Shown one piece after another: positions 1 through 64,000 of a stretch of 64,000 nucleotides of DNA. The notes under the pieces were generated by a model that saw nothing but the letters and a program-made list of their open reading frames with translations, was not told the DNA's origin and did not search any database. The translations under genes were made by a program, and so were the position numbers. Numbering within the stretch: the first letter of the stretch is position 1; every line of letters starts with the position of its first letter. This stretch comes from Candidatus Bathyarchaeota archaeon (GTDB lineage Archaea > Thermoproteota > Bathyarchaeia > Bathyarchaeales > Bathycorpusculaceae): positions 24,324 through 88,323 of the forward strand of contig JAMDCQ010000015.1 of assembly GCA_023488905.1 (NCBI GenBank), written 5' to 3'.

Positions 1-2
1 TA

Positions 3-656
3 GTTGATGCATATGACTGGGCGTTTTGCCAAATCCAGTACAACTACCTCGATGAGCACTACCAAGCGGGGGTTGAGGGCTTAAGGTACGCTGCAGCCAG
101 AGGTTTAGCCGTCGTAGTTATGGAGCCACTCGCGGGAGGTCTGCTTGCAGTACCGCCTCCACCGAACATCCAGCGCGAGTTGGACAAATCTGGCGTTAAG
201 CGCACACCAGCTGATTGGGGTTTGCAATGGGTTTGGAGTCATCCTGAAGTAGTCACAGCCTTGAGCGGCATGAATTCGATGACTCAACTGCAAGATAACT
301 TGGAGAGCGCAAACAATTCAGCAGTAAACTCGCTTACCCAAAAAGAAATCCAAGCATTAGCCAAGTCGCGTGAACTCTTCCAACAGTTCGGCTACATCGG
401 ATGTAGTAAATGCCGCTACTGTAGCAAATGCCCCCAACACATAGACATACCCCAAACCTTGACGTTTCTAAATGAATTTGCAACAAAACGCCGAGACTTA
501 AGCGCGCAAGCACAGATTAAGCGTGAATACACGGCTGTTGTGCCAACTGAGCGAAGAGCGAACAATTGTATTCGTTGCGGTCAATGTGAAAGCATCTGCC
601 CACAACATCTTCCCGTACGCAGATTGCTCTCTGAAACCGCCGCCTGTTTGCAGTAA
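3..656 (+). CDS. Aldo/keto reductase with C-terminal 4Fe-4S domain (5' partial)
   Basis: The reading frame is open from the window edge, so the N-terminal part of the protein lies outside. The visible part carries the last strands of an aldo/keto reductase barrel (FCQIQYNYLDE, VVVMEPLAGG, LQWVWSHPEVV). A cysteine-rich tail follows with CSKCRYCSKCP and CIRCGQCESICP, which would bind two 4Fe-4S clusters. Family knowledge: AKRs fused to a ferredoxin-like tail are common in anaerobic archaea and bacteria, and are presumed to couple carbonyl reduction to Fe-S electron transfer. The substrate cannot be read from sequence. The ORF track starts it at 120, but homology clearly extends upstream of that ATG. 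Confidence 0.88.
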   Translation, partial: VDAYDWAFCQIQYNYLDEHYQAGVEGLRYAAARGLAVVVMEPLAGGLLAVPPPPNIQRELDKSGVKRTPADWGLQWVWSHPEVVTALSGMNSMTQLQDNLESANNSAVNSLTQKEIQALAKSRELFQQFGYIGCSKCRYCSKCPQHIDIPQTLTFLNEFATKRRDLSAQAQIKREYTAVVPTERRANNCIRCGQCESICPQHLPVRRLLSETAACLQ

Positions 657-785
657 GAGGGATTTTGTGGGTGCCATGCATGTGTAGCTAGTGCTTATTA
701 TCTGGAATATTGTTCGTTTATTGTGAGGCTGCTTTGTTCAATACGATTGATTCAACAAAAAACCAAGCGTCTTAAAGCTTGTATA

Positions 786-802
786 CACCTTCATCTAAGG
801 TG
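786..802. other. Short hairpin in the 657-882 gap
   Basis: CACCTT and AAGGTG form a six-pair stem with a five- to six-base loop, about 80 bases ahead of the next start codon. There is no T-run, so a terminator role is weak. The rest of this 226-base gap shows nothing else recognisable. Confidence 0.25.
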
Positions 803-882
803 GTTCTTAACAGGTTCTTTGAATAAAAAAGTTAGCGCAGTCGGAATGAACATAGTGGCTTCTCCCCTTGAGGAGAACATTG

Positions 883-1635
883 ATGATCGTTTTTGTTCAT
901 CAACCCGAATACATGCCATGGCTTGGCTTCTTTGATAAACTCTCGAGATGTGACACCTATGTTATCTACGATGATGCCCAGTACCAGCACGGAGGATTTC
1001 ACAATCGAAATCGTATCCGAACACTGCATGGCTGGGAATGGCTCACTGTCCCCATCACACACGGGCACCCTCAAGTCATTAAAGATGTAAAAATCGCCAA
1101 CCATCAATGGAGAAACAGACAAATTGACAAGATAACACTGTGCTACGATAGAACTCCCTACTTCAAAGAATATTTACCAATCCTAAAAGAGGCAATCAAC
1201 TATAACCATGAACTTCTCATAGACTTAAACCTGCACATCATAAAAGCCATTACCAAACTGCTGGGTATTGAAGTGCAGATGCTGCGCTCCTCAGAATTCC
1301 CCCACGATGGCAAAGAAAAAAATGAAAAACTCGTCTCAATGTGCAAATTCTTAGGCGCTGACACCTACCTATGCGGCTCAGGCGGGAAAGCATACGTCAA
1401 CGAAGCGCTCTTTGCAGAAGCAAAAATCAAAGTACAATACCACAAATATGAACACCCAACTTACCGGCAAAGATTCGAAGATTTCCAACCCTACATGTCG
1501 ATTATTGATTTGCTGTTCAACGAAGGATCACACGCAAAAGAGATTCTCCTCAAGGGCGGCTCAATCGAAACGAGACGCCTAGATTTGAGACCGCTAATCG
1601 TTGAGCATCAAAACGTTTTGGCGCAGGCAGCTTAG
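883..1635 (+). CDS. WbqC-like family protein
   Basis: The N-terminus VHQPEYMPWLGFFDKL followed by YDDAQYQ and NRNRIRT is the signature of the WbqC family, which occurs in glycan and antigen biosynthesis clusters and is of unknown reaction. The product is about 250 residues, normal for the family. The ORF track opens at a TTG at 868, but the ATG at 883 sits seven bases after a GAGGAG ribosome site and starts directly with the conserved MIVFVHQP, so 883 is preferred. The 3' end overlaps the convergent DUF424 gene by four bases. No glycan cluster surrounds it here, so its partner pathway is not visible. Confidence 0.82.
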   Translation: MIVFVHQPEYMPWLGFFDKLSRCDTYVIYDDAQYQHGGFHNRNRIRTLHGWEWLTVPITHGHPQVIKDVKIANHQWRNRQIDKITLCYDRTPYFKEYLPILKEAINYNHELLIDLNLHIIKAITKLLGIEVQMLRSSEFPHDGKEKNEKLVSMCKFLGADTYLCGSGGKAYVNEALFAEAKIKVQYHKYEHPTYRQRFEDFQPYMSIIDLLFNEGSHAKEILLKGGSIETRRLDLRPLIVEHQNVLAQAA

Positions 1636-1943
1636 AGCTTCATGATTTGAGCGTGAGGTACGCCCTCAATTTTTAGTACCGCCTCAGGGTGAACGTAGCC
1701 TTGGGCGATGGCTCTCTCAACACAGTTTTTGCCCACTAAATTCACGATGGTTGAGTTATTAATCAAGCCAACAGCCTCGTCTATGGTTGCTTTACGACCA
1801 TTGTAGAACTCTTCTTTGACGCGGAAAACGATTTTTCCTTCTCTTAGCGTTTTGCCCAGCAAATCGCAGTCACAAACCGCGAGGACAACGTTTTTGCCAA
1901 CTTTTCGTACGTTGAGGTAGACGTCCATTTCGTTTTCGCTCAA
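1632..1943 (-). CDS. DUF424 family protein
   Basis: A 103-residue protein with the archaeal DUF424 pattern: YLNVRKVGKNVVLAVCD, LLGKTLREGKIVFRV, and VNLVGKNCVERAI near the C-terminus. The function is unknown. The family is archaea-specific and recurs beside translation genes. Its start overlaps the aIF2-beta stop by four bases, which implies translational coupling, and its tail overlaps the convergent WbqC-like gene. It is probably the second gene of a two-gene operon with aIF2-beta. Confidence 0.85.
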   Translation of the reverse strand: MSENEMDVYLNVRKVGKNVVLAVCDCDLLGKTLREGKIVFRVKEEFYNGRKATIDEAVGLINNSTIVNLVGKNCVERAIAQGYVHPEAVLKIEGVPHAQIMKL

Positions 1944-2350
1944 AGCTGTTTAATGGAAGATTTTGCGCCGCAAGCGTTACAGACCAAGAAGGATAAGCGT
2001 TTTTCTTTTGAGATTTTTGTGTCTGGCCGCTTGCATACGGGGCAAACAACGTAGGCTTCTAGGTATCTTTGAAGAAGCCGTTCGAAGCTGTCTGCTCGGA
2101 ATTTGCCTTGGAATATTGCGCGTGAATCGTGGAAGGTGGCGGCGGTAGCCATCTCGCGGGTTAGGAATTTGAGGACATGCTGGGGGTCGCGGTCGAAGGC
2201 ATCGGCGATCTCTTTAAAGTTCGCGATGGTTGTACGCATGCCCGCGGTCTGGATTTGGATTCGGGGTAGTTCTAAGCGTTCCTTTTTTGCTTGAACTTCA
2301 GGCATATGCTCGCACGCACGTTTTAGCAGGTCATCGTAGTTGAAGGTCAT
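1940..2350 (-). CDS. Translation initiation factor aIF2 subunit beta
   Basis: 136 residues, the expected size of archaeal IF2-beta. The central part (RTTIANFKEIADAFDRDPQHVLKFL) is the eIF2B/eIF5 fold core, and the C-terminus holds the zinc ribbon CPVC...CNACG. It acts with the alpha and gamma subunits to deliver initiator tRNA to the small ribosomal subunit. It is the first gene of the operon, with DUF424 downstream. A TATA-like stretch lies about 35 bases ahead of the ATG. Confidence 0.95.
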   Translation of the reverse strand: MTFNYDDLLKRACEHMPEVQAKKERLELPRIQIQTAGMRTTIANFKEIADAFDRDPQHVLKFLTREMATAATFHDSRAIFQGKFRADSFERLLQRYLEAYVVCPVCKRPDTKISKEKRLSFLVCNACGAKSSIKQL

Positions 2351-2380
2351 GTTTCCACTTCACCCAATGAAGGGTAGCCG

Positions 2381-2394
2381 CATATATTTAAATT
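2381..2394 (-). promoter_or_regulatory. TATA box upstream of aIF2-beta
   Basis: CATATATTTAAATT reads as AATTTAAATATATG on the minus strand, about 30-40 bases before the aIF2-beta ATG. This is the usual archaeal TATA spacing for a very short leader. Placed by eye only. Confidence 0.5.
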
Positions 2395-2443
2395 ATAACA
2401 AGTCAAACGTAACAACAACGTTTTTTATGGAGCCTTCAGAGGT

Positions 2444-2456
2444 AAGTAATATAAAT
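2444..2456 (+). promoter_or_regulatory. TATA-like element for the coiled-coil/DUF373 genes
   Basis: AGTAATATAAATT lies about 50 bases upstream of the TTG start at 2505, in the divergent intergenic region. The spacing allows a leader of roughly 25 bases. Placed by eye. Confidence 0.4.
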
Positions 2457-2504
2457 TCGAATGTTACATCGTAGGTAACAAGTCCCAATTCAGAAGGCTA
2501 ACTC

Positions 2505-3476
2505 TTGACCGAGAAACAAAACCCGAGCCAAATATCAAACATCAACCTCCAAATCGACAAGCTAAAACTGCAAACACGCGAGAATAACGAGCAGATCAAA
2601 AAGTTCATTGAAAAAAGAGACCAGCTTCACGAGAAGGTACGCAAGGTCCGTGAAGAGGTAAACCAACTGAAAACGGAACGAGACGCCTTAAACATCAAAG
2701 TTAAAGAGCTCAAGGCGCAGCGGGACGCCGTGAGGGTTAATGTTACCCCGATTATGGACGAAGTGAACGCCCTCAACGAGAAAATTGAGTCGCTAAAGAA
2801 AAACTTGCCTCGTATAAGCCAACGTGAACTTAAAAAAGAGCTGGACGCCATCGAATGGAAGATTTCTACGACCACGTTGGATTTGAAGGAAGAGAAACGT
2901 CTTGTCGATAACGTGAAGGAACTTGAAATTCAGCTTAGCGGATACAAAAAAATCGAGAGTCAACATAAAAAAATTAAAGACCTTCTTGAACACCGCAAAA
3001 CCTTCGACGTTCAAGCAGATGTTTATCACACAGAATTAACTGAATTAGCTAAGAAAAGTCAAGATTTGCATGCGCAGATGATGGAGAAGCTTAACATCAT
3101 GAAGCGCGACCGTACAGAAGCTGATAGCCTACACCAATCTTTCGTGAAAGCTAAAGAGCAAAACAACCTCATTTATGAGCAAATCAGGGAATTAATCAGC
3201 CAGTCAACAGGTATCCGGACTTCGATGCGGGAACAGTACCAAGCTCGAAGACGTGAAAATGATGCCCGCAGACAAGAAAGCGACGCCCGTCGCAAAGAAC
3301 AGGAAGAGAAGCGCAAGCAGGAACAAGCCGAACGCGCAGTAAAAGAAGCAGCCATAAAAGAGAAAATTGGTTCAGAAGCGCGTGAGAAACTCAGCCGCGG
3401 CGAAAAAGTCAGCTGGGACGAGTTTGCAATGATGCTGGGCGACGGCGAAGATGACGCGGCTGAAACGCAAGCTTAA
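2505..3476 (+). CDS. Long coiled-coil protein (COG1340-like)
   Basis: 323 residues, almost entirely heptad-like helices rich in K, E, Q and R from about residue 15 to 300. The segment ARRRENDARRQESDARRKEQEE contains short repeats, and the C-terminus (KLSRGEKVSWDEFAMMLGDGEDD) is a small acidic globular motif. It resembles the archaeal coiled-coil proteins of COG1340, whose role is unknown. The start is TTG at 2505. DUF373 follows 35 bases later on the same strand. A similar but unrelated-in-sequence coiled-coil gene lies at 58.2-59.0 kb. Confidence 0.75.
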   Translation: MTEKQNPSQISNINLQIDKLKLQTRENNEQIKKFIEKRDQLHEKVRKVREEVNQLKTERDALNIKVKELKAQRDAVRVNVTPIMDEVNALNEKIESLKKNLPRISQRELKKELDAIEWKISTTTLDLKEEKRLVDNVKELEIQLSGYKKIESQHKKIKDLLEHRKTFDVQADVYHTELTELAKKSQDLHAQMMEKLNIMKRDRTEADSLHQSFVKAKEQNNLIYEQIRELISQSTGIRTSMREQYQARRRENDARRQESDARRKEQEEKRKQEQAERAVKEAAIKEKIGSEAREKLSRGEKVSWDEFAMMLGDGEDDAAETQA

Positions 3477-3511
3477 AGTTAAGTACTTGCATTAATGAGA
3501 TAGAGATTTCG

Positions 3512-4741
3512 ATGGCTAAGCGGGACACGAATCAGCAGACGCAAAAGCGCATCCTTATTTTATGTGTTGATAGAGATGGCGATCTGGAAGCTAAAGCAGC
3601 CATTAAAACGCCGCTTTTGGGAAGAGCCGCCAATTTAGATGGCGCCGTTGCGCTTGCGCTTAAAGATTCGGAGGAACCCGACGCTAATGCCATGTTTGAA
3701 GCCGTCAGTCTCTATGATCGTCTGACTGCAGGCAAACAAGCTGACGAAATCTTCGAAGTAGCAACCATTTCGGGAACAGACTTGGGTGGAGTCAGCGCTG
3801 ACCGCAAACTGGTCGCGGAACTCAACAGTTTACTGGAAACATTCAGCGCCAACGAAGTCATCTTGGTCTCCGACGGCTTCTCTGACGAAGCAGTTTTGCC
3901 GCTTGTTGAATCCCGCGTCCCCGTCTCCTCCGTGCGGCGCATAGTAATTAAGCACAGTGAATCCATCGAAGAAACCGCGGCGGTCTTCACCAAATACGTC
4001 CGCTTGCTGGTTGATAATCCACGTTACGCCCGTATGGCTTTGGGATTGCCGGGCATTTTGGTTTTGATTTTCGGTATCCTTTGGGCAATAAACTACTTTG
4101 TTCAGGGCGCAATCTACTGGTACGGTATAGCCATCGTTATTGTTGTTGGGGGATTCTTGTTGCTTAAGGGATTCGGTGTTGACCGCGCCACCAGGGATTT
4201 CTATCGATGGGCAAAGAATTACGAGCCGCCCGCCCTTCCGATTCAGATTTCCAACTATACCGTTATCGCTGGGATTCTCTGCGTAGCAGTCAGCATATAT
4301 CTGGGTATAACGAACGTTTTCATCAGTGCCCAGCCTTTCCCCACAGAGCTAGGTGGATGGATTAGCGCTACCCCCAACATTGCTGGATTTTTTATTTTGG
4401 GTTTAGAGGACTTGTTGTCGGTCGGCATATGTATCGTTCTTTTAGGTAGAAGTATACGGTTGTACTTTGAGCGGGATTCCAAGCTGCTTCGTAACGTTGC
4501 TTTGATAGTTTCGATTGCTTGGTCTAGGATGATTCTTGACGGCACCGCAAAGCTGATGATTTCTTATTATAAGGGGCAGTCAACGGTTGTGGGCTTAAAC
4601 GATCCAGTTTTCGCCAATTTCCTATTCACTATAATCGTCGGCATCCTCATCGGCGTCGCCTCAGTGCTACTCATATACATCGTTAACAAGTCAGCTAAGG
4701 GCTTCTTTAAGAAGCAAGATGAAAAGATAGAGGAAATCTAA
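3512..4741 (+). CDS. DUF373 family membrane protein
   Basis: 409 residues. The N-terminal cytoplasmic part opens with RILILCVDRDGDL and continues with TPLLGRAANLDGAVALALKDSEEPDANAMFEA, the DUF373 signature. From about residue 165 to the end there are six or so hydrophobic helices. DUF373 is an archaeal membrane family without an assigned reaction. The 35-base spacing to the preceding coiled-coil gene suggests one transcript. Confidence 0.85.
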   Translation: MAKRDTNQQTQKRILILCVDRDGDLEAKAAIKTPLLGRAANLDGAVALALKDSEEPDANAMFEAVSLYDRLTAGKQADEIFEVATISGTDLGGVSADRKLVAELNSLLETFSANEVILVSDGFSDEAVLPLVESRVPVSSVRRIVIKHSESIEETAAVFTKYVRLLVDNPRYARMALGLPGILVLIFGILWAINYFVQGAIYWYGIAIVIVVGGFLLLKGFGVDRATRDFYRWAKNYEPPALPIQISNYTVIAGILCVAVSIYLGITNVFISAQPFPTELGGWISATPNIAGFFILGLEDLLSVGICIVLLGRSIRLYFERDSKLLRNVALIVSIAWSRMILDGTAKLMISYYKGQSTVVGLNDPVFANFLFTIIVGILIGVASVLLIYIVNKSAKGFFKKQDEKIEEI

Positions 4742-4851
4742 CGGAACTTTTTCCCTATTCTTTTTGAAGGTGTGAGTAAACTTTAATTGAAAGTGTCATG
4801 GATTAGTTTTTAGAATCTTAATTGACGCAACGTTCATTACGGGGACCCTGA

Positions 4852-5634
4852 GTGCTTACAAGAATTCTTTCAATACTTGGAATCTACAAGGTTTATGAAA
4901 AATGGTTATGGAATCAGGTTAAAAATGGAGTGCCGCCTGAACACATAGCGATCATTTTGGATGGGAATCGTAGATGGGCTTCTGAAAAAGAAATCAATCC
5001 CTGGCTGGGGCACGAGAGAGGTGCAGAAACCGTCGAGAAACTCCTCGACTGGTGTCTAAAACTAAACGTGAAATATGTCACACTCTACACTTTCTCAACC
5101 GAGAATTTTACGCGCAACCCAAAAGAAGTAGAAGAAATCATGCGTATCGCGGGGGAGCGATTCCTAAAACTGCTCACGGATGAACGTATCCACAAAAACA
5201 AAGTCCATGTGAAAGTGCTGGGAAGAACCAACATGCTCCCCGATGATCTCCAGCAACGCATTCATGACGTAGAGAAAGCAACCGAAGGCTACGATAACCA
5301 ATTTTTGAATTTCGCTTTCGCATACGGTGGCAGGGCAGAAATCGTTGACGCTGCGAAAGCCATAGCAGAACAAGTTAAAGAAGGCAAAATAGAACCCGAG
5401 GACATACAGGAGAGCACGGTTGAAAAGTACCTCTACACTGCACACATGACAAAGCAGGACCCCGACTTAATCATAAGAACCTCAGGCGAAGAACGTCTAA
5501 GCGGCTTTCTTGTCTGGCAATCAGCCTACAGCGAACTCGTCTTTTTGGACGTGTACTGGCCTGACTTCCGCTTCATCGACCTGCTAAGAGCTATCCGAAC
5601 GTTCCAAAGACGTAAACGCCGCTACGGCACATAG
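4852..5634 (+). CDS. uppS: Cis-prenyltransferase (undecaprenyl diphosphate synthase family)
   Basis: 260 residues with all family motifs in order: IAIILDGNRRWA (catalytic Asp), GHERGAETVEKLLDWC, YTFSTENFTR, FAYGGRAEIVDA and DLIIRTSGEERLSGFLVWQSAYSEL. It adds isopentenyl units in cis to make the long dolichol-type carrier used for glycosylation. The start is GTG at 4852. An N-terminal extension of about 25 residues precedes the core. The 110-base gap from DUF373 suggests an own promoter. Confidence 0.94.
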   Translation: MLTRILSILGIYKVYEKWLWNQVKNGVPPEHIAIILDGNRRWASEKEINPWLGHERGAETVEKLLDWCLKLNVKYVTLYTFSTENFTRNPKEVEEIMRIAGERFLKLLTDERIHKNKVHVKVLGRTNMLPDDLQQRIHDVEKATEGYDNQFLNFAFAYGGRAEIVDAAKAIAEQVKEGKIEPEDIQESTVEKYLYTAHMTKQDPDLIIRTSGEERLSGFLVWQSAYSELVFLDVYWPDFRFIDLLRAIRTFQRRKRRYGT

Positions 5635-5635
5635 G

Positions 5636-6859
5636 CTATGAACGTTTTTTGGCGCTGACTATGCTGATGACGTCTCGGTCTTTTAGGATGGCGTCTTCGC
5701 CGATTCGGCGTTTATCTCTGGCGTCTACTGCATAGAGGAAGTTGTCGCCTAGTTCACTGTGAATCACATAGGCGAATTGATGTACGGTGGTGCCTTTTGG
5801 AACCAGATATGTGTCTGGTAGGACGCGCCCGTTGTGGTCGGCGAGGTGTTCGAGGTCTTCTACGGGGTAGACGGTTATCATGTCAAGCAGCTTAAAGTAA
5901 GCAGTGTTTATGGCTTCTTGGACGCCTGTTGTTCCGTTAGTTTTAACAATTTTCTCTCTGATGCGTTCAAGCGCCTGAATCTGCCCCGCCGAGAGTTTCT
6001 CAGGTTGCTTTATGGTGAAGTCTTTGTCGCCGGGTTTATACTCGATTAAACCCTTTTCTGCCGCTCGGCGGAGTGCAAGTTCTGCTTCAGCGCTGGCAGG
6101 AATAACGATATAGTCAAGTTTCTTCATCCGCTCAACGTTAGCTTGAGCCGCTGGCAAATCAACCTTGTTAGCTACGATTAAGACCGGTTTAGAGATGCGC
6201 CTAAGAGTATCGACAAATCGGTAAAAGTCGTCGTCGCTCCAAGTCGCAGGTTTATCAACACTTAAGCCTGATTTTCGTATGGCTTCATTAACGTATTGTT
6301 TCTTTATGCTGAGGCCCGTTAGGCGGTCTTCGAGGTGGTGTGCGATTCCTTTTTTGTCCTGCTCTGCGGTGCGGGCGATTTTTGGCCAGTCTTTTTTGAG
6401 GATAGTAACCATCCACATGGTGATTTCTTTTTCGAGAAACTGTACGTCTTCGAGGGGGTCGTGTTCGCCGGATTTGCAGCTTTTGCCTTCGCAGTCGGTT
6501 CCGCCTGAAGCATCAACGATGTGGATGAGTGCGTCTGCGCGGCGGATTTCGTCGAGGAACTGATTGCCTAAACCTCGACCTTCCCATGCACCCGGCACGA
6601 TGCCCGCGATGTCTACTAGTTCAACAGGGACCATGCGAGAGCCATCTATGCAGAGGCTGTTTTTGGGGTTGTCTTTGACGTGGAATTCGTCGTGGACACA
6701 GGGGGTTCGCACGTAGCCGACGCCGCGGTTGGGTTTGATTGTGGTGAAGGGGTAGTTAGCGATTTCTACGGTTGCAAGTGTGGCGGCGCAGAAAAAGGTG
6801 GATTTGCCAGTGTTTGGCTTCCCCACGACGCCCAATAAACGGGAGTATGATCGCTGCAT
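5636..6859 (-). CDS. YchF/Ola1-type GTPase with TGS domain
   Basis: Starting at the ATG at 6859 the protein is 407 residues and begins [23 protein letters not shown], with the P-loop. The G2/G3 region [35 protein letters not shown] and the NKVD motif follow. The last 80 residues ([17 protein letters not shown]) are the TGS domain. The ORF track extends 52 residues upstream, but that part is low-complexity and unlike the family. This subfamily is a ribosome-associated nucleotidase; the archaeal role is not established. Confidence 0.92.
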
Positions 6860-7054
6860 AAGTTTCACTTTGTTAATGTTGCTGTTTGATGTCCCTATAT
6901 TATTTGCGCTTATAGGCTGGGGCAATGTGTTGGTTGATTTTGTAAAAAGTGTTCTACATGTAGATTTAGAGGTAACAATCCATAAAAGAAGCCGCCCCTT
7001 TAAATAATCATCCATCGTTAATTTGGGCTTAGCGGTTGACTCTTCAGGGAATAT

Positions 7055-9436
7055 GTGGATAGGTTGAATGAGAAAAAGAAGCTCCCTCTCATAGTGGTTA
7101 CGGTATTTTTAGTAGGTATGATGCCCTTATGCTTCACAGAGCCCATTTCTGCCATTCCAGCTGACGATGATTGGGTGGCACACCCCATGTATATATCATC
7201 ATACGCAGGTTCAGCTTACTCAGGTTACACACCCGACCAAATCAAAACAGCATACAATTTACCCTCAACAGGCGGCAACGGAACCACCATAGCCATAATC
7301 ATAGCCTACCACACACCCAACATTGAACAATACTTCAACACATTTTCTTCGCAATTTGGTTTACCTGAAAACAATACCGAAACGGCTAACTTTATTGTCC
7401 ATCAAATGGCCTCAAATATTGAAGAAAAGAGCGATTGGTCGATGGAGGCTTGTTTGGATGTTCAGTGGGCTCACGCCATCGCGCCTCAAGCGAAAATTCT
7501 GCTAGTAGAAGCTGTCAACGCTTCGGATTCTTCCTTGATTGCTGCAGTTAATTACGCTACAAGTTATTCGGGGGTAGTTGCAGTTTCGATGAGTTGGGGT
7601 GGGGAAGAATTCGCTGGGGAACAATACTATGAAAGCGTTTTCTATAAAACAGGTATAGAGTTTTTTGTAGCGTCGGGAGATGATGGTACATCTGTGAGTT
7701 GGCCTGCAGCTTCGGCTGGTGTTGTTAGTGTGGGCGGAACTACGTTGAACCTTAACCCTGATGGTACCGTAATCTCTGAGACTGCTTGGCGCAACAGCAG
7801 CGGAGGGGTCAGCAAATACATTGACCGCCCTTGGTATCAAACAAAGTTCGGACTAACTTACGATAACCGTACTGTTCCTGATGTAGCCTATAACGGTAAT
7901 CCCTCAACAGGAGTAGCGGTTTACAATGGTACATGGTGGAGCGTTGGTGGAACAAGTGCGGGGGCACCTCAATGGGCAGCTATCCACGCGCTTAACCGAA
8001 CAGCAACCAACACTAACCTCTACACCTCCGCGAAAAACTCATATTCATCTTACTACAGAGACATCACGGTTGGATCCAACTATGTTGAAAATGCAACTGT
8101 GGGTTACGATCTTGTTACGGGGTTAGGCAGCCCGTTAACGATGAATTTTGGCACTCAACTATCCGTTTCACCCAATTCGGGACCAGCTCAAACAACAGTT
8201 ACCCTTAGCGGAGTAGGCTTCTCCGGCAACTCAGTCAACATGTCCTACCGCAACCCACTGACCGCTTCTTGGGTCTCAATCGCTAATAACACAGCAACAG
8301 TAAATGGCAATTTTACATACACATGGGATACGCTAGACCTCTTAGGATGCAACCCATCAGGCGACAATTCACCGCAATCTGACAACATAGTTTTCAGAGC
8401 TACCGACAACGGCGACGGTAATTCATACTTTACAGCTTTCACTGAGTTCAAACGGGGCCTAAGCCAAGTTGGGTCTGCAACTGCTCAGGGCTTGTACGGT
8501 AACAATACTGACTTGACCGCAACTGCGCTTGTGCCAAGAGGCGTCAGTGTACCTGTGGTTGGAAAATGGTTCCGCCCCGGCACCGCGTCCCTGCTTTGGG
8601 ATGGAGTAAATGTCGGGAGCGCTACGATAGATGCAACGGGCAGTTTCATGGCGGCTTTGACGTTTGGAGACACAACATTAGGTCAACACACCCTAACCGT
8701 CAGCGACGGAGCCCTAAACTTCTCTGTAAACGTGACCTGCGTTCCCAGAACAATACCCGATTACGTTGATACATGGCATACAGGTGATTATACAGTTACT
8801 TTGACTACTGATTCGCCAGTGAACGAGACTTTTTACCGCCTAAACGGTGGTGAGTTACAAAAAATCTCGACGGATGGGCATCCAACGATAACGCTGGAAA
8901 GTGGCAGCAATACGTTGGAGTATTGGAGCACATGGGACCCCACCGAAAACGCAACTATCGAGTTGCCCCATGTGACCCTGACAGGAATCAAATTGGATAA
9001 AACGCCGCCAACAGGCACAATATGGACTAACCCAACAACCACCTCAACTTACATCGTTTTGAGTGTTTCAGCCAGCGATGCCACTTCGGGAGTTTCGCAG
9101 ATGCGTTTCTCCGACGACGACAGCAACTGGTCACCCTGGGAGCCATATGCAAACTCAAAATCATGGGCAATCCCAAGTGGGCTGGGAACAAAAACAATCT
9201 ATGCCCAATTCAGCGACAACGCAGGCTTAACTTCAACAGCCAGCTGCACGGTTACTCTGCAATCTGTTCAGACAAGTTCGGGCACAGCCACACCGACTAC
9301 AACGCCGACGCCTCAGGCAACAGTTGAGCCGACACCTGCGGTGCCAGAACTCAACGCTCCAATCTTGTTTTTACTGATGCTTGCTTTGGCGTCAGTTTTG
9401 TCGGCAACTGTTCTCAAACGTCGTCGCTTGTTGTGA
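7055..9436 (+). CDS. Secreted S53 (sedolisin-like) peptidase with C-terminal anchor
   Basis: 793 residues starting at GTG. Residues 8-35 are a signal peptide. The S53 catalytic set is visible: EACLD gives Glu131 and Asp135, ASGDDG gives the oxyanion Asp near 210, and GGTSAGAP gives Ser301. There is no pro-domain of the kind most sedolisins have; the mature domain begins soon after the signal. Residues about 370-720 look like Ig/PKD-type beta domains. A Thr/Pro-rich stalk (TPTTTPTPQ) is followed by PELNAPILFLLMLALASVL and KRRR, a cell-surface anchor resembling PEF-CTERM signals. It probably digests extracellular protein. Confidence 0.92.
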   Translation: MDRLNEKKKLPLIVVTVFLVGMMPLCFTEPISAIPADDDWVAHPMYISSYAGSAYSGYTPDQIKTAYNLPSTGGNGTTIAIIIAYHTPNIEQYFNTFSSQFGLPENNTETANFIVHQMASNIEEKSDWSMEACLDVQWAHAIAPQAKILLVEAVNASDSSLIAAVNYATSYSGVVAVSMSWGGEEFAGEQYYESVFYKTGIEFFVASGDDGTSVSWPAASAGVVSVGGTTLNLNPDGTVISETAWRNSSGGVSKYIDRPWYQTKFGLTYDNRTVPDVAYNGNPSTGVAVYNGTWWSVGGTSAGAPQWAAIHALNRTATNTNLYTSAKNSYSSYYRDITVGSNYVENATVGYDLVTGLGSPLTMNFGTQLSVSPNSGPAQTTVTLSGVGFSGNSVNMSYRNPLTASWVSIANNTATVNGNFTYTWDTLDLLGCNPSGDNSPQSDNIVFRATDNGDGNSYFTAFTEFKRGLSQVGSATAQGLYGNNTDLTATALVPRGVSVPVVGKWFRPGTASLLWDGVNVGSATIDATGSFMAALTFGDTTLGQHTLTVSDGALNFSVNVTCVPRTIPDYVDTWHTGDYTVTLTTDSPVNETFYRLNGGELQKISTDGHPTITLESGSNTLEYWSTWDPTENATIELPHVTLTGIKLDKTPPTGTIWTNPTTTSTYIVLSVSASDATSGVSQMRFSDDDSNWSPWEPYANSKSWAIPSGLGTKTIYAQFSDNAGLTSTASCTVTLQSVQTSSGTATPTTTPTPQATVEPTPAVPELNAPILFLLMLALASVLSATVLKRRRLL

Positions 9437-9449
9437 CGGAGCAGAGGCG

Positions 9450-9610
9450 TTGCCAACAACTACCAACAGAAAACAAGCCTTAAGCCCCAATCTACTTGCG
9501 GAACACTCCATAACCAGCCAGCAATCAGACACATAAACCAACAACAAAACAGAACAAAAACCAAAACCTGATGGTAGTTGTTGTGTATAGGGGATTTTCG
9601 GCAACAACTT
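9450..9610 (-). repeat. Dispersed repeat family R1, copy a
   Basis: Read on the minus strand, this begins with a hairpin GTTGTTG...CAACAAC whose loop contains CCCCTATACACA. A T-rich stretch (TCTGTTTTGTT) follows, then a second hairpin region (CTGGTTATGG...CCGCAAGTAGATT). The same order of blocks recurs at 19741, 44171 and 44330. The remains of a second unit are visible at 9450-9475. It fills the gap between the S53 and cdvB genes. Confidence 0.75.
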
Positions 9611-9698
9611 GTATCCAAAAAACTCTAACGTATATACCTGCATGTTAGCAACAAATAAAAGCCCAAACCGATGTATCGCCTATCAAGAGGATGTTTAC

Positions 9699-10346
9699 AT
9701 GTCTGAACGATTTGCAAAAAAATGGGAAGCAAAAAAAGAGGATGACACTTTCATAAACACAGTAAAACAAACAATTCAGCCTGAACCGCCACTAAAACCC
9801 CGCCTAGACTTCGCCGTACGGAAACTTGATATGCAGATAAACAAGCTGGATCAAGCCAACGAACGCTTCACCCAAAAAGACAAAGCACTCTTCGCCAAAC
9901 TCGTCGCAGCCTACACAAACCACGACCAAGCCCACGCCAACATCTACGCAACTGAACTGGCTGAAATACGCAAAATGAGCAGACTCATAATGAACGCGCG
10001 CCTCGCACTGGACCAAGTCTCACTAAGAATCAAGACCGTCTCAGAATTAGGCGACGTATGCGCAATGCTTGGACCATGCATCGGCGTTCTACGAAGCGTA
10101 AGCGCAGGCATAGGCGGCGTACTACCCGAAGCAGAAGGAGAACTAGGCGACATAGGCAACATGCTAAGCGGAATGATGTTTGAAGCAGGCACCTCAAGCG
10201 GAATGTCACTGAACTTCGAAAACGTCAACGAAGACGCCTCAAAAATCCTCGCCGAAGCAGCCACCGTTGCAGAACAACGTGTCAGCGCAAACTTCCCCGA
10301 TCTACCACCTGGAATGCCTGGTACGGCAAACAAATCCCAAGTCTAA
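9699..10346 (+). CDS. cdvB: ESCRT-III/Snf7-family protein CdvB
   Basis: The ATG at 9699, preceded by AAGAGGA, gives a 215-residue protein; the ORF track start at 9609 lies in repeat sequence. Residues about 25-150 (RLDFAVRKLDMQINKLDQANERF, HANIYATELAEIRKMSRLIMNARLALDQVSLRIKT) form the helical ESCRT-III core. A hydrophobic amphipathic segment follows, and the C-terminus has FPDLPPGMPG, which resembles a MIM2 motif for binding the MIT domain of the CdvC/Vps4 ATPase. It should polymerise at the membrane in division. No cdvA or cdvC is nearby. Confidence 0.9.
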   Translation: MSERFAKKWEAKKEDDTFINTVKQTIQPEPPLKPRLDFAVRKLDMQINKLDQANERFTQKDKALFAKLVAAYTNHDQAHANIYATELAEIRKMSRLIMNARLALDQVSLRIKTVSELGDVCAMLGPCIGVLRSVSAGIGGVLPEAEGELGDIGNMLSGMMFEAGTSSGMSLNFENVNEDASKILAEAATVAEQRVSANFPDLPPGMPGTANKSQV

Positions 10347-10427
10347 ACTTTTCTTCCCCCTTCTCTTTCTTTTTTGTTTTAGCAATAGTTATATCGCATA
10401 AGTCAGCGTTAATTTAAGTAGAGAAAT

Positions 10428-10559
10428 ATGGATCCCACACGGTTATGCCCAGACTGCTACATCGAAATGAAAGCAAAATGCGACGAAAAGGGCAGAGTCA
10501 TCTACCACGAATGCCCCAAATGTAAAACCCGCATCCTGTTCACCCATTCAGGGCACTAA
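10428..10559 (+). CDS. Small zinc-ribbon protein (43 aa)
   Basis: This gene is too short for the ORF track. ATG at 10428 opens MDPTRLCPDCYIEMKAKC and continues to ECPKCKTRILFTHSGH, with two CPxC knuckles forming one zinc ribbon. A TATA-like TTATATCGCATAA lies about 40 bases upstream. Function unknown. Two spaced CxxC pairs with a typical gap make it a real gene rather than chance. Confidence 0.72.
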   Translation: MDPTRLCPDCYIEMKAKCDEKGRVIYHECPKCKTRILFTHSGH

Positions 10560-10589
10560 GCGACTGCTTTAGGCTCAAACTTAGAGAGA

Positions 10590-10602
10590 GAACAGTCTGT
10601 TC
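10590..10602. promoter_or_regulatory. 13-bp dyad, probable operator 1
   Basis: GAACAGTCTGTTC is a perfect 6+1+6 inverted repeat immediately upstream of the wHTH membrane regulator. A matching dyad, GAACAGCATGTTC, sits at 11110. The flanks extend the shared half-site to TTAGAACAG. Its position and recurrence suggest the regulator's own operator. Confidence 0.6.
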
Positions 10603-10608
10603 TAAAGC

Positions 10609-11103
10609 TTGGACTTATATGTTTCATGCCTCGATATGTGTGCTGGGGCACACTGCTTGAACGGGAGCAACGAAACAGAGTTAGAGTACGCCTTACGTGG
10701 CAAAGCATGGAAAGTATATTGGTTCCTTCTAAAGAACGGCAACCCAGTCGGCGTCCGCGAAGTCCAACGGGCACTCCGCTTCAGTAGCCCAAGCATAGCA
10801 TTTCACCATCTCGAACAGCTGCGCGAGTTGGGTTTGGTTGCGAAGCAAGAAGTCGGCGGACACTACGTGTTGGTAGGCGAGGTTAAAATTGGAGTTCTAC
10901 GGCATTATGTAAAGCTTGGAAAACTGCTGTTTCCACGGTTCTTCTTCTACGCCCTGTTTTCCACGGTATTCTATGGCTTGTATTTGGCGCTTATGGTTCA
11001 CAGTTTCACCCGAGACAACCTCTTCATCATTGCATTTGGAGCTATTGTCTGCGGTATCTTCTGGTACGAGGCTTATCGAGTTTGGGGTATGAGGCCATTC
11101 TAA
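10609..11103 (+). CDS. wHTH transcriptional regulator with two membrane helices
   Basis: Residues about 25-100 form an ArsR-like winged helix (AWKVYWFLLKNGNPVGVREVQRALRFSSPSIAFHHLEQLRELGLV, then a wing GGHYVLVGE). Two hydrophobic helices follow (FPRFFFYALFSTVFYGLYLALMV and NLFIIAFGAIVCGIFWY). A membrane-tethered regulator is inferred. The start is uncertain: TTG at 10609, or ATG at 10636 giving MCAGAHC. Dyads of the same sequence lie before it and before the next gene, so it probably controls itself and the beta-propeller gene. Confidence 0.75.
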   Translation: MDLYVSCLDMCAGAHCLNGSNETELEYALRGKAWKVYWFLLKNGNPVGVREVQRALRFSSPSIAFHHLEQLRELGLVAKQEVGGHYVLVGEVKIGVLRHYVKLGKLLFPRFFFYALFSTVFYGLYLALMVHSFTRDNLFIIAFGAIVCGIFWYEAYRVWGMRPF

Positions 11104-11109
11104 TTGTTA

Positions 11110-11122
11110 GAACAGCATGTTC
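11110..11122. promoter_or_regulatory. 13-bp dyad, probable operator 2
   Basis: GAACAGCATGTTC is a 5+3+5 inverted repeat between the wHTH gene and the beta-propeller gene, 59 bases before the latter's ATG. It shares GAACA...TGTTC spacing with the dyad at 10590. Confidence 0.58.
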
Positions 11123-11180
11123 GCATGCTTAGCATAAAATAAACTCATCACCATTGGTCATTTAAGGAGAAAACAACTAC

Positions 11181-13187
11181 ATGGTTCAGAAAGAAATCAC
11201 GAAGAAAACACGAGTCTACGCAACAGCAGCTGTGCTTTCAGCTGTTCTGCTTGTATCTATGGTTTACGTTTTTGGCGCTGCCCCCATCCTTTTCCCAGAT
11301 CAAGCGCCCTCAGCGTCAGGTATGAGAACCTTCGCTTCCATGGCTGACATAGTTAATTACCTCAACACAAACGCGCAGGGCTCAAATTACGTCGGAGGCC
11401 CCTTGGATAACAAGTTCTTTGGTGAACGCGCGTCTGTTCCAGCACCGAATCCTATGACCCAAGGAACTTTTAGCGATAGTTCTGCAGTTCAAGAAACTTC
11501 TGGAACTGGTAGCAAAGGTTACTCGACAACCAACATTCAAGTCAGCGGTGTGGATGAGGCGGATACAGTGAAAACGGATGGCAACTACATCTACACCATA
11601 TCCTCTAAACAAAACAACTATTACTACTACGATGCTTACTCCTCTGGATACAGCAACACGGTCTACGTTTTAGACGCTGACCCACAGACCCCTCAAGTTG
11701 TATCCAAAATTACCATGGATAACAACACTCAAGCCGCAGGATTATTCCTCAGCACTGACGGCAACAAACTGGTCGTTGTAGCCAGCAAATACCAAAGCTA
11801 CTACGGCGTGCTGGGCATCGCAGAAGATTCGGCGCCACGCATTATGCCCTACTACAACAGCGACGTGTACACCTTCCTCTACGTTTATGACGTTTCAAAT
11901 AAAGCCAGTCCCGCTTTAACTCGGAACTTAACTATGAGTGGCAGTTACTTTAACTCCAGAATGATCGGTGACAACGTTTATGCAGTTATCAGCCAACCGG
12001 CAGTAGTTTATAACGGCTTAGTTACTCTTCCAGCCGTATATGACGATCAAGTTAGCTACAAAGCCGCTCCAACCACGATTTACTACGCCGACATGAACGA
12101 CACAAGCTACAGCTTCACAAGCTTCTACGGCATAGACATCGCAAATGACTTTTCCGCTCCGACTAACATGACGGTTATGATGGGCGGCGCAAGCACAATG
12201 TACGTTTCACCTGACAACATCTACATAACGTATCCCAACTGGGATAACTCTGCAGGCTCCTACACTGCAATCTACCGTGTAAGCATAAACGGCTTAGACT
12301 TGTCACTTCAGGCTCAGGGCAGCGTTCCCGGAAACCTGCTAAACCAGTACTCCATGGATGAGTACAACGGCTACTTCCGAGTCGCCACTAACTGGTATGG
12401 GCAAGATAGTCAAATGAACAACGTCTACGTCCTTAACACCGATCTATCGGTCACTGGCAAACTGGAAGGATTAGCACCCAACGAGAACCTCCACGCCGTG
12501 CGCTTTATGGGCGACAAATGCTACCTCGTCACGTTCCAACAAATCGACCCGTTGTTCGTCATTGACCTCAGCCAACCTACTAACCCCACCGTTTTGGGTG
12601 AACTCAAAATCCCCGGCTACTCAGACTATCTACATCCCTTTGATGAAACGCACTTAATCGGCGTCGGAAAAGAAGCAGTAGTAGCAAATGAAGGAAACTT
12701 TGCATATTATCAAGGTTTGAAATTGGCGCTCTTTGATGTAGGAAACGTAAACAACCCCGTGCAGCTATCGTACTATGGCATCGGAGACAGAGGCACAGAC
12801 TCTGAAGCTCTCTACGAACCTAAAGCGTTCCTCTTCAACAAAAATAACGGCTTACTAGTGATACCTGTGAGCTTAGCAGAAGTCAGCGAATCCGACAGAC
12901 AAACCTATGGCGATTCAGCGTATGGCCAAACCGTTTGGCAAGGCGCCTACGTGTTCACTGTAACCTTAGACGGCTTCACTCTCAAAGGCACCGTAACCCA
13001 CATCGACGCGTCACTGCTCAACGGACAAGGGCAAATCAGCAGCTATAGTGAATACTGGAATACCCAAAACCAATGGATAACCCGCTCTCTCTACATCGGC
13101 AACACACTCTACACCATCTCCAACAGCGAAGTTAAACTCAGCAGCCTAAGCGACCTCTCAGAAATAGCTACAGTAAACCTTGCCTAA
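11181..13187 (+). CDS. Secreted beta-propeller domain protein
   Basis: 668 residues. A signal/anchor helix at residues 12-35 (VYATAAVLSAVLLVSMVYVFG) is followed by the PF09826-type hallmark QVSGVDEADTVKTDGNYIYTI. Repeated blades with YVSPDNIYITYP and YLVTFQQIDPLFVIDLSQP fill the rest. The protein is rich in Tyr, Ser and Asn, as surface proteins are. The family is common in archaea and of unknown ligand. ATG at 11181 follows AAGGAGAAA. The upstream dyad suggests regulation by the preceding wHTH membrane protein. Confidence 0.88.
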   Translation: MVQKEITKKTRVYATAAVLSAVLLVSMVYVFGAAPILFPDQAPSASGMRTFASMADIVNYLNTNAQGSNYVGGPLDNKFFGERASVPAPNPMTQGTFSDSSAVQETSGTGSKGYSTTNIQVSGVDEADTVKTDGNYIYTISSKQNNYYYYDAYSSGYSNTVYVLDADPQTPQVVSKITMDNNTQAAGLFLSTDGNKLVVVASKYQSYYGVLGIAEDSAPRIMPYYNSDVYTFLYVYDVSNKASPALTRNLTMSGSYFNSRMIGDNVYAVISQPAVVYNGLVTLPAVYDDQVSYKAAPTTIYYADMNDTSYSFTSFYGIDIANDFSAPTNMTVMMGGASTMYVSPDNIYITYPNWDNSAGSYTAIYRVSINGLDLSLQAQGSVPGNLLNQYSMDEYNGYFRVATNWYGQDSQMNNVYVLNTDLSVTGKLEGLAPNENLHAVRFMGDKCYLVTFQQIDPLFVIDLSQPTNPTVLGELKIPGYSDYLHPFDETHLIGVGKEAVVANEGNFAYYQGLKLALFDVGNVNNPVQLSYYGIGDRGTDSEALYEPKAFLFNKNNGLLVIPVSLAEVSESDRQTYGDSAYGQTVWQGAYVFTVTLDGFTLKGTVTHIDASLLNGQGQISSYSEYWNTQNQWITRSLYIGNTLYTISNSEVKLSSLSDLSEIATVNLA

Positions 13188-13229
13188 ACAGCAACCCTTT
13201 CTTTTTTTCGTGGTGGTTTTTGGTATCTC

Positions 13230-14084
13230 TTAGCGGATAACTCCGAAAATATATGCCAATAAACCAACCAAGAACAACAGCAAAACAACCTTCTTTATTC
13301 TACGCGCCTTCTCACGGGAAGGTTCACACAGCAAAACCACTGAGCAAACGATCAGCCCCACAGCTGTAACCAAAACGAGGGGAATGAACCAGAATCCCAC
13401 CAGCCCCAAAAACCAAGTAAGCGGAGTCAACGCAACTGCCGAAAGGTAAAACACTACAGCGACCACGGCAGCCTTCTTCTCGCCAAACCGCACCGCCAAA
13501 GTTTTCACTCCCTCAGCGTTGTCACCCTTAACATCCACTATGCCCTTGGTGATTTCTCGTCCAGTGTTGGAGAGAAACGCCATAAGCGCAAACAGCAAAA
13601 CATTGAGCTGCAGGGTGCCTGTGACGGCTATGCTTCCGTAGATGAAGGGGATGGCAACGCAGGTGCTGACCAAAAAGTTGCCTGGTAACCCGCTCCTTTT
13701 TCCCACAGTGACATAGGTTACGGTGATTACCCAAGAGGCGACTGCTACGAGCAGGCAGAGCAAACTGGTGAAATAGGCAAAAGCTAAGCCGACTACCGTC
13801 AACAAGATAACAAACGTCAACGCTGCTTTTGGGCTTATTAAACCGCTAGGTATCGGTCGGGTCGGTTCGTTTACCGCATCAATACCGCGGTCGTAGTAGT
13901 CGTTGATGACCATGGCGGCGGCGCAGAGCAGAAATCCTGTGAAAAAACCGTAAACAATGTAGAGCCAATTCGGCATCGGCAGCGACACCGCGAGCAGTGC
14001 ACCTACGAAAACTGCAAACCCCGTCATTGCACAGTTCACTGGACGCATTAACCGTATGAAACCGCCGAGTTTGTTCATGCACAT
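13230..14084 (-). CDS. UbiA prenyltransferase, probable geranylgeranylglyceryl-phosphate geranylgeranyltransferase
   Basis: 284 residues with about eight membrane helices. The first Asp-rich motif is NDYYDRGIDAVNEPTRPIPSG and the second is DVKGDNAEGVKTLAVRFG. This pattern matches the archaeal DGGGP synthase branch, which adds the second C20 chain to the glycerol phosphate of archaeal lipids. Other UbiA activities (heme, quinone) are possible but no such pathway is adjacent. The start could be the ATG at 14084 or the in-frame ATG at 14078. Confidence 0.87.
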   Translation of the reverse strand: MCMNKLGGFIRLMRPVNCAMTGFAVFVGALLAVSLPMPNWLYIVYGFFTGFLLCAAAMVINDYYDRGIDAVNEPTRPIPSGLISPKAALTFVILLTVVGLAFAYFTSLLCLLVAVASWVITVTYVTVGKRSGLPGNFLVSTCVAIPFIYGSIAVTGTLQLNVLLFALMAFLSNTGREITKGIVDVKGDNAEGVKTLAVRFGEKKAAVVAVVFYLSAVALTPLTWFLGLVGFWFIPLVLVTAVGLIVCSVVLLCEPSREKARRIKKVVLLLFLVGLLAYIFGVIR

Positions 14085-14181
14085 ACCGTTTAGTATCCTA
14101 TGTTGGGCGAGGTTGGTTATAAAAATTCTATTTTTCCCGCAACGATTTTATTGCTCCAGTGAGATTAAAACTTGATTTATC

Positions 14182-14592
14182 ATGAGTAACAATGTTCAAA
14201 CGACAAAAGTGAAAAAACAGAAAGTCGTCAGGGCATTGTTGCTTGTTGCTGGCACCATCTGCCTTGCGCTGGGCGCTATCGGAATATTTTTACCTATTTT
14301 ACCTACGACACCGTTTCTGTTGCTTGCCGCCGCATGTTACCTGCGCAGCTCCGAGCGCATGCATAAGTGGCTACTGGGCAACCGATGGTTTGGCGAATAC
14401 ATCAAAAACTATCAAGCAGGCAGAGGCATCCCCATGAAAACAAAGATACTTGCCATAACTCTATTGTGGGCGGCTATTCTGTTCTCAATGTTCTTTATGG
14501 TTAGCGAGATTTTGATTGCACAAATCGTGCTGTTCGCCATCGCAGTCGGGGTTACTGTGCATTTAGCCAGGTTGCCCACCTTTAAAAAGTAG
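14182..14592 (+). CDS. DUF454 (YbaN-like) membrane protein
   Basis: 136 residues. The pattern ALGAIGIFLPILPTTPFLLLAAACYLRSSERMHKWLLGNRWFG is diagnostic of DUF454, followed by two more hydrophobic helices. Small integral membrane family of unknown function. It precedes the nucleotidyltransferase on the same strand by a few tens of bases and may be cotranscribed. Confidence 0.87.
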   Translation: MSNNVQTTKVKKQKVVRALLLVAGTICLALGAIGIFLPILPTTPFLLLAAACYLRSSERMHKWLLGNRWFGEYIKNYQAGRGIPMKTKILAITLLWAAILFSMFFMVSEILIAQIVLFAIAVGVTVHLARLPTFKK

Positions 14593-14623
14593 CTTTAAAA
14601 GTATTTTGGCGTACAGGCAGCTA

Positions 14624-15979
14624 ATGAGAAACGTTAAAAGGATTAACGCGCCCTATCAACATAGCAACTTATTGGTGAAGCCCGTGAGTGACAACTACGC
14701 CCCTCTAATAGGTGATAATTATTCCCCTGATAAAATCCGCGTCGTCATCCCCGTCGGCGGAAAAGCCACCCGACTTCTGCCCTTAACCGCTGAAACCAGC
14801 AAAGCATGCCTCCGCCTACTAAACCGCCCGCTCGTAGAATTCTCGCTTCTATCACTAGCAAGTCAGGGAATTAGGAACTTTATCTTCGGCGTAAAAGGCT
14901 ACACCAACTACAGAGACCTAACAGACTACTTCGAGTCAGGTTATGGCGTCTCCGCAAAATACTGCATAAAACCCCGCATACACATTAAATACCAACCCAA
15001 CGTACCCGACTTAGGCAGCGCAGATTCGGCACGCATAAACATTGACTACTACGAACTCAACAACCCCATATTTGCTGTGCAAGGCGATAACATATTTGAC
15101 ATAAAAGTCAAACACCTCCTTGATTTCCATAAAGAAAAAGGAGCATGCCTAACCATCGTGCTTCGTGAAGTAGACAATGTGGAAGGTTTAGGCTTAGCTG
15201 ACATCGACAAAAACGGCCGCATCAACAAATTTGTAGAGAAACCAGCGCCCAAAGATGCCCCAAGCAACCTCGCCAATACAGGTCTCTATGTCTTGTCGCC
15301 TGAAGTGCGAAAAATATTCCAAGAAAAAGGCGTGCAGCAAATCATCAAAGAAAAGAACCGCCTTGACTTCGGCTACGACTTCATACCCTACGTCATCTCA
15401 ACGGGTCGCCCAGTTTATGGCTACACACTCAAAGGCAACTGGTTCGATGTTGGCACACCTAAAAATTATTTGGAAGCCATGAAAAACCTGCTACACGGCG
15501 GGTTCTCAACCCTAAACGACTTCGGCGGAAGATTAAGCCAAAGCGAAAAGATCTGGGTTCAGGGCGACAGCACAGATTCCGAGAAGCGCCGCCAAGAAAC
15601 CATCTGTAAGATTAAGCAGAAAAAGATTGAGGTAGAAGAAGCCGTACTAATTGGGCGTCACTGCCAGATCGAAGATGGCGCACGCATTGTAAATAGTTGC
15701 ATCGACAACTTTACACGGATAGGCAAAAACGTTGTGATCAAGAACTCGGCGATAATGGATAGAGTCATCATCGGGGATAACGCGGAAATCTATGACAGCA
15801 TAATTGGCAGGCACGTGGTTGTGAATTCGAGTTGCAATAAACCCGCCAAAATCAGCGGCGTAAGCGTAATCGCGGACGACGTGACTTTAGAGGAAGGCTG
15901 CACCTTGGTTTCAACGAAAGTTTACCCGCATCAGCAGATAAGAGGCGAATTCCAAAACCAAACCATAATCGCCAACTAA
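14624..15979 (+). CDS. Sugar-1-phosphate nucleotidyltransferase with left-handed beta-helix tail
   Basis: The nucleotidyltransferase core has VVIPVGGKATRLLPLTAETSKACL (nucleotide-binding loop), the metal-binding region FAVQGDNIFD and VEKP. The last 110 residues show hexapeptide-type repeats (IGRHCQIEDGARI, IGKNVVIKNSAIMDRVIIGDNAEIYDSIIG). It makes an NDP-sugar, probably a hexose or aminosugar, for glycan synthesis. The start is uncertain: TTG at 14606, ATG at 14624 (used here), or a GTG near 14683 that opens MSDNYAPLIGDNY, closer to the conserved core. Confidence 0.9.
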   Translation: MRNVKRINAPYQHSNLLVKPVSDNYAPLIGDNYSPDKIRVVIPVGGKATRLLPLTAETSKACLRLLNRPLVEFSLLSLASQGIRNFIFGVKGYTNYRDLTDYFESGYGVSAKYCIKPRIHIKYQPNVPDLGSADSARINIDYYELNNPIFAVQGDNIFDIKVKHLLDFHKEKGACLTIVLREVDNVEGLGLADIDKNGRINKFVEKPAPKDAPSNLANTGLYVLSPEVRKIFQEKGVQQIIKEKNRLDFGYDFIPYVISTGRPVYGYTLKGNWFDVGTPKNYLEAMKNLLHGGFSTLNDFGGRLSQSEKIWVQGDSTDSEKRRQETICKIKQKKIEVEEAVLIGRHCQIEDGARIVNSCIDNFTRIGKNVVIKNSAIMDRVIIGDNAEIYDSIIGRHVVVNSSCNKPAKISGVSVIADDVTLEEGCTLVSTKVYPHQQIRGEFQNQTIIAN

Positions 15980-16051
15980 ACCTCTTTTTCTCAGCAACCT
16001 CTTCTTGCAAACAGTTTATCTATTCAAACTTTGAAATACCCTTGATGACTT

Positions 16052-16570
16052 ATGAATACTGAAGAGTTAAGGGCGATGCCCAAAACGGCCATACCGCAAA
16101 TAGCAAAAACGCTCTCCAAACAAGACGTTACCTTCCTCGTTGACACCTTAGCTGAAAAAGACGATGCTCTGAGGTACAATGCATTTTTGTTGCTGCAAGC
16201 CAACTCCAAGCTTACGCCAGACGTTCATGCGCATTGGGGTACTCTTGAGAGTAAACTGGAAAGTTCAAACTCGTACCAACGCAGTCTCGGACTTATGTTG
16301 ATGGCTGAGAACGTACGTTGGGACAGAGAAGAAAAATTCGGCAGAATCCTAAATCGATACTTGGAATGCTGTATGGACGAGAAATTCATCACTGCTCGAC
16401 AAGCAATCCAGGGGTTGACGAACGTGGTCGCAGCAACCAACAGCTATGACAGCAAAATCCAGCAGGCACTGACCACTTTGGCGCTGGATAAATACAAGCC
16501 TAACCAGCAGAACCTCCTTAAAAAAGACGCAGCAAACATCCTTAAACTGATCGAGAAAAAGCACCGCTGA
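16052..16570 (+). CDS. HEAT-like helical repeat protein
   Basis: 172 residues of paired helices without membrane segments. QDVTFLVDTLAEKDDALRYNAFLLLQANSKL and ITARQAIQGLTNVV resemble HEAT/ARM repeats. No enzyme motif was found. It stands alone between the nucleotidyltransferase and the convergent EndA gene, ending one base before that gene's stop. Function unknown. Confidence 0.68.
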   Translation: MNTEELRAMPKTAIPQIAKTLSKQDVTFLVDTLAEKDDALRYNAFLLLQANSKLTPDVHAHWGTLESKLESSNSYQRSLGLMLMAENVRWDREEKFGRILNRYLECCMDEKFITARQAIQGLTNVVAATNSYDSKIQQALTTLALDKYKPNQQNLLKKDAANILKLIEKKHR

Positions 16571-17125
16571 CTAAGCCTTAAACCACTTAAACATGAGGTA
16601 CTTTATCTTTTTAGAAGCCACATCGGGCACAGCGATTATGAAGCGTTTACGAACCGTCGTCGCCAACCGCCCATTCTTAACAATCTCAGTAGCGGAAATA
16701 TCTGAGTCTGCCTTTTTAACCGTCACCATATAAGGGGCATGCTCCACCCCGGGACCGTACTTGTAGACAGCGAAGTCGCAGCCAAACTTAATGCCCGGTG
16801 TAACAATCAAGCCGCTGTCACGTAAGTCATGGTAAACAGCGTATTTCTCTTCAAATTCATCATAGAGCTGTTTTGCTTTGACGCGGAGTTTTTTGAGGCT
16901 CACTCTAGTTTGATTGGTGCTCTCGTAGATGTCGATTTTTTCAGTTTCCGCCAAGTAGAGCCCTTCCATGAGGTCCAAAACTAGTGGGACGTCGAATTCG
17001 GGGATTTTTGGTTTGGGGATGCCGACGGGTTTGCCGTAGTAGGCGGTTTTGTAGAGTTGGGAGCCCTCGGTTGGGTTCCAGACTACAAGAAAGTTTTCGA
17101 GGAGCTCAACTTGGATTTTAGACAT
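16571..17125 (-). CDS. endA: tRNA-splicing endonuclease, catalytic subunit
   Basis: 184 residues, the size of homomeric or heteromeric archaeal EndA. The C-terminal nuclease domain has the triad in order: Tyr in FAVYKYGPG, His in EHAPYMVTV and Lys in TTVRKRF. It cuts pre-tRNA introns at the bulge-helix-bulge. A second, degenerate EndA-like gene is at 34.0 kb, so this is likely the catalytic half of a heteromeric enzyme. The gene follows a PhoU-like gene with 11 bases between them. Confidence 0.93.
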   Translation of the reverse strand: MSKIQVELLENFLVVWNPTEGSQLYKTAYYGKPVGIPKPKIPEFDVPLVLDLMEGLYLAETEKIDIYESTNQTRVSLKKLRVKAKQLYDEFEEKYAVYHDLRDSGLIVTPGIKFGCDFAVYKYGPGVEHAPYMVTVKKADSDISATEIVKNGRLATTVRKRFIIAVPDVASKKIKYLMFKWFKA

Positions 17126-17136
17126 ACGGCGTCCTG

Positions 17137-17796
17137 CTACATTATCATTGAAACCATGCGAGCTGCGTCTGCGGCGTCCTCAGCTTTATCGGCAGAGTTC
17201 TCCAGCAACTGCAAGACATCTCGAAGCAACAACAACACGGGGGTGTCGAGTTTGCTGGAAAGCACTTTAATGGTTAGGGCGCGGTATTGGTCGTCGACTA
17301 TGCGTTCAGCGATTTCTACGTCTTTGGCGCGTTCCAAAGTTTTCTGGGAACCATAGTTAAGCACCATAAGCGTTTCTCGAAGCTTAAGCGTAGCATCTAA
17401 TGTTGCTAGGCTGAGTTTTAGGAGGTCTTTTTTGATATCTGAGGGGATTGTCCAGTTGTGCTCCATGATTTCGAGCAGGTAGTAGGCGATGCCTTCTGAA
17501 AAGTCGGCGATTTCGCTTGAGAGGTTGGTGAATCTAAGGAAGTCTTCACGGGCGTAGAGTATAGCGCCGATTTCTGCTAGTTCTTGGCTGACCATGCGGC
17601 GGGCTTTGATGACTTCTTCTTCTCCTGCTTTGATTTCTGTGAAGAGTTTGCGTACGGCGGCTTTGTCTCCGCTGGCGAAGAATTCGACCAGTTGTGGGAT
17701 TTTTCTTGAGACATCGACTACTTTACGTAGGTTATCTTGACAAGCGTTGAGCGCACGCCGCTTCACGCGCTCTTCTGTTTCCGAAGGTAATACCAT
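17137..17796 (-). CDS. DUF47/PhoU-like protein
   Basis: 219 residues of long helices with the pattern LRDVLQLLENSADKAEDAADAARMV at the C-terminus, matching the DUF47 (PhoU-like) helical bundle and its acidic metal-binding E/DxxxD repeats. Members usually sit with phosphate transporters, but none is present here. It probably shares a transcript with endA downstream. Confidence 0.82.
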   Translation of the reverse strand: MVLPSETEERVKRRALNACQDNLRKVVDVSRKIPQLVEFFASGDKAAVRKLFTEIKAGEEEVIKARRMVSQELAEIGAILYAREDFLRFTNLSSEIADFSEGIAYYLLEIMEHNWTIPSDIKKDLLKLSLATLDATLKLRETLMVLNYGSQKTLERAKDVEIAERIVDDQYRALTIKVLSSKLDTPVLLLLRDVLQLLENSADKAEDAADAARMVSMIM

Positions 17797-17867
17797 ACTG
17801 TTTATCCCCTGCTATAATCAACCCTAATTATCAATCAAATTAACACTGTGTTTATTAAAAAAGGTAG

Positions 17868-19643
17868 CTACTTAACCTTTATTAATTCTCCCAAGCTTTC
17901 GAAGTTAATTTTACCCTCAAAGTACAGGTGTAGCAGTTTTGGCAACTCTGCGATTGCGGCTCGGACTTGCTGCCAGCTGTCGCGGTCGCGGATGGTTACT
18001 GTGCCGTCGCTTAGGGTGTCGTAGTCGATGGTTATGCCGAGTTGTATGCCTGCTTCGTCTGCGCGTGCGTAGCGTCTGCCGATGGAGCCTGTTTCGTCGA
18101 ATTCCGTCATGAACCCTTCACAGGCGAGGAGTTTTTGGACTTCTTTAGCTTTGGTGTCCATGCCGTCTTTGCCCATCAAAGGGTAAACACCAACTTGAAT
18201 CGGCGCGATGCTTCTTGGGAAACTTAGAACTACGCGATCATCTTTTAAGCCGTAAGCGTATTCGAGGGCGACGTAGAAGAGGCGGTCGCAGCCGAAACTT
18301 GGCTCCACCACATGGGGCACGAAGCGTTTGCCCCGCACTGTGGTTTTCTGTTTGCCTATTTCGACTTGTTCTTTGAAGATTTGGTAGCCTTCGACTAGGA
18401 TGCTGCCGTCTTTTTCCATGTCGTCCGCAACTTGCTGGGCGGGGACTTTGGCGAGTGCTGCGGCGGCTTTGGCTGCTTCGCCCTTGTAAACGGGGCCAAG
18501 TTTCGCCATGAGGGGTTTAACGGCTAATTCCTCAGTTTCCACTGGATTGGGGAACTCTTTGTAAACGGTCATGTCGACGCCGCTGGCTTTCATATGGCAA
18601 GTGAGGTCGTAATCTGTGCGGTAAGCATGTCCGCTGACTTCCACCCAACCCCAACGGTCAACCATCACCTCTTGGTCAAAACTCTGAGTGCTGTAGTGAG
18701 CTTTTTCCCATGTCAATTTTTCGAGGAAACGCTGTCGACTTGCGGGTACGCCCAGCTCGGTTAGGAGGCGTTTGGCTTGCGCCATGAAGTATGCTTGCCA
18801 CTCGTTTTTGATGATGCCTTTGTCGAGTGCTTCTCGTACAGTAAAGTTGGTTACGTCTTCGCATTCTTTGAGGCGCGTGTCGCATAGCAGTATTGGGAGG
18901 ACTTCGTTTTCTACCTCTGCAAGCCTTTCGCATGCTGGCTCTTCGGGGTCAAAGAAAAACTCTAAATCCGCTATGGTGAATTCTCGGAGGCGGATTAAGC
19001 CTTGTCGCGGTGAGATTTCGTTGCGAAGTGCCTTGCCGATGTTGATGCAGCCAAAAGGTAAGCGTTCGCGTGCGACGTTGTAGAGGCGGTTGAATTCTAC
19101 GAATATGTTTTGGGCTGCTTCGGGTCTGCCGTAGCCGACGGAGCCGCTGTATGGGCCGATGGTGGTTTCGAACATGGTTAAGTAGCGTGTGGGTTCGCTG
19201 AATTTGCCTTTGCAGTCGGGGCAGATGACTTCGTGGCGTTCGAGTTCGACTTTGATGTCGTCGAGGCTCATTTTTTCTGCTTCGGCGCTGCTTATGCCCT
19301 TGTCTTCGAGGAGGTGGTCTGCTCGGAATCGTGTGTGGCAGTTTTGGCATTCCACCATGGGTTCTTTGAAGTGGGCTACGTGGCCTGAGGCTTCGAAGAC
19401 TTTGGCGGGGGCGATGACTGAGGATTCCATTTCGTATATGCCGATTTTTTTGACTACCAGTTCCCGCAGTTTGGCTTCTATGTTCTGTTTTAGGCGTGTG
19501 CCGAGTGGTCCGTATGTGACAAAGCCGCCGCTTCCACCATAAATCTCAAAACTGCTCCAGAAGAAGCCTCGGCGCTTAGCGAGTTCGTTGACTGCTACGA
19601 ACTTGTCGCATTGTGCTTTACTGCATTTAGCTTCGCTACTCAA
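17868..19643 (-). CDS. glyS: Glycyl-tRNA synthetase (archaeal/eukaryotic type)
   Basis: 591 residues, the alpha2-type class II enzyme. Visible motifs are SSFEIYGGSGGFVTYGPLG near the N-terminus, a zinc-like pair (CQNCHTRF and CPDCKGKF), the motif-2 region EISPRQGLIRLREFTIADLEFFFDP, and motif 3 in EPSFGCDRLFYVALEYA. The C-terminal anticodon domain (VGVYPLMGKDGM, TGSIGRRYARADEAGIQLGITID) is complete. It charges tRNA-Gly. It is monocistronic, with a repeat-filled gap upstream. Confidence 0.96.
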   Translation of the reverse strand: MSSEAKCSKAQCDKFVAVNELAKRRGFFWSSFEIYGGSGGFVTYGPLGTRLKQNIEAKLRELVVKKIGIYEMESSVIAPAKVFEASGHVAHFKEPMVECQNCHTRFRADHLLEDKGISSAEAEKMSLDDIKVELERHEVICPDCKGKFSEPTRYLTMFETTIGPYSGSVGYGRPEAAQNIFVEFNRLYNVARERLPFGCINIGKALRNEISPRQGLIRLREFTIADLEFFFDPEEPACERLAEVENEVLPILLCDTRLKECEDVTNFTVREALDKGIIKNEWQAYFMAQAKRLLTELGVPASRQRFLEKLTWEKAHYSTQSFDQEVMVDRWGWVEVSGHAYRTDYDLTCHMKASGVDMTVYKEFPNPVETEELAVKPLMAKLGPVYKGEAAKAAAALAKVPAQQVADDMEKDGSILVEGYQIFKEQVEIGKQKTTVRGKRFVPHVVEPSFGCDRLFYVALEYAYGLKDDRVVLSFPRSIAPIQVGVYPLMGKDGMDTKAKEVQKLLACEGFMTEFDETGSIGRRYARADEAGIQLGITIDYDTLSDGTVTIRDRDSWQQVRAAIAELPKLLHLYFEGKINFESLGELIKVK

Positions 19644-19740
19644 AGATCATTACCTGTTTTATCCCTTTAGGCTGCATTAACAATTAAAACGTTGCCATGC
19701 CCCATTGATTTACTGACTTGTGGACTACCGTTTTTTTCGT

Positions 19741-19865
19741 TAGTTGTTGTTGCAGAAAAACCCCTATACACAACAACAACCAGTGGACTGGGCTGTGGTT
19801 TCTGTTTTGGTTTCGGCTGCTTTTGGCGGTTGCATGCTGGTTGTGGAGATTTCTACAAGCAACTC
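19741..19865 (+). repeat. Dispersed repeat family R1, copy b
   Basis: Opens with GTTGTTGTTG, the loop CCCCTATACACA, then CAACAACAAC, giving a 10-pair hairpin. A T-rich block (TCTGTTTTGG) and CTGGTTGTGG...CTACAAGCAA follow. The block order matches the copies at 9450 (inverted), 44171 and 44330. It lies upstream of glyS. Confidence 0.75.
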
Positions 19866-19998
19866 AGTTTAGCTGTGAGGTTGAGCGTAACTGCGATTCT
19901 TTGACTATACCCCCCCATTTAACAGCAGATCAAAAAATCAATCTTGGAAGATGCCGCTGACCCCTCTTATTTCATCTTCTTCCAGCAGGCTTGGCAGC

Positions 19999-20070
19999 GA
20001 CGTCTGTTTTGGGTTTAGCTGGTTTCTGCTACGGCAGGCTGGTTGTGGCGTTTTCCGCAAGCAGTCCCGC
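19999..20070 (+). repeat. Diverged partial R1 repeat
   Basis: Only the 3' half of the R1 unit is recognisable: GTCTGTTTTGGGTTTAGCTG, then CTGGTTGTGG and CCGCAAGCAG. The first hairpin is absent. Confidence 0.5.
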
Positions 20071-20149
20071 TTGGCAGACGCGGTTGATGTGGAACAGCCG
20101 CGTTTGCTGCTCTCAGTTGACCCCCCTCCCCTTATTTAAAGCCCCAAAA

Positions 20150-20380
20150 ATCTGTCTTCTCTGCGTTTACACTCTTTATGTGGCTGCGGCGGCTTACGGC
20201 ACACCACAAGACGGCGACTGAGGGCGGTTGTGTTTTGGGTTTGCAACGTTTTTGTGCGTCTGTTTCGGTGTGGTGTGCGAGATTTTTTCCACAAGAACAA
20301 CATACCTCCATGTTGAAGCCGCTACCATGTGAGTGCGAAAAGCCTGTATCGACCGCATTTTCTCCACAAGAATCAACGAA
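20150..20380 (+). repeat. Dispersed repeat family R2, copy 1
   Basis: About 230 bases homologous to the reverse complement of 61.75-62.02 kb. Shared blocks include CGGCTTACGGCACACCAC, GGTTGTGTTTTGGG, TGCGTCTGTTT and CCACAAGAACAACAT. In this copy GCACACCAC (20199) and GTGGTGTGC (20270) are perfect inverted arms. The terminal inverted repeats seen in copy 2 are not preserved here. No ORF is conserved between the copies, so it is non-coding. Confidence 0.75.
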
Positions 20381-20757
20381 CATCAATTAACAGCGCAATG
20401 CAATCGGGCACTATCATGGCTCATTCAACGCGGATAATCGCCCACCAAACCCATGCACACCCGTGCCTATAAGCAACTTTGCTGTTAAAAAGCGCAACAA
20501 AAACAACCTAACTCAACGTACAAATCTAACCCAACAAGTCACGAAACAAAACAGCTACTAATCCCTCATAAAAAACCAAAACCAACCAACAAAACCACAA
20601 CACAAAAAGCAGTGGAAAAACAGCAATTCAAGAACAGAATTGCGACTTCCGCTTTCGAGAAGGACCCTACTATTTATGGTACAAATAACAGTTCAACGAC
20701 GCGCAAAATAGCACAACGGGAACTTAATCGTTAGTTAAACTGAGTCTGAATAAGTAT
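20381..20757. other. Gene-free stretch beside the SIR2 gene
   Basis: Adenine- and cytosine-rich on the plus strand, with many short CAACAAAA-type runs. No ORF, hairpin or RNA gene was recognised. It separates the repeats from the 3' end of the SIR2-STAND gene. Confidence 0.4.
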
Positions 20758-23700
20758 TTAGCTAATTTTTCTCACTCTGCTTGCTTCTGGCCCAAGCATA
20801 TTAAAGATAATTTCATAAGACACTCGATCGCCTACTCGCGGATTATCATATTGTAAATCTTGTTTTCGCACTACTAGCAGGTCCTCATATATTTGAGGGA
20901 AGGTTGTTTTGATTTTTCCGTGTAAATCAGTAGTGGGCAGTTTTGTTATTGTTCCACTGAGCCTCTGCGGATTAGCACCGTTATACCAGCGATCTTCGGG
21001 TTCTCTATGTGTTAGTAAACTCGGATGATTTTCTGCTTTTCGAGTTAATTCTCTAAATTTAATCTTTGCTTCTCGAACGTTTCCGTCAGCATATGTCTCT
21101 TTTGATAGTTCAAAAGCTAATTGAATATCAAATTTTTCAGGGGCTATTGCAGCATAGTCATCGATAGTGTTTCTGATAATGTTATGGTTACCAGGCGATT
21201 GGCGTCTTAAAATTGAGACCTTTAATCGCATTAGCCATATTGAGAGCGGATCAAAAGAGAGGCCCTTGTCTACTAGTCTAAGCGCATCAGGTAGGTGATC
21301 TCCTGAGTAGCGAATTTCTGCTAGATACGCATACCCATTTGCTTTACCAATCAAATCGCTCATCTGTTCTATTTGTAACTCATCAAAATGAGCCAAACTA
21401 AGGAGGTTTGTTATCTCTTGTTTGATAATATAACTTTCAGGTGTTTCGCCTAGAGATTTCTCGAGATAATTACATTCTTGTGCTGCAGTCAAAATGAAAT
21501 TTAGTTGGAGGTTTTTTTCGGTTATTAGCTTAGCTTTCGTTAAATAGGTTCTTGCAACACCTGTGTAGGGGTGCGGCGTTATTCTCGGATTAATTTTTGC
21601 CTCGGTGAATTTTCGTTCTGCTTCCTCAAGATGAGCCCATGCTAAATCCCGATGACCATTTACGATTTCATCTTCAGCGATTGCGTTTTCTAAACGACCT
21701 TCTGCATCTTTAACATGTTCTGCTCGTTCATCGAATCCGCTAACAAAAGCATCATGTGCCTCTCTGAGAGTTTTTCTTGCCTCAGAGAACTTGTGATTAT
21801 TTGTTTGCAAACGGCCTAAATGAATTAGCAGTGGCTTTGATTTTACGACTCGAATAGCCCGATTGTATAAGTCGATTTTATGGTCAAGGCTTACTTTCGG
21901 TCCAACATCTATTTCAATCCTAAAGTTTAGGAGGCTTTCAAGAAAACGCATTTCACTCTCTTCGCCATATGTCACAGAATTGATCATCGTTGATAACGCT
22001 TGTCGCCTTTCATCTGAGGTTCGGAATACAGCATCTGAAATGGCCTCGGCAATAACTCTTTGTAAAGTAAAAAGTGAACGTTGGTTATTGGCTGCCCTTA
22101 ATATTCCGCTCAAATTACCTTTCTCGTAACGCGGCTTTAAAACTTCGGGATTGATGTCCTGACTTTTCGTAATTAAAGAGACTAGTGGTTCAAGTTGATA
22201 TGCCTGTATTAATGAAACCGCTTGGTATATCTTCTTTGATTCACCATCTAACTTATCGTACTCTTCTTTTAGCAGTTTCTTGATCGATTTCCGCGAGCAG
22301 TGTAATGTAGAATATATCAAAGCGAAGAAAGACGTGTTAACATCTTTATCTCGTATGTTGTGATTAAAAATCTCTTCATCTATGACTCCGAAACGCTTAA
22401 AATGATTTAAAAAATTATCGACATCATGTTCAAAAATTGTATCATTGAGTCTATAAATCGCGTCGGGTTCATATAATTTTAATTTATCTATCGGTGACTC
22501 AGATTCCCTTGCAACCATAAAGATATCGGCAGGTTTTCCCGAAGCCATAAGGTGTTCCCAGAGGACCTTAATCTGACCAACAATTGGTCCACTGTCGTCA
22601 GCGATTATTAACCATTTTATAGGTCGAGGATTTTCGATACCTGCGCTCTTTGTCTTTTTGAGGTATTTATCTCTAATCTCATTCATCAAGCCGTCTAAGG
22701 CCTTAGTATCTATCGATGGGTCTTTTGGGTTGACAAAGAGAACAGGATTTCCAGTTTGGTGCCAATTAAACGCAATTCTTTTTGCAAAAACTGTTTTTCC
22801 TGAACCAGCGATTCCAACAAGAGCACAAAAAAGATTTTTGTTAAAATCGGTAATTGTTGCTCGCGCACTAAAGGTTGATAGGTCTTTAGGAATTAACCTA
22901 ATGCTATCGGGATTCAACCAAGCGATAGTGGTATTCCTATCAAAATCCCAGTGCCAAACGTACGGAAAATATGTTTTAGAGTTACCGCTAAGGAAATCTT
23001 CAATTTTTTCAGAATTTTGGCTCATCATTTCCTCATTTAAAAGCATAAACTTGTTCTTGATATTAGATAGCAATGATCTGTCTATATCTATTGCCTGTCC
23101 GTGAATTACCATTGTACCAACGTCGACTGGAGCACTTTTTGGTTTATCTCCAAAAACCTTTTTGGTTTCGTTGACAAAAATTTCGAGATCGCCTTTCACC
23201 CAGGTTATTCCTACCGACGTTAGCTTTTTGGCGACCGTTTCAGTTGGTTCATGAGGCATAATTGCATAGCCCGTCCAAGAATAATTATGCAAGACCTTTC
23301 GCATGTGACTCAGCAATAGAAAAACAAGATCATCGTTGAACGAATAACCTAAGTATATTATATGACCAGAGACCGCTAGAGTTCTAAATTGCTTGAAGAA
23401 ATTAGTTCTACGTTCGGAATCCGAAATTAGGTCGCTGTTTGAAAGTACCATCCATCCGCCTTGTGGATAAGAATATTGATAGTCGCCAAGTAATTTGAAA
23501 CAATATAAAAGTTCTTCCTTTTCTTGGTTAACTTCAGCGTTTGGATCTGATACTGAAACAATTTGCCTTGAACCATCCAAAGAGACGCCCACTAATTCAG
23601 GCAGCCTATCATAGTTTGTTGTCATGATTGCTTTCCAAGGAATCGAAAACAAGTATTTTTGACGTTCAGTTGGTGATATTGAGGCAAGTCGTTTACTTAT

Positions 23701-23916
23701 TATTGATTCGACTTCTTTTCTATGATCATCGTTATACCCAATTATCGACTGCATAAGTTGGAAAAAATCGGTTTCAGTCTTATCGGGGAACTTTTCCTTT
23801 ACAACATCTGTGAGTTGATTCCAATTGGGACCACCACAATCAATTGATACTCCTGCACCGTAGAAGAGGCTTATTGGGCTATTTCGCATCAAATTAACGA
23901 CTTCAGCTATCTCCAT
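20758..23916 (-). CDS. SIR2-like/STAND NTPase/TPR protein with C-terminal cold-shock-like domain (putative defence protein)
   Basis: 1052 residues. Residues 1-260 are a SIR2-like domain with FYGAGVS (20-22 GAG) and MTTNYD (Asn101). The usual KLHG block reads KLLG at 141-144, so the catalytic-type His is Leu. Residues about 310-640 are a P-loop ATPase of STAND type: Walker A GIAGSGKT (368-375) and Walker B WLIIADD (435-441). Residues about 640-980 are TPR-like helices. The last 65 residues (LSGTITKLPTTDLHGKI, GDRVSYEIIFNMLGPEASRV) resemble a cold-shock OB fold. The architecture recalls SIR2-STAND antiviral sensors (Avs5-like). It appears AT-richer than its neighbours and sits beside repeats, suggesting transfer. 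No partner effector gene is evident. Confidence 0.85.
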   Translation of the reverse strand: MEIAEVVNLMRNSPISLFYGAGVSIDCGGPNWNQLTDVVKEKFPDKTETDFFQLMQSIIGYNDDHRKEVESIISKRLASISPTERQKYLFSIPWKAIMTTNYDRLPELVGVSLDGSRQIVSVSDPNAEVNQEKEELLYCFKLLGDYQYSYPQGGWMVLSNSDLISDSERRTNFFKQFRTLAVSGHIIYLGYSFNDDLVFLLLSHMRKVLHNYSWTGYAIMPHEPTETVAKKLTSVGITWVKGDLEIFVNETKKVFGDKPKSAPVDVGTMVIHGQAIDIDRSLLSNIKNKFMLLNEEMMSQNSEKIEDFLSGNSKTYFPYVWHWDFDRNTTIAWLNPDSIRLIPKDLSTFSARATITDFNKNLFCALVGIAGSGKTVFAKRIAFNWHQTGNPVLFVNPKDPSIDTKALDGLMNEIRDKYLKKTKSAGIENPRPIKWLIIADDSGPIVGQIKVLWEHLMASGKPADIFMVARESESPIDKLKLYEPDAIYRLNDTIFEHDVDNFLNHFKRFGVIDEEIFNHNIRDKDVNTSFFALIYSTLHCSRKSIKKLLKEEYDKLDGESKKIYQAVSLIQAYQLEPLVSLITKSQDINPEVLKPRYEKGNLSGILRAANNQRSLFTLQRVIAEAISDAVFRTSDERRQALSTMINSVTYGEESEMRFLESLLNFRIEIDVGPKVSLDHKIDLYNRAIRVVKSKPLLIHLGRLQTNNHKFSEARKTLREAHDAFVSGFDERAEHVKDAEGRLENAIAEDEIVNGHRDLAWAHLEEAERKFTEAKINPRITPHPYTGVARTYLTKAKLITEKNLQLNFILTAAQECNYLEKSLGETPESYIIKQEITNLLSLAHFDELQIEQMSDLIGKANGYAYLAEIRYSGDHLPDALRLVDKGLSFDPLSIWLMRLKVSILRRQSPGNHNIIRNTIDDYAAIAPEKFDIQLAFELSKETYADGNVREAKIKFRELTRKAENHPSLLTHREPEDRWYNGANPQRLSGTITKLPTTDLHGKIKTTFPQIYEDLLVVRKQDLQYDNPRVGDRVSYEIIFNMLGPEASRVRKIS

Positions 23917-24136
23917 AAGTAAGGTCCCCGAACGAAGAGGTATAGTCTAGTTTGCTTTTAAGACTTTCACTACTACTGATGGTATCCTTTCTTTTTTTCA
24001 ATTTTGGTAACTGACTTAGTCGATAAACAATTGCTTCATACAAGCGTTCTATTCTTTTTGGGAATTATAGGGGTGTGTTTTGTGTTGCAGTTGGAAGAGA
24101 TGAAGGGAAATCGAAGCCCTCGTCATAGCTAAAGGG

Positions 24137-24421
24137 TTAATGTTCCAGTAGTTTTTGGATTTCTTCTAAATATTTTGCTACTTTTTCCCCTTTATCACTG
24201 AGTGTATACATGGGGCCATAGGGGAGTGTTGTTTTCATAGTTATTTCTATTAGTTGGTTTTCTTGGGCGTATTTTTTAGCTGAATAGATGGCGCGTTGGC
24301 CTGCGGTTGTGCCTTTAATGATGTCGGTTACATTGCATTTTGGATGCCGTTTTATGTAGAGAAGGAAGCGTAAGATAGCGGTTAATTCATCGAAGCGCTC
24401 AGTTGGGGGAAGTTTGGACAT
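24137..24421 (-). CDS. Small winged-helix transcriptional regulator
   Basis: The ATG at 24421 gives 94 residues; the ORF track's upstream 46 residues are unlike protein. The fold is an archaeal wHTH (AILRFLLYIKRHPKCNVTDIIKGTTAGQRAIYSAKKYAQENQLIEI, then wing PYGPMYTLSDKGEKVAKYLEE). The target is unknown. It lies 200 bases upstream of the SIR2 gene on the same strand and is divergent from the 147-residue gene at 24543, so it could control either. Confidence 0.72.
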   Translation of the reverse strand: MSKLPPTERFDELTAILRFLLYIKRHPKCNVTDIIKGTTAGQRAIYSAKKYAQENQLIEITMKTTLPYGPMYTLSDKGEKVAKYLEEIQKLLEH

Positions 24422-24497
24422 TTTTGGTCTGTTTGCTACTTGCGGCTTGTTGCTTAAGTGGTTTCTTACGCATAAGGAGGTATTGATGTGCACAAAG

Positions 24498-24509
24498 CAT
24501 ATAAAGTAT
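24498..24509 (+). promoter_or_regulatory. TATA box for the gene at 24543
   Basis: CATATAAAGTAT is a good archaeal TATA box 34 bases before the ATG at 24543, implying a leader of about ten bases. Confidence 0.5.
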
Positions 24510-24542
24510 TGAATACGCATACGATGGTGTGGGGTACGAAAG

Positions 24543-24986
24543 ATGAATAATTTAATCAATAAATTGCCTGAAGATCTCAGGGCGAAATACCAGATGCAGG
24601 CTTGTGTGTGTTGTGATGTGGTTGAGTGTTTGAAGGTTGTGGCGGCGTTGAAGTTGTGGTGTAATCGTGGTTATCGGGATGTTGAGTTTAGTGTGCCGTT
24701 GACGTTGGGTAAAAAAAAGTTTTTTGTTGATGTTTTAGCGCGCAGGGAGGATGTGGTGGTTGGGGTTGAGTGCATGCCAAGCGCCAATTTGGGGTGGCTG
24801 CGTGCGCGGATGGCGTTGTTGCGTCGCTGTTTGCCGCCAAACACTTACTTTGTTTTGGTTTTTCCCTCAACCGTGGGTGAGCGGGTAGATAAGGCGGCGT
24901 TTTTAGCTGACGAAGTATGGGTAACAGATGAGGATAACAGTAAAGTGGCGAGCATGAGGTTTATCTCAGTCTGCCACAAAGGGTGA
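24543..24986 (+). CDS. Unknown protein, possible PD-(D/E)XK-like fold
   Basis: 147 residues, Cys- and Val-rich. The core strand pattern FFVDVLARREDVVVGVEC, preceded by the basic GKKK and followed by a helix and a VLVFPST strand, looks like the alpha/beta core of restriction-endonuclease-like proteins. The usual catalytic E-x-K reads VEC, so activity is doubtful. It neighbours the SIR2-STAND gene in the accessory island. I do not recognise a named family. Confidence 0.6.
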   Translation: MNNLINKLPEDLRAKYQMQACVCCDVVECLKVVAALKLWCNRGYRDVEFSVPLTLGKKKFFVDVLARREDVVVGVECMPSANLGWLRARMALLRRCLPPNTYFVLVFPSTVGERVDKAAFLADEVWVTDEDNSKVASMRFISVCHKG

Positions 24987-25021
24987 ATCAACAGTTGCGT
25001 TTAGTTTGGCGAAGCAGTGGG

Positions 25022-26632
25022 TTAGCCTGTGTATTCTAGTATGAATATTCTTCTTGGGTTTTCTCCGAACGTGGCGTTCTCTGTGATGTGGGTGAAGTTG
25101 CCTGAGGCGTAGAGTTGCTGGTAGACCTGCTGCAGGTTCAGTGTTGTGTTGTAGTAGGGGACTGTTCCGCCGTACTCGTAAGTAAACACATACTGAACTT
25201 GCAATATTTTGCACAGATGGATAAGCTCTGTTATGTTGAAGTTGGGGGTGTAGGTGTCTACGGGTTTGCGGGGGTACTGGAAGACTGGGATCTTGTTGTC
25301 TCCGTCTGCCCAGAGGTAGAATCGCACCATTTCGCGGCTAAAAAAGTTGAAGGGACATAGCACCATGATTGATTTGTTGAAGCCTATGTTGTTATAGGCG
25401 TAGTCCGTGGCGCCCTTAATGTCGATGTTCACTTGGTATTTGGAAACGTAATCGTATGTGTCGTAAACGCTTACAGCCACGGAGCAGACCATCAAAGCAA
25501 CCAGCAACACCGAGGCAGCCTTAAAGAGACGTTTCTTGCTGATGCTGCTCTGCGTTTTCCAAGCCCCCTCTAAGCGCCCATAAAACGTAAAGAATGCGGC
25601 GGAGGCAGAGATGGCTATGACGGGAAACAGAGGCAACACGTAACGCCACTCTTTGTTAGCGATCAAAGTGAAGAACACGTAGATGCCCAAAAACCAGATC
25701 AGCATAAATTTGTCTTCGCGGCGGCGTCTCCATGCAAAAAAGCCCAAGCCCGCTATACCCGCGATGTAGATGAAAAGAGAAATCGGGTGCAGGGTGTCAT
25801 AGGGCCAGACCATCTCGATTAAGTAGAAGATGGGCATGGGGAATCGTTCGCTGTAGAGGGAGCGTTCGGGGTTGCCGACTTGCAGGGCGTAGAGCCATTG
25901 CCTCAAGATTTGGTCAGCGTACACCCTAAAGGCGATTATAACCCATGGAGCAACCACAAGTGCTGCCGTGACAAAGGTTATTGTGAGTTTTTTTAGGGCG
26001 AACTTGAGTTGGTTTCTGGCCAAAAACAGGATACTCAACAAGATTACTATGGCTGCCACAATCATCTGATATTTCGTTAACAGCCCCAGCCCAAGCGCCA
26101 AGCCACTAAAAACCAGCAAGCGGTCTTGGCGAGTTGTCAGCCACTTATAGAAGAAGAGCAGTGAGGCAGTTGTGAAGAACACCAAGGCTGTTTCAAGCAT
26201 CGAAAGGGTTGAGAGCCAAAAAAACCCGGGCATCACACCCAAAAAAACAGCTGAGAGTAACGCAACTCTGCCGCTGTAGAGGTGGTAAGCTAATTCGAAA
26301 ACTGCCCACAGTGAGAGCAAGGAGAACATGACGGGGACGAGGCGGGCTACAAAGAGGCTTACTCCGAAGACTTCAAAAAAAGCAAACGTGATAACGTCAT
26401 ACAGTGGGGGATAAAAGGCGTTTACGACGAATTTGTCATAGTTGCCCCAGGATAGAAAAGAGCCTGCGTTTAGGTGTATGACTTCGTCCCATTGCATCGG
26501 GGGATACGCTAAGTCAGAGAGGAGTATGATTAGGTACACTAAGAGGAAGCCGAAAAGGAGGAGCCGCCACCTGTTTAGCACCAGCCACAGATGGGGTAAC
26601 CGCTGCTTTATGCTTGGTTGATTAATCGTCAT
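25022..26632 (-). CDS. Glycosyltransferase family 39-like membrane protein
   Basis: About 536 residues from the ATG at 26632. The first loop has YPPMQWDEVIHLNAG, where the DE pair is the catalytic-base motif of GT39/PMT and ArnT-type enzymes. About ten membrane helices follow and a C-terminal extracytoplasmic domain of roughly 130 residues ends the protein. It transfers sugars from a polyprenyl-phosphate donor to protein or lipid outside the membrane. UppS elsewhere in the window would supply the carrier. Confidence 0.85.
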   Translation of the reverse strand: MTINQPSIKQRLPHLWLVLNRWRLLLFGFLLVYLIILLSDLAYPPMQWDEVIHLNAGSFLSWGNYDKFVVNAFYPPLYDVITFAFFEVFGVSLFVARLVPVMFSLLSLWAVFELAYHLYSGRVALLSAVFLGVMPGFFWLSTLSMLETALVFFTTASLLFFYKWLTTRQDRLLVFSGLALGLGLLTKYQMIVAAIVILLSILFLARNQLKFALKKLTITFVTAALVVAPWVIIAFRVYADQILRQWLYALQVGNPERSLYSERFPMPIFYLIEMVWPYDTLHPISLFIYIAGIAGLGFFAWRRRREDKFMLIWFLGIYVFFTLIANKEWRYVLPLFPVIAISASAAFFTFYGRLEGAWKTQSSISKKRLFKAASVLLVALMVCSVAVSVYDTYDYVSKYQVNIDIKGATDYAYNNIGFNKSIMVLCPFNFFSREMVRFYLWADGDNKIPVFQYPRKPVDTYTPNFNITELIHLCKILQVQYVFTYEYGGTVPYYNTTLNLQQVYQQLYASGNFTHITENATFGENPRRIFILEYTG

Positions 26633-26745
26633 TTCAGCAGACAGCCACACCTATGACCCGTTATGGATATAAAACTTAACTAAACACCCGCTTCAACCTT
26701 TAGAAACGCTAAAAAGCAGCCGCCTACTGTTCCATTAAGAAGCCT

Positions 26746-27786
26746 ATGCCCTACAATGAACTAAGAAAAGATTACCTACTTAACCGCTGGGTAGTAATCG
26801 CCACCGAGCGCAGCCGCCGACCCACTGGCCTCGCTAAACCCCGCCCAGAAAACCCAAAAACCGCCAACTGCCCCCTCTGCGTCGGCAACGAACACATGAC
26901 CCCACCCGCGGTTCTGCTCCTCCAAAAGGTAAACGGCAAAATCAAACGCTCACAAGACCCCCAAAGTGGGGAGCGATCTAAAAATTGGCTTGTCCGCACC
27001 ATACCCAACCTGTACCCCGCATTCACTCCACCCCAAACCCCGCAGGATACGGCTCAAATTTTTAGCGCAGAGAATTTTGGCTACGCAATCGGTCACCACG
27101 AAGTTGTGGTAGAATCGCCAAACCACGATGAAGACCCAGCCGACGCCGAACTCTCCCAGCTGGAACTTCTCATAGACGCCTATATCGACCGCTACCGCAA
27201 ACTGAGCGTCAAATCCTATGTTAAGTACGTTTCAATCTTCCGAAACTATGGGTTAGAGGCAGGCGCGTCGCTTTCTCATGCACATAGCCAAGTCATCGCG
27301 ACACCCATGGTTCCCCCCACCATCCAAGAGGAGCTGGATGCCAGCAAAACATACCACCTAAAGCAGGGCAGATGCGCCTTCTGCGACATAATCGAGCGGG
27401 AAGCAAAGGGGCCTCGGCTGATTTTGGCGAACAGGGATTTCTTGGTTTTTGCGCCATACGCGAGCGTTAATCCGATGGAGTTCTGGATTGCCCCAAAAAA
27501 GCACGCCGCCAACTTCCTCGGCTTAACAAAGGCAAAACAGGCCGCCTTCGCAAAAACCCTCAAAGCCAGCCTGGGTGCACTCAAGTCCGTGGTAAACGAC
27601 CCACCCTACAACTATGGCTTTCACCTCTCGCATAATCCGCTTGACTGCGACTCGTACCACTGGCATCTTGAGGTTTACCCGAAGCTGGCGACTTGGGCGG
27701 GTTTTGAGAAGAACACAGGTGTCTACATTAACACTGTGCCGCCTGAAGCCGCCGCCGAAGCCCTAAGAAAAGCAATTGAAGCTTAG
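26746..27786 (+). CDS. galT: Galactose-1-phosphate uridylyltransferase-like protein
   Basis: 346 residues. The pattern ELRKDYLLNRWVVIATERSRRP, the zinc-like CPLCVGNE and CAFCDIIE, and SLSHAHSQVIATPMVP match the GalT/HIT superfamily. The second half ends in SYHWHLEVYPK, a histidine-triad-type site. It would exchange a sugar-1-phosphate with a nucleotide sugar; substrate preference is uncertain because the canonical bacterial HPH appears as HAH here. It is convergent with the debranching enzyme and overlaps it by four bases. Confidence 0.85.
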   Translation: MPYNELRKDYLLNRWVVIATERSRRPTGLAKPRPENPKTANCPLCVGNEHMTPPAVLLLQKVNGKIKRSQDPQSGERSKNWLVRTIPNLYPAFTPPQTPQDTAQIFSAENFGYAIGHHEVVVESPNHDEDPADAELSQLELLIDAYIDRYRKLSVKSYVKYVSIFRNYGLEAGASLSHAHSQVIATPMVPPTIQEELDASKTYHLKQGRCAFCDIIEREAKGPRLILANRDFLVFAPYASVNPMEFWIAPKKHAANFLGLTKAKQAAFAKTLKASLGALKSVVNDPPYNYGFHLSHNPLDCDSYHWHLEVYPKLATWAGFEKNTGVYINTVPPEAAAEALRKAIEA

Positions 27787-29840
27787 AATTTTTGGGGTTT
27801 AACTTCAAGCACGTCTTCTATGTAAGCCCTCAGCGGTTCCGCCACGCTCCACGCCTGCGAGATGCAACCTCGGGGCACGTTAGGCAGGTCACAGTCGTAG
27901 ATTTCATTGATTGTGCCCAGCCCGCTCTGTTGAACCCCGACGGTGAACAGAGGCAAAACCCAGTTGTCCAATGCGTTTTTACGGGCTTCCGCCGTGTAGT
28001 TGTTGGCTTTGAGGTATGCGGTGACGTATGGGCCCAGAAGCCATGGCCAAATCGTGCCGTTGTGATAGGCGGTGTCTCTGCTGCGTCTGTCTCCGATGCA
28101 TTTGCCTACAAACTTGGGGTCCTCCGGTGAAAGCGTACGCAGACCGAAGGGCGTGACGAGTTCGCTGTTTACGGCGTCTACGACTTGGCGGCTGGACTCT
28201 TGGTTGAGCATCGAATAATCCATTGAGACAGACAATATCTGGTTGGGGCGCATTGATGCGTCTATGCCTTTGGGTTCAAGCACATCGAAGAGGCAGCTCC
28301 GCTTGGGGTTCCAGAATTTCGCACTAAAACTCTTCCGAGTTAATTCAGCCATAGCAGCATACTTTTCGGATAGGTTTTCTTCGCTGAACTTGTCGGCGAG
28401 CAACTCCATGGTTCTAAGTGTATTATACCATAGCGCCTGTATTTCTACAGCTTTTCCCGTGCGGGGAGTGATTATTTCGCCGTCAACAAACGCATCCATC
28501 CAAGTAAGCCTTGGACCATGCAGCAACAACCCATCATCGTCGAGCCTGATGCCAAACATCGTGCCATGCTCATGGTTCTCAATTATTGACTGCAGGTTAG
28601 TCCATAATTCTGATTTAACCCAATCGAAGTCGCCTGTGTACTTCAGATACTGCAGAACCGCGTTAATGTACCAAAGCGTGCCGTCCACGGTGTTGTAGAC
28701 GGGTTCGCTTGTTTTGTCGGCGACGTAGTTAGGTATTATGCCGCCTTTGAGGTAATGCATGAAGGTTTGCAGGATGGCTTTGGCGTCTCGGAACCTGCCT
28801 GTAACCAGCAGAAGCCCCGGTAGCGCGATGAAGGTGTCTCTGCCCCACAGCTCAAACCAGTGATAGCCCGCTATAACCGATTTTTTGCCTTCTCGATCCT
28901 GCACCACAAAAGAATCAGCAGCGAGCAGCATCCAGTTTAGCCAGTCACTAACAGGCACAGTTGGGTGCAATCGATAGAAGCTGGATAACAAATCTTCTTT
29001 TGCCTTTAGCTCCAGATAAAGTAACGCGTCAACTTCTCTAAATGAATCCCCAGCCGAATCCAAATTTGCTTTTGCCTCGTTGGCTTCGCGACCTACTGCG
29101 CATGATACGGCAAACTTTTTCTCTTCACCCGCACCGATGTCTAATTCGAAGTACCCCGGCTGGAAGCAATCATCAAAATCCGCTTCCCCCCGCGACAACT
29201 CATCCCGATAATGCAGCCGATCCACCCAATTTAGACGCTCTACGAATTTGCCTTCGGTTATGCGGCACTGAAGTGTTGCATCTGGATGTGTGAAGGTGGT
29301 TTGGAAGGATGTGGTGGTGGTTTTTTGTTTGAAGTTGAGGGGGTTTCGGTGTCGGTCGACTACGTTGTGGTAGTATCTGGCGGTGAGCATGGGGTAGAGT
29401 CTGATTTTTGCTTCTGAATCGTCGTGGTTTGCGGCGTGGTATATGATGGCTGCGGTGTTGTGTAGTTTAGGTAGAAAAACAGTTTTCTGCAAGCTAACGT
29501 TGCCAGCATTGTATCGGTATGTTGGGTGGGGGTCAAGCAGGAACGTATCGATTTGTTTGTAGCCATCGGGGTAGATGGTTTTTTGAAACTCGTTGGATCC
29601 TAACCGAATAATGCTGCCGCCGACAAGGATGTCCTCGTCCATTTTGGCAAGGCAAACTGTACGTTCGCCGGGCGGATTGAGAGCGGCAACAAGCAACCCA
29701 TGATATTTCCTTGTGTTAATGCCCAGCACGCTAGATGAGGCGTAGCTGCCTAAGCCGTTGGTTATGAGCCACTCTTTTGCTATAACCTCGCCAAACAGTG
29801 CCAGAGCTTCTTTTGGGTAAGTTATAGCGGGCAGCTTCAT
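27783..29840 (-). CDS. Glycogen debranching enzyme (amylo-alpha-1,6-glucosidase type)
   Basis: 685 residues. The N-terminal domain has KEWLITNGLGSYASSSVLGINTRKYHGLLVAAL, typical of archaeal GDE. The C-terminal alpha/alpha barrel has YHWFELWGRDTFIALPGLL and DTAYHNGTIWPWLLGPYV, with the catalytic acids. It removes alpha-1,6 branches from glycogen, indicating storage polysaccharide turnover. The DUF89 gene ends one base upstream, so the two are cotranscribed. Confidence 0.94.
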   Translation of the reverse strand: MKLPAITYPKEALALFGEVIAKEWLITNGLGSYASSSVLGINTRKYHGLLVAALNPPGERTVCLAKMDEDILVGGSIIRLGSNEFQKTIYPDGYKQIDTFLLDPHPTYRYNAGNVSLQKTVFLPKLHNTAAIIYHAANHDDSEAKIRLYPMLTARYYHNVVDRHRNPLNFKQKTTTTSFQTTFTHPDATLQCRITEGKFVERLNWVDRLHYRDELSRGEADFDDCFQPGYFELDIGAGEEKKFAVSCAVGREANEAKANLDSAGDSFREVDALLYLELKAKEDLLSSFYRLHPTVPVSDWLNWMLLAADSFVVQDREGKKSVIAGYHWFELWGRDTFIALPGLLLVTGRFRDAKAILQTFMHYLKGGIIPNYVADKTSEPVYNTVDGTLWYINAVLQYLKYTGDFDWVKSELWTNLQSIIENHEHGTMFGIRLDDDGLLLHGPRLTWMDAFVDGEIITPRTGKAVEIQALWYNTLRTMELLADKFSEENLSEKYAAMAELTRKSFSAKFWNPKRSCLFDVLEPKGIDASMRPNQILSVSMDYSMLNQESSRQVVDAVNSELVTPFGLRTLSPEDPKFVGKCIGDRRSRDTAYHNGTIWPWLLGPYVTAYLKANNYTAEARKNALDNWVLPLFTVGVQQSGLGTINEIYDCDLPNVPRGCISQAWSVAEPLRAYIEDVLEVKPQKF

Positions 29841-29841
29841 G

Positions 29842-30723
29842 TTAGGGCATCAGCTTGGCTACGTTTTTGTCTCTGGGTACACAGAAATAATTCGCCACAG
29901 GCGTGCATTTAGTTCGGAACATAAGCAGATGGGGTTTGGTCAGTTTATATTCGGTTAAGGTTTCAGCATATCCCATGCCTTTTGCGAAGACCAGTTCCGC
30001 GGCTTCGTAGACTTTTAGGAATTCTGCAGAGACCTCTTTCTTCTGCAAGCCCACGGCATCTGCACCTGTGGTTATGACTTCGTCGGCGAGTTTGTCCATG
30101 TTGCTGATTTCCACGTCTTCCATGGTGGCGTCGTTGATTACGGGGCCGCCTTTGACCACATAGATAACTTTTAACCCCATGTTTTTAAGCTGCTCAACTA
30201 GAAGCGTGTCAAAAACGATTTCGCCAGCGTTATCCGCTAAATACAACACGCTCTGGGCTTTTTTTGATAATTCGTAGGCTGCATCGATGTCGTCGATGAC
30301 GAGGTCTTTACTGGCTTCACGCATAACGGTCGCTAAACTGTTCAGCGAAAACTTGTTTCCGGGGATATCAAACTCCATAATGTTGCCTACGATGGCGCAG
30401 AGGCAGGCTTTTTTAAAGCGTTCCTGCTGAGTGTATCCTGATTCAACTACCTTCTTCACACGGGGCAGCATTTTTAGCGCTTTTTGGTTGGCTAATTTCT
30501 TGTTGTACTTGTATGGGTCGTCGCAGCCTGTTAACTTGCGGATTATGCGGTCGCGTTTAGTTCCTATTTCAGCAGCGCATGAAGTAGGCTTGAACTCTTT
30601 GTTTAGGAGTTTAACAATTTCAGCTAAGCATCTAAACCGCAAGGCAGGGTTAGTGGTGGCTTGGTAGGTTTGGATTTGTGCCCGGCTGAGCAGGCATGCT
30701 TCGCATTCGGGTTCAACCTTCAA
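29842..30723 (-). CDS. DUF89 family metal-dependent phosphatase (damage-control type)
   Basis: 293 residues. CEACLLSRA at the N-terminus and the active-site block LYLADNAGEIVFDTLLVEQL, followed by VVKGGPVINDAT, define the DUF89/ARMT1-like family. Members hydrolyse damaged or over-accumulated phosphometabolites such as sugar phosphates. Position within the sugar operon (TIM upstream, debranching enzyme downstream) fits that role. ATG start at 30723. Confidence 0.88.
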   Translation of the reverse strand: MKVEPECEACLLSRAQIQTYQATTNPALRFRCLAEIVKLLNKEFKPTSCAAEIGTKRDRIIRKLTGCDDPYKYNKKLANQKALKMLPRVKKVVESGYTQQERFKKACLCAIVGNIMEFDIPGNKFSLNSLATVMREASKDLVIDDIDAAYELSKKAQSVLYLADNAGEIVFDTLLVEQLKNMGLKVIYVVKGGPVINDATMEDVEISNMDKLADEVITTGADAVGLQKKEVSAEFLKVYEAAELVFAKGMGYAETLTEYKLTKPHLLMFRTKCTPVANYFCVPRDKNVAKLMP

Positions 30724-30739
30724 GTGGAGTCACGCGAGG

Positions 30740-31471
<732 letters not shown>

Positions 31472-31500
31472 TTAAAACTAAAAGAACAGACATTTGAGGA

Positions 31501-33180
31501 CTACTGAACTGTGGCTTTCATTGGGAGAGCGGCTCGTTTGGCGGTTTCCTCAGTTAGCATCCCAATTAACTGCCCGTTTTTCACAATCGCTGCGCGCTTG
31601 AAACCCTTCTCAGCCATTATCTTCATCGCTGTCACCATGGACTCGTCACCCAGCAGAATAATCAGCGGAGTAAACTTGAGGTCTTTTGCGAGGGTCTTCT
31701 GCGGATTCTTGCGGGTATCTATGATTTCTCTTAGGACTTCGCGGTCGTTTATGACGCCGAGGGGTTTGTGGCGTTCAGTGATGAGCACAGCGTTCACGTT
31801 GTTTTGTAGCATCCGCTGCACGACCTGAGTGACGGTGTCGGTGCTTTCAACTTCGATGGTTGGCAGTTTTGTGCCGGCTTGGCTGCTGATTTCGGTGATG
31901 TCTATGCCGCGTTTCCAGATGTCGTTTAGCATTTCGCTTGTGCGTTCGATTTGGCTGGTGTCTGTTGAGTAGAAGGTGTCGGGTAAGTAGAAGGCGGACT
32001 CCGCGAATTCGTTTAGCGGGGGAGTTTTGAACATGAAGAGGTGTTTGTTGTCCACCAACATCATCGTTAGGTAGCTGATGGGGACATGCTTGATTTCGTA
32101 GTGTTTGGCAAGTTTCTGGGCGGGCTCCAAATTATCCAAATCAATTGACGCCATTAAGCGAATCTTGAGACCTTTCCTAAAAAAATTGATGAGGGGATCG
32201 TCTTCAGCGAGGCGATTAACGCTCTGCGAAGAGGCGATGATGACAACGTCTTTTTTGGCGGAGTCCAGCACTTTGGTTACTTTATTCCAAGCTTCCTCCG
32301 CGCCCTTAATCACCAAGGTTTCCCCGATTGGAATACCGCTTTTAAGCTCGTCGATGCGTCTTGAGGCGTCAACACCGCTCTGCCACATCTGCACAAAAAA
32401 CGCCTTCAAAACTGAAATGAACATTTTATCGTTAATCCACAGCCCTTCATCTTCCAAGTTGAGCACGGAGGCTTCGTTGCCAAAGGGCGCGTAGAGGATG
32501 GCTTCTTCCTCGTCTTTGATGAGGAAGCGTGGGAAGAATTTGGCGCCCATGTTGACGTGGCGGAGTTTTATGTTGAGTTCTTGGTTGTTTATGCTTCGGT
32601 CGAGGCGTTCAGCCACTTTGAGGTTCTCGTTGGACACGTTAGTTATGATTTGAACTTGCACGTTTCGGTCTTTAGATGGTTCCACTGCCGCATCAAAGAC
32701 GCCTGCGGTGTCTTCCTGAATCAGCCCCAGGGAAGTCGTTAAAACGATAATTTCAGATTTGGATTCCTCGATCATGTTGAGCATTTTTGAGTGAATCTTT
32801 TTCTTGCCTGTTATGATGGAGAATTTGGCGACGGGGTACTCGGATTCAGGGGCGCTTATTGATTGCCAGGCTGTTAAGAGGTTCTGTTTCTGATCGTTTA
32901 GGGTGACGACCTCGTTCTTTTTGGCGGTTATAAAGTTATCAACTAAGGCAGAGAACGGAACGATCGTGAAGCGTGTGGGGCGCTCCAAGGTTGCTTCTAT
33001 GAAGCCTTTTTCTTGGAGTTTTTTGAATGTGCGGTAAGCCTGCACGCGTTCCATCTTTAGGCGTTTGGCGACGAAGCTGGTGGATTGCACGCCGCTCTTG
33101 GCGAGAAACATGTACACTTGAATCTCTCGCTTTGACAAACCCAGAATCTGTAGAAAGCGGGTTACGTCTTTTTCACTCAT
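31501..33180 (-). CDS. TrmB-type regulator fused to a CBS pair
   Basis: About 559 residues. Residues 1-75 are a TrmB winged helix (FLQILGLSKREIQVYMFLAKSGVQSTSFVAKRLKMERVQAYRTFKKLQEKGF). Two PLD-like sensor halves follow (about 110-260 and 285-420). The C-terminal 130 residues are a CBS pair (TVTQVVQRMLQNNVNAVLITERHKPLGVINDREVLREI, MVTAMKIMAEKGFKRAAIVKNGQLIGMLTEE). Known: TrmB proteins sense sugars and control sugar genes; CBS pairs bind adenosyl ligands. Inference: it regulates the adjacent carbohydrate operon in response to energy state. Confidence 0.88.
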   Translation of the reverse strand: MSEKDVTRFLQILGLSKREIQVYMFLAKSGVQSTSFVAKRLKMERVQAYRTFKKLQEKGFIEATLERPTRFTIVPFSALVDNFITAKKNEVVTLNDQKQNLLTAWQSISAPESEYPVAKFSIITGKKKIHSKMLNMIEESKSEIIVLTTSLGLIQEDTAGVFDAAVEPSKDRNVQVQIITNVSNENLKVAERLDRSINNQELNIKLRHVNMGAKFFPRFLIKDEEEAILYAPFGNEASVLNLEDEGLWINDKMFISVLKAFFVQMWQSGVDASRRIDELKSGIPIGETLVIKGAEEAWNKVTKVLDSAKKDVVIIASSQSVNRLAEDDPLINFFRKGLKIRLMASIDLDNLEPAQKLAKHYEIKHVPISYLTMMLVDNKHLFMFKTPPLNEFAESAFYLPDTFYSTDTSQIERTSEMLNDIWKRGIDITEISSQAGTKLPTIEVESTDTVTQVVQRMLQNNVNAVLITERHKPLGVINDREVLREIIDTRKNPQKTLAKDLKFTPLIILLGDESMVTAMKIMAEKGFKRAAIVKNGQLIGMLTEETAKRAALPMKATVQ

Positions 33181-33284
33181 CAATTAACCGCCGTGCAAAA
33201 CACCGCATAAACAATTGTAAAGTAGGTTGAAGCACCTAATAAATTGTATCTTTTTTGACACAACAAAACACAATAATTATGGAT

Positions 33285-33950
33285 TTAAACAAGCGTCCGC
33301 TGCTTGCTTCCATGCTCAGCCTTAGCGCGCCGGGCAGGCTCCCAAGATTTCCGCACACAACTCGGATAACAACCCCCATTCTCACACAGCAACCGCTTGA
33401 GGAACCCCATGGTTTCGTCGTCGGTTAAGTAGCCGCTGCCGAAGTCGCCGTACGTGACCTTGAGGGCGTTGATTTCTCTGTCCCGCTCTACCTTAGCTAT
33501 GATTGATGCGGCTGAAACCACTGGGTATGTGCGGTCTGCTTTATGCTTTGAAATGATTGTTGTTTGGGTTGTGAGGCACTCTTTGATGTGCTCGCCGAAG
33601 CGTTCCTGCCGCACGTCGGCGGCGTCCACGTAGGCTTCGTCTGGGTGAAGTTCATGGATGATTTTTGCCATGGTCTGAGCTTCGAGGCGGTTGAGTTTGT
33701 AGAGTGTGCGTTTGCTGCGGACGGCTTTGTCGATGATGTAGGGGGGGACTTTTATGGTGTGGTAGCTTTGGACGAGTTTTAAAATTTCTGGGTAGAGCGC
33801 TTCGCGTTTCTTAGGTGTGAGCAGTTTTGAGTCTTTGACGCCTAACCCTGCGAGTTGGGGCAGCTTTTCTGATTGTACACAGACACCCGCAACCACAAGT
33901 GGCCCAATTACGCATCCGCGTCCCGCTTCATCTACCCCCGCAACCAGCAT
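33285..33950 (-). CDS. rnhB: Ribonuclease HII
   Basis: 221 residues. The RNase HII motifs are clear: VAGVDEAGRGCVIGPLVVAGV (DEAGRG), GVKDSKLLTPKKRE, AYVDAADV and VVSAASIIAKVERD. It cleaves the RNA strand of RNA-DNA hybrids and removes ribonucleotides from DNA. The start is ATG at 33950. Confidence 0.96.
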   Translation of the reverse strand: MLVAGVDEAGRGCVIGPLVVAGVCVQSEKLPQLAGLGVKDSKLLTPKKREALYPEILKLVQSYHTIKVPPYIIDKAVRSKRTLYKLNRLEAQTMAKIIHELHPDEAYVDAADVRQERFGEHIKECLTTQTTIISKHKADRTYPVVSAASIIAKVERDREINALKVTYGDFGSGYLTDDETMGFLKRLLCENGGCYPSCVRKSWEPARRAKAEHGSKQRTLV

Positions 33951-34013
33951 AAGATGTTTCCTCTGTGAGATTGCATCGATTTCTAGTGTATAATGCTTTT
34001 CTAAAAAGGTAGG

Positions 34014-34568
34014 TTAGACTGGTAAGTGCATCTCGCCCACCGAGTAATGCACGATTTCGCCTCGACGGTTCATAACTGCCAAAACCAACTCTTTCTTTTG
34101 ACTCTGACACTTCTGCAACGCAGCCGCCAAGTCGCTAATGGGTAAAGGTTTGCCTTCCTGCGTCACCAAAATCAGATACGGCGCTGTATCCTTGCCGTAT
34201 GCCCCGCGCTCATAGATACGGAAGTCGATGCCTGCGCCGAAGCCTTCGCGCACCACGTACCCGCGGCTTCGCAGGTCACGGTAAACAAGGTAGTTTACCC
34301 AAGCGTTCTCGTTTTGCGCTTCGTAACAGTGGAGTACCGCCTGAAAATCCATATTTGCGCCATCTACATTTTGGACTTCCAGCATGCCCTTGTCTTGCAG
34401 GTAGAGTGACTCAAAAAACGCCAACGTGAAAACCTTGCCCTCAACTGTGCCGTATCCGCGGTTGGTAAGCTGGTCGATGCTGCTCTGCTCAGAGACGACT
34501 ACGCCCTCCTCTGCGATGGTGCCTGTGGTTCGGAATTCTACCAGTGCTGCTTTTTTTGGTTCACTCAT
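34014..34568 (-). CDS. tRNA-splicing endonuclease-like subunit (probable structural subunit)
   Basis: The ATG at 34568 (MSEPKKAALVEF) gives 184 residues; the upstream ORF extension is unlike protein. The architecture matches EndA (NYLVYRDLRSRGYVVREGFGAGIDFRIYERGAYG). At the catalytic His position the motif reads DTAPYLILV instead of HAPY, while a Tyr and a Lys (KKELVLAV) appear to remain. It is therefore likely the non-catalytic partner of the enzyme at 16571, giving a heteromeric splicing endonuclease. mtnA lies upstream, 26 bases away. Confidence 0.82.
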   Translation of the reverse strand: MSEPKKAALVEFRTTGTIAEEGVVVSEQSSIDQLTNRGYGTVEGKVFTLAFFESLYLQDKGMLEVQNVDGANMDFQAVLHCYEAQNENAWVNYLVYRDLRSRGYVVREGFGAGIDFRIYERGAYGKDTAPYLILVTQEGKPLPISDLAAALQKCQSQKKELVLAVMNRRGEIVHYSVGEMHLPV

Positions 34569-34593
34569 AATTATCCGCTTCGCAGGGGGTATG

Positions 34594-35616
34594 TTATAGT
34601 TTTCCTTTCTTAAAGGCGGGAAAGTCTTTGCTGTAGTATACTTTTGTTTCGCAGATAATCGCAGTAACATACTTCAGCGGCGTGGCGTCAAAAGCGGGGT
34701 TGTAGACGGCGACTCCATCTGGGGCGGTTTGCTGGCAACCCACATGGGTGACTTCTTCGGGTTTGCGTTCCTCTATGGTTACATCTGCGGCTTTGCATGA
34801 TAAATCAAAAGTGGATTTGGGCGCGGCGACGTAGAAGGGTATCTTGTGTTCATGAGCTAGGACCGCTACGCCGTAGGTGCCGATTTTGTTGAAAACCGCG
34901 TCCTGCACGATGCGGTCAGCGCCCACAATGACTTTGTCCACTAAGCCCTTGCTCATGACATGCGCAGCCATGTTGTCGGTAATTAGGGTGACGGGTATGC
35001 CATCGCGTTTCAACTCGTAAGCCGTTAACCTTGCACCCTGCAGAAGAGGCCGAGTTTCGTCAGCGATAACCTTGATTTTCTTGCCCCCCTCCCACGCAGC
35101 CCGTATGACTCCGAGGGCGGTGCCGTATTCGACAGTTGCAAGTTCACCCGCGTTGCAGTGGGTCAAAATCGTGTCGCCGTCTTCGATGAGGACTGAGCCG
35201 TTTTTGCCAATCGCGCGGTTCTGGGCGGCGTCTTCGTCGGCGATTTTCTGGGCTTCCTCAATAACTGCGGCTTTGAGCTCTTCTACGCCACCCGAGAAAG
35301 TTTTCGCCTTGCCCAATACGCGGTCAACGCCCCAAAACAAGTTAACTGCGGTGGGTCTCTGAGCCTTAATGAGCGCACCTGCCGTCTCGAGTTCTGCGAG
35401 TAATTGCTTTGTGGTTTTAGCTTTGGATCTGTAAGCGGCAATCGCAACACCAAACCCCGCTGCTGCACCCAAAAGCGGAGCACCTCGAACGCGGAGCGTT
35501 TTTATGGCTTCTGCCATTTGCTCGACGGTTTTGATTTCTAAGGTGGCTTCTTGTAGGGGAAGCTTGGTTTGGTCAGGAGTGATAACTGTACCGTTCTGCC
35601 ACTTAATCATTCGCAT
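34594..35616 (-). CDS. mtnA: S-methyl-5-thioribose-1-phosphate isomerase family protein (MtnA-like)
   Basis: 340 residues from the ATG at 35616, which follows GAGGAA. TLRVRGAPLLGAAAGFGV, the catalytic Cys in ILTHCNAGELATVEYG, VIADETRPLLQGARLTAYEL and the catalytic Asp in VIVGADRI identify the MtnA branch of the eIF2B-like family. It would act in methionine salvage, or on ribose-1-phosphate-type substrates in archaea. No other salvage genes are adjacent. It overlaps neither neighbour but is packed within the GfcR-MtnA-EndA run. Confidence 0.88.
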   Translation of the reverse strand: MRMIKWQNGTVITPDQTKLPLQEATLEIKTVEQMAEAIKTLRVRGAPLLGAAAGFGVAIAAYRSKAKTTKQLLAELETAGALIKAQRPTAVNLFWGVDRVLGKAKTFSGGVEELKAAVIEEAQKIADEDAAQNRAIGKNGSVLIEDGDTILTHCNAGELATVEYGTALGVIRAAWEGGKKIKVIADETRPLLQGARLTAYELKRDGIPVTLITDNMAAHVMSKGLVDKVIVGADRIVQDAVFNKIGTYGVAVLAHEHKIPFYVAAPKSTFDLSCKAADVTIEERKPEEVTHVGCQQTAPDGVAVYNPAFDATPLKYVTAIICETKVYYSKDFPAFKKGKL

Positions 35617-35638
35617 GTATAGTTCCTCTTTTGGCGGT

Positions 35639-36388
35639 TTAGCTACGATCAAAAGGAGACTTGAGATGGGTAACGACTTCGACAGGAGAGTCTTCGCCTG
35701 ACTTTAGACGCTTCTTCCATTCCTCGCCCACCGCGATAAGCGAGAATATTCCTGAGACTTCGGCTTTGGATTTCTTCACCAAATTCACCAGCGCCTCCTG
35801 CGTCTCGCCGCTCTTAATCATATCATCCACCACAAGCACGCTGTCACGTTTCTTGATGGATTCCTTGGGAATATAGAGCGTCACTGTTACGCCGCTGTCG
35901 CGTCCCAAAATGTATGTTTCTTCAAGAAAAGCTTTGACCCCGACTTCCTTGTTGCGTTTCGCCACGATGAGGTTTACGCCGAGTGCGTTTGCAACCATAG
36001 TGGCTAAGGGGATGCCGTCGGTTGCTGCTGTTAAGATTTTTGTAACACGTTTACCCGCGAAATTGGCTAGGGCGTGGTTTGCGGCTTGTTGGAGTATATT
36101 GTAGTCTCCGACGATTTCGGTGTTGTCAAAGTAGCCGATGTCGTCGAATTTGATTCTACTGCGCAGTTCCGCTTCAAGCCCGACGAGTTTAGTGAGGACA
36201 CGCCAAAGTTGTTTAGCGCGGGTGGTGTTGGGCAACACGTGACCTTTGGCGTAGCGACTCAGCACTGTAACGGGTAAGCCTGTTTTGGAGGCTAACTCGC
36301 GGTAAGTGATGTTTCGCTTGTATTTTGCTGTGCGTAAAAGCTCGATTGTCATTAATCGAAGTTTTAGGTCTTCTGCGTGAGTGCTCAA
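35639..36388 (-). CDS. HTH-phosphoribosyltransferase regulator (GfcR/PyrE-like)
   Basis: 249 residues. Residues 20-65 are a helix-turn-helix (NITYRELASKTGLPVTVLSRYAKGHVLP). The rest is a PRTase fold with KILTAATDGIPLATMVANALG and the PRPP loop VLVVDDMIKSGETQEALV. In haloarchaea the same architecture (GfcR) controls sugar catabolism, with the PRTase acting as ligand sensor. Here its downstream gene is mtnA, 22 bases away, so it may sense phosphoribosyl metabolites. Confidence 0.85.
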   Translation of the reverse strand: MSTHAEDLKLRLMTIELLRTAKYKRNITYRELASKTGLPVTVLSRYAKGHVLPNTTRAKQLWRVLTKLVGLEAELRSRIKFDDIGYFDNTEIVGDYNILQQAANHALANFAGKRVTKILTAATDGIPLATMVANALGVNLIVAKRNKEVGVKAFLEETYILGRDSGVTVTLYIPKESIKKRDSVLVVDDMIKSGETQEALVNLVKKSKAEVSGIFSLIAVGEEWKKRLKSGEDSPVEVVTHLKSPFDRS

Positions 36389-36523
36389 CTTCCCTTTACC
36401 CCAATTTACACATATACGTCAATTAATATAATGATACCTACTAGTGCAGGTTGGAGATTTATAACTTTCCGTTAAAAAATCGAGGCAATAAAATGAAACC
36501 TGAAAAAGAAGCAGATTTCAGGT

Positions 36524-36889
36524 TTAGTATTTAGTGAAGTAGATTACGCCGTTTTCTTTGAAACCACGCAACAACTCACAGTGACGCAGAACCGCGAACT
36601 CCCGCTCCAAAGCCTCAGGCGAAAGGCCAAGCGCCTTCATGGTTTCTTCGCGGCTGATGCGCCCTTTCTGCACGACGAGGTCATAGATTTTCTTCTGCAC
36701 CCCGCTCAACCCGTCTGTGCCTGTTTGCCCAAGCTGTTTACGCACCATCAAAGTGGAGGAGACCGCGGTGGGGTCGCAGGTTTTGGGAGGATTCATCAAA
36801 TCAAAGCAGCAATCTTCACAAAGGGATTTGCCTTGATAGGTGTTAACTTCGTTTTCAGCTAGTTCTAAGCCGCAACGTTCACACTTCAT
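36524..36889 (-). CDS. Zinc-knuckle/winged-helix protein
   Basis: 121 residues from the ATG at 36889. MKCERCGLELAENEVNTYQGKSLCEDCCFDLM is a treble-clef or zinc-ribbon start. The second half is a winged helix (LSGVQKKIYDLVVQKGRISREETMKALGLSPEALEREFAVLRHCELLRGF). A likely DNA-binding regulator with an unknown target. Start choice is by the conserved CxxC following directly. Confidence 0.75.
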   Translation of the reverse strand: MKCERCGLELAENEVNTYQGKSLCEDCCFDLMNPPKTCDPTAVSSTLMVRKQLGQTGTDGLSGVQKKIYDLVVQKGRISREETMKALGLSPEALEREFAVLRHCELLRGFKENGVIYFTKY

Positions 36890-37005
36890 ACTATTTGCCT
36901 CAAACGTCATACTGGCGACACAGTTTATTTCTCTTTCGCAGACGCGTAGAAAATATAGGTTTTTTAAATGGAAAAGAGACTGCTATAACAAACGGGGATA
37001 TTGGG

Positions 37006-37557
37006 ATGCAGCGGCTTCAGCGGCTATTCATACTTGCCTTGTTCGGCTCAATCATCTTTGTCGCCAACATGTTCCTGCCGCCACCGTTCAACTACCTCAT
37101 GATGGTCATCCAAGCCGTATTTTTGGCTTTAAGCGCTCTCTTCATTAAACGAGCAGGCGCAATGTATGCCGGTGCAATCGGCGGATTATTAACAGCGTTA
37201 CTAAGTGGTTCCGCTCTTGGACCCTTCACGTTCTTCTTCAGTTTCCTCTTCGGCGTCTTTGTAGACCTTTTCCTGTTCGCTTTCAGAATTAAAGGGACAC
37301 GAGAAGGCGTAAATCGCAACCGCCTCATAGCTGCGATGGCGCTCAGTACCTTAATGATTGCGGTTTCAAGTTACTCCGCTTTTGCGTTACTGCCCCAATC
37401 CTTTAATCTGGAAAAAATTGCTTTTGTCAGCCTCTTCATCCAGCCAAGCCCGATGCTGACGGTGTTGGTGTTGTTTATGGGTCCCGCAACAGGTGCCGTG
37501 GCAGGGTATGCCTCCGCTTACCTTTGGAACAGGTACCTGCGCTACATCAGCGTTTAA
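37006..37557 (+). CDS. ECF-type substrate-binding membrane protein (S-component-like)
   Basis: 183 residues from the ATG at 37006; the ORF track start at 36895 adds a non-conserved tail. There are about six membrane helices (LFILALFGSIIFVANMFLPPPF, MYAGAIGGLLTALLSGSALGPFTFFFSFLFGVFVDLF). The glycine-rich fourth region is like ECF S components for vitamins or metals. No ATPase or T component is nearby, so it would share a module encoded elsewhere. Substrate unknown. Confidence 0.68.
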   Translation: MQRLQRLFILALFGSIIFVANMFLPPPFNYLMMVIQAVFLALSALFIKRAGAMYAGAIGGLLTALLSGSALGPFTFFFSFLFGVFVDLFLFAFRIKGTREGVNRNRLIAAMALSTLMIAVSSYSAFALLPQSFNLEKIAFVSLFIQPSPMLTVLVLFMGPATGAVAGYASAYLWNRYLRYISV

Positions 37558-37828
37558 GTGTCCTTGAATTCAGCCTTGATTTTTTCATCCACAAGCTTAG
37601 CAATCATCAAATTAGAAATAAACACACACCGAACGCCCAAAAGCTCAGCGAGTTCAGCGGGTTTCTGGTCCTGCGTAACCAGCAGCAAATCGTGTTTGAG
37701 GGCGTATTCAACCACATCGCGGTCTTTAGCTGCCTTTAACCTGCTTCCTGAGCAGTCAAAACTTCATAGCCTAAAGTCTCGAAGTACTCTTTTAGGCCAG
37801 CGTACATCTCATCAAGTAAGAGCTTCAT
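37554..37828 (-). pseudogene. DUF5615-like PIN-fold protein, frameshifted
   Basis: MKLLLDEMYAGLKEYFETLGYEVLTAQEAG then hits a stop. One frame over it continues as LKAAKDRDVVEYALKHDLLLVTQDQKPAELAELLGVRCVFIS to a stop at 37554. Adding one T in GGTTAAAGG restores G-L-K and an intact 91-residue protein. DUF5615 proteins are PIN-like nucleases, often toxins. The 3' end overlaps the convergent ECF-like gene. The lesion is a single-base loss in a homopolymer, so a sequencing error is possible. Confidence 0.78.
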
Positions 37829-37884
37829 AGCAACCGCTTACTCACTGAGAGAACAAAAATATTTAGGGTTTACCCAAAAAAGCT

Positions 37885-38517
37885 TTAGTCTATGAGCAGT
37901 AGCGCAAATGAGTCTGCGCTTTTCGTGAACGGGAAAGTGAATGCTATGCCAGCGTTGGCTGCAGTTTTCTTTACGTTTACGCCTATTGCGTCCTCGGACA
38001 TGCGTGCCAGTTCGGGGTGGCGGCAGATTTTTGTTTCTGTGTTACATTTTTCGCAGAGTTGACAATGCCCAGAAATGAACGAGATGGCAAGCGAGTAGCC
38101 TTGATTCATGGCGGCTTTTTCTAAGCTTACGACGCTTTCGAGCATTTGGCGTTTGGAGTCTTTCCAGTCCTGCCAGAACTTGGCGGCTTTTTCTTTGGAG
38201 TCTTTGGGGACCGTGGGGTCGGTTTCGTAGGTCATTAGGTACTTGTAGACTTCTGGTTCGGCGGTGGCGTTGGTGGTGAACTTCAGGAACATGGCGTAGC
38301 TGTATTCGGAAACGATTTTTCGGAATTGCTCAGCGGTGGGTGTGTAGGGTGGGCAGGCGAGGGTTTTGCCGTAGTGGTTGCAGCCGACTTTGCATTTTAA
38401 GACGACGCGGTCTTCGACGACGACTTTGCTGGTTTGGATGATTTTGGCGTCTGCTGCGCCTTTTTCGAGGGCTAACTTGACGAGGAACTCGAATTTTTGT
38501 GTATCATTCTCTGGCAT
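37885..38517 (-). CDS. DUF2284 predicted metal-binding protein
   Basis: 210 residues from the ATG at 38517; the 96 upstream residues in the ORF track are low-complexity and rejected. Cysteine motifs are KCKVGCNHYGKTLACPPYTPT and GHCQLCEKC...CRHPELARMS, the DUF2284 pattern, which probably binds an Fe-S cluster or a corrinoid-pathway metal. Family function is unproven. Confidence 0.85.
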   Translation of the reverse strand: MPENDTQKFEFLVKLALEKGAADAKIIQTSKVVVEDRVVLKCKVGCNHYGKTLACPPYTPTAEQFRKIVSEYSYAMFLKFTTNATAEPEVYKYLMTYETDPTVPKDSKEKAAKFWQDWKDSKRQMLESVVSLEKAAMNQGYSLAISFISGHCQLCEKCNTETKICRHPELARMSEDAIGVNVKKTAANAGIAFTFPFTKSADSFALLLID

Positions 38518-38964
38518 AAGGGTCACTGGTTGCTGGGCTTGAAGTAGGCTTTTGATATAAACGTTTAGCAGCCCAAGCGGTTTTGGGTTGATTAAGATCG
38601 AGATGACAGTGGGCACATTTGGGGGTATTAGAATCAGTTGCGGAAACAATAGTGAGGGTGAACTTGGCTGCTTTAAATAAGGGAGGGGAGGTGACTGGTG
38701 AGAGGCCGCGTGGTTTAGCAGGTGGACTACTTTCACGGAAAACGCAGCCGCTGCCACGGAATCACTGTGTTTAGGTGCGTTTTTCGCCAACATATTAGGA
38801 TCCAAATATCAGACCCATGCAGAAACCTAAAGAGGGATCCTAACAGGCGGCAAGTGGGTGCGTTTAGCGCATTGCCCAGTGCAGAAAAAACCACAATCTA
38901 ACCTTTGTGTTATATGCTGACCCGCCAAGTTGGTGGCAGAGGGTCTATGAGCGTTGCATGAAAG
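38518..38964. other. Gene-free stretch containing R3 repeat
   Basis: No conserved ORF is visible. It contains an R3 repeat copy (38791-38842) and little else. The long minus-strand ORF reaching 38805 has no family resemblance and unusual composition. Confidence 0.4.
38791..38842 (-). repeat. Dispersed repeat family R3, copy 1
   Basis: On the minus strand it reads GGATCC, CTCTTTAGGTTTCTGCATG, CTGATATTTGGATCC and TAATATGT. The terminal block ATATTTGGATCCTAATAT recurs at 49326, and the whole order recurs at 58015. GGATCC appears at both ends in this copy. Confidence 0.7.
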
Positions 38965-39870
38965 CTACTGTGGCGGGTTAATTTTTATCTGGTAGAGGTT
39001 GGGCCAGTTTTTGCCGGTTACGAATAAGCGATCGTTTTGGGCATCATATGCTATGCCGTTGAGCACTGCGTTTGAGTCGCTTGACTGGTAGATTCCAGTC
39101 AGGTCAATCCAGCCCTTAACTAGCCCCGTTTGCGGATTGATTACGGCGATTTTTTGTTCCATAAAAATGTTAGCGTAAATGTCACCGTTTACGTATTCAA
39201 GCTCGTTTAAGTAATGTATGGCTTTGTCGCCGTCTTTAACGCTTATTTGCCCAGTTACTGTGTAACTGTTGGGATCTATGAAGTACAGCGTCGAGGAACC
39301 GTCACTCATAATCAGCTTTGCACCGTCGTAGGTTAAACCCCAACCCTGTGTGGCATAACTAAAGTTTCCCAATAAACTAAACGTCTCTTTATCATAAACA
39401 AACCCGACATGCTCAAGCCAAGTTAATTGAATCAATGAACCATTAACTAACGTTAAGCCTTCGCCGAAAAACTCGCTGGAAAGCGCATATTCTTGTAGGA
39501 CGCTGCCGCTTGCAAGGTCAACCCGTCGCAGATATGAATTTCCATAGCCGCCTGTGCTTTCAAAAAGCGCTCCATCATGGAATATTAGGCCTTCAGTGAA
39601 TGCGTTAGTATCATGCGGATAGGTGTTGATAATTTGGTATGTGTATGTTGGGGCATTACTGGCGGGATTTGTCGGTATCGGTGAAGGTGTTATTGTAGTT
39701 GAAGGGTTATCTGAGGGTAAAGGAGTCAGGGTTGGTTTTATGGTGGGCTTTGGCGATGGAGTCGGTGCGGGTTGAGTTTGAGGAATAAAGCCGCCAAGAA
39801 GAAAAGCTGTTAAACCAAGTAAAAGTATGGCTAAAACTAAAATAACTGCTATTATTTGTCTTTTTTTCAT
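38965..39870 (-). CDS. Secreted glutamine cyclotransferase family protein
   Basis: 301 residues. A signal anchor (IIAVILVLAILLLGLTAFLLGG) is followed by a Pro/Thr-rich stalk of about 40 residues. The five-bladed propeller then opens YQIINTYPHDTNAFTEGLIFHDGALFESTG and includes YLNELEYVNGDIYANIF, the Glu_cyclase_2 signature. It forms N-terminal pyroglutamate on extracellular peptides or proteins. It stands alone, with a repeat-bearing gap downstream. Confidence 0.88.
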   Translation of the reverse strand: MKKRQIIAVILVLAILLLGLTAFLLGGFIPQTQPAPTPSPKPTIKPTLTPLPSDNPSTTITPSPIPTNPASNAPTYTYQIINTYPHDTNAFTEGLIFHDGALFESTGGYGNSYLRRVDLASGSVLQEYALSSEFFGEGLTLVNGSLIQLTWLEHVGFVYDKETFSLLGNFSYATQGWGLTYDGAKLIMSDGSSTLYFIDPNSYTVTGQISVKDGDKAIHYLNELEYVNGDIYANIFMEQKIAVINPQTGLVKGWIDLTGIYQSSDSNAVLNGIAYDAQNDRLFVTGKNWPNLYQIKINPPQ

Positions 39871-40000
39871 CTTAAAACTAACAATGACGCCAGATGTTTA
39901 TATCTTCGACGCTGACGCCTAAAAACCATTGGAGCGAAACACTTAAGTGCACAGAAAAAGTAACATTTGTCTCAGACTACAAAATAGGTGTTGAAATCAA

Positions 40001-40555
40001 TTGGCTGTAGAAGGTTTTTTCGAAAACAAAAAGGAACCAGTAGAAGCCAAAGTCGGCGACTTAACCCCGCAATCTAAAGCAGTTAATGTCACGGCCAAGG
40101 TAGTATCCAAAACTGAAATACGCGAAATCCCAATGGGCAGAGACGGCTCACCACACAAAGTCAGCGATGCACTCATCGGAGACGAAACAGGTGTAGTCTA
40201 CCTAACATTATGGGATGACAACATTGAAAAAGTCAATGACGGCGACACCGTACGTGTTGAAAACGGCTATGTCACGCTATTCAAAGGCAACATACGCCTA
40301 AACATCGGCAAATACGGAAAACTAGAACCAGCAGCAGCCCCGCTCGCAGCAGAAGTAAACACAGAAAACAACGTATCAAGCAAAACATACGAACAAGAAC
40401 GCAGACCATTCAGAGGCGGAAGAGGCGGCGGCCGAGGATTCGGCGGAGGCGGCGGTTACGGCGGCGGTAGAGACCGACGCGGTGGCGGCGGCTTCGGTGG
40501 CGGTCGCGATAGAGGCGATCGTCGCGGTGGCGGCGGTTACAGACCAAGATACTAA
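40001..40555 (+). CDS. Single-stranded DNA-binding protein, RPA/OB-fold with RG-rich tail
   Basis: 184 residues with a TTG start at 40001. Residues 20-110 are one OB fold (KVSDALIGDETGVVYLTLWDDNIEKVNDGDTVRVENGYVTLFKGNIRLNIGKYG). The C-terminal 55 residues are Gly/Arg-rich (RGGRGGGRG repeats), a flexible tail replacing the acidic tip of bacterial SSB. It protects single-stranded DNA in replication and repair, or possibly binds RNA. Confidence 0.9.
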   Translation: MAVEGFFENKKEPVEAKVGDLTPQSKAVNVTAKVVSKTEIREIPMGRDGSPHKVSDALIGDETGVVYLTLWDDNIEKVNDGDTVRVENGYVTLFKGNIRLNIGKYGKLEPAAAPLAAEVNTENNVSSKTYEQERRPFRGGRGGGRGFGGGGGYGGGRDRRGGGGFGGGRDRGDRRGGGGYRPRY

Positions 40556-40713
40556 ACTTTCAATGGTTTAGAAGAAGAATTTTTTTCTTTTTTTGTTTAT
40601 TTTAATTCTTGATCGTATTCTCCACTCTTAGCGCATAGTTATCCATAATGGTGTTGCCATTCGGAAACGCTTAAAACCCTCCGCGGAGTAGCCGTCAATA
40701 GGAGAACACTACT

Positions 40714-42090
40714 TTGGTTTCCAACGAAAAAAGTAAACCCACAGTGGACGAGTTGCTTGCGAAGGCTAAAAAACCCGCCCAGCTCTCGCCACCCATGCAT
40801 AGATACTATGAGGGGAAAATGCAGGTTATCCCGAAATGTGCCATCCGAAGCGTGGATGACTTCGCAATATGGTACACTCCTGGGGTTGCGGCTGCATGTA
40901 GAGAGATTCAGGCTGACCCAGACAAATCTTTTGAATTAACCAACAGATGGAACTATGTTGCAATCGTTACTGATGGTACCCGTGTTTTGGGTTTAGGTGA
41001 CATTGGACCTGAAGGTGCCTTGCCTGTTATGGAGGGTAAGGCGTTAATTTTCAAGTATCTCGGCGGTGTGGATGCCTTTCCAATCTGTCTAAGAACTAAG
41101 GACCCCAAGGAAATCGTGAAAATCTGCAAGGCGCTCGAGCCGACATTTGGAGGCATAAATTTGGAGGATATCGAGAAGCCCAAATGCTTCCATGTGCTAG
41201 AGAAGGCGCGCGCGGAGATGAATATTCCTGTTTGGCATGACGACCAACAGGGCACCGCAACCGTTATTTTAGCGGGATTAATGAATGCCTTCAAACTTGT
41301 CGGCAAGAAACCCAAAGAAAGCCTCATTACGCTTGTCGGTTCAGGCGCCGCCAACATACGCACTGCCTATGTGCTCATGAAATGGGGCGTAAAACCGGGT
41401 AACATAATTCTCGCTGACACAAAGGGCGTAATCTACAAAGGCAGACCAGACATCACAGAGCAAGAAGACCCCTGGAAATACGATGTAACCCAGAAAACCA
41501 ACGCTGAAGGCCGAACAGGCGGCATCTCAGCAGCCTTCAAAGGAGTTGACGCAGTTGTTGCGGCATCAAAACCTGGTCCAGGCACGATAAAGAAGGAATG
41601 GATCAAAAGCATGGCTTCTGATGCGATTGTGTTTGCTTGTGCTAACCCGATTCCTGAGATTTGGCCTTGGGAAGCTGAAGAAGCAGGCGCAAAAGTCGTA
41701 GCGACTGGACGCAGCGATTTCCCAAACCAAGTTAACAACAGCATGGGTTTCCCAGCGATTTTCCGCGGCGTTTTAGACGTTAAAGCAAAAACTGTCACTG
41801 ACGACATGTGTGTTGCAGCGGCAACTGAGCTTGCTAATTACGCTCAAGAGAGAGGCATGACAGAGAAAGACATCTTGCCGCATATGGATGAGTGGGAAGT
41901 TTTCCCCCGGGAAGCAGTCGCGTGTGCGCTTAAATCGATTGAGCAAGGTGTTGCACGCGTTAAACCCAGTAGGCAGGAACTCTACGAGCGCGCTTCAGCT
42001 ATAATCAAGAACGCAAGAGCATCTACTGAGTTGTTGATGAAGCATGGCTTGATTAAGCAACCGCCAAGCGACGAAGAGCTTCTCAAATAA
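40714..42090 (+). CDS. Malic enzyme (NAD(P)-dependent, oxaloacetate-decarboxylating)
   Basis: 458 residues with a TTG start after AGGAGAA. AIWYTPGVAAACREI, GTRVLGLGDIGPEGALPVMEGKALIFK, PVWHDDQQGTATVILAGL (metal-binding D) and LVGSGAANIRTAYVL (nucleotide fold) are the family motifs. It converts malate to pyruvate and CO2. The C-terminus NYAQERGMTEKDILP is typical. Monocistronic. Confidence 0.95.
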   Translation: MVSNEKSKPTVDELLAKAKKPAQLSPPMHRYYEGKMQVIPKCAIRSVDDFAIWYTPGVAAACREIQADPDKSFELTNRWNYVAIVTDGTRVLGLGDIGPEGALPVMEGKALIFKYLGGVDAFPICLRTKDPKEIVKICKALEPTFGGINLEDIEKPKCFHVLEKARAEMNIPVWHDDQQGTATVILAGLMNAFKLVGKKPKESLITLVGSGAANIRTAYVLMKWGVKPGNIILADTKGVIYKGRPDITEQEDPWKYDVTQKTNAEGRTGGISAAFKGVDAVVAASKPGPGTIKKEWIKSMASDAIVFACANPIPEIWPWEAEEAGAKVVATGRSDFPNQVNNSMGFPAIFRGVLDVKAKTVTDDMCVAAATELANYAQERGMTEKDILPHMDEWEVFPREAVACALKSIEQGVARVKPSRQELYERASAIIKNARASTELLMKHGLIKQPPSDEELLK

Positions 42091-42184
42091 GCTCTCTCTT
42101 TTTTCCCTAATTTAAAAAAATAAGGTTTAATAAACAATTAACATTAGCCTTTGGTTATCGCATATTTCTAAAAAATTAAGGAAG

Positions 42185-42454
42185 TTAAAGCGGAGTTATC
42201 TTCACAATATTCCTTTTTTCCAGTCTACGCAGGGCGTCGAGGCATTCGTCTTTCTTCGCGCCGTTGAGGTTTAGGTTCATCATAATATCTTTGATTGAAA
42301 CGCCTGGCTTGCCGAGGTTTTCATGTTTCTTATGCAGGTGCTTGACTATGGATTTTTCGAGTTTCCCGCATCGCCAAGTAGTGTTACGTATCAGAACAAC
42401 GATGGTTCGAACAAGAGTCTGCTCGTTTGATTTCCTTCCACGGGATTCTCCCAT
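42185..42454 (-). CDS. Small winged-helix protein of unknown role
   Basis: 89 residues. VRTIVVLIRNTTWRCGKLEKSIVKHLHKKHENLGKPGVSIKDIMMNLNLNGAKKDECLDALRRLEKRNIV is a charged helical protein whose second half looks like a winged helix. I do not recognise a family. ATG at 42454. Confidence 0.6.
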   Translation of the reverse strand: MGESRGRKSNEQTLVRTIVVLIRNTTWRCGKLEKSIVKHLHKKHENLGKPGVSIKDIMMNLNLNGAKKDECLDALRRLEKRNIVKITPL

Positions 42455-42541
42455 TTCTCCCCACTGCTACTTTTTACCGCTCCTATTGATTTAAACATTT
42501 GTTCGGCTGCTGAGTAACGGGGCTTGTTTTGAGGCGGTTTT

Positions 42542-42988
42542 TTAGAGGGTTTTTTTGAGGTATAATCCATGTTTTTTGCCGTAGTAGCGTTCAAGTTTAA
42601 GCATGGTTTGGTAGCCGAGTTTGTGGTATAGTTTTATCGCGGCGTGGTTGTCTTCTCTTACTTCGAGCCGGCACTCTGATATGCCGCGCTGCTTAAACGA
42701 ACCTTCAAGTTCCTGCAGCATCTTTATGGCGATGCCTTTGTGCCGATAGCTCGGCGCAACGTTTAGGGTGATGATGTGCCCGTACTCTGTTTCGCCTGAT
42801 TCTATTTGGGCGATGATGAAACCAGCAACCTCTGTGTTGGCTTTGGCGGCTAAAGCGATGGTGTTGTAGTCAGTTAGCAAGTAGGCTATTTGGCGTTTAG
42901 AAAACGCTTCCTCGTCGAAGCACTGCATCTCTATCTTGTAGAGTGTGTCGAGGAGTTTTGTGGTTGCGGTTTCGATTTTTACTTCCAT
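42542..42988 (-). CDS. rimI: GNAT N-acetyltransferase, RimI-like
   Basis: 148 residues. The acetyl-CoA loop is VAPSYRHKGIAIKMLQELEGSF and the end is EVREDNHAAIKLYHKLGYQTMLKLERYYGKKH, matching archaeal N-terminal acetyltransferases of the RimI/Ard1 group. It acetylates protein N-termini. It is downstream of the flippase-like gene on the same strand, 37 bases apart. Confidence 0.9.
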   Translation of the reverse strand: MEVKIETATTKLLDTLYKIEMQCFDEEAFSKRQIAYLLTDYNTIALAAKANTEVAGFIIAQIESGETEYGHIITLNVAPSYRHKGIAIKMLQELEGSFKQRGISECRLEVREDNHAAIKLYHKLGYQTMLKLERYYGKKHGLYLKKTL

Positions 42989-43025
42989 AAGTTTAGTCTT
43001 GATTACCTATAGGTCGGGTTTGTTT

Positions 43026-44087
43026 TTAGTTTTTTCCGTCTTTGCACTCAGGCGCGATAACGGGTTTTAGCTCGATGTATTGTTGGACTGAAAAACCAAT
43101 CAAGAAACGCAACCACAGGGTAATGATTCTTGTCAGTATAGTAGCAGTCGCAGCGAGTTCCACAGAGATACCCATCGAAAAATAGAGTGTGGTCATGGCT
43201 GCTTCGGGGAGCCCCACCTCAAAGGGTATACCCACCGGGATAGATTTTACGGCTAAAACGATGGCTGCTGTGACCAGAATCACGCTCCAAGACACGGGGT
43301 GCCCTAATGACCAAAAAACAAGGTATGGCACGCTTAAGCTGAAAAACCATGTTACGCCGAGGTAGAATAGGGATTGCGCGAGGGGTTTTCTGTTTCGGCG
43401 GAATTCGATCATGGCGTCGTGGAAGTGATCGGTGGTTTCTAAGGCGTGGGTTTGGAATTTGCTTAGTGTCCATTTTCCCAGTGAGAGTTTTGTGGTTATT
43501 TTTGTGAGCCAGTTGACGATTTTTAGCGTTACTGACTTCTTAAAAGACATGATTGCCAAAACGGCTGTTATAGCTGTTATGGCAGCTGCAACAAAGATGA
43601 TGATGTTAAAAACGGCGGCGGGAACTTGAACTTCAAAATACAGCAAAGCCACGCCTAAGATGAGGATGACTACGTTCATCGTCATACCCAAAAGTCGATG
43701 GGTAAATAGTGAAGCAACAACTTTTCCAAATGAGCCGCATCTGTCACGGGTAAGAAGGTAGGTGCGGACTACCTCGCCACTGATTGATTCTGCAGGCACC
43801 ACTATGTCGACGTATAAGCTGTACCAGAGGTAGAGGTAGGCTTTTTTGACGGTCATTTTGATGTTTAGGTGCTTGGTTAGTGACTGCCAGGAGACAGCGT
43901 AGAACAGGACTTCCAGTAATCCGCAGCCGACGGCTACAGCGAAAATCAGCAGATTCGCGGTTTTTGCGGTGTCTATGATGGCGAAAATGTCGACTTCGAA
44001 GAGGTAGATGTAGAGGAAGAAGGCTACTAAACCAAGCAGTGGAAACAGTAATGTTTTCCAAGTTATCTTCGGTTTAGGCGTTTCCAT
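43026..44087 (-). CDS. Lysylphosphatidylglycerol synthase TM-domain (flippase-like) protein
   Basis: 353 residues with about eight membrane helices. WYSLYVDIVVPAESISGEVVRTYLLTRD and VKSIPVGIPFEVGLPEAAMTTLYFSMGI are the PF03706-type signature found in archaeal AglD-like and flippase-like proteins. The role is probably in polyprenyl-linked glycan transport or lipid handling. Confidence 0.87.
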   Translation of the reverse strand: METPKPKITWKTLLFPLLGLVAFFLYIYLFEVDIFAIIDTAKTANLLIFAVAVGCGLLEVLFYAVSWQSLTKHLNIKMTVKKAYLYLWYSLYVDIVVPAESISGEVVRTYLLTRDRCGSFGKVVASLFTHRLLGMTMNVVILILGVALLYFEVQVPAAVFNIIIFVAAAITAITAVLAIMSFKKSVTLKIVNWLTKITTKLSLGKWTLSKFQTHALETTDHFHDAMIEFRRNRKPLAQSLFYLGVTWFFSLSVPYLVFWSLGHPVSWSVILVTAAIVLAVKSIPVGIPFEVGLPEAAMTTLYFSMGISVELAATATILTRIITLWLRFLIGFSVQQYIELKPVIAPECKDGKN

Positions 44088-44170
44088 AGCAACCAGAGTA
44101 AAGATGGAGTTATGAATTAGCGATTATATACTTTGTTCAGATACTTGTTGATTGTGTTGTTTGTTTTTCT

Positions 44171-44300
44171 ATAGTTGTTGTTGCCGAAAAAGCCCTATAC
44201 ACAACAACAACCAGTGGGCTTAGCTGGCGCGTCTGTTTTGTTTTCGGTTGATTTATGTGATTGCTGTCTGGTTGTGGGTTGCGCCACAAGTAGATTAGGC
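44171..44300 (+). repeat. Dispersed repeat family R1, copy c
   Basis: Perfect stem GTTGTTGTTG (44174-44183) with CAACAACAAC (44202-44211) around a loop with CCCTATACACA. TCTGTTTTG follows, then a second hairpin CTGGTTGTGG...CGCCACAAG. It is the best-preserved unit and is directly followed by copy d, so the two are tandem. Confidence 0.8.
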
Positions 44301-44329
44301 TGGTTTGCTATGGTTGTTTTTTTTCTATT

Positions 44330-44455
44330 GATAGTTGTTGCCGAGACCCCCTCTTGTTTCAACAACAACCAACGGATTGCGTAGAAGATTGTGTTTTTGT
44401 TTCTGCGTCGAGTTTGGGTTGCAGACTGGTTGTGAAGTGCACCACAAGTGCATCC
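44330..44455 (+). repeat. Dispersed repeat family R1, copy d
   Basis: Starts ATAGTTGTTGCCGAGACCCC with CAACAACAACC as the opposite arm, continues with a T-rich stretch and ends CTGGTTGTGAAGTGCACCACAAG. Diverged from copy c at about one base in four by eye. Confidence 0.72.
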
Positions 44456-44539
44456 GCTCATCTAATAGCAGAGCCTAACTGCTGTGATGCGGTGTCTTTT
44501 TAAATCTACAAACAACAATACTGTTAACTGTTGATATGT

Positions 44540-44868
44540 ATGGCTGAAACTGAAGGTTACGTTGCGCTCGCTGACGAAAAAGACATCGGCGAAGGTAAAA
44601 TGCGGCTTGTAAGAGCGAAAGGCATACCCGTACTCATAGTCAGGCATGACGGCGAACTCTACGTCCTCGACGACCGCTGTCACATATGGGCTGCAAGTTC
44701 TCCAACGGAAACCTCAACGGCAACTTCATCGTTTGCCCCTGCCATGACTGGCGCTTTAACCTAAAAACAGGCAAATACGAGAACCAGCCAAACTATGTTT
44801 TGGTTAAGTACCCGTTTAAGGTTGAAGCAGGAAAAACATGGATAAAACTTGAAGAAGACGATTTTTGA
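44540..44868 (+). pseudogene. Rieske 2Fe-2S ferredoxin-like protein, frameshifted at the first cluster motif
   Basis: The first frame reads YVLDDRC then goes astray; the next frame reads HMGCKFSNGNLNGNFIVCPCHDWRFNLKTGKYENQPNYVLVKYPFKVEAG. Adding one C in TGTCACATATG restores CPHMGC, the first CxH motif, followed by the second, CPCHDW. Restored length is 109 residues, normal for a stand-alone Rieske protein. The single-base loss removes cluster binding if real. A 28-bp piece of this gene recurs in rio1. Confidence 0.85.
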
Positions 44869-44960
44869 ATTGTTCCGCTGAACTTAGTTTATTTAAAGCA
44901 ACATCCTCAGCTTTATTGCGCTCAGAAGACCCTTCTCCCCCTAAAAGGGTCGCGAACAGT

Positions 44961-44993
44961 GGTTTCTAAAAAAAGTTGCTTAGAAACCCGATT
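44961..44993 (+). terminator. Hairpin with T-run upstream of aIF1A
   Basis: GGTTTCTAA (44961-44969) pairs perfectly with TTAGAAACC (44980-44988), followed by CGATTTTT. It looks like a terminator for the Rieske gene, or a structured leader element before the aIF1A start at 45093. Confidence 0.5.
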
Positions 44994-45092
44994 TTTGGTC
45001 GAGGTATTGCTGTTAAACAGGTCGTATTGAACGAACACGCTTTTAAGCAAGAAAAAACAATTGTAACCAACCTGATAATTGAGGCTGACTGT

Positions 45093-45398
45093 TTGGGAAA
45101 GAAAAAAGTGTTAAACGAAGGCTCAATAAGCGAAATGACCTATCCCGGTCAAGGCGAAATCCTAGGCGTAGTAACAAAACTGCTGGGTTTTGATCGCATA
45201 ATGGTTAAATGCCAAGACGGCGCAGAACGTCTCTGCCGCATCCGCGGAAAAATGAAGCGACGCGTATGGATACGCGAAGGCGACATCGTCATCGTTTCAC
45301 CATGGGACTTCCAGACTGACACACGCGGCGACGTCGTTTGGCGTTACACGCATGCGCAGGCTGAAAACTTGAGGCGCAAGGGTCTCTTAACCATCTAA
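45093..45398 (+). CDS. Translation initiation factor aIF1A
   Basis: 101 residues. The S1-like OB core is EILGVVTKLLGFDRIMVKCQDGAERLCRIRGKMKRRVWIREGDIVIVSPWDFQ. The ORF track opens at 44976, but family proteins begin GKKKVL..., which here starts at a TTG at 45093 behind GAGG; this start is chosen. It assists initiator-tRNA placement. It heads a conserved run with rio1 and the Dim2-like gene. Confidence 0.93.
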   Translation: MGKKKVLNEGSISEMTYPGQGEILGVVTKLLGFDRIMVKCQDGAERLCRIRGKMKRRVWIREGDIVIVSPWDFQTDTRGDVVWRYTHAQAENLRRKGLLTI

Positions 45399-45491
45399 TC
45401 CCCATTTGTTGTATTCCCTAAATTGTTTGTTCAGCCTTTTCTGGTTTGGTTGCTTTTAAATACTTGACATCTAACTCTTCTGTGACTAAGT

Positions 45492-46301
45492 ATGTCCCAT
45501 AAAGCTCGTGAACGTCTAAACCACCGTGAAAAAGTAGTGGAACGCAGAGACAAAATGCTAAACCACGACAAGTCAAAAGACCGCGCCACCGTGGAGGAAG
45601 TCTTTGACAACACCACCCGCATGGTAGTTTTTAACATGATGAACAGCGGCATCATCCACGAACTCAACGGCAACTTCATCGTTTGCCCCTAGTAAGTTCA
45701 GGGAAGGAAGCGCGGGTTTACTGGGGCACCACCAAAGAAGGCACTGATTTAGCTGTAAAAATCTACTTAACCTCTTCAGCTGAATTCAAGCGGGGCATGC
45801 ACAAATACATCGAGGGCGACCCCCGATTCAAAGACGTCAAACATGACACACGCTCGTTGATCGCTGTTTGGGCGCAAAAAGAGTTCCGCAACTTAGGGGA
45901 AGCTTACGCGGCAAAGGTGCGTGTGCCAAAACCCATCGCAGTCAAGAGCAACGTAGTAGTTATGGAATTCATCGGCGAGAAAGGGGTTAGCGCGCCATCT
46001 TTTAAAGAGCAGACACCAGATAACCCTGAGAAAGCTTACAAAGTGATCGTTACTTACATCAAGCGACTCTACCAGAAAGCCAAGATAGTTCATGGCGACT
46101 TAAGCGAGTACAACATCATGATGTGGAAGGGTAAACCAGTTGTTTTTGATGTTTCACAGTCAGTTTCTATTCAGCATCCGCGGAAAAATCGCGGAGTTCA
46201 TGTTGCGGCGGGATTTGACGAATGTGAATAGGTTCTTTAGTCGGTTAGAGGTTAATGTTATTCCAGTTGAAGAATTGTACAAGTTGGTTGTTGGTAAATA
46301 A
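45492..46301 (+). pseudogene. rio1: Rio1-type serine kinase, disrupted by a copied segment and a second frameshift
   Basis: Frame 1 (45492-45692) gives MSHKARERLNHREKVVE...NMMNSGIIHELNG. After a foreign segment, frame 2 (45683-46231) gives SSGKEARVYWGTTKEG, VVMEFIGEKG, HGDLSEYNIMM and VVFDVSQSVSIQHP. After a second shift near 46180 it ends EFMLRRDLTNVNRFFSRL...KLVVGK. Together these make a full-length Rio1 (about 260 residues) with its catalytic loop intact. The break at 45673-45690 is a copy of Rieske-gene sequence in place of the flexible P-loop start. Rio1 is needed for 40S/30S maturation. Confidence 0.88.
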
Positions 46302-46879
46302 TGCCCGGTCCAGATATGTTTGTAAAGATTCCTAAAGAGCGCGTCGGTATACTCATTGGTCCAGAGGGGAAAATAAAACAGCACGTTGAAGAGAAGCTTC
46401 AAGTAAAGCTGGACATTGATAAAGAAGGAAGCGTCAAAATAATCCTCTCAGAACAAGCCACGGATCCATCGTTGCTCCTAAAAGCTAAAGACTTGGTAAG
46501 CGCCATCGGCAGAGGCTTCCCGCCTGAAACCGCTTTCCGATTGATCCGCAACGAAGACGACATCTACGACATGATTGATCTGCGCTTGATTTTTGGTCGC
46601 TCTGAATCGGACATTAGACGCATAAAGGGCAGAATCATCGGCACGGAAGGCAAAACAAGAAAACTCGTTGAAGAATTAACAGAGGCTGACGTAGTCGTTT
46701 ACGGTCACACAGTTGGAATCATCGGCAGCTTTGTAGAAGCTGATGCAGCGCGCAACGCAGTGCAGATGATTATTGATGGCTGTGAACATCACACTGTCTA
46801 CAAGTACCTGCAGCGTAAACGCACCGAGATGAAGAAAGAGAAACTGGAGCTTTGGGAGAAACCGCCCGAAGACAGGTAG
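46301..46879 (+). CDS. KH-domain protein, Dim2/Pno1 (Krr1-like)
   Basis: 192 residues with two KH domains. KIPKERVGILIGPEGKIKQHVEEKLQ is KH1 and the second is RIKGRIIGTEGKTRKLVEEL with HTVGIIGSF. It binds the 3' end of small-subunit rRNA during processing. ATG overlaps the rio1 stop by one base (TAATG), so it is translationally coupled to rio1. The aIF1A-Rio1-Dim2 order is a conserved archaeal arrangement. Confidence 0.93.
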   Translation: MPGPDMFVKIPKERVGILIGPEGKIKQHVEEKLQVKLDIDKEGSVKIILSEQATDPSLLLKAKDLVSAIGRGFPPETAFRLIRNEDDIYDMIDLRLIFGRSESDIRRIKGRIIGTEGKTRKLVEELTEADVVVYGHTVGIIGSFVEADAARNAVQMIIDGCEHHTVYKYLQRKRTEMKKEKLELWEKPPEDR

Positions 46880-47155
46880 CACACTTTTCTTTTCAATGTC
46901 GGCGCCTGTTCAGAATAGAAACCTGCTCTGCCGTGACTAGACCCCCTTATTTAAAGGCGGATACGAAAACGTATGCGGAAGCTTGAGGAGTTTGTTGCTC
47001 TCAGCGACCTCCCCTCCCCCTATATAAAGACATAAACCCCGAGTTTGCTCCAACGGATGTGTTGTTCTAAACGAAATAAAAGCTATAAACAATTAGCGTT
47101 TTAATCATTTTAGTGATAAGACACGAAACCTCTATCAAGAAATCAGCAGTTAATT
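46880..47155. repeat. C-rich/TATA-like motif repeats in the dim2-wHTH gap
   Basis: Two GACC-CCC stretches are each followed by an A/T motif: GACCCCCTTATTTAAAGG (46940) and GACCTCCCCTCCCCCTATAT (47008). The same association occurs at 20118 (GACCCCCCTCCCCTTATTTA), next to an R2 repeat. No ORF is present. Confidence 0.5.
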
Positions 47156-47338
47156 TTGAAATACTTGGAAATAAAACCTGAAATGACAACAAAAGAGCTA
47201 GCTGAAACTATTTATGGGCGAATCGTGGAGTACCAATCACATGAGTATTCATCGGTTAGTCGGAGTTTGCGGTCGCTTGAGCGGCGGGAATTAGTTAAAA
47301 GGGTTCAGGTACAGCTAAGATGGCGCCTAAAACAGTAA
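47156..47338 (+). CDS. Small winged-helix protein (60 aa)
   Basis: A TTG start gives KYLEIKPEMTTKELAETIYGRIVEYQSHEYSSVSRSLRSLERRELVKRVQ, a compact HTH with a recognition helix and basic end. Two AGC/GAA-rich helices fit a DNA-binding unit. The role is unknown, and a truncated relic is possible. Confidence 0.5.
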   Translation: MKYLEIKPEMTTKELAETIYGRIVEYQSHEYSSVSRSLRSLERRELVKRVQVQLRWRLKQ

Positions 47339-47383
47339 CAAAAAAGCTGCAAGGTAGCATGCTAAAGCTGTGTGTGGGCTTCT

Positions 47384-47779
47384 CTATTTTGCCTGATAAA
47401 GTTTAAAGTTCGCCAGCAACAATCTCCTTTCAGTTACTAATCCATAGATGTTTTTGTCTTTAACAACTATGAGTCTTCGTATGTTGTTGTCCCTCATGAT
47501 CTTGAGGGCATCTTGAATTGTCCTGTCATAATCTATGGTGATGACTGGTGAAGTCATAATATCCTGAGCCACGATACCGTAAAGGTCCTTTTTTCCCAGT
47601 GCCACTCTTTCAACGATGTCCTTTTCCGTGACAATACCTAAAACTTCAAAGTCACGAGTTATCACGACCGCTCCAATGTTTTGCTTTGCCATTATCGAGG
47701 CAATCGTAGCAACTGGTGTGGATATGCCAACTGAGGGAACCGGTATTCTCGCTAATAACCCAACAATCTGATTGGACAT
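47384..47779 (-). CDS. Tandem CBS-domain protein
   Basis: 131 residues made of one CBS pair: ISTPVATIASIMAKQNIGAVVITRDFEVLGIVTEKDIVERVA and DIMTSPVITIDYDRTIQDALKIMRDNNIRRLIVVKDKNIYGLVTERRLL. It binds adenosine-type nucleotides and acts as a regulatory module for a partner, not identified here. The upstream unknown gene at 47801 ends 22 bases before it. Confidence 0.92.
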   Translation of the reverse strand: MSNQIVGLLARIPVPSVGISTPVATIASIMAKQNIGAVVITRDFEVLGIVTEKDIVERVALGKKDLYGIVAQDIMTSPVITIDYDRTIQDALKIMRDNNIRRLIVVKDKNIYGLVTERRLLLANFKLYQAK

Positions 47780-47800
47780 CTCCCTTGAATCCCACCCGAT

Positions 47801-48130
47801 TTATTGGTTAATTTTGACTACTTTCTTAAGGTTCGCATACTCTCTGATGCTATCAGCAGTCAAGGCTTCTCTAAGCTTATTCTCATCAAGGTGCTCTTTA
47901 TCTTTGGCGAAGGAATATAAATTTAGAAATAACTCGCCAAGTCTCTTGAATTCGTCAAGATTGCTAACATAGTCAACTCGGTCCCAGTTAGGCTTCTCGA
48001 TTCGTATGATGTATTTAACTGAACCAACCCCAGCATTTGCAGCAACCACAGAAAGCTGAAAACCACCACTATTTATCTCGGTAACTAATCTGTTTTCCCA
48101 ACTCTGCATGGGCATCTCCTCCCATTTCAA
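47801..48130 (-). CDS. Conserved-looking protein of unknown function (109 aa)
   Basis: MKWEEMPMQSWENRLVTEINSGGFQLSVVAANAGVGSVKYIIRIEKPNWDRVDYVSNLDEFKRLGELFLNLYSFAKDK has mixed strands and helices, no membrane helix and no known motif. Its 22-base spacing to the CBS gene suggests one operon. Confidence 0.65.
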   Translation of the reverse strand: MKWEEMPMQSWENRLVTEINSGGFQLSVVAANAGVGSVKYIIRIEKPNWDRVDYVSNLDEFKRLGELFLNLYSFAKDKEHLDENKLREALTADSIREYANLKKVVKINQ

Positions 48131-48238
48131 TATGGCGCAGAGGGTTTATAAATGGTATTAATCAAGAAAGGCTTCAAAAGTTATCTCGTAACAAGTTAGG
48201 TAGGCTCTTGTGGCGTTAACTAGACATTCAAGTCAAGC

Positions 48239-48373
48239 CTAAGTGTCGTCATCATCAACGTCGTCCGCACTCAAGATCCACATCATCCATTTGTCTGCGG
48301 GGCCAGACTCGTCATCGCCCACCCACCCAAAAACAGCCTCAAAAGCCTTTAAACATTCAGGTATCGGATACAA
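48239..48373 (-). CDS. Possible small acidic protein (44 aa)
   Basis: Too short for the ORF track. A TTG start gives LYPIPECLKAFEAVFGWVGDDESGPADKWMMWILSADDVDDDDT, protein-like, with a strongly acidic end. No ATG or strong ribosome site was seen and no family is recognised. Confidence 0.35.
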   Translation of the reverse strand: MYPIPECLKAFEAVFGWVGDDESGPADKWMMWILSADDVDDDDT

Positions 48374-48432
48374 CTTTGGTTAAAGTTTAAAGGTAGCCAA
48401 ACTATCTTCATCTAAAAAAGTAAAGTGAGCAT

Positions 48433-49290
48433 ATGCCGTTTTGCCGAAAATGCGGACGCAGACTCGTCGAGTACAGTGAAAGCTGCCCTGACTGCGGGAC
48501 CTCAACCACCGCGCCCATCATTAATCTCAAGAAGGGGCCGGGTTCAGGCCTCAACTTCAAGGCTGCCACTGGTTCAAAAAAGATTGCTAAAGCCATGATT
48601 CCAGCGAATACAATCGTTACAGTGAAAACCATACCCCAACCCCCCTCGCTTGGGAAAGTCAAACCTCAGAGTGAAATAGTCAAAATTACCATACTTAACG
48701 CGCAAGCTAAAGCTGTAACTCCGACCAAGAAGGCAGCATCAGTCACGCAAGCAAGGAACGTCGCTCCGGCAAAACTGATTGCACCAACAAAAACTGCTGC
48801 GCCACCCAAAGCGGTTCTTTCAGCTAAGCACATAGTTAAACCTAAGAGGGCTGTACAATCCAAGCCACGTGCCCCGTTTACGATCGCCCATGCCAGACCA
48901 GTGGCTACATTTACGCCTGTGCAGCATAAACCCGTTGCTTCACCTAAATCTATCCTTGTTGTTAATCCGAAACCAATAGCTCAAACTGCAGGTGTAACAA
49001 CTCCAGCCAAACCTGCATTGCCACCCAAACCCATAACCCCCGCCCCAGTCTACCCACCACACGAAATCATCAAAACCAATGTATCCCTAAAACAAGACAT
49101 ACTCGCCAACCCCCACGATTACGAAACAGAGGCCTTCGATTTTGACCTCGAATGCGTCCATAACCATTTTTGGCCAGCAGGCAGCGCTCTGCCCGTCTCG
49201 AAGGGGAAAGCATACTGTCTCCAATGCGGTGAAAGGTTAAGAAAACCCAAACCTAAAAAGCGCCATAGACGCCGAAGATATTTTACCTGA
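48433..49290 (+). CDS. Zinc-ribbon protein with long Ala/Pro/Lys linker
   Basis: 285 residues. MPFCRKCGRRLVEYSESCPDCG is a zinc ribbon (CxxC...CxxC). Residues about 35-205 are low-complexity, dominated by K, A, P, V and T (e.g. PAKLIAPTKTAAPPKA). The C-terminal 80 residues contain FDLECVHNHFWPAGSALPVSKGKAYCLQCGERL, a second metal site, and a very basic end KRHRRRRYFT. Function unknown; the basic ends suggest nucleic acid binding. Confidence 0.78.
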   Translation: MPFCRKCGRRLVEYSESCPDCGTSTTAPIINLKKGPGSGLNFKAATGSKKIAKAMIPANTIVTVKTIPQPPSLGKVKPQSEIVKITILNAQAKAVTPTKKAASVTQARNVAPAKLIAPTKTAAPPKAVLSAKHIVKPKRAVQSKPRAPFTIAHARPVATFTPVQHKPVASPKSILVVNPKPIAQTAGVTTPAKPALPPKPITPAPVYPPHEIIKTNVSLKQDILANPHDYETEAFDFDLECVHNHFWPAGSALPVSKGKAYCLQCGERLRKPKPKKRHRRRRYFT

Positions 49291-49294
49291 TGTC

Positions 49295-49375
49295 GGGATC
49301 CTAGTCTGCCAGCATTTTTGGGCGTCATATTTGGATCCTAATATTCAAGGTATGCACAGACCCTATAGAGGGGAG
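49295..49375. repeat. Dispersed repeat family R3, copy 2
   Basis: GGATCCTAGTCTGCCAGCAT and ATATTTGGATCCTAATAT, with GACCCTATAGAGGGGAGGT following. GGATCC occurs at both ends, as in the copy at 38791. It fills the gap before msrA. Confidence 0.65.
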
Positions 49376-49396
49376 GTCATGCGCAATCCAAGCGCA

Positions 49397-49951
49397 TTAG
49401 AGGGGTACCTTGATTTTGTCCAAGAACCGCGCCTGCAACTTGGCGATTTTGGGTGCGATGACGGCTTGGCAGTAGGGTTCTTTGGGGTGCAGTTTGTAGT
49501 AGTCTTTGTGATAGGTTTCAGCTTTATAGAAGACTGTTAGCGGCTCCAGTGTGGTTACGATGGGTTTGTCCCAGATGCCTTCACCGCCGAGTTCCTCTAT
49601 CAGTTTCTCAGCTGCCTCTTTCTGCTGCTGGTCATGGTAAAAGATGGCTGAACGATACTGCGTTCCCACATCCGCGCCTTGTCGGTTTAGCGAGGTCGGG
49701 TCATGCGTCGTGAAGAAGATTTCGAGGATTTCGCGGTAGCTGATGACTTTGGGGTCATAGTAAATCTGCGCTGCCTCAGCGTGGCCCGTTGCTCCAGTGG
49801 AAACTTGCTCGTAGGTGGGGTTAGGCAAAGCGCCGCCAGTGTAGCCTGGCTCGATGCGCTCGACGCCTTTGATGATGCTGAATGCTGCTTCGGTGCACCA
49901 GAAACAGCCCGCCGCCAAAGTGGCAACTTCAAGGTTTGGTTGTTGGCTCAT
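49397..49951 (-). CDS. msrA: Peptide methionine sulfoxide reductase A
   Basis: The ATG at 49951 (MSQQPNLEVATLAAGCFWCTEAAF) gives 184 residues; the ORF track adds 28 upstream residues. GCFWCTE is the catalytic cysteine, and GYTGG, TGHAEAAQIYYDP and GADVGTQYRSAIFYHDQQQ are MsrA motifs. It repairs oxidised methionine. Confidence 0.95.
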   Translation of the reverse strand: MSQQPNLEVATLAAGCFWCTEAAFSIIKGVERIEPGYTGGALPNPTYEQVSTGATGHAEAAQIYYDPKVISYREILEIFFTTHDPTSLNRQGADVGTQYRSAIFYHDQQQKEAAEKLIEELGGEGIWDKPIVTTLEPLTVFYKAETYHKDYYKLHPKEPYCQAVIAPKIAKLQARFLDKIKVPL

Positions 49952-50064
49952 AAAACTCACACACCTATTGCTATTGTTTTTTAGGATTAATTGTTTATGG
50001 CACAGACGATGGTCGGGAAGGTTTTTACTGTTCAAGCACTAACCACTAAACAAGGTATGGCAGC

Positions 50065-51054
50065 ATGGAAGCAGGGCTAAAGAAAATCAGGGTTACGCCA
50101 TTGGCTTCGGAGAGTTTCGGCGTACGTTCCATGTGCACGCTCGTCGAAACCCCCGACGTAACGGTGCTTCTGGATGCAGGCGTCTCGCTGTGTCCGTACC
50201 GCTTCAATTTGCCCCCGCACCCCATCGAATTCCAAACCATCCAGCGCCTACGCCAAACCATAGCAGAAGCCGCAGACAAAGCCACAGTCACCACGATTAG
50301 CCACTACCACTTTGACCATCACACGCCCAGCTACGAGGACTGGGTCGTCAACTGGACCGACAACGGTGAAACGGCGCGGCAAATCTACCAAAACAAAACG
50401 GTGCTGGCCAAGAACCCCCAAGAGAACATCAACGCCAGCCAGCGTCAGCGGGCATGGATGTTTCAGAAAACAGGCGGCAAACACGCTAAAACGGTGGAGG
50501 CTGCTGATGGAAAAACCTTCGCTTTTGGAGAGATTAAACTGAGTTTTTCGGAAGCGGTTGCACATGGCTCGGAGGATTCGATGCTGGACTGGGTCATAAT
50601 GGCAACTGTCGAGTATGGTGAGGAGCGGTTTATGTTTGCACCCGACGTTCAGGGACCCATGTCAACACGCACGGCTGACCTGATTTTGGCTGCTAAACCC
50701 ACGGTGATCATGCTGGGTGGGCCGCCGCTTTACCTTGCAGGCTTCCGCGTCGAGGAGGCGCAGCTTGAGTTGGGCATCCGAAACCTTGAACGCATCGTTG
50801 CAGATGTGCCGACGGTGGTTTTGGAGCACCATGCACTGCGGGATGAGGCGTGGCGACCCAAGCTCGAGAGCGTTTTCCAAAAAGCCCAAGCGCAGGGGCA
50901 CAAGATTATGACTGCGGCTGAATACGCAGGCAAAGAAAACGTCTTCTTAGAGTCAAAACGCAAACAACTCTTCCATGACCACCCAGTTTCAGAAGAGTTT
51001 AGGCAGTGGACAAAAACCCTAAACGGCACAAAAATCGCTAAACCACCAATATAG
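50065..51054 (+). CDS. Metallo-beta-lactamase-fold hydrolase, UPF0282 type
   Basis: 329 residues. SHYHFDHHTP is the metal-binding HxHxDH motif, with VTVLLDAGVSL before it and a later His in VVLEHHALRDE. The pattern matches the archaeal UPF0282 group. The substrate is unknown. Confidence 0.85.
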   Translation: MEAGLKKIRVTPLASESFGVRSMCTLVETPDVTVLLDAGVSLCPYRFNLPPHPIEFQTIQRLRQTIAEAADKATVTTISHYHFDHHTPSYEDWVVNWTDNGETARQIYQNKTVLAKNPQENINASQRQRAWMFQKTGGKHAKTVEAADGKTFAFGEIKLSFSEAVAHGSEDSMLDWVIMATVEYGEERFMFAPDVQGPMSTRTADLILAAKPTVIMLGGPPLYLAGFRVEEAQLELGIRNLERIVADVPTVVLEHHALRDEAWRPKLESVFQKAQAQGHKIMTAAEYAGKENVFLESKRKQLFHDHPVSEEFRQWTKTLNGTKIAKPPI

Positions 51055-51055
51055 C

Positions 51056-53056
51056 CTATTTCGCGTCTTGTCTGCGCAGTGTTTGGCTGTTAATCGCCAC
51101 CAGAACAGTTGAGAGAGACATCAAAATCGCCCCCACCGCAGGATCCACAACCACACCTAACCCTGCAAAAACCCCCACCGCCAAGGGAATCGCAAAGATG
51201 TTGTAGCCCGCAGCCCACCACAGGTTTTGCGCCATCTTTGAGTATGTGCGCTTTGAATAGTTGATTGTTCTAGTTACGTCTTGGGGATTGTTTTTAACGA
51301 GGATGACGTCTGCGCTTTCTATTGCAACATCAGTTCCTGCCCCGATGGCTATTCCAACGTCGGCGGTTGCGAGCGCGGGTGCATCGTTTATGCCGTCACC
51401 CACCATCGCAACTCGGTAGCCCTGCTGTTTTAGCTGTGCGATTTTTTGGGCTTTCTGGTCAGGCAGCACACCTGCGAAGAACTCATCGATACCTAACTCT
51501 TCAGCTACCGTCTGCGCTACTTCTTGGGCGTCACCAGTTAACATGTAAACCTTAACGCCAGCTGCCTTCAAATCCTGCACTGCCTTGCGGGATTCTTCGC
51601 GGATTCTATCTGACAATGCAAAAACTCCTGCAAGTTTGTTATCGACAACTGTGTAAACTACGGTTTTGCCTGCCCTCTGAAGCAGAGATATCTTCTCGTC
51701 TGTTAGGGAGATGTTGAGTTCCTGCAGAAGATTTGGGCTGCCAACATAGATGGTTTTGCCATTGACATCTGCTTTGGCGCCTTTGCCGGGGATCGCAAGA
51801 AAGCCACTGCTTAAAGGAATGGCAACTGCTTTTGTTTTTGCATGTTCAACTATGGCTTTTGCGATTACGTGCTCGGAGTTCTGCTCCACCGCTGCCGTCA
51901 CCGCCAACAACTCAGCCTCTGCAATGTAGGGTACGACGTCGGTTACGCCGAATTGCCCCATCGTCAACGTGCCCGTCTTGTCAAATACCACGGCATCAAC
52001 GGATTTGGCGTCTTCAAAGGCCTTTCTGTCCCGAATCAATATGCCCCGCTTGGCGGTTAGAGATGTTGACAGGGCAACCACGAGCGGGATAGCCAAACCC
52101 AACGCGTGAGGACAGGCAATAACGAGCACGGTTACAGACCTTGTGAGGGCAAACTGCGGGTTGCCGATTAACGCCCAAACCACAAACGTCACGACTCCGA
52201 CAACGACCGCGACATAGAACAAGAACGCAGCAGCACGGTTAGCCAAATCCTGCGTCCGCGACTTACTCTGCTGCGCCTGCTGAACCAGCTTAACCACCTG
52301 CGAGAGATACGTTTCTTCGCCAGTACGCTCGATTCTTGTTCGCAAAACGCCGTCGCCGTTAACAGCTCCCCCGATAACCTTGTCAGCTGCTACTTTGTGC
52401 ACTGGATTGGATTCGCCTGTTAGCAGCGCCTCGTTAACGTATGATTCGCCCTCAACGACCACGCCGTCGGAGGGGATTTTTTCGCCCGGCCTAACTAACA
52501 CAACAGTGCCAACCCGCAAGTGAGACACAGGCATATCCACAACGGCCCCATTCATGACGACGTGGGCAGTCGTCGGCATCACCTTCACAAGTTCCTCAAG
52601 TGCCCTTGACGCGCCGAGCACGCTGCGGGCTTCAAGCCAATGCCCCAACAGCATAACGTCGATTAAGGTGGCGAGTTCCCAAAAAAAGTCGCTGCCGACG
52701 GGGAAAAACACTGTTGCGGCTGAAAAATAGAATGCCACCGATATGGCTGTGCCCACCAGCGTCATCATTCCTGGTTGGCGCGCTTTGAGTTCCTGTATTA
52801 ACCCTGTTAGAAAGGGCCATCCGCCATAAGCGTAGAGTACCGCCGCTAAAATCAACAGAATGTATGATTGATAAGGTACAGTCAGAGTGTACTGGAACCA
52901 GATCTGAATCATTTCTGACAGCGCTAAAACAGGAATCGTAAGGAGGAGACAGACAAAGAACCTATTCCGCAGGGTTTTGGTGTGCATACTATGCGATGGT
53001 GCTTCATGCTTCATACCCTGCATATCTGCCTGATGCACTTTTCCGTGATGCTCCAT
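51056..53056 (-). CDS. copB: CopB-type heavy-metal P1B ATPase
   Basis: 666 residues. The N-terminus is His/Met-rich (MEHHGKVHQADMQGMKHEAPSHSMH). The metal-binding transmembrane motif is CPHALGLAIPL, the CPH of CopB, the phosphorylation site is DKTGTLTMG and the hinge is VGDGINDAPALATADVGIAIGAG. It exports copper or silver. No N-terminal ferredoxin-like metal domain is present. The next gene in the operon is the DUF420-like membrane protein, one base upstream. Confidence 0.94.
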   Translation of the reverse strand: MEHHGKVHQADMQGMKHEAPSHSMHTKTLRNRFFVCLLLTIPVLALSEMIQIWFQYTLTVPYQSYILLILAAVLYAYGGWPFLTGLIQELKARQPGMMTLVGTAISVAFYFSAATVFFPVGSDFFWELATLIDVMLLGHWLEARSVLGASRALEELVKVMPTTAHVVMNGAVVDMPVSHLRVGTVVLVRPGEKIPSDGVVVEGESYVNEALLTGESNPVHKVAADKVIGGAVNGDGVLRTRIERTGEETYLSQVVKLVQQAQQSKSRTQDLANRAAAFLFYVAVVVGVVTFVVWALIGNPQFALTRSVTVLVIACPHALGLAIPLVVALSTSLTAKRGILIRDRKAFEDAKSVDAVVFDKTGTLTMGQFGVTDVVPYIAEAELLAVTAAVEQNSEHVIAKAIVEHAKTKAVAIPLSSGFLAIPGKGAKADVNGKTIYVGSPNLLQELNISLTDEKISLLQRAGKTVVYTVVDNKLAGVFALSDRIREESRKAVQDLKAAGVKVYMLTGDAQEVAQTVAEELGIDEFFAGVLPDQKAQKIAQLKQQGYRVAMVGDGINDAPALATADVGIAIGAGTDVAIESADVILVKNNPQDVTRTINYSKRTYSKMAQNLWWAAGYNIFAIPLAVGVFAGLGVVVDPAVGAILMSLSTVLVAINSQTLRRQDAK

Positions 53057-53057
53057 A

Positions 53058-53486
53058 CTAAAGCAAACCTAAAAGGTGAACAAGAGCCCCATTGACAATT
53101 GAAATAACCCAAATAACCAAAAGTGGCGTCATCAATTTTTTCCATCGCACACAAGCCATCTTGGAAGGCCCCTTAATTACCCAAGCAACGACAAGGATGA
53201 TACCTACTACTTCCGCTGCTGTCCCCAAAATGACATGCGACCACACCGTAACAGAGCCAAACATCGAAAGTTCAAAAAGCTCCTCTGCCTCAGACGCAAA
53301 ACTGGGCACCATAACAATAAAGATTAAAACTGTGTGCAAAATTAAGGCAGCTACTGTTGAGTAACCATGCAGCATAAAGGTTTTTGTGCTTTTTTGTTTT
53401 CGGAAGAAAGGAAGCCCTAAAAGCAAAAAGATTATGATCAAGATTTGTAGTGACAGACTAACGTTTCCAATCGGGTCTAACCCCAT
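53058..53486 (-). CDS. DUF420-like four-helix membrane protein
   Basis: About 142 residues with four membrane helices and conserved His in MLHGYSTVAALILHTVLIF and SHVILGTAAEVVGIIL, as in DUF420/cytochrome-like membrane proteins. Two bases separate it from copB, so it likely works with metal handling. The start is the ATG at 53486; a TTG lies two codons upstream. Confidence 0.72.
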   Translation of the reverse strand: MGLDPIGNVSLSLQILIIIFLLLGLPFFRKQKSTKTFMLHGYSTVAALILHTVLIFIVMVPSFASEAEELFELSMFGSVTVWSHVILGTAAEVVGIILVVAWVIKGPSKMACVRWKKLMTPLLVIWVISIVNGALVHLLGLL

Positions 53487-53619
53487 CGACAAAACAAATC
53501 AACCTCAAATCGCTTCTCCAATCAAGCGATATCATCTATTGGTTAAGCTAAGCTAAGCTCATAAACATTTCCAGTTTAACTCGTACATAAAACCGCTATC
53601 CATGATAAAAAAGGAAGAG
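53487..53619. other. Short gap between the DUF420-like gene and TFS
   Basis: Contains AAGCTAAGCTAAGCT, a three-unit tandem of AAGCT; nothing else is evident. Confidence 0.4.
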
Positions 53620-53967
53620 TTAGGTGTTTTCTCTGTATGTGAAGCCGCATCTGATGCAACGTAGAAACTGTGTTGAAGACTCATCTGAGCCGCGGGTCTG
53701 CACCTGCCAGACGTTGGCAGTGTTGTTTCCGCATCGGGGGCACTCGACGTGTATGGTGGGCATGGGGTTTAGTTCCTGTTCTTCTCTGCCGATTACCGCT
53801 ACGAGTTGTTTGGGGTTGTGCTCGATGACTTTGGCGCTGAAGAGTTTCGCGTTGGCTTCTTGTTTTTTGCGCCCGCATTTGGTGCAGGCAAGCATTAAGA
53901 GGGGTTGGTTTCCTGAACGGATTTTGATTGGTTTTAGTATTGAACCGCATTCGCCACAAAATTCCAT
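53620..53967 (-). CDS. tfs: Transcription factor S (TFIIS-like)
   Basis: The ATG at 53967 (MEFCGECGSILKP) gives 115 residues. The N-terminal zinc ribbon is CGECG...CTKCGRKK. The C-terminal ribbon is HVECPRCGNNTANVWQVQTRGSDESSTQFLRCIRCGFTYRENT, with the DE acid loop kept. It stimulates transcript cleavage by arrested RNA polymerase. Confidence 0.93.
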   Translation of the reverse strand: MEFCGECGSILKPIKIRSGNQPLLMLACTKCGRKKQEANAKLFSAKVIEHNPKQLVAVIGREEQELNPMPTIHVECPRCGNNTANVWQVQTRGSDESSTQFLRCIRCGFTYRENT

Positions 53968-54240
53968 ACATATCATCTCCTACACAAACATTGGCAACCA
54001 ACGACTAGTTTTGACGCAAACCAAAAGCTGGGAAGAGAGGGAAAACCGCTTGTTGTCTGCGTCTCTGTTAAGCGTTGTTTTGCCTGTCGCATATGGATAT
54101 TACCTCATCCTTTGCGCATTACTCCATTAGACTGTTTTGAGTGATAAATAACGTTGTGACTGCAAGCCGCTAACAACAAGTCCCGACCGATCAACTTTTA
54201 TCGCCCTCGCGTAACAGTAGCAGGTAAGGTTGGTTTAGAT
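53968..54240. other. Gap between TFS and the DUF3795 gene
   Basis: Divergent intergenic region of about 270 bases. A plus-strand shadow ORF covers part of it but no gene, strong TATA or RNA was recognised. Confidence 0.35.
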
Positions 54241-54477
54241 ATGAAAGTCGGTGTATGCGGAATCGCCTGCGAAAAATGCCCAAAAATGACACACGGCACA
54301 TGTCCAAACGGCAGCGTCGGCTGCGTCGCCAGAGAAAACAAGTTCTGTCAAATCTGCAACTGCGCCTTCACAAAAGGCGTCAAACTCTGCTTTGAATGCG
54401 CCGAATTCCCATGCGAAACCACCAAACAAGGCCCCATAAGCTACGGTTACTGCCAGTACCTTGCGGGGAAACAGTGA
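54241..54477 (+). CDS. DUF3795 cysteine-rich protein
   Basis: 78 residues with ten Cys: CGIACEKCP, CPNGSVGC, FCQICNCA and LCFECAEFPCE. The order is that of the DUF3795 family, a presumed metal- or Fe-S-binding protein of unknown role. ATG at 54241. Confidence 0.85.
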   Translation: MKVGVCGIACEKCPKMTHGTCPNGSVGCVARENKFCQICNCAFTKGVKLCFECAEFPCETTKQGPISYGYCQYLAGKQ

Positions 54478-54514
54478 GAGTTACCCTTAATTGCGCGCAT
54501 CCGAATGATTAATT

Positions 54515-55441
54515 ATGGTTTCTAGAGAAGTCCTCATCGAAGCAAAAGGGCTAACCAAAAAATACGACGACTTCCTCGCCGTTGATCACATCGACTTCGA
54601 AGTGTACAGAGGCGAGTGCGTCGGGTTTTTGGGACCCAACGGTGCAGGCAAAACCACCACCGTACGCATGATGTACTGCTTTTTGGTTCCCACCGCAGGC
54701 GAACTCACCGTGGCGGGTTTAAGCGTTAAGTCGCAGTGCAGAGAAATCAAAGCCCTAATCGGTTTAGCGCCTCAAGAGGACAACTTAGACCCCGACTTCA
54801 CAGTCCTAAAAAACCTAACCGTCTACTGCCGATACTTTGACATCCCAAAAGAAGAAGCCCTCAAACGTGCTGAGGAGCAGCTAAAGTTTTTCCAGTTGGA
54901 GGAAAAGCGGGATGTGCCTATCTTGGCGCTCTCGACGGGTATGAAGCGTAGACTGATTTTTGCGAGGGCGCTACTTAATCAGCCGCAGATTCTGCTTCTT
55001 GATGAGCCGACGACGGGGTTGGATCCGCAGGCGCGGCATCTGGTCTGGGATGAAGTCCGCCACCTCAAAAAGCAGCACGTAACCATCATCCTAACCACAC
55101 ACTACATGGATGAAGCCCAAATCCTATGCGACCGCATACTCATTGTAGACCATGGCAAAATCATCGAGCAAGGCTCACCAGCTGAGTTGATTAAGAAGCA
55201 TGTGGGTGAAGAAGTCCTCGAACTCGACTACGACGAAAAAATGATTCCGCTTCTAAAGGAGGCTTTCCCGCAGTCTCGCATGGAACGAATCGGCGACCGT
55301 ATGCAAATCTTCACCGACCAACCGCACGGGGTCTTCGAAGGCTTCCTGCAGCAGCATAAACTTCAGAATGTTTCCATCCGCAACGCTAACCTCGAAGACG
55401 TTTTCTTGAAATTGACTGGCAGGGGGCTGCGAGCAGAATGA
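54515..55441 (+). CDS. ABC-2-type transporter ATP-binding protein
   Basis: 308 residues. Walker A GPNGAGKTT, signature LSTGMKRR (a variant of LSGGQ), Walker B ILLLDEPTTGLDP and the H-loop TTHYMDEA. It resembles the daunorubicin/NodI group, with a C-terminal extension. It overlaps the permease start by four bases (ATGA). Confidence 0.93.
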   Translation: MVSREVLIEAKGLTKKYDDFLAVDHIDFEVYRGECVGFLGPNGAGKTTTVRMMYCFLVPTAGELTVAGLSVKSQCREIKALIGLAPQEDNLDPDFTVLKNLTVYCRYFDIPKEEALKRAEEQLKFFQLEEKRDVPILALSTGMKRRLIFARALLNQPQILLLDEPTTGLDPQARHLVWDEVRHLKKQHVTIILTTHYMDEAQILCDRILIVDHGKIIEQGSPAELIKKHVGEEVLELDYDEKMIPLLKEAFPQSRMERIGDRMQIFTDQPHGVFEGFLQQHKLQNVSIRNANLEDVFLKLTGRGLRAE

Positions 55442-56271
55442 CAACACCCAACCTGCGCAAATCCCCCGCAAAATTCAGCATCCCCCACCTCACTTACAGA
55501 GTTTGGACTGTGTGGCACAGAAACCTAGACGTGTTCATAAAAACCATAAAAGTCAACTTTTTGCCCTCCCTTCTTGAGCCGATTCTCTATCTGGTGGCTT
55601 TCGGCTTCGGGCTGGGCGGGTTTGTGCAGAACATCAACGGGCAACCCTACATCAATTTCTTGGCGCCTGCGCTGGTGGCGATTGCAGTCATGAACGGCTC
55701 TTTCTTTGAGTGTACGTATGCCTCGTTTGTGCGAATGTACTTCCAAAAGACCTTTGACGCTATAGTCGCCACACCCGTGAGCGTGGAGGAGGTTGTTGCA
55801 GGCGAGCTCCTCTGGGGCGCCACACGCTCAACCATAAACGTAACCATCGTGCTTGCAGTCATCGCCGCATTCGGCTTAATCACAAGCCCCCTGTTTTTGC
55901 TGGTGCCGATTATCGCGTTCTTCGGCGGCTTAATGTTCGCCGCCATAGCCATGTGTTTCACCGCATTGGCACCAAACATAGACTTCTTCAACTACCCCGC
56001 ATTCCTCTTCATAACCCCGATGCTGTTTCTGAGCGGAACCTTCTTCCCCCTCACCGCCCTGCCAACAGCCGTGCAGGCATTAGCAATGACACTTTTGCCG
56101 CTTACGCATGTTGTGAACCTCTGCAGGGGCGCGGTTGTGTCCACGGTGGAGCCGATTTTAGGGTTGAGCACAGAAATGCTGTTGCTGGTCAGCTTGGTCT
56201 GGTTAATTGCGGTGACGGCGTTCTTCTTTATCTTAGCCATAAACATGATGAAGAAACGCCTAATCGCCTAA
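55438..56271 (+). CDS. ABC-2-type permease
   Basis: 277 residues with six membrane helices. FGFGLGGFVQNINGQPYINFLAPALVAIAVM and PMLFLSGTFFPLTALP are NodJ/DrrB-type features. It pairs with the ATPase upstream as an exporter for a lipid, glycan or drug-like substrate, which cannot be inferred. Its 3' end overlaps the convergent AlkA gene by four bases. Confidence 0.91.
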   Translation: MTTPNLRKSPAKFSIPHLTYRVWTVWHRNLDVFIKTIKVNFLPSLLEPILYLVAFGFGLGGFVQNINGQPYINFLAPALVAIAVMNGSFFECTYASFVRMYFQKTFDAIVATPVSVEEVVAGELLWGATRSTINVTIVLAVIAAFGLITSPLFLLVPIIAFFGGLMFAAIAMCFTALAPNIDFFNYPAFLFITPMLFLSGTFFPLTALPTAVQALAMTLLPLTHVVNLCRGAVVSTVEPILGLSTEMLLLVSLVWLIAVTAFFFILAINMMKKRLIA

Positions 56272-57191
56272 ACCACGACGCCTTTGACCTCGGCGAGTAT
56301 GAGGTAGAACGCGGCTAACCCCTGCCAGGTTCCCCATCCTTTTGCGATTTCACGGGCTTCCGTCGCCTTAATGGATCGGCCGCCACAGTAGTATGTTGAG
56401 ATTACTCGTCGGATACCGAAGTCGTCGGCGGGCAACACATCCCACCGCTGCATTCCACGCAACAACGTCAACTCCGCAGTCCAAACGCCAATACCTTTGA
56501 GTTCATCTAACTCAGCGATAACCGAATCTGCGTCAGGATTGTTTTTCATGCCTTCAAGGTCCAGCTTCCCCTCCACAATCAAGCGGGCGGTGTTGTAGAT
56601 GTATTCGGCTTTGCGTTCGCTTAAGCCGCAGCCGCGTATGTCGCTTATGCTTGCGTCATAGATGTTTTTGGCGGTGGGAAACGCATGGTAGGTTTCGGCT
56701 TCGAGTTCGAGTTTGTCTCCGAATTTTAGGGCAAGTCGTTCCTCGAGGGTGCGGGCGACTTTGATGGAAATCTGCTGCTCAACAATGGCATCGACTAATC
56801 CTTCGAAGGCTGTTTGGGTGGTGGGGAATTTGAAGCCGCGGAGTTGTTGGACTATTCTATGCATAGCGATGTCGTTTTCTGCTTCTTTGTAGAATGCTTC
56901 AAGGTCAAAGCTTAGGTTGAAAATGTGGGTTAGGGCTTCTTGGGCGCCCTGTTTCGTTTTGGATGTAATGGGCTTGTTTGATTTTAGCGTGATTTTCAGC
57001 TTTGGGTGCTCAACAGTCCCCTTGGAAACAACCTGAGCCAAAACAAGTCCCCCCTCAAGGCGGAGCACCTGATTAAACTCCCCGTTAACATATGCGCGAA
57101 CATGGGCGTCGCCACTTGAGAAAATCTGGCAGGTCAAATCGAAATCCAGCGGCCTCGTCGGCGCTAATGTGAAGGTTTCTGTGCTCACCAT
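56268..57191 (-). CDS. alkA: DNA-3-methyladenine glycosylase (AlkA-like, HhH-GPD)
   Basis: 307 residues from the ATG at 57191. The HhH-GPD core is DELKGIGVWTAELTLLRGMQRWDVLPADDFGIRR, with the catalytic Asp in PADDFG. An N-terminal TBP-like beta domain precedes it, as in AlkA. It removes alkylated bases. A GTG 15 bases upstream is an alternative start. Confidence 0.93.
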   Translation of the reverse strand: MVSTETFTLAPTRPLDFDLTCQIFSSGDAHVRAYVNGEFNQVLRLEGGLVLAQVVSKGTVEHPKLKITLKSNKPITSKTKQGAQEALTHIFNLSFDLEAFYKEAENDIAMHRIVQQLRGFKFPTTQTAFEGLVDAIVEQQISIKVARTLEERLALKFGDKLELEAETYHAFPTAKNIYDASISDIRGCGLSERKAEYIYNTARLIVEGKLDLEGMKNNPDADSVIAELDELKGIGVWTAELTLLRGMQRWDVLPADDFGIRRVISTYYCGGRSIKATEAREIAKGWGTWQGLAAFYLILAEVKGVVV

Positions 57192-57287
57192 GCGTTTCTT
57201 TCTCACGTATGGAATATCTGCCTATTTTTTGAGTATTAAAGATTTTTTAACCCTCACCCACATAAGAAGCTACTAAGAGGAATCAAA

Positions 57288-57964
57288 GTGCGCATCGTTG
57301 TCCGAATAGGCGGCTCAGTCGTCGCCAACCCAATAAACACCGACTTGATGGCTAAGTACGCTGACGTAATCAAAACCATAAAAGCGCAGGGCCATGAGGT
57401 TGTGGTGGTTTTAGGCGGCGGCTCCTTGGCGCGTGAATTCATCGGTTTAGCGAAAAAGCTGGAGTTAGACATGAACGCGCAGGATGAAGTTGCGATTTCA
57501 TGTTCGCGGTTGTTTGCGCAGTTGTTCCTCAAAAAACTCGGCGACATCGCCTGCAGCAAAGTTGCGGTCGCGCTGAATGAAGCCGAGCAGTGTCTACGTG
57601 AGGATAAAGTGGTTGTGATGGGCGGTTTGAGGCCTGGAATCACCACCGACACCGTCGCCACACTCGTAGCTGAGAGGGTTCACGCGGATTTGCTTGTGAA
57701 GGGAACAGATCAAGATGGTGTTTACAGTAAAGACCCCCGAAAACACCCCGACGCAGTTAAACTTGACCGCATTTAAGCTTCGATGAATTGGCGGGGGTTT
57801 TTGAACAGAATGAGCATAAAGCGGGAATTCATCAAATCATCGACCCCGAAGCCGTCAAAGTGCTCAGGCGAAACCGCGTTAAAACAGTCATCTTTAGCGG
57901 TTTTAAACCTGAGAACATGTTAGCTGCTGTGGCCGGCGATAATATCGGTACCATAATAAGTTAA
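57288..57964 (+). pseudogene. pyrH: UMP kinase (PyrH, archaeal), frameshifted near its 3' end
   Basis: Residues 1-162 are in frame: VVRIGGSVVANP, VVVLGGGSLAREFI, GTDQDGVYSKDPRKHPDAVKLDRI. A stop then occurs at 57774-57776. One frame over, SFDELAGVFEQNEHKAGIHQIIDPEAVKVLRRNRVKTVIFSGFKPENMLAAVAGDNIGTIIS completes the normal C-terminus. The span is two bases over a whole number of codons, so a +2 insertion (ATTTAAGC for ATTAGC) or a one-base loss fits. UMP kinase should be essential in pyrimidine synthesis. Confidence 0.87.
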
Positions 57965-58014
57965 AGTCGCCCTCACAGTGCCCCTCTGCGCATAACGCAC
58001 ATTCCTACCGCCGT

Positions 58015-58068
58015 TTAGAGTCCTCTATAGGTTTTTGCATGCCTCTGATATTTGGGTTCTAATATGTC
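58015..58068 (+). repeat. Dispersed repeat family R3, copy 3
   Basis: TCCTCTATAGGTTTTTGCAT, then CTGATATTTGGGTTCTAATA. The block order matches copy 1 read on the minus strand. GGATCC is degraded to GGGTTC here. Confidence 0.65.
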
Positions 58069-58188
58069 CACGCAAAACGCACCAAAACAAAGTGATCACG
58101 TGGCAACAGTTGCGTTTCCCATGAAACCTCTTAAAAACCATAATCCTCACTGTAAACCTATTCTTAGCACGACTAAAAAAGTAAGATG

Positions 58189-59051
58189 TTAGTTTGCAGG
58201 TGGCATTCTGCTTAGAACGTCGTTGACCGCTTGGATTAACGCATTGCACGCTGTTTGTCTGGCAGTGACCGAGTTGTCGGTTTCAAGTTTCTCTAACTCT
58301 TTTTGCAGACTCTCAGAGGTTTCAGCGAGTTCTTGTTTGTGTTTCTCGTAGTTGTCATGTAGTTTTTCTTGTTCAACCTTGAAGGTTTGGGTTGTGATTT
58401 CTAATTCGTTTTTGGCTACTGTGAAGTCTTTGTGGGTTTGGTCAAGTTTTTCTTGAGCCCTTTTTTTCTCGCCGAACTGGTAAAATTTGAATTTAACTTT
58501 CTGCTGTGCAGAGATTTCGTCCTCTATTTGGCGTACTCTGTTGGATAATCGCCCAATTTCGCTGTTGTTTCGCTGTTGCGTCGGTTGCTGAGTTCACGTG
58601 TTTTCTGGGCGTATTCTTTGTCAGCTTCGACTATGAGGTGATTGTTGTCAGAGAGTGCTTTTGCTTCTTTGGTCAAGTTTGATTCAGCAAGCCGGTTCTC
58701 GGCAAGTGCAGCTTGGACATCTAAGAATATTTGTGTGTGCTCTTTTTGGAATTGGTCATCCACTTTTATGGCTGGGTTGGATTCGAATTCTGAAACAACC
58801 TGCCGAAGATTAAGTAACCAATCATCAAAGTATTGGCTAAACGGTGATAACGCAAAAACTTGGTTGCCGAGACGGTTCAATCCAGAGAGGGCTTTTTCAG
58901 TAACCTCTTTAGCGGAAACCTCAGGCGTCTCTTCTCGGAGGTATTTTGCGTCTGCCCGTTTCTTCTTTTCTTTAGCTTTTTTGTCATGAGCGCTTTTTGA
59001 TAGTCGCCCACTGCCTTTGCGGCTTGCTTGTGGTTTATAACTCATAATCAA
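58189..59051 (-). pseudogene. Coiled-coil protein broken by an 11-bp tandem duplication
   Basis: The ORF 58524-59051 covers a basic N-terminus (GSGRLSKSAHDKKAKEKKKRADAKYL) and helices to RRNSETTAKL. The unit TTTCGCTGTTG occurs twice in tandem (58557-58567 and 58568-58578). Removing one copy joins RRNSEIGRLSNRVRQIEDE in frame to a helical second half ending SRMPPAN at 58189. The span minus 11 is exactly 284 codons, i.e. 283 residues. The function is unknown; it resembles the long coiled-coil protein at 2505 only in composition. Confidence 0.88.
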
Positions 59052-59125
59052 TTCTGTTGTAGCTGGAAATATTTAAAGGATGGCACATTCCACGGTTGCC
59101 CGCAGAGTGCACCTAAAAAATGATT

Positions 59126-60055
59126 TTATCGGCGCCGCCGTTTTTTGCTATGTACCCTTTTACTGGAGCTGTATTTGCCCCTTGGAGAAATGTCAGTTGA
59201 TCTGCGTCGCTTTATCAAAAGCCAGACTACTACCACAACGACAATTGCCACAACAAAGACAGCTATGTATACGGGAGACAAGTTATTAGTTGGTTCTGTG
59301 GGAGTTTGCGAGCCGCTTGGTCCAGTGACAGGGGTTTGTGCCGAAGGCAGAGCTCCCGAGAGCAGAGGCGTCTCAACTTGTACCATCAATGCGTACTTAC
59401 TGATCTGATTGTTTGAACCAGCAGTTGTTTGGTTTAGGTTAATTGCTGAAAGGCTGAAACTGTTAATGCCCTGAGGAGTCATAGTTGCAACTTTAGTTGA
59501 GTAGCCTGCTGCAATAGGTTTTCCTTCAGAATTGTAAAACGTTGCAACTACTGCAACGTTGCTTGCGGTTTCGGAGCCGGTGTTTTTGATTTCTCCCTCG
59601 ATTGTGTATCCGCCGGATGGTTGAGATGCTTCATGTGATGTTATCGTTACCCCTTGGTATTGGTACTCTGTAGTCGCTGAGGCTTGAATTACTCTTACAG
59701 TGACATCTGAGAGTCCCCCGGTCCATGCGCCAGTGTTGGTGAGGTTGGAGCGGAACTGCATGTAGAAAGGCGCTTTCTCGCCCGGCAACAGATTATTAGC
59801 CCAAACTAAGTCTCCGGATATAACTTCTGAACCGTAGGAGGGGATTGCAGTTCCAGAAATAATCACGGTGCTGATCACGTTTTGACCAATGTTTTGCACC
59901 TCTCCAACGACGACAAGAATGCCTGCGGAGTCAAAGCGGTAAGTGAAGTTTAGGATTTTTACATCTTCTGTCGCGCTCAAAGCTCCCGGAGTAAAGGATA
60001 GAGTTAGCGTAGATATCGCGAGCAGAAGTAGGATGCATACAATGGCTTTTTTCAT
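59126..60055 (-). CDS. Envelope protein with two FxLYD-like domains and a C-terminal anchor
   Basis: 309 residues. A signal peptide (IVCILLLLAISTLTLSFTPGALS) is followed by two Ig-like domains of FxLYD type (LVVVGEVQNIGQNVISTVIISG..., GYTIEGEIKNTGSETASNVAVVATFYNSEGKPIAAGYS). A transmembrane helix (VYIAVFVVAIVVVVVVWLLI) and a highly basic cytoplasmic tail follow. A close paralogue lies just upstream. Surface or structural role inferred. Confidence 0.85.
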   Translation of the reverse strand: MKKAIVCILLLLAISTLTLSFTPGALSATEDVKILNFTYRFDSAGILVVVGEVQNIGQNVISTVIISGTAIPSYGSEVISGDLVWANNLLPGEKAPFYMQFRSNLTNTGAWTGGLSDVTVRVIQASATTEYQYQGVTITSHEASQPSGGYTIEGEIKNTGSETASNVAVVATFYNSEGKPIAAGYSTKVATMTPQGINSFSLSAINLNQTTAGSNNQISKYALMVQVETPLLSGALPSAQTPVTGPSGSQTPTEPTNNLSPVYIAVFVVAIVVVVVVWLLIKRRRSTDISPRGKYSSSKRVHSKKRRRR

Positions 60056-60135
60056 TCAATCATGCCTTCGTTATCTTCAACGCCAACAAAAGCAATGTTG
60101 ACATATAAAATATTTTCCAAATTTATCCCTCTGAA

Positions 60136-61095
60136 TCACTTATGTTTCTTGTTTTTAGTTACTTGCTTTTTGGGAGTGGGTTTACTTGCAGGTTTGCGCC
60201 GTTTTAGTAAAACCGAAGCTGCTATAACGGCTATGACTACTGCCAGAACAACCGCCACATAGATCAGGTTTTGGTCTGTGTTTGTCTGTGACACATTTGA
60301 AGTTGGAGGAGTTGTCGCCACAGGTACCACTGTCGAGTTTGCTATAGGTGCGGTTCCAGTTTGCATTGGCGACCCCACTTGAACAAGGAGACTGTAGCCT
60401 GCAATTTTCAGATCTGAACTTACGATGGATTGGTTCAAGTCAAACGCGGCAACTTTGAAGGAATTTGTCGCTCCGGCTGCGAGACTGCTTATGGGGTTTG
60501 TATAACCTGCGGTTATGACTGAGCCTGAGGAGTTGTAGAATGTTGCGATAACAGTGACGTTGCTTGCCGTTTGTCCGCCGTTGTTTTTGAGTTCTCCATT
60601 AACCCAGTATTCGCCGCTTGAGGTCGGTGCAGGTTCGTCGGTTATGACTTCTACTTCTTGATACTGATATTGGGTAGTGGCAGGCGCTTTGTATACGCCT
60701 AAAGTGATGTCGCTGATTTGAACACCGTACCATGTGTAACTGTTGGTGTATTGGGCAAGGAAATCAAGATAGAATGGCGCTTTCTCACCCGGCAAAAGAT
60801 TGGTTGCCCAGACACGATTGCCCGCTTCAACGTAGCTGCCGTCTGAGCCGGTTATTGCTCCAGACACTATAACGTAGTCAATAACGCTGGAGCCGACATT
60901 TTGGACTTCGCCGACAACTACGATGTTGCCTATCATATCCATGAAGTAGCTGTAGGTGAGGATTTTTACGTTCTCTGTTTGAGCGGATGCACCCTCAGAA
61001 GTAATTACTGTTAAACTGGATATGACGAGTAATAGCAATATGCAGATGGATGATTTGTTTTTCAAGTTGCTTCTCCTCTTCTTTAACGCCAACAA
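60136..61095 (-). CDS. Envelope protein with two FxLYD-like domains (paralogue)
   Basis: 319 residues with the same order as the gene at 59126: signal, two Ig-like domains (VVVGEVQNVGSSVIDYVIVSG; VNGELKNNGGQTASNVTVIATFYNSSGSVITAGY), membrane helix (LIYVAVVLAVVIAVIAASVLL) and a basic tail. The tandem pair clearly arose by duplication. An 80-base gap separates them, compatible with one transcript. Confidence 0.85.
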   Translation of the reverse strand: MLALKKRRSNLKNKSSICILLLLVISSLTVITSEGASAQTENVKILTYSYFMDMIGNIVVVGEVQNVGSSVIDYVIVSGAITGSDGSYVEAGNRVWATNLLPGEKAPFYLDFLAQYTNSYTWYGVQISDITLGVYKAPATTQYQYQEVEVITDEPAPTSSGEYWVNGELKNNGGQTASNVTVIATFYNSSGSVITAGYTNPISSLAAGATNSFKVAAFDLNQSIVSSDLKIAGYSLLVQVGSPMQTGTAPIANSTVVPVATTPPTSNVSQTNTDQNLIYVAVVLAVVIAVIAASVLLKRRKPASKPTPKKQVTKNKKHK

Positions 61096-61164
61096 TGCAA
61101 GGTTGTAGTATAAAATATTTTTTCCAAATCTACCTTAAACCGCCCTGACTTAGCTTGTGCAGCT

Positions 61165-61644
61165 TTATTGGCTGCTCTTCATCTCTTCCTTGAAGGTTTC
61201 CTCAAGCATCTTCTTGTTTATCCCTATTTCTTCCGCTAGACGTTTAACCTGCTTAACGTAGGTGCGGAAGAGGCTCTGGAGGATCTCGGTTTTTTCGCTC
61301 CCGGTGAGTTCTTGTTCTTCGGCTAAGAGGAGCGCAAACCATTTGCCCAAGTTGGTGAGTTGGTAGGCTTTAATCCAGATGACGCGGCCTTCTTTTTCGT
61401 TTTTCTCCATGCTCTCGTTTAATACGCCTAGGGCGGTTAGGGACTTGAGGTTTTCGATTATGGTTTTGTTTGAGTAGTTGAGTTTGTTTACGAGGTCTTT
61501 TTGGTAGATGTTTTTGGATATGCCTTGTTTGAGGGAGAAGCGTAGTATGTCAACGCCTGCTTTGGAGCCAAAAATTGCGCTTAGTATTTTGTCTTTTTTC
61601 TCGTTTGGAAGAAATACTACATATGGATGTAACTTTTCAATCAT
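61165..61644 (-). CDS. Winged-helix transcriptional regulator
   Basis: 159 residues. SAIFGSKAGVDILRFSLKQGISKNIYQKDLVNKLNYSNKTIIENLKSLTALGVLNE is an ArsR-like HTH, followed by a wing with VIWIKAYQLTNLGKWFALLL and a helical tail. It precedes the two envelope proteins on the same strand, 70 bases away, and may regulate them. ATG at 61644. Confidence 0.82.
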   Translation of the reverse strand: MIEKLHPYVVFLPNEKKDKILSAIFGSKAGVDILRFSLKQGISKNIYQKDLVNKLNYSNKTIIENLKSLTALGVLNESMEKNEKEGRVIWIKAYQLTNLGKWFALLLAEEQELTGSEKTEILQSLFRTYVKQVKRLAEEIGINKKMLEETFKEEMKSSQ

Positions 61645-61748
61645 GGGCGTCGCACTTAAACTGCTTAGGCACAGTTTTTGCTTTTAAGAATATCGCTTTT
61701 TCATTCCATCCATGAATTTGAGCAGCGGCAGATTACCGGACTTATTCT

Positions 61749-62016
61749 TATCAGTAGATCAAAAAAGAGTTGGTTGGGTTGCTTGGTTCTTGTGGAAGAA
61801 AAAAGCAGTCGATACATACTTTCACATTCACATGGCGGCGATTTCAACATAGAGATATGTTGTTCTTGTGGAGAAAAACCCACAGCCCACACCCAAACAG
61901 ACGCAGAAAAAAGCTGTAACCCCAAAACACAACCGCATACAGCTGCTGTCGTGTGGTGTGCCGTAAGCCGCCACACTCACATAAAGAGCGCAGAACAAAA
62001 TTTTGATCTACTGATA
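61749..62016 (-). repeat. Dispersed repeat family R2, copy 2, with 16-bp terminal inverted repeats
   Basis: A 268-bp element bounded by TATCAGTAGATCAAAA (61749-61764) and its exact reverse complement (62001-62016). The interior is homologous, inverted, to 20150-20380. No ORF is shared with the other copy and no transposase is near, so it is a MITE-like or other non-autonomous element. No target duplication was found by eye. Confidence 0.78.
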
Positions 62017-62493
62017 GGGGAGGGGCTCTCTGACAACAACAAACTCAAAATCAAAATGCACAACTACCCATAGAAACGATAAAAAAGTGGAAAATCGCAC
62101 GGTTGAATACCGTTCTTCCACTATAGATTTAGAGCAGGTCAAGCCTAAGCCTTATTGTTGACACGGTCCAGCTGAGCCATGTTTGGTCGCCACAGGTTCT
62201 TTATACCGCTTTAAACCTGCTGCTCAAGCCCAGATGCTTCAACATTAGGCAATGTCCAGCCCAAAGAGGCAAAGTCTTGGTCACACACCAATTTTTCGCT
62301 GTTTGAATTGGCGCGCTCTTGTGCCTCAGTGCATTGCATCTAAAGCTTGCTCCCTGACCTGCAATTACCTTATTGTATTTGGCAAGTAATATATTTTGCG
62401 ACAAATGCGGCACAAAAAAGTATGAAAATGCACCAATTGATACATACAGAAAAATCCACACCCTAACGTAGGTTACCCAAACAAACAGCGAAG
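62017..62493. other. Gene-free stretch containing source copy of the 99-bp inverted repeat
   Basis: Contains the 99-bp unit at 62265-62363. Some hairpin potential is visible (AGGTT...AACCT near 62190-62215). No gene or RNA family was recognised. Confidence 0.45.
62265..62363. repeat. 99-bp unit, copy 1 (inverted partner of the leuS insert)
   Basis: Identical, base for base, to the reverse complement of 63611-63709. It contains small hairpins (TTGGT...ACCAA and CCAATT...AATTGG) and lies outside any convincing gene. Confidence 0.9.
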
Positions 62494-62700
62494 CTACAAC
62501 TCAGTTCGCAAGTGTTGACGTCGCCGCACGTCTCTACGTTTCTGCTCCTCACGGAAATATTGATCACGGACGTCAATTTTTTCATTCAGCTGCATGTCTG
62601 CGTCTAGCAAATGCAGTTTATGACGTTCTTGTCGGTGTCGCTCTCTATCAGCATACCGATTCTCGGTCACCCCGATACGCCCCAAGATAGAACGACGCAT
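62494..62700 (-). CDS. Possible small charged protein (68 aa)
   Basis: MRRSILGRIGVTENRYADRERHRQERHKLHLLDADMQLNEKIDVRDQYFREEQKRRDVRRRQHLRTEL is helical and very basic and acidic. A TATA-like run lies close upstream of the ATG. No family is recognised; it may be chance. Confidence 0.3.
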   Translation of the reverse strand: MRRSILGRIGVTENRYADRERHRQERHKLHLLDADMQLNEKIDVRDQYFREEQKRRDVRRRQHLRTEL

Positions 62701-62748
62701 CCAAAAATTTATCGTTTTTTAGGAGACACCGCTATGCTACTGAAGCAG

Positions 62749-63300
62749 TCACTTGTGGTTCGCAGGCGACTTTTCTGTTAATTCACGGAATTTTTCCATG
62801 GCTCGGTTCACGATTTCTTCAGCGTCACATGCGTTCTTCCAAGCCCTGACTTTTACCCATTTATGGGGTTCTAGGCGCTTGTAGGTTTCAAAGAACTCCT
62901 GAATCTCAACTAAACGGTGCTTGTGGACGTTGTTTATGTCATGGTAACCTTCGAAGCGGGCATCGTTGACCAAAACAGACAGTAACTTTGCGTCTAGCCC
63001 TTCTTCGTCCTCCAGTATAAGCGCGCCTATAACTCGCACTTTGACTATACAGCCCGTCGTGAGGGGCGCGTAGCTTAACACCATGATGTCGAGGGGGTCT
63101 TCGTCATCGGACCATGTTTGGGGAACAAAGCCATACTCCACAGGAAACACAACAGACGAGGGAATAATCCGGTCCAACACGAAGGCTTCCCAGTTCATGT
63201 TATACTCGTATTTGTCCCGTGAACCGCTAGCAACTTCGATCACCATGTTTAGGAGTTTGGGCGGGTTATCGCCTGAGGGGATGTCTTTCCAGAAATTCAT
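62749..63300 (-). CDS. ppa: Inorganic pyrophosphatase
   Basis: 183 residues. VIEVASGSRDKYEYN, the acidic motif DEDPLDIMVLSYAPL and VNDARFEGYHDINNV (the conserved aspartates) define the soluble family I enzyme. It hydrolyses pyrophosphate made by biosynthesis. Confidence 0.95.
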   Translation of the reverse strand: MNFWKDIPSGDNPPKLLNMVIEVASGSRDKYEYNMNWEAFVLDRIIPSSVVFPVEYGFVPQTWSDDEDPLDIMVLSYAPLTTGCIVKVRVIGALILEDEEGLDAKLLSVLVNDARFEGYHDINNVHKHRLVEIQEFFETYKRLEPHKWVKVRAWKNACDAEEIVNRAMEKFRELTEKSPANHK

Positions 63301-63400
63301 GTCTAATCAGCCTTTTAGCTGACAGTGATTGAGCGATTTAAACATTAACCATCTCTAAAGCTGAGAATTTATTAGAAATAACAGAGAAAGAAGAAGCTGG

Positions 63401-64000
63401 TTATTCAATGTAGATTGCTGGCTGATAGGGCATTGTCATTGCTGCGCGGCTTTTGGGGTCAAAGCGTGCGGTGTCGGATTCACTGTAAACAGCGATTTCT
63501 GCGTTGAAGCGGTCTTTGTAGAATGCTGCCGCGCCCTCGAGGATTGTTTTTTCGTCTACTTCACGGATTTTTGTCATGTTAGCTTTGCGGTCGCCTGAAA
63601 CTTTGGTAAGTGCAGGTCAGGGAGCAAGCTTTAGATGCAATGCACTGAGGCACAAGAGCGCGCCAATTCAAACAGCGAAAAATTGGTGTGTGACCAAGAC
63701 TTTGCCTCTCATTGGTGCGATGTCCTTCATATGCGGCTTCAGTGCTGGGTCAGCGGCGAATTCCTTCATCAACTCGCTTATTTTTGCTTCGCCAGCAACG
63801 GTTTTCTCTACGATTTTGAGGTAAACCTGCCACTTCCATTCTGCCGCTGTGTAGTAGATTATGCGTTTAGGGGAGATTTTCATGGCTTTTAAGATGTTAT
63901 TCGTGTCCCCCATAACATCGGTCACAAGGTTTTCCTGCTCTTCAGCGGCCACATCAACCTTTGCGGGGTCATACACTGGCAGAATGGAAGTGGCAGGTTT
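63401..64000 (-). pseudogene. leuS: Leucyl-tRNA synthetase C-terminal part (partial), interrupted by a 99-bp insert
   Basis: The frame is open to the window edge at 64000. From there it reads SILPVYDPAKVDVAAEEQENLV...KPHMKDIAPM, then enters the 99-bp insert, where a TGA stops it. After the insert the same frame resumes LTKVSGDRKANMTKIREVDEKTILEGAAAFYKDRFNAEIAVYSES...PYQPAIYIE, the normal archaeal LeuRS end (stop at 63401). Deleting exactly 99 bp restores IAPM-LTKV in frame. The N-terminal catalytic part is outside the window. A damaged tail would impair tRNA-Leu recognition. Confidence 0.85.
63611..63709. repeat. 99-bp unit, copy 2 inside leuS
   Basis: Exact reverse complement of 62265-62363. 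Carries an in-frame stop for leuS. No target-site duplication was seen at its ends. Confidence 0.9.

Follow-up and report, generated by a model that had tools for sequence, protein, structure and literature searches.

How an exact inverted copy of 99 nt came to lie in the leuS gene of an archaeon, and whether it belongs to the organism at all, is the question raised by this locus. The sequence-only reading of the window, by which we mean the whole stretch of 64,000 nt that was analysed, had placed three origins side by side: a mini-element, a template switch, and an assembly or MDA artefact. Our analyses favour the last of these and, with a probability of roughly 0.92, we consider the copy to be a two-switch amplification chimera that was kept near a contig end, neither a mobile element nor a product of the cell's biology. 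The copy does stand in the deposited record, yet it is almost certainly no feature of the organism.

Anatomy of the inverted copy

The elements of the locus, in window coordinates, are:

62132–62364, minus strand: candidate structured RNA gene of about 233 nt that holds the source block (from a 22-copy alignment, covariation and a covariance model)
62265–62363, plus strand: source block of the copy, approximately the first 99 nt of the candidate RNA gene, the RNA being read on the minus strand
63401–64000, minus strand: leuS, C-terminal part only, matched by LeuRS models and cut by the contig end
63605–63609, plus strand: microhomology GGTAA at one joint, matching TTACC at 62365–62369
63611–63709, minus strand: inverted copy of 99 nt, exact reverse complement of 62265–62363, replacing about 21 nt of leuS
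63823–63845, plus strand: source of the terminal fold-back copy, within leuS
63978–64000, minus strand: second inverted copy, of leuS 63823–63845, taking up the final 23 nt of the contig

The basic description given by the sequence-only reading holds: copy and source are identical at every letter, and the copy sits in leuS, a minus-strand gene, within the part that codes for the C-terminus. An exact match of 99 nt is far beyond what chance would be expected to produce. The two arms are in inverted orientation, spaced by 1,247 nt, and they extend to 105 nt at 99% once the GGTAA/TTACC match beyond a single mismatch is included. The sharing of TTACC with the source, pointed out earlier, is likewise real; the complementarity is confined to one joint, where it is separated from the copied block by that one mismatch, and the return joint shares none. 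Nor is there a target duplication, as had been stated, the boundaries being unable to slide (63610 is G and 63709 T; 63611 is T and 63710 C). A search for the 99-bp unit elsewhere in the genome, proposed earlier as a check, returned two copies in 1.79 Mb, the source and the one in leuS, and no other. Exact inverted pairs of at least 18 nt and at most 10 kb apart are equally scarce in the 64-kb window, which holds only two, both reaching into its last 400 nt with one arm. An element that contains the source is common to sister species (85% identity, 386 nt, G011), and the copy in leuS is thus the derived one.

For the gene itself, the earlier interpretation was only partly right. Deleting 99 nt does restore the reading frame but does not yield a normal LeuRS end: when the 99 nt are removed and the product is aligned with 17 relatives, the joint shows a gap of exactly seven residues (APM-------LTKVSG, against, e.g., APMVPKVIKALTKVSG), and residues are present at this position in all 17. 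About 21 nt of leuS were therefore lost as 99 nt were gained, and the event is a replacement rather than a clean insertion. Similarly, the insert carries a stop, as claimed, yet it has two of them in frame, both TGA, rather than one. Recoding of these stops was considered and rejected, as the neighbouring ppa ends in TGA as a normal stop and the seven residues would be missing anyway; an archaeal mRNA intron seems unlikely as well, the ends of the insert showing no mutual pairing when folded with DNA parameters, and the missing 21 nt and the inverted twin being left unexplained. A search of the genome for a second leuS found none, and the remainder of the gene is absent from the assembly.

Inverted copies at the contig ends

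The contig (C14) ends at window position 64000, only 291 nt beyond the leuS copy, and it ends in the second of the inverted copies listed above; in the alignment with relatives, the residues encoded by these terminal 23 nt do not fit LeuRS. The pattern is not confined to this contig. When 4 kb at either end of each of the 23 contigs was examined (46 ends), a terminal exact copy of 14–127 nt was found at 13, inverted in all 13 cases, while direct terminal copies were found at 0 of 46. Most of the arms are short, 14–27 nt, the long ones including arms of 127, 99 and 99 nt (affected ends in G000 are, e.g., L093:1-127, L127:3902-4000 and L120:3923-4000), and the distance from the terminal copy to its source ranges from 32 to 2950 nt, with a median of 336 nt.

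Two controls indicate that this is an excess. At 11 of the 46 ends the inverted copy is at least 20 nt long, whereas random internal cuts of the same genome gave a copy of that length in 27 of 20,000 cases. The ends of contigs from three sister genomes, 40 in number, of which nine were N and 31 readable, showed no terminal inverted copy in any of the 31 (13/46 vs. 0/31, Fisher p = 0.001). Internal stretches, 356 kb in total, contained few longer-range inverted pairs, and at least one of these consisted of two copies of an interspersed repeat.

Comparisons with related genomes bear on what the affected ends should look like. At the right end of contig C12, colinearity with many genomes holds as far as the joint; the last part of the contig maps about 1 kb away and inverted in G011, G004, G009 and G012. 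Against G011, the sequence at the left end of C5 first proceeds forward and then doubles back over what it has just covered; its true continuation appears to be contig C7, with which it shares exactly 127 nt. These relatives show that the terminal copies of C5 and C12 are at odds with the true gene order. A DNA search with the end of C20 found no relatives. Exact overlaps of 127 nt also exist between several other contig ends and point to a de Bruijn assembler that used k = 127.

Origin of the leuS copy

The suggestion of an assembly or MDA artefact is strongly supported by this genome-wide excess; our verdict on the leuS copy follows from the presence of the same kind of false inverted copy at many other contig ends. 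It can also be compared with what is known of amplified DNA. Lasken and Stockwell (2007) sequenced 475 chimeras formed by phi29 polymerase and found 85% of them inverted, with partners mostly at most 10 kb apart and with intervening deletions, displaced 3' ends re-priming at short complementary stretches (PMC1855051). Tu et al. (2015) reported a peak of chimera distances at 250–300 nt, overlaps of 5–8 nt with a peak at 6 nt, and chimeras with two or more parts (PMC4595205). By this analogy, the orientation, proximity, short microhomology and deletion of the present copies fit well with the published phi29/MDA chimeras. The leuS copy and all 13 terminal copies are joined in inverted orientation to partners within 10 kb, the leuS copy to one within a few kb and with, at one joint, a short complementarity interrupted by one mismatch; 21 nt, or seven residues, are missing between the joined parts in comparison with the 17 relatives; and the data set holds many independent events, as seen at the 11 ends with copies of at least 20 nt.

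The setting would have been a strand-displacement amplification, phi29 multiple displacement amplification or an equivalent step with template switching. A nascent strand copying leuS may have been displaced after TTTGGTAAG and have re-annealed at GGTAAT, next to the RNA gene, on a displaced strand close by; 99 nt would then have been copied in inverted orientation before the strand switched back to leuS, about 21 nt farther along. The assembler would have retained this chimeric molecule near the contig end, presumably where coverage was thin, and the contig would then have halted at the second fold-back in leuS. The living cell would, on this account, carry an intact leuS. Some points do stand against such a chimera. 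Unlike the other contig ends, for which one switch is enough, the leuS copy needs two, and unlike the published phi29 chimeras, it has both within 99 nt and is kept inside a contig; the microhomology is broken by one mismatch and absent from the return joint; and the genome, with its long contigs and 91% completeness, is good for a single-cell library. The amplification of the sample is something that we infer here.

The anatomy alone would also fit a template switch in the cell, in which replication jumped 1.2 kb to the opposite strand and back, exchanging 21 nt for 99 nt in a strain or subpopulation: short template-switch mutations also leave a nearby inverted copy, a small deletion and short microhomology, with no target duplication. 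We nevertheless regard such a mutation as very improbable. It must have hit the only leuS found and would truncate it ahead of the conserved C-terminal part, and it accounts neither for the second fold-back, at a distance of 291 nt, nor for the dozen other fold-backs at contig ends.

A little less probable still is an artefact of computation only, with the assembler joining wrong k-mer paths and no chimeric molecule ever existing. The exact 127-nt overlaps of several contig ends, such as a de Bruijn graph built at k = 127 would leave, lend this some appeal, and both 127 and 99 are among the common k values of assemblers, so that the arm lengths of 127, 99 and 99 nt give a hint, though only a hint, in the same direction. 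Most terminal arms, however, are of 14–27 nt, below any such k in the final graph, and the exclusive inversion and short distances are the pattern of real MDA molecules (PMC1855051, PMC4595205).

The mini-element proposed earlier, or an RNA-derived copy of a small RNA gene inserted in leuS, is scarcely credible. The source does belong to a multi-copy RNA family, with one to five copies per genome, the leuS copy begins at about the 5' end of the RNA, and, like MITE-like elements, it is a short non-coding copy within a gene. Unlike them, it has no terminal inverted repeats and no target duplication, exists in two copies only in this genome, and is a partial copy of a longer gene, 99 of 233 nt, while the aligned RNA copies of sister species are full length (217–239 nt); we reject the mini-element because it is present in so few copies, duplicates no target and covers only part of the gene. 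The 21-nt loss and the DNA microhomology, which falls outside the predicted RNA, speak against an inserted element or RNA-derived copy as well. Just as negligible is the idea that a new archaeal small RNA was reverse-transcribed into leuS over its first 99 nt, from about its predicted transcription start.

A candidate structured RNA at the source

The more rewarding part of the locus is the source. The RNA of about 233 nt that holds it was aligned in 22 copies over 250 columns. Changes on both sides that keep the pairing were found at 35 of the 54 predicted pairs, and 93% of the cells pair; the structure was tested on the very alignment from which it came, which favours it, but the margin is large, with 0 of 500 shuffles reaching any of the five measures. 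Shifting the partners by one to three columns lowers the pairing to 30–35%. The assignment to the minus strand rests on the wobble pattern, G-U pairs of the minus strand being A-C on the plus strand; on a consensus energy that is much better on the minus strand; and on a TATA-like, AT-rich stretch that precedes the start by about 26 nt, together with runs of T after the end, seen in many copies.

A covariance model matched 29 of 61 genomes, with one to five matches each, the training sequences and the leuS fragment included. Besides the genus itself, the matches cover several further genera of the order, in some of which the RNA takes a shorter form of about 140 nt. An Rfam search with the RNA gave no match, and no shared gene neighbour was found within the genus in the loci examined. 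The candidate is well supported as an undescribed structured RNA family of this archaeal order.

Two observations concern the surroundings of the RNA. At three loci from other genera (L234, L246 and L248, in G044, G056 and G059), it lies 11–26 nt away from a reading frame of about 587 amino acids that is the same in all three, and the gene order is conserved on both sides; by eye, the frame is possibly an ATP-dependent DNA ligase. Close to the source in the present window, at 61741–62025, is a MITE-like interspersed repeat, present about 40 times in this genome and also in sister species, its ends, CAGTAGATCAAAA and TTTTGATCTACTG, forming inverted repeats.

For the record of this archaeal genome, our results mean that fold-back chimeras stand at about a quarter of the contig ends and that annotation near them is unreliable; broken genes and inverted repeats close to such ends should not be taken for pseudogenes or mobile elements. 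A quick test for such chimeras, from the assembly alone, is to set contig ends against random cuts in the interior of contigs. The structured RNA family was exposed as a by-product of this work, and it is more interesting than the leuS copy itself.
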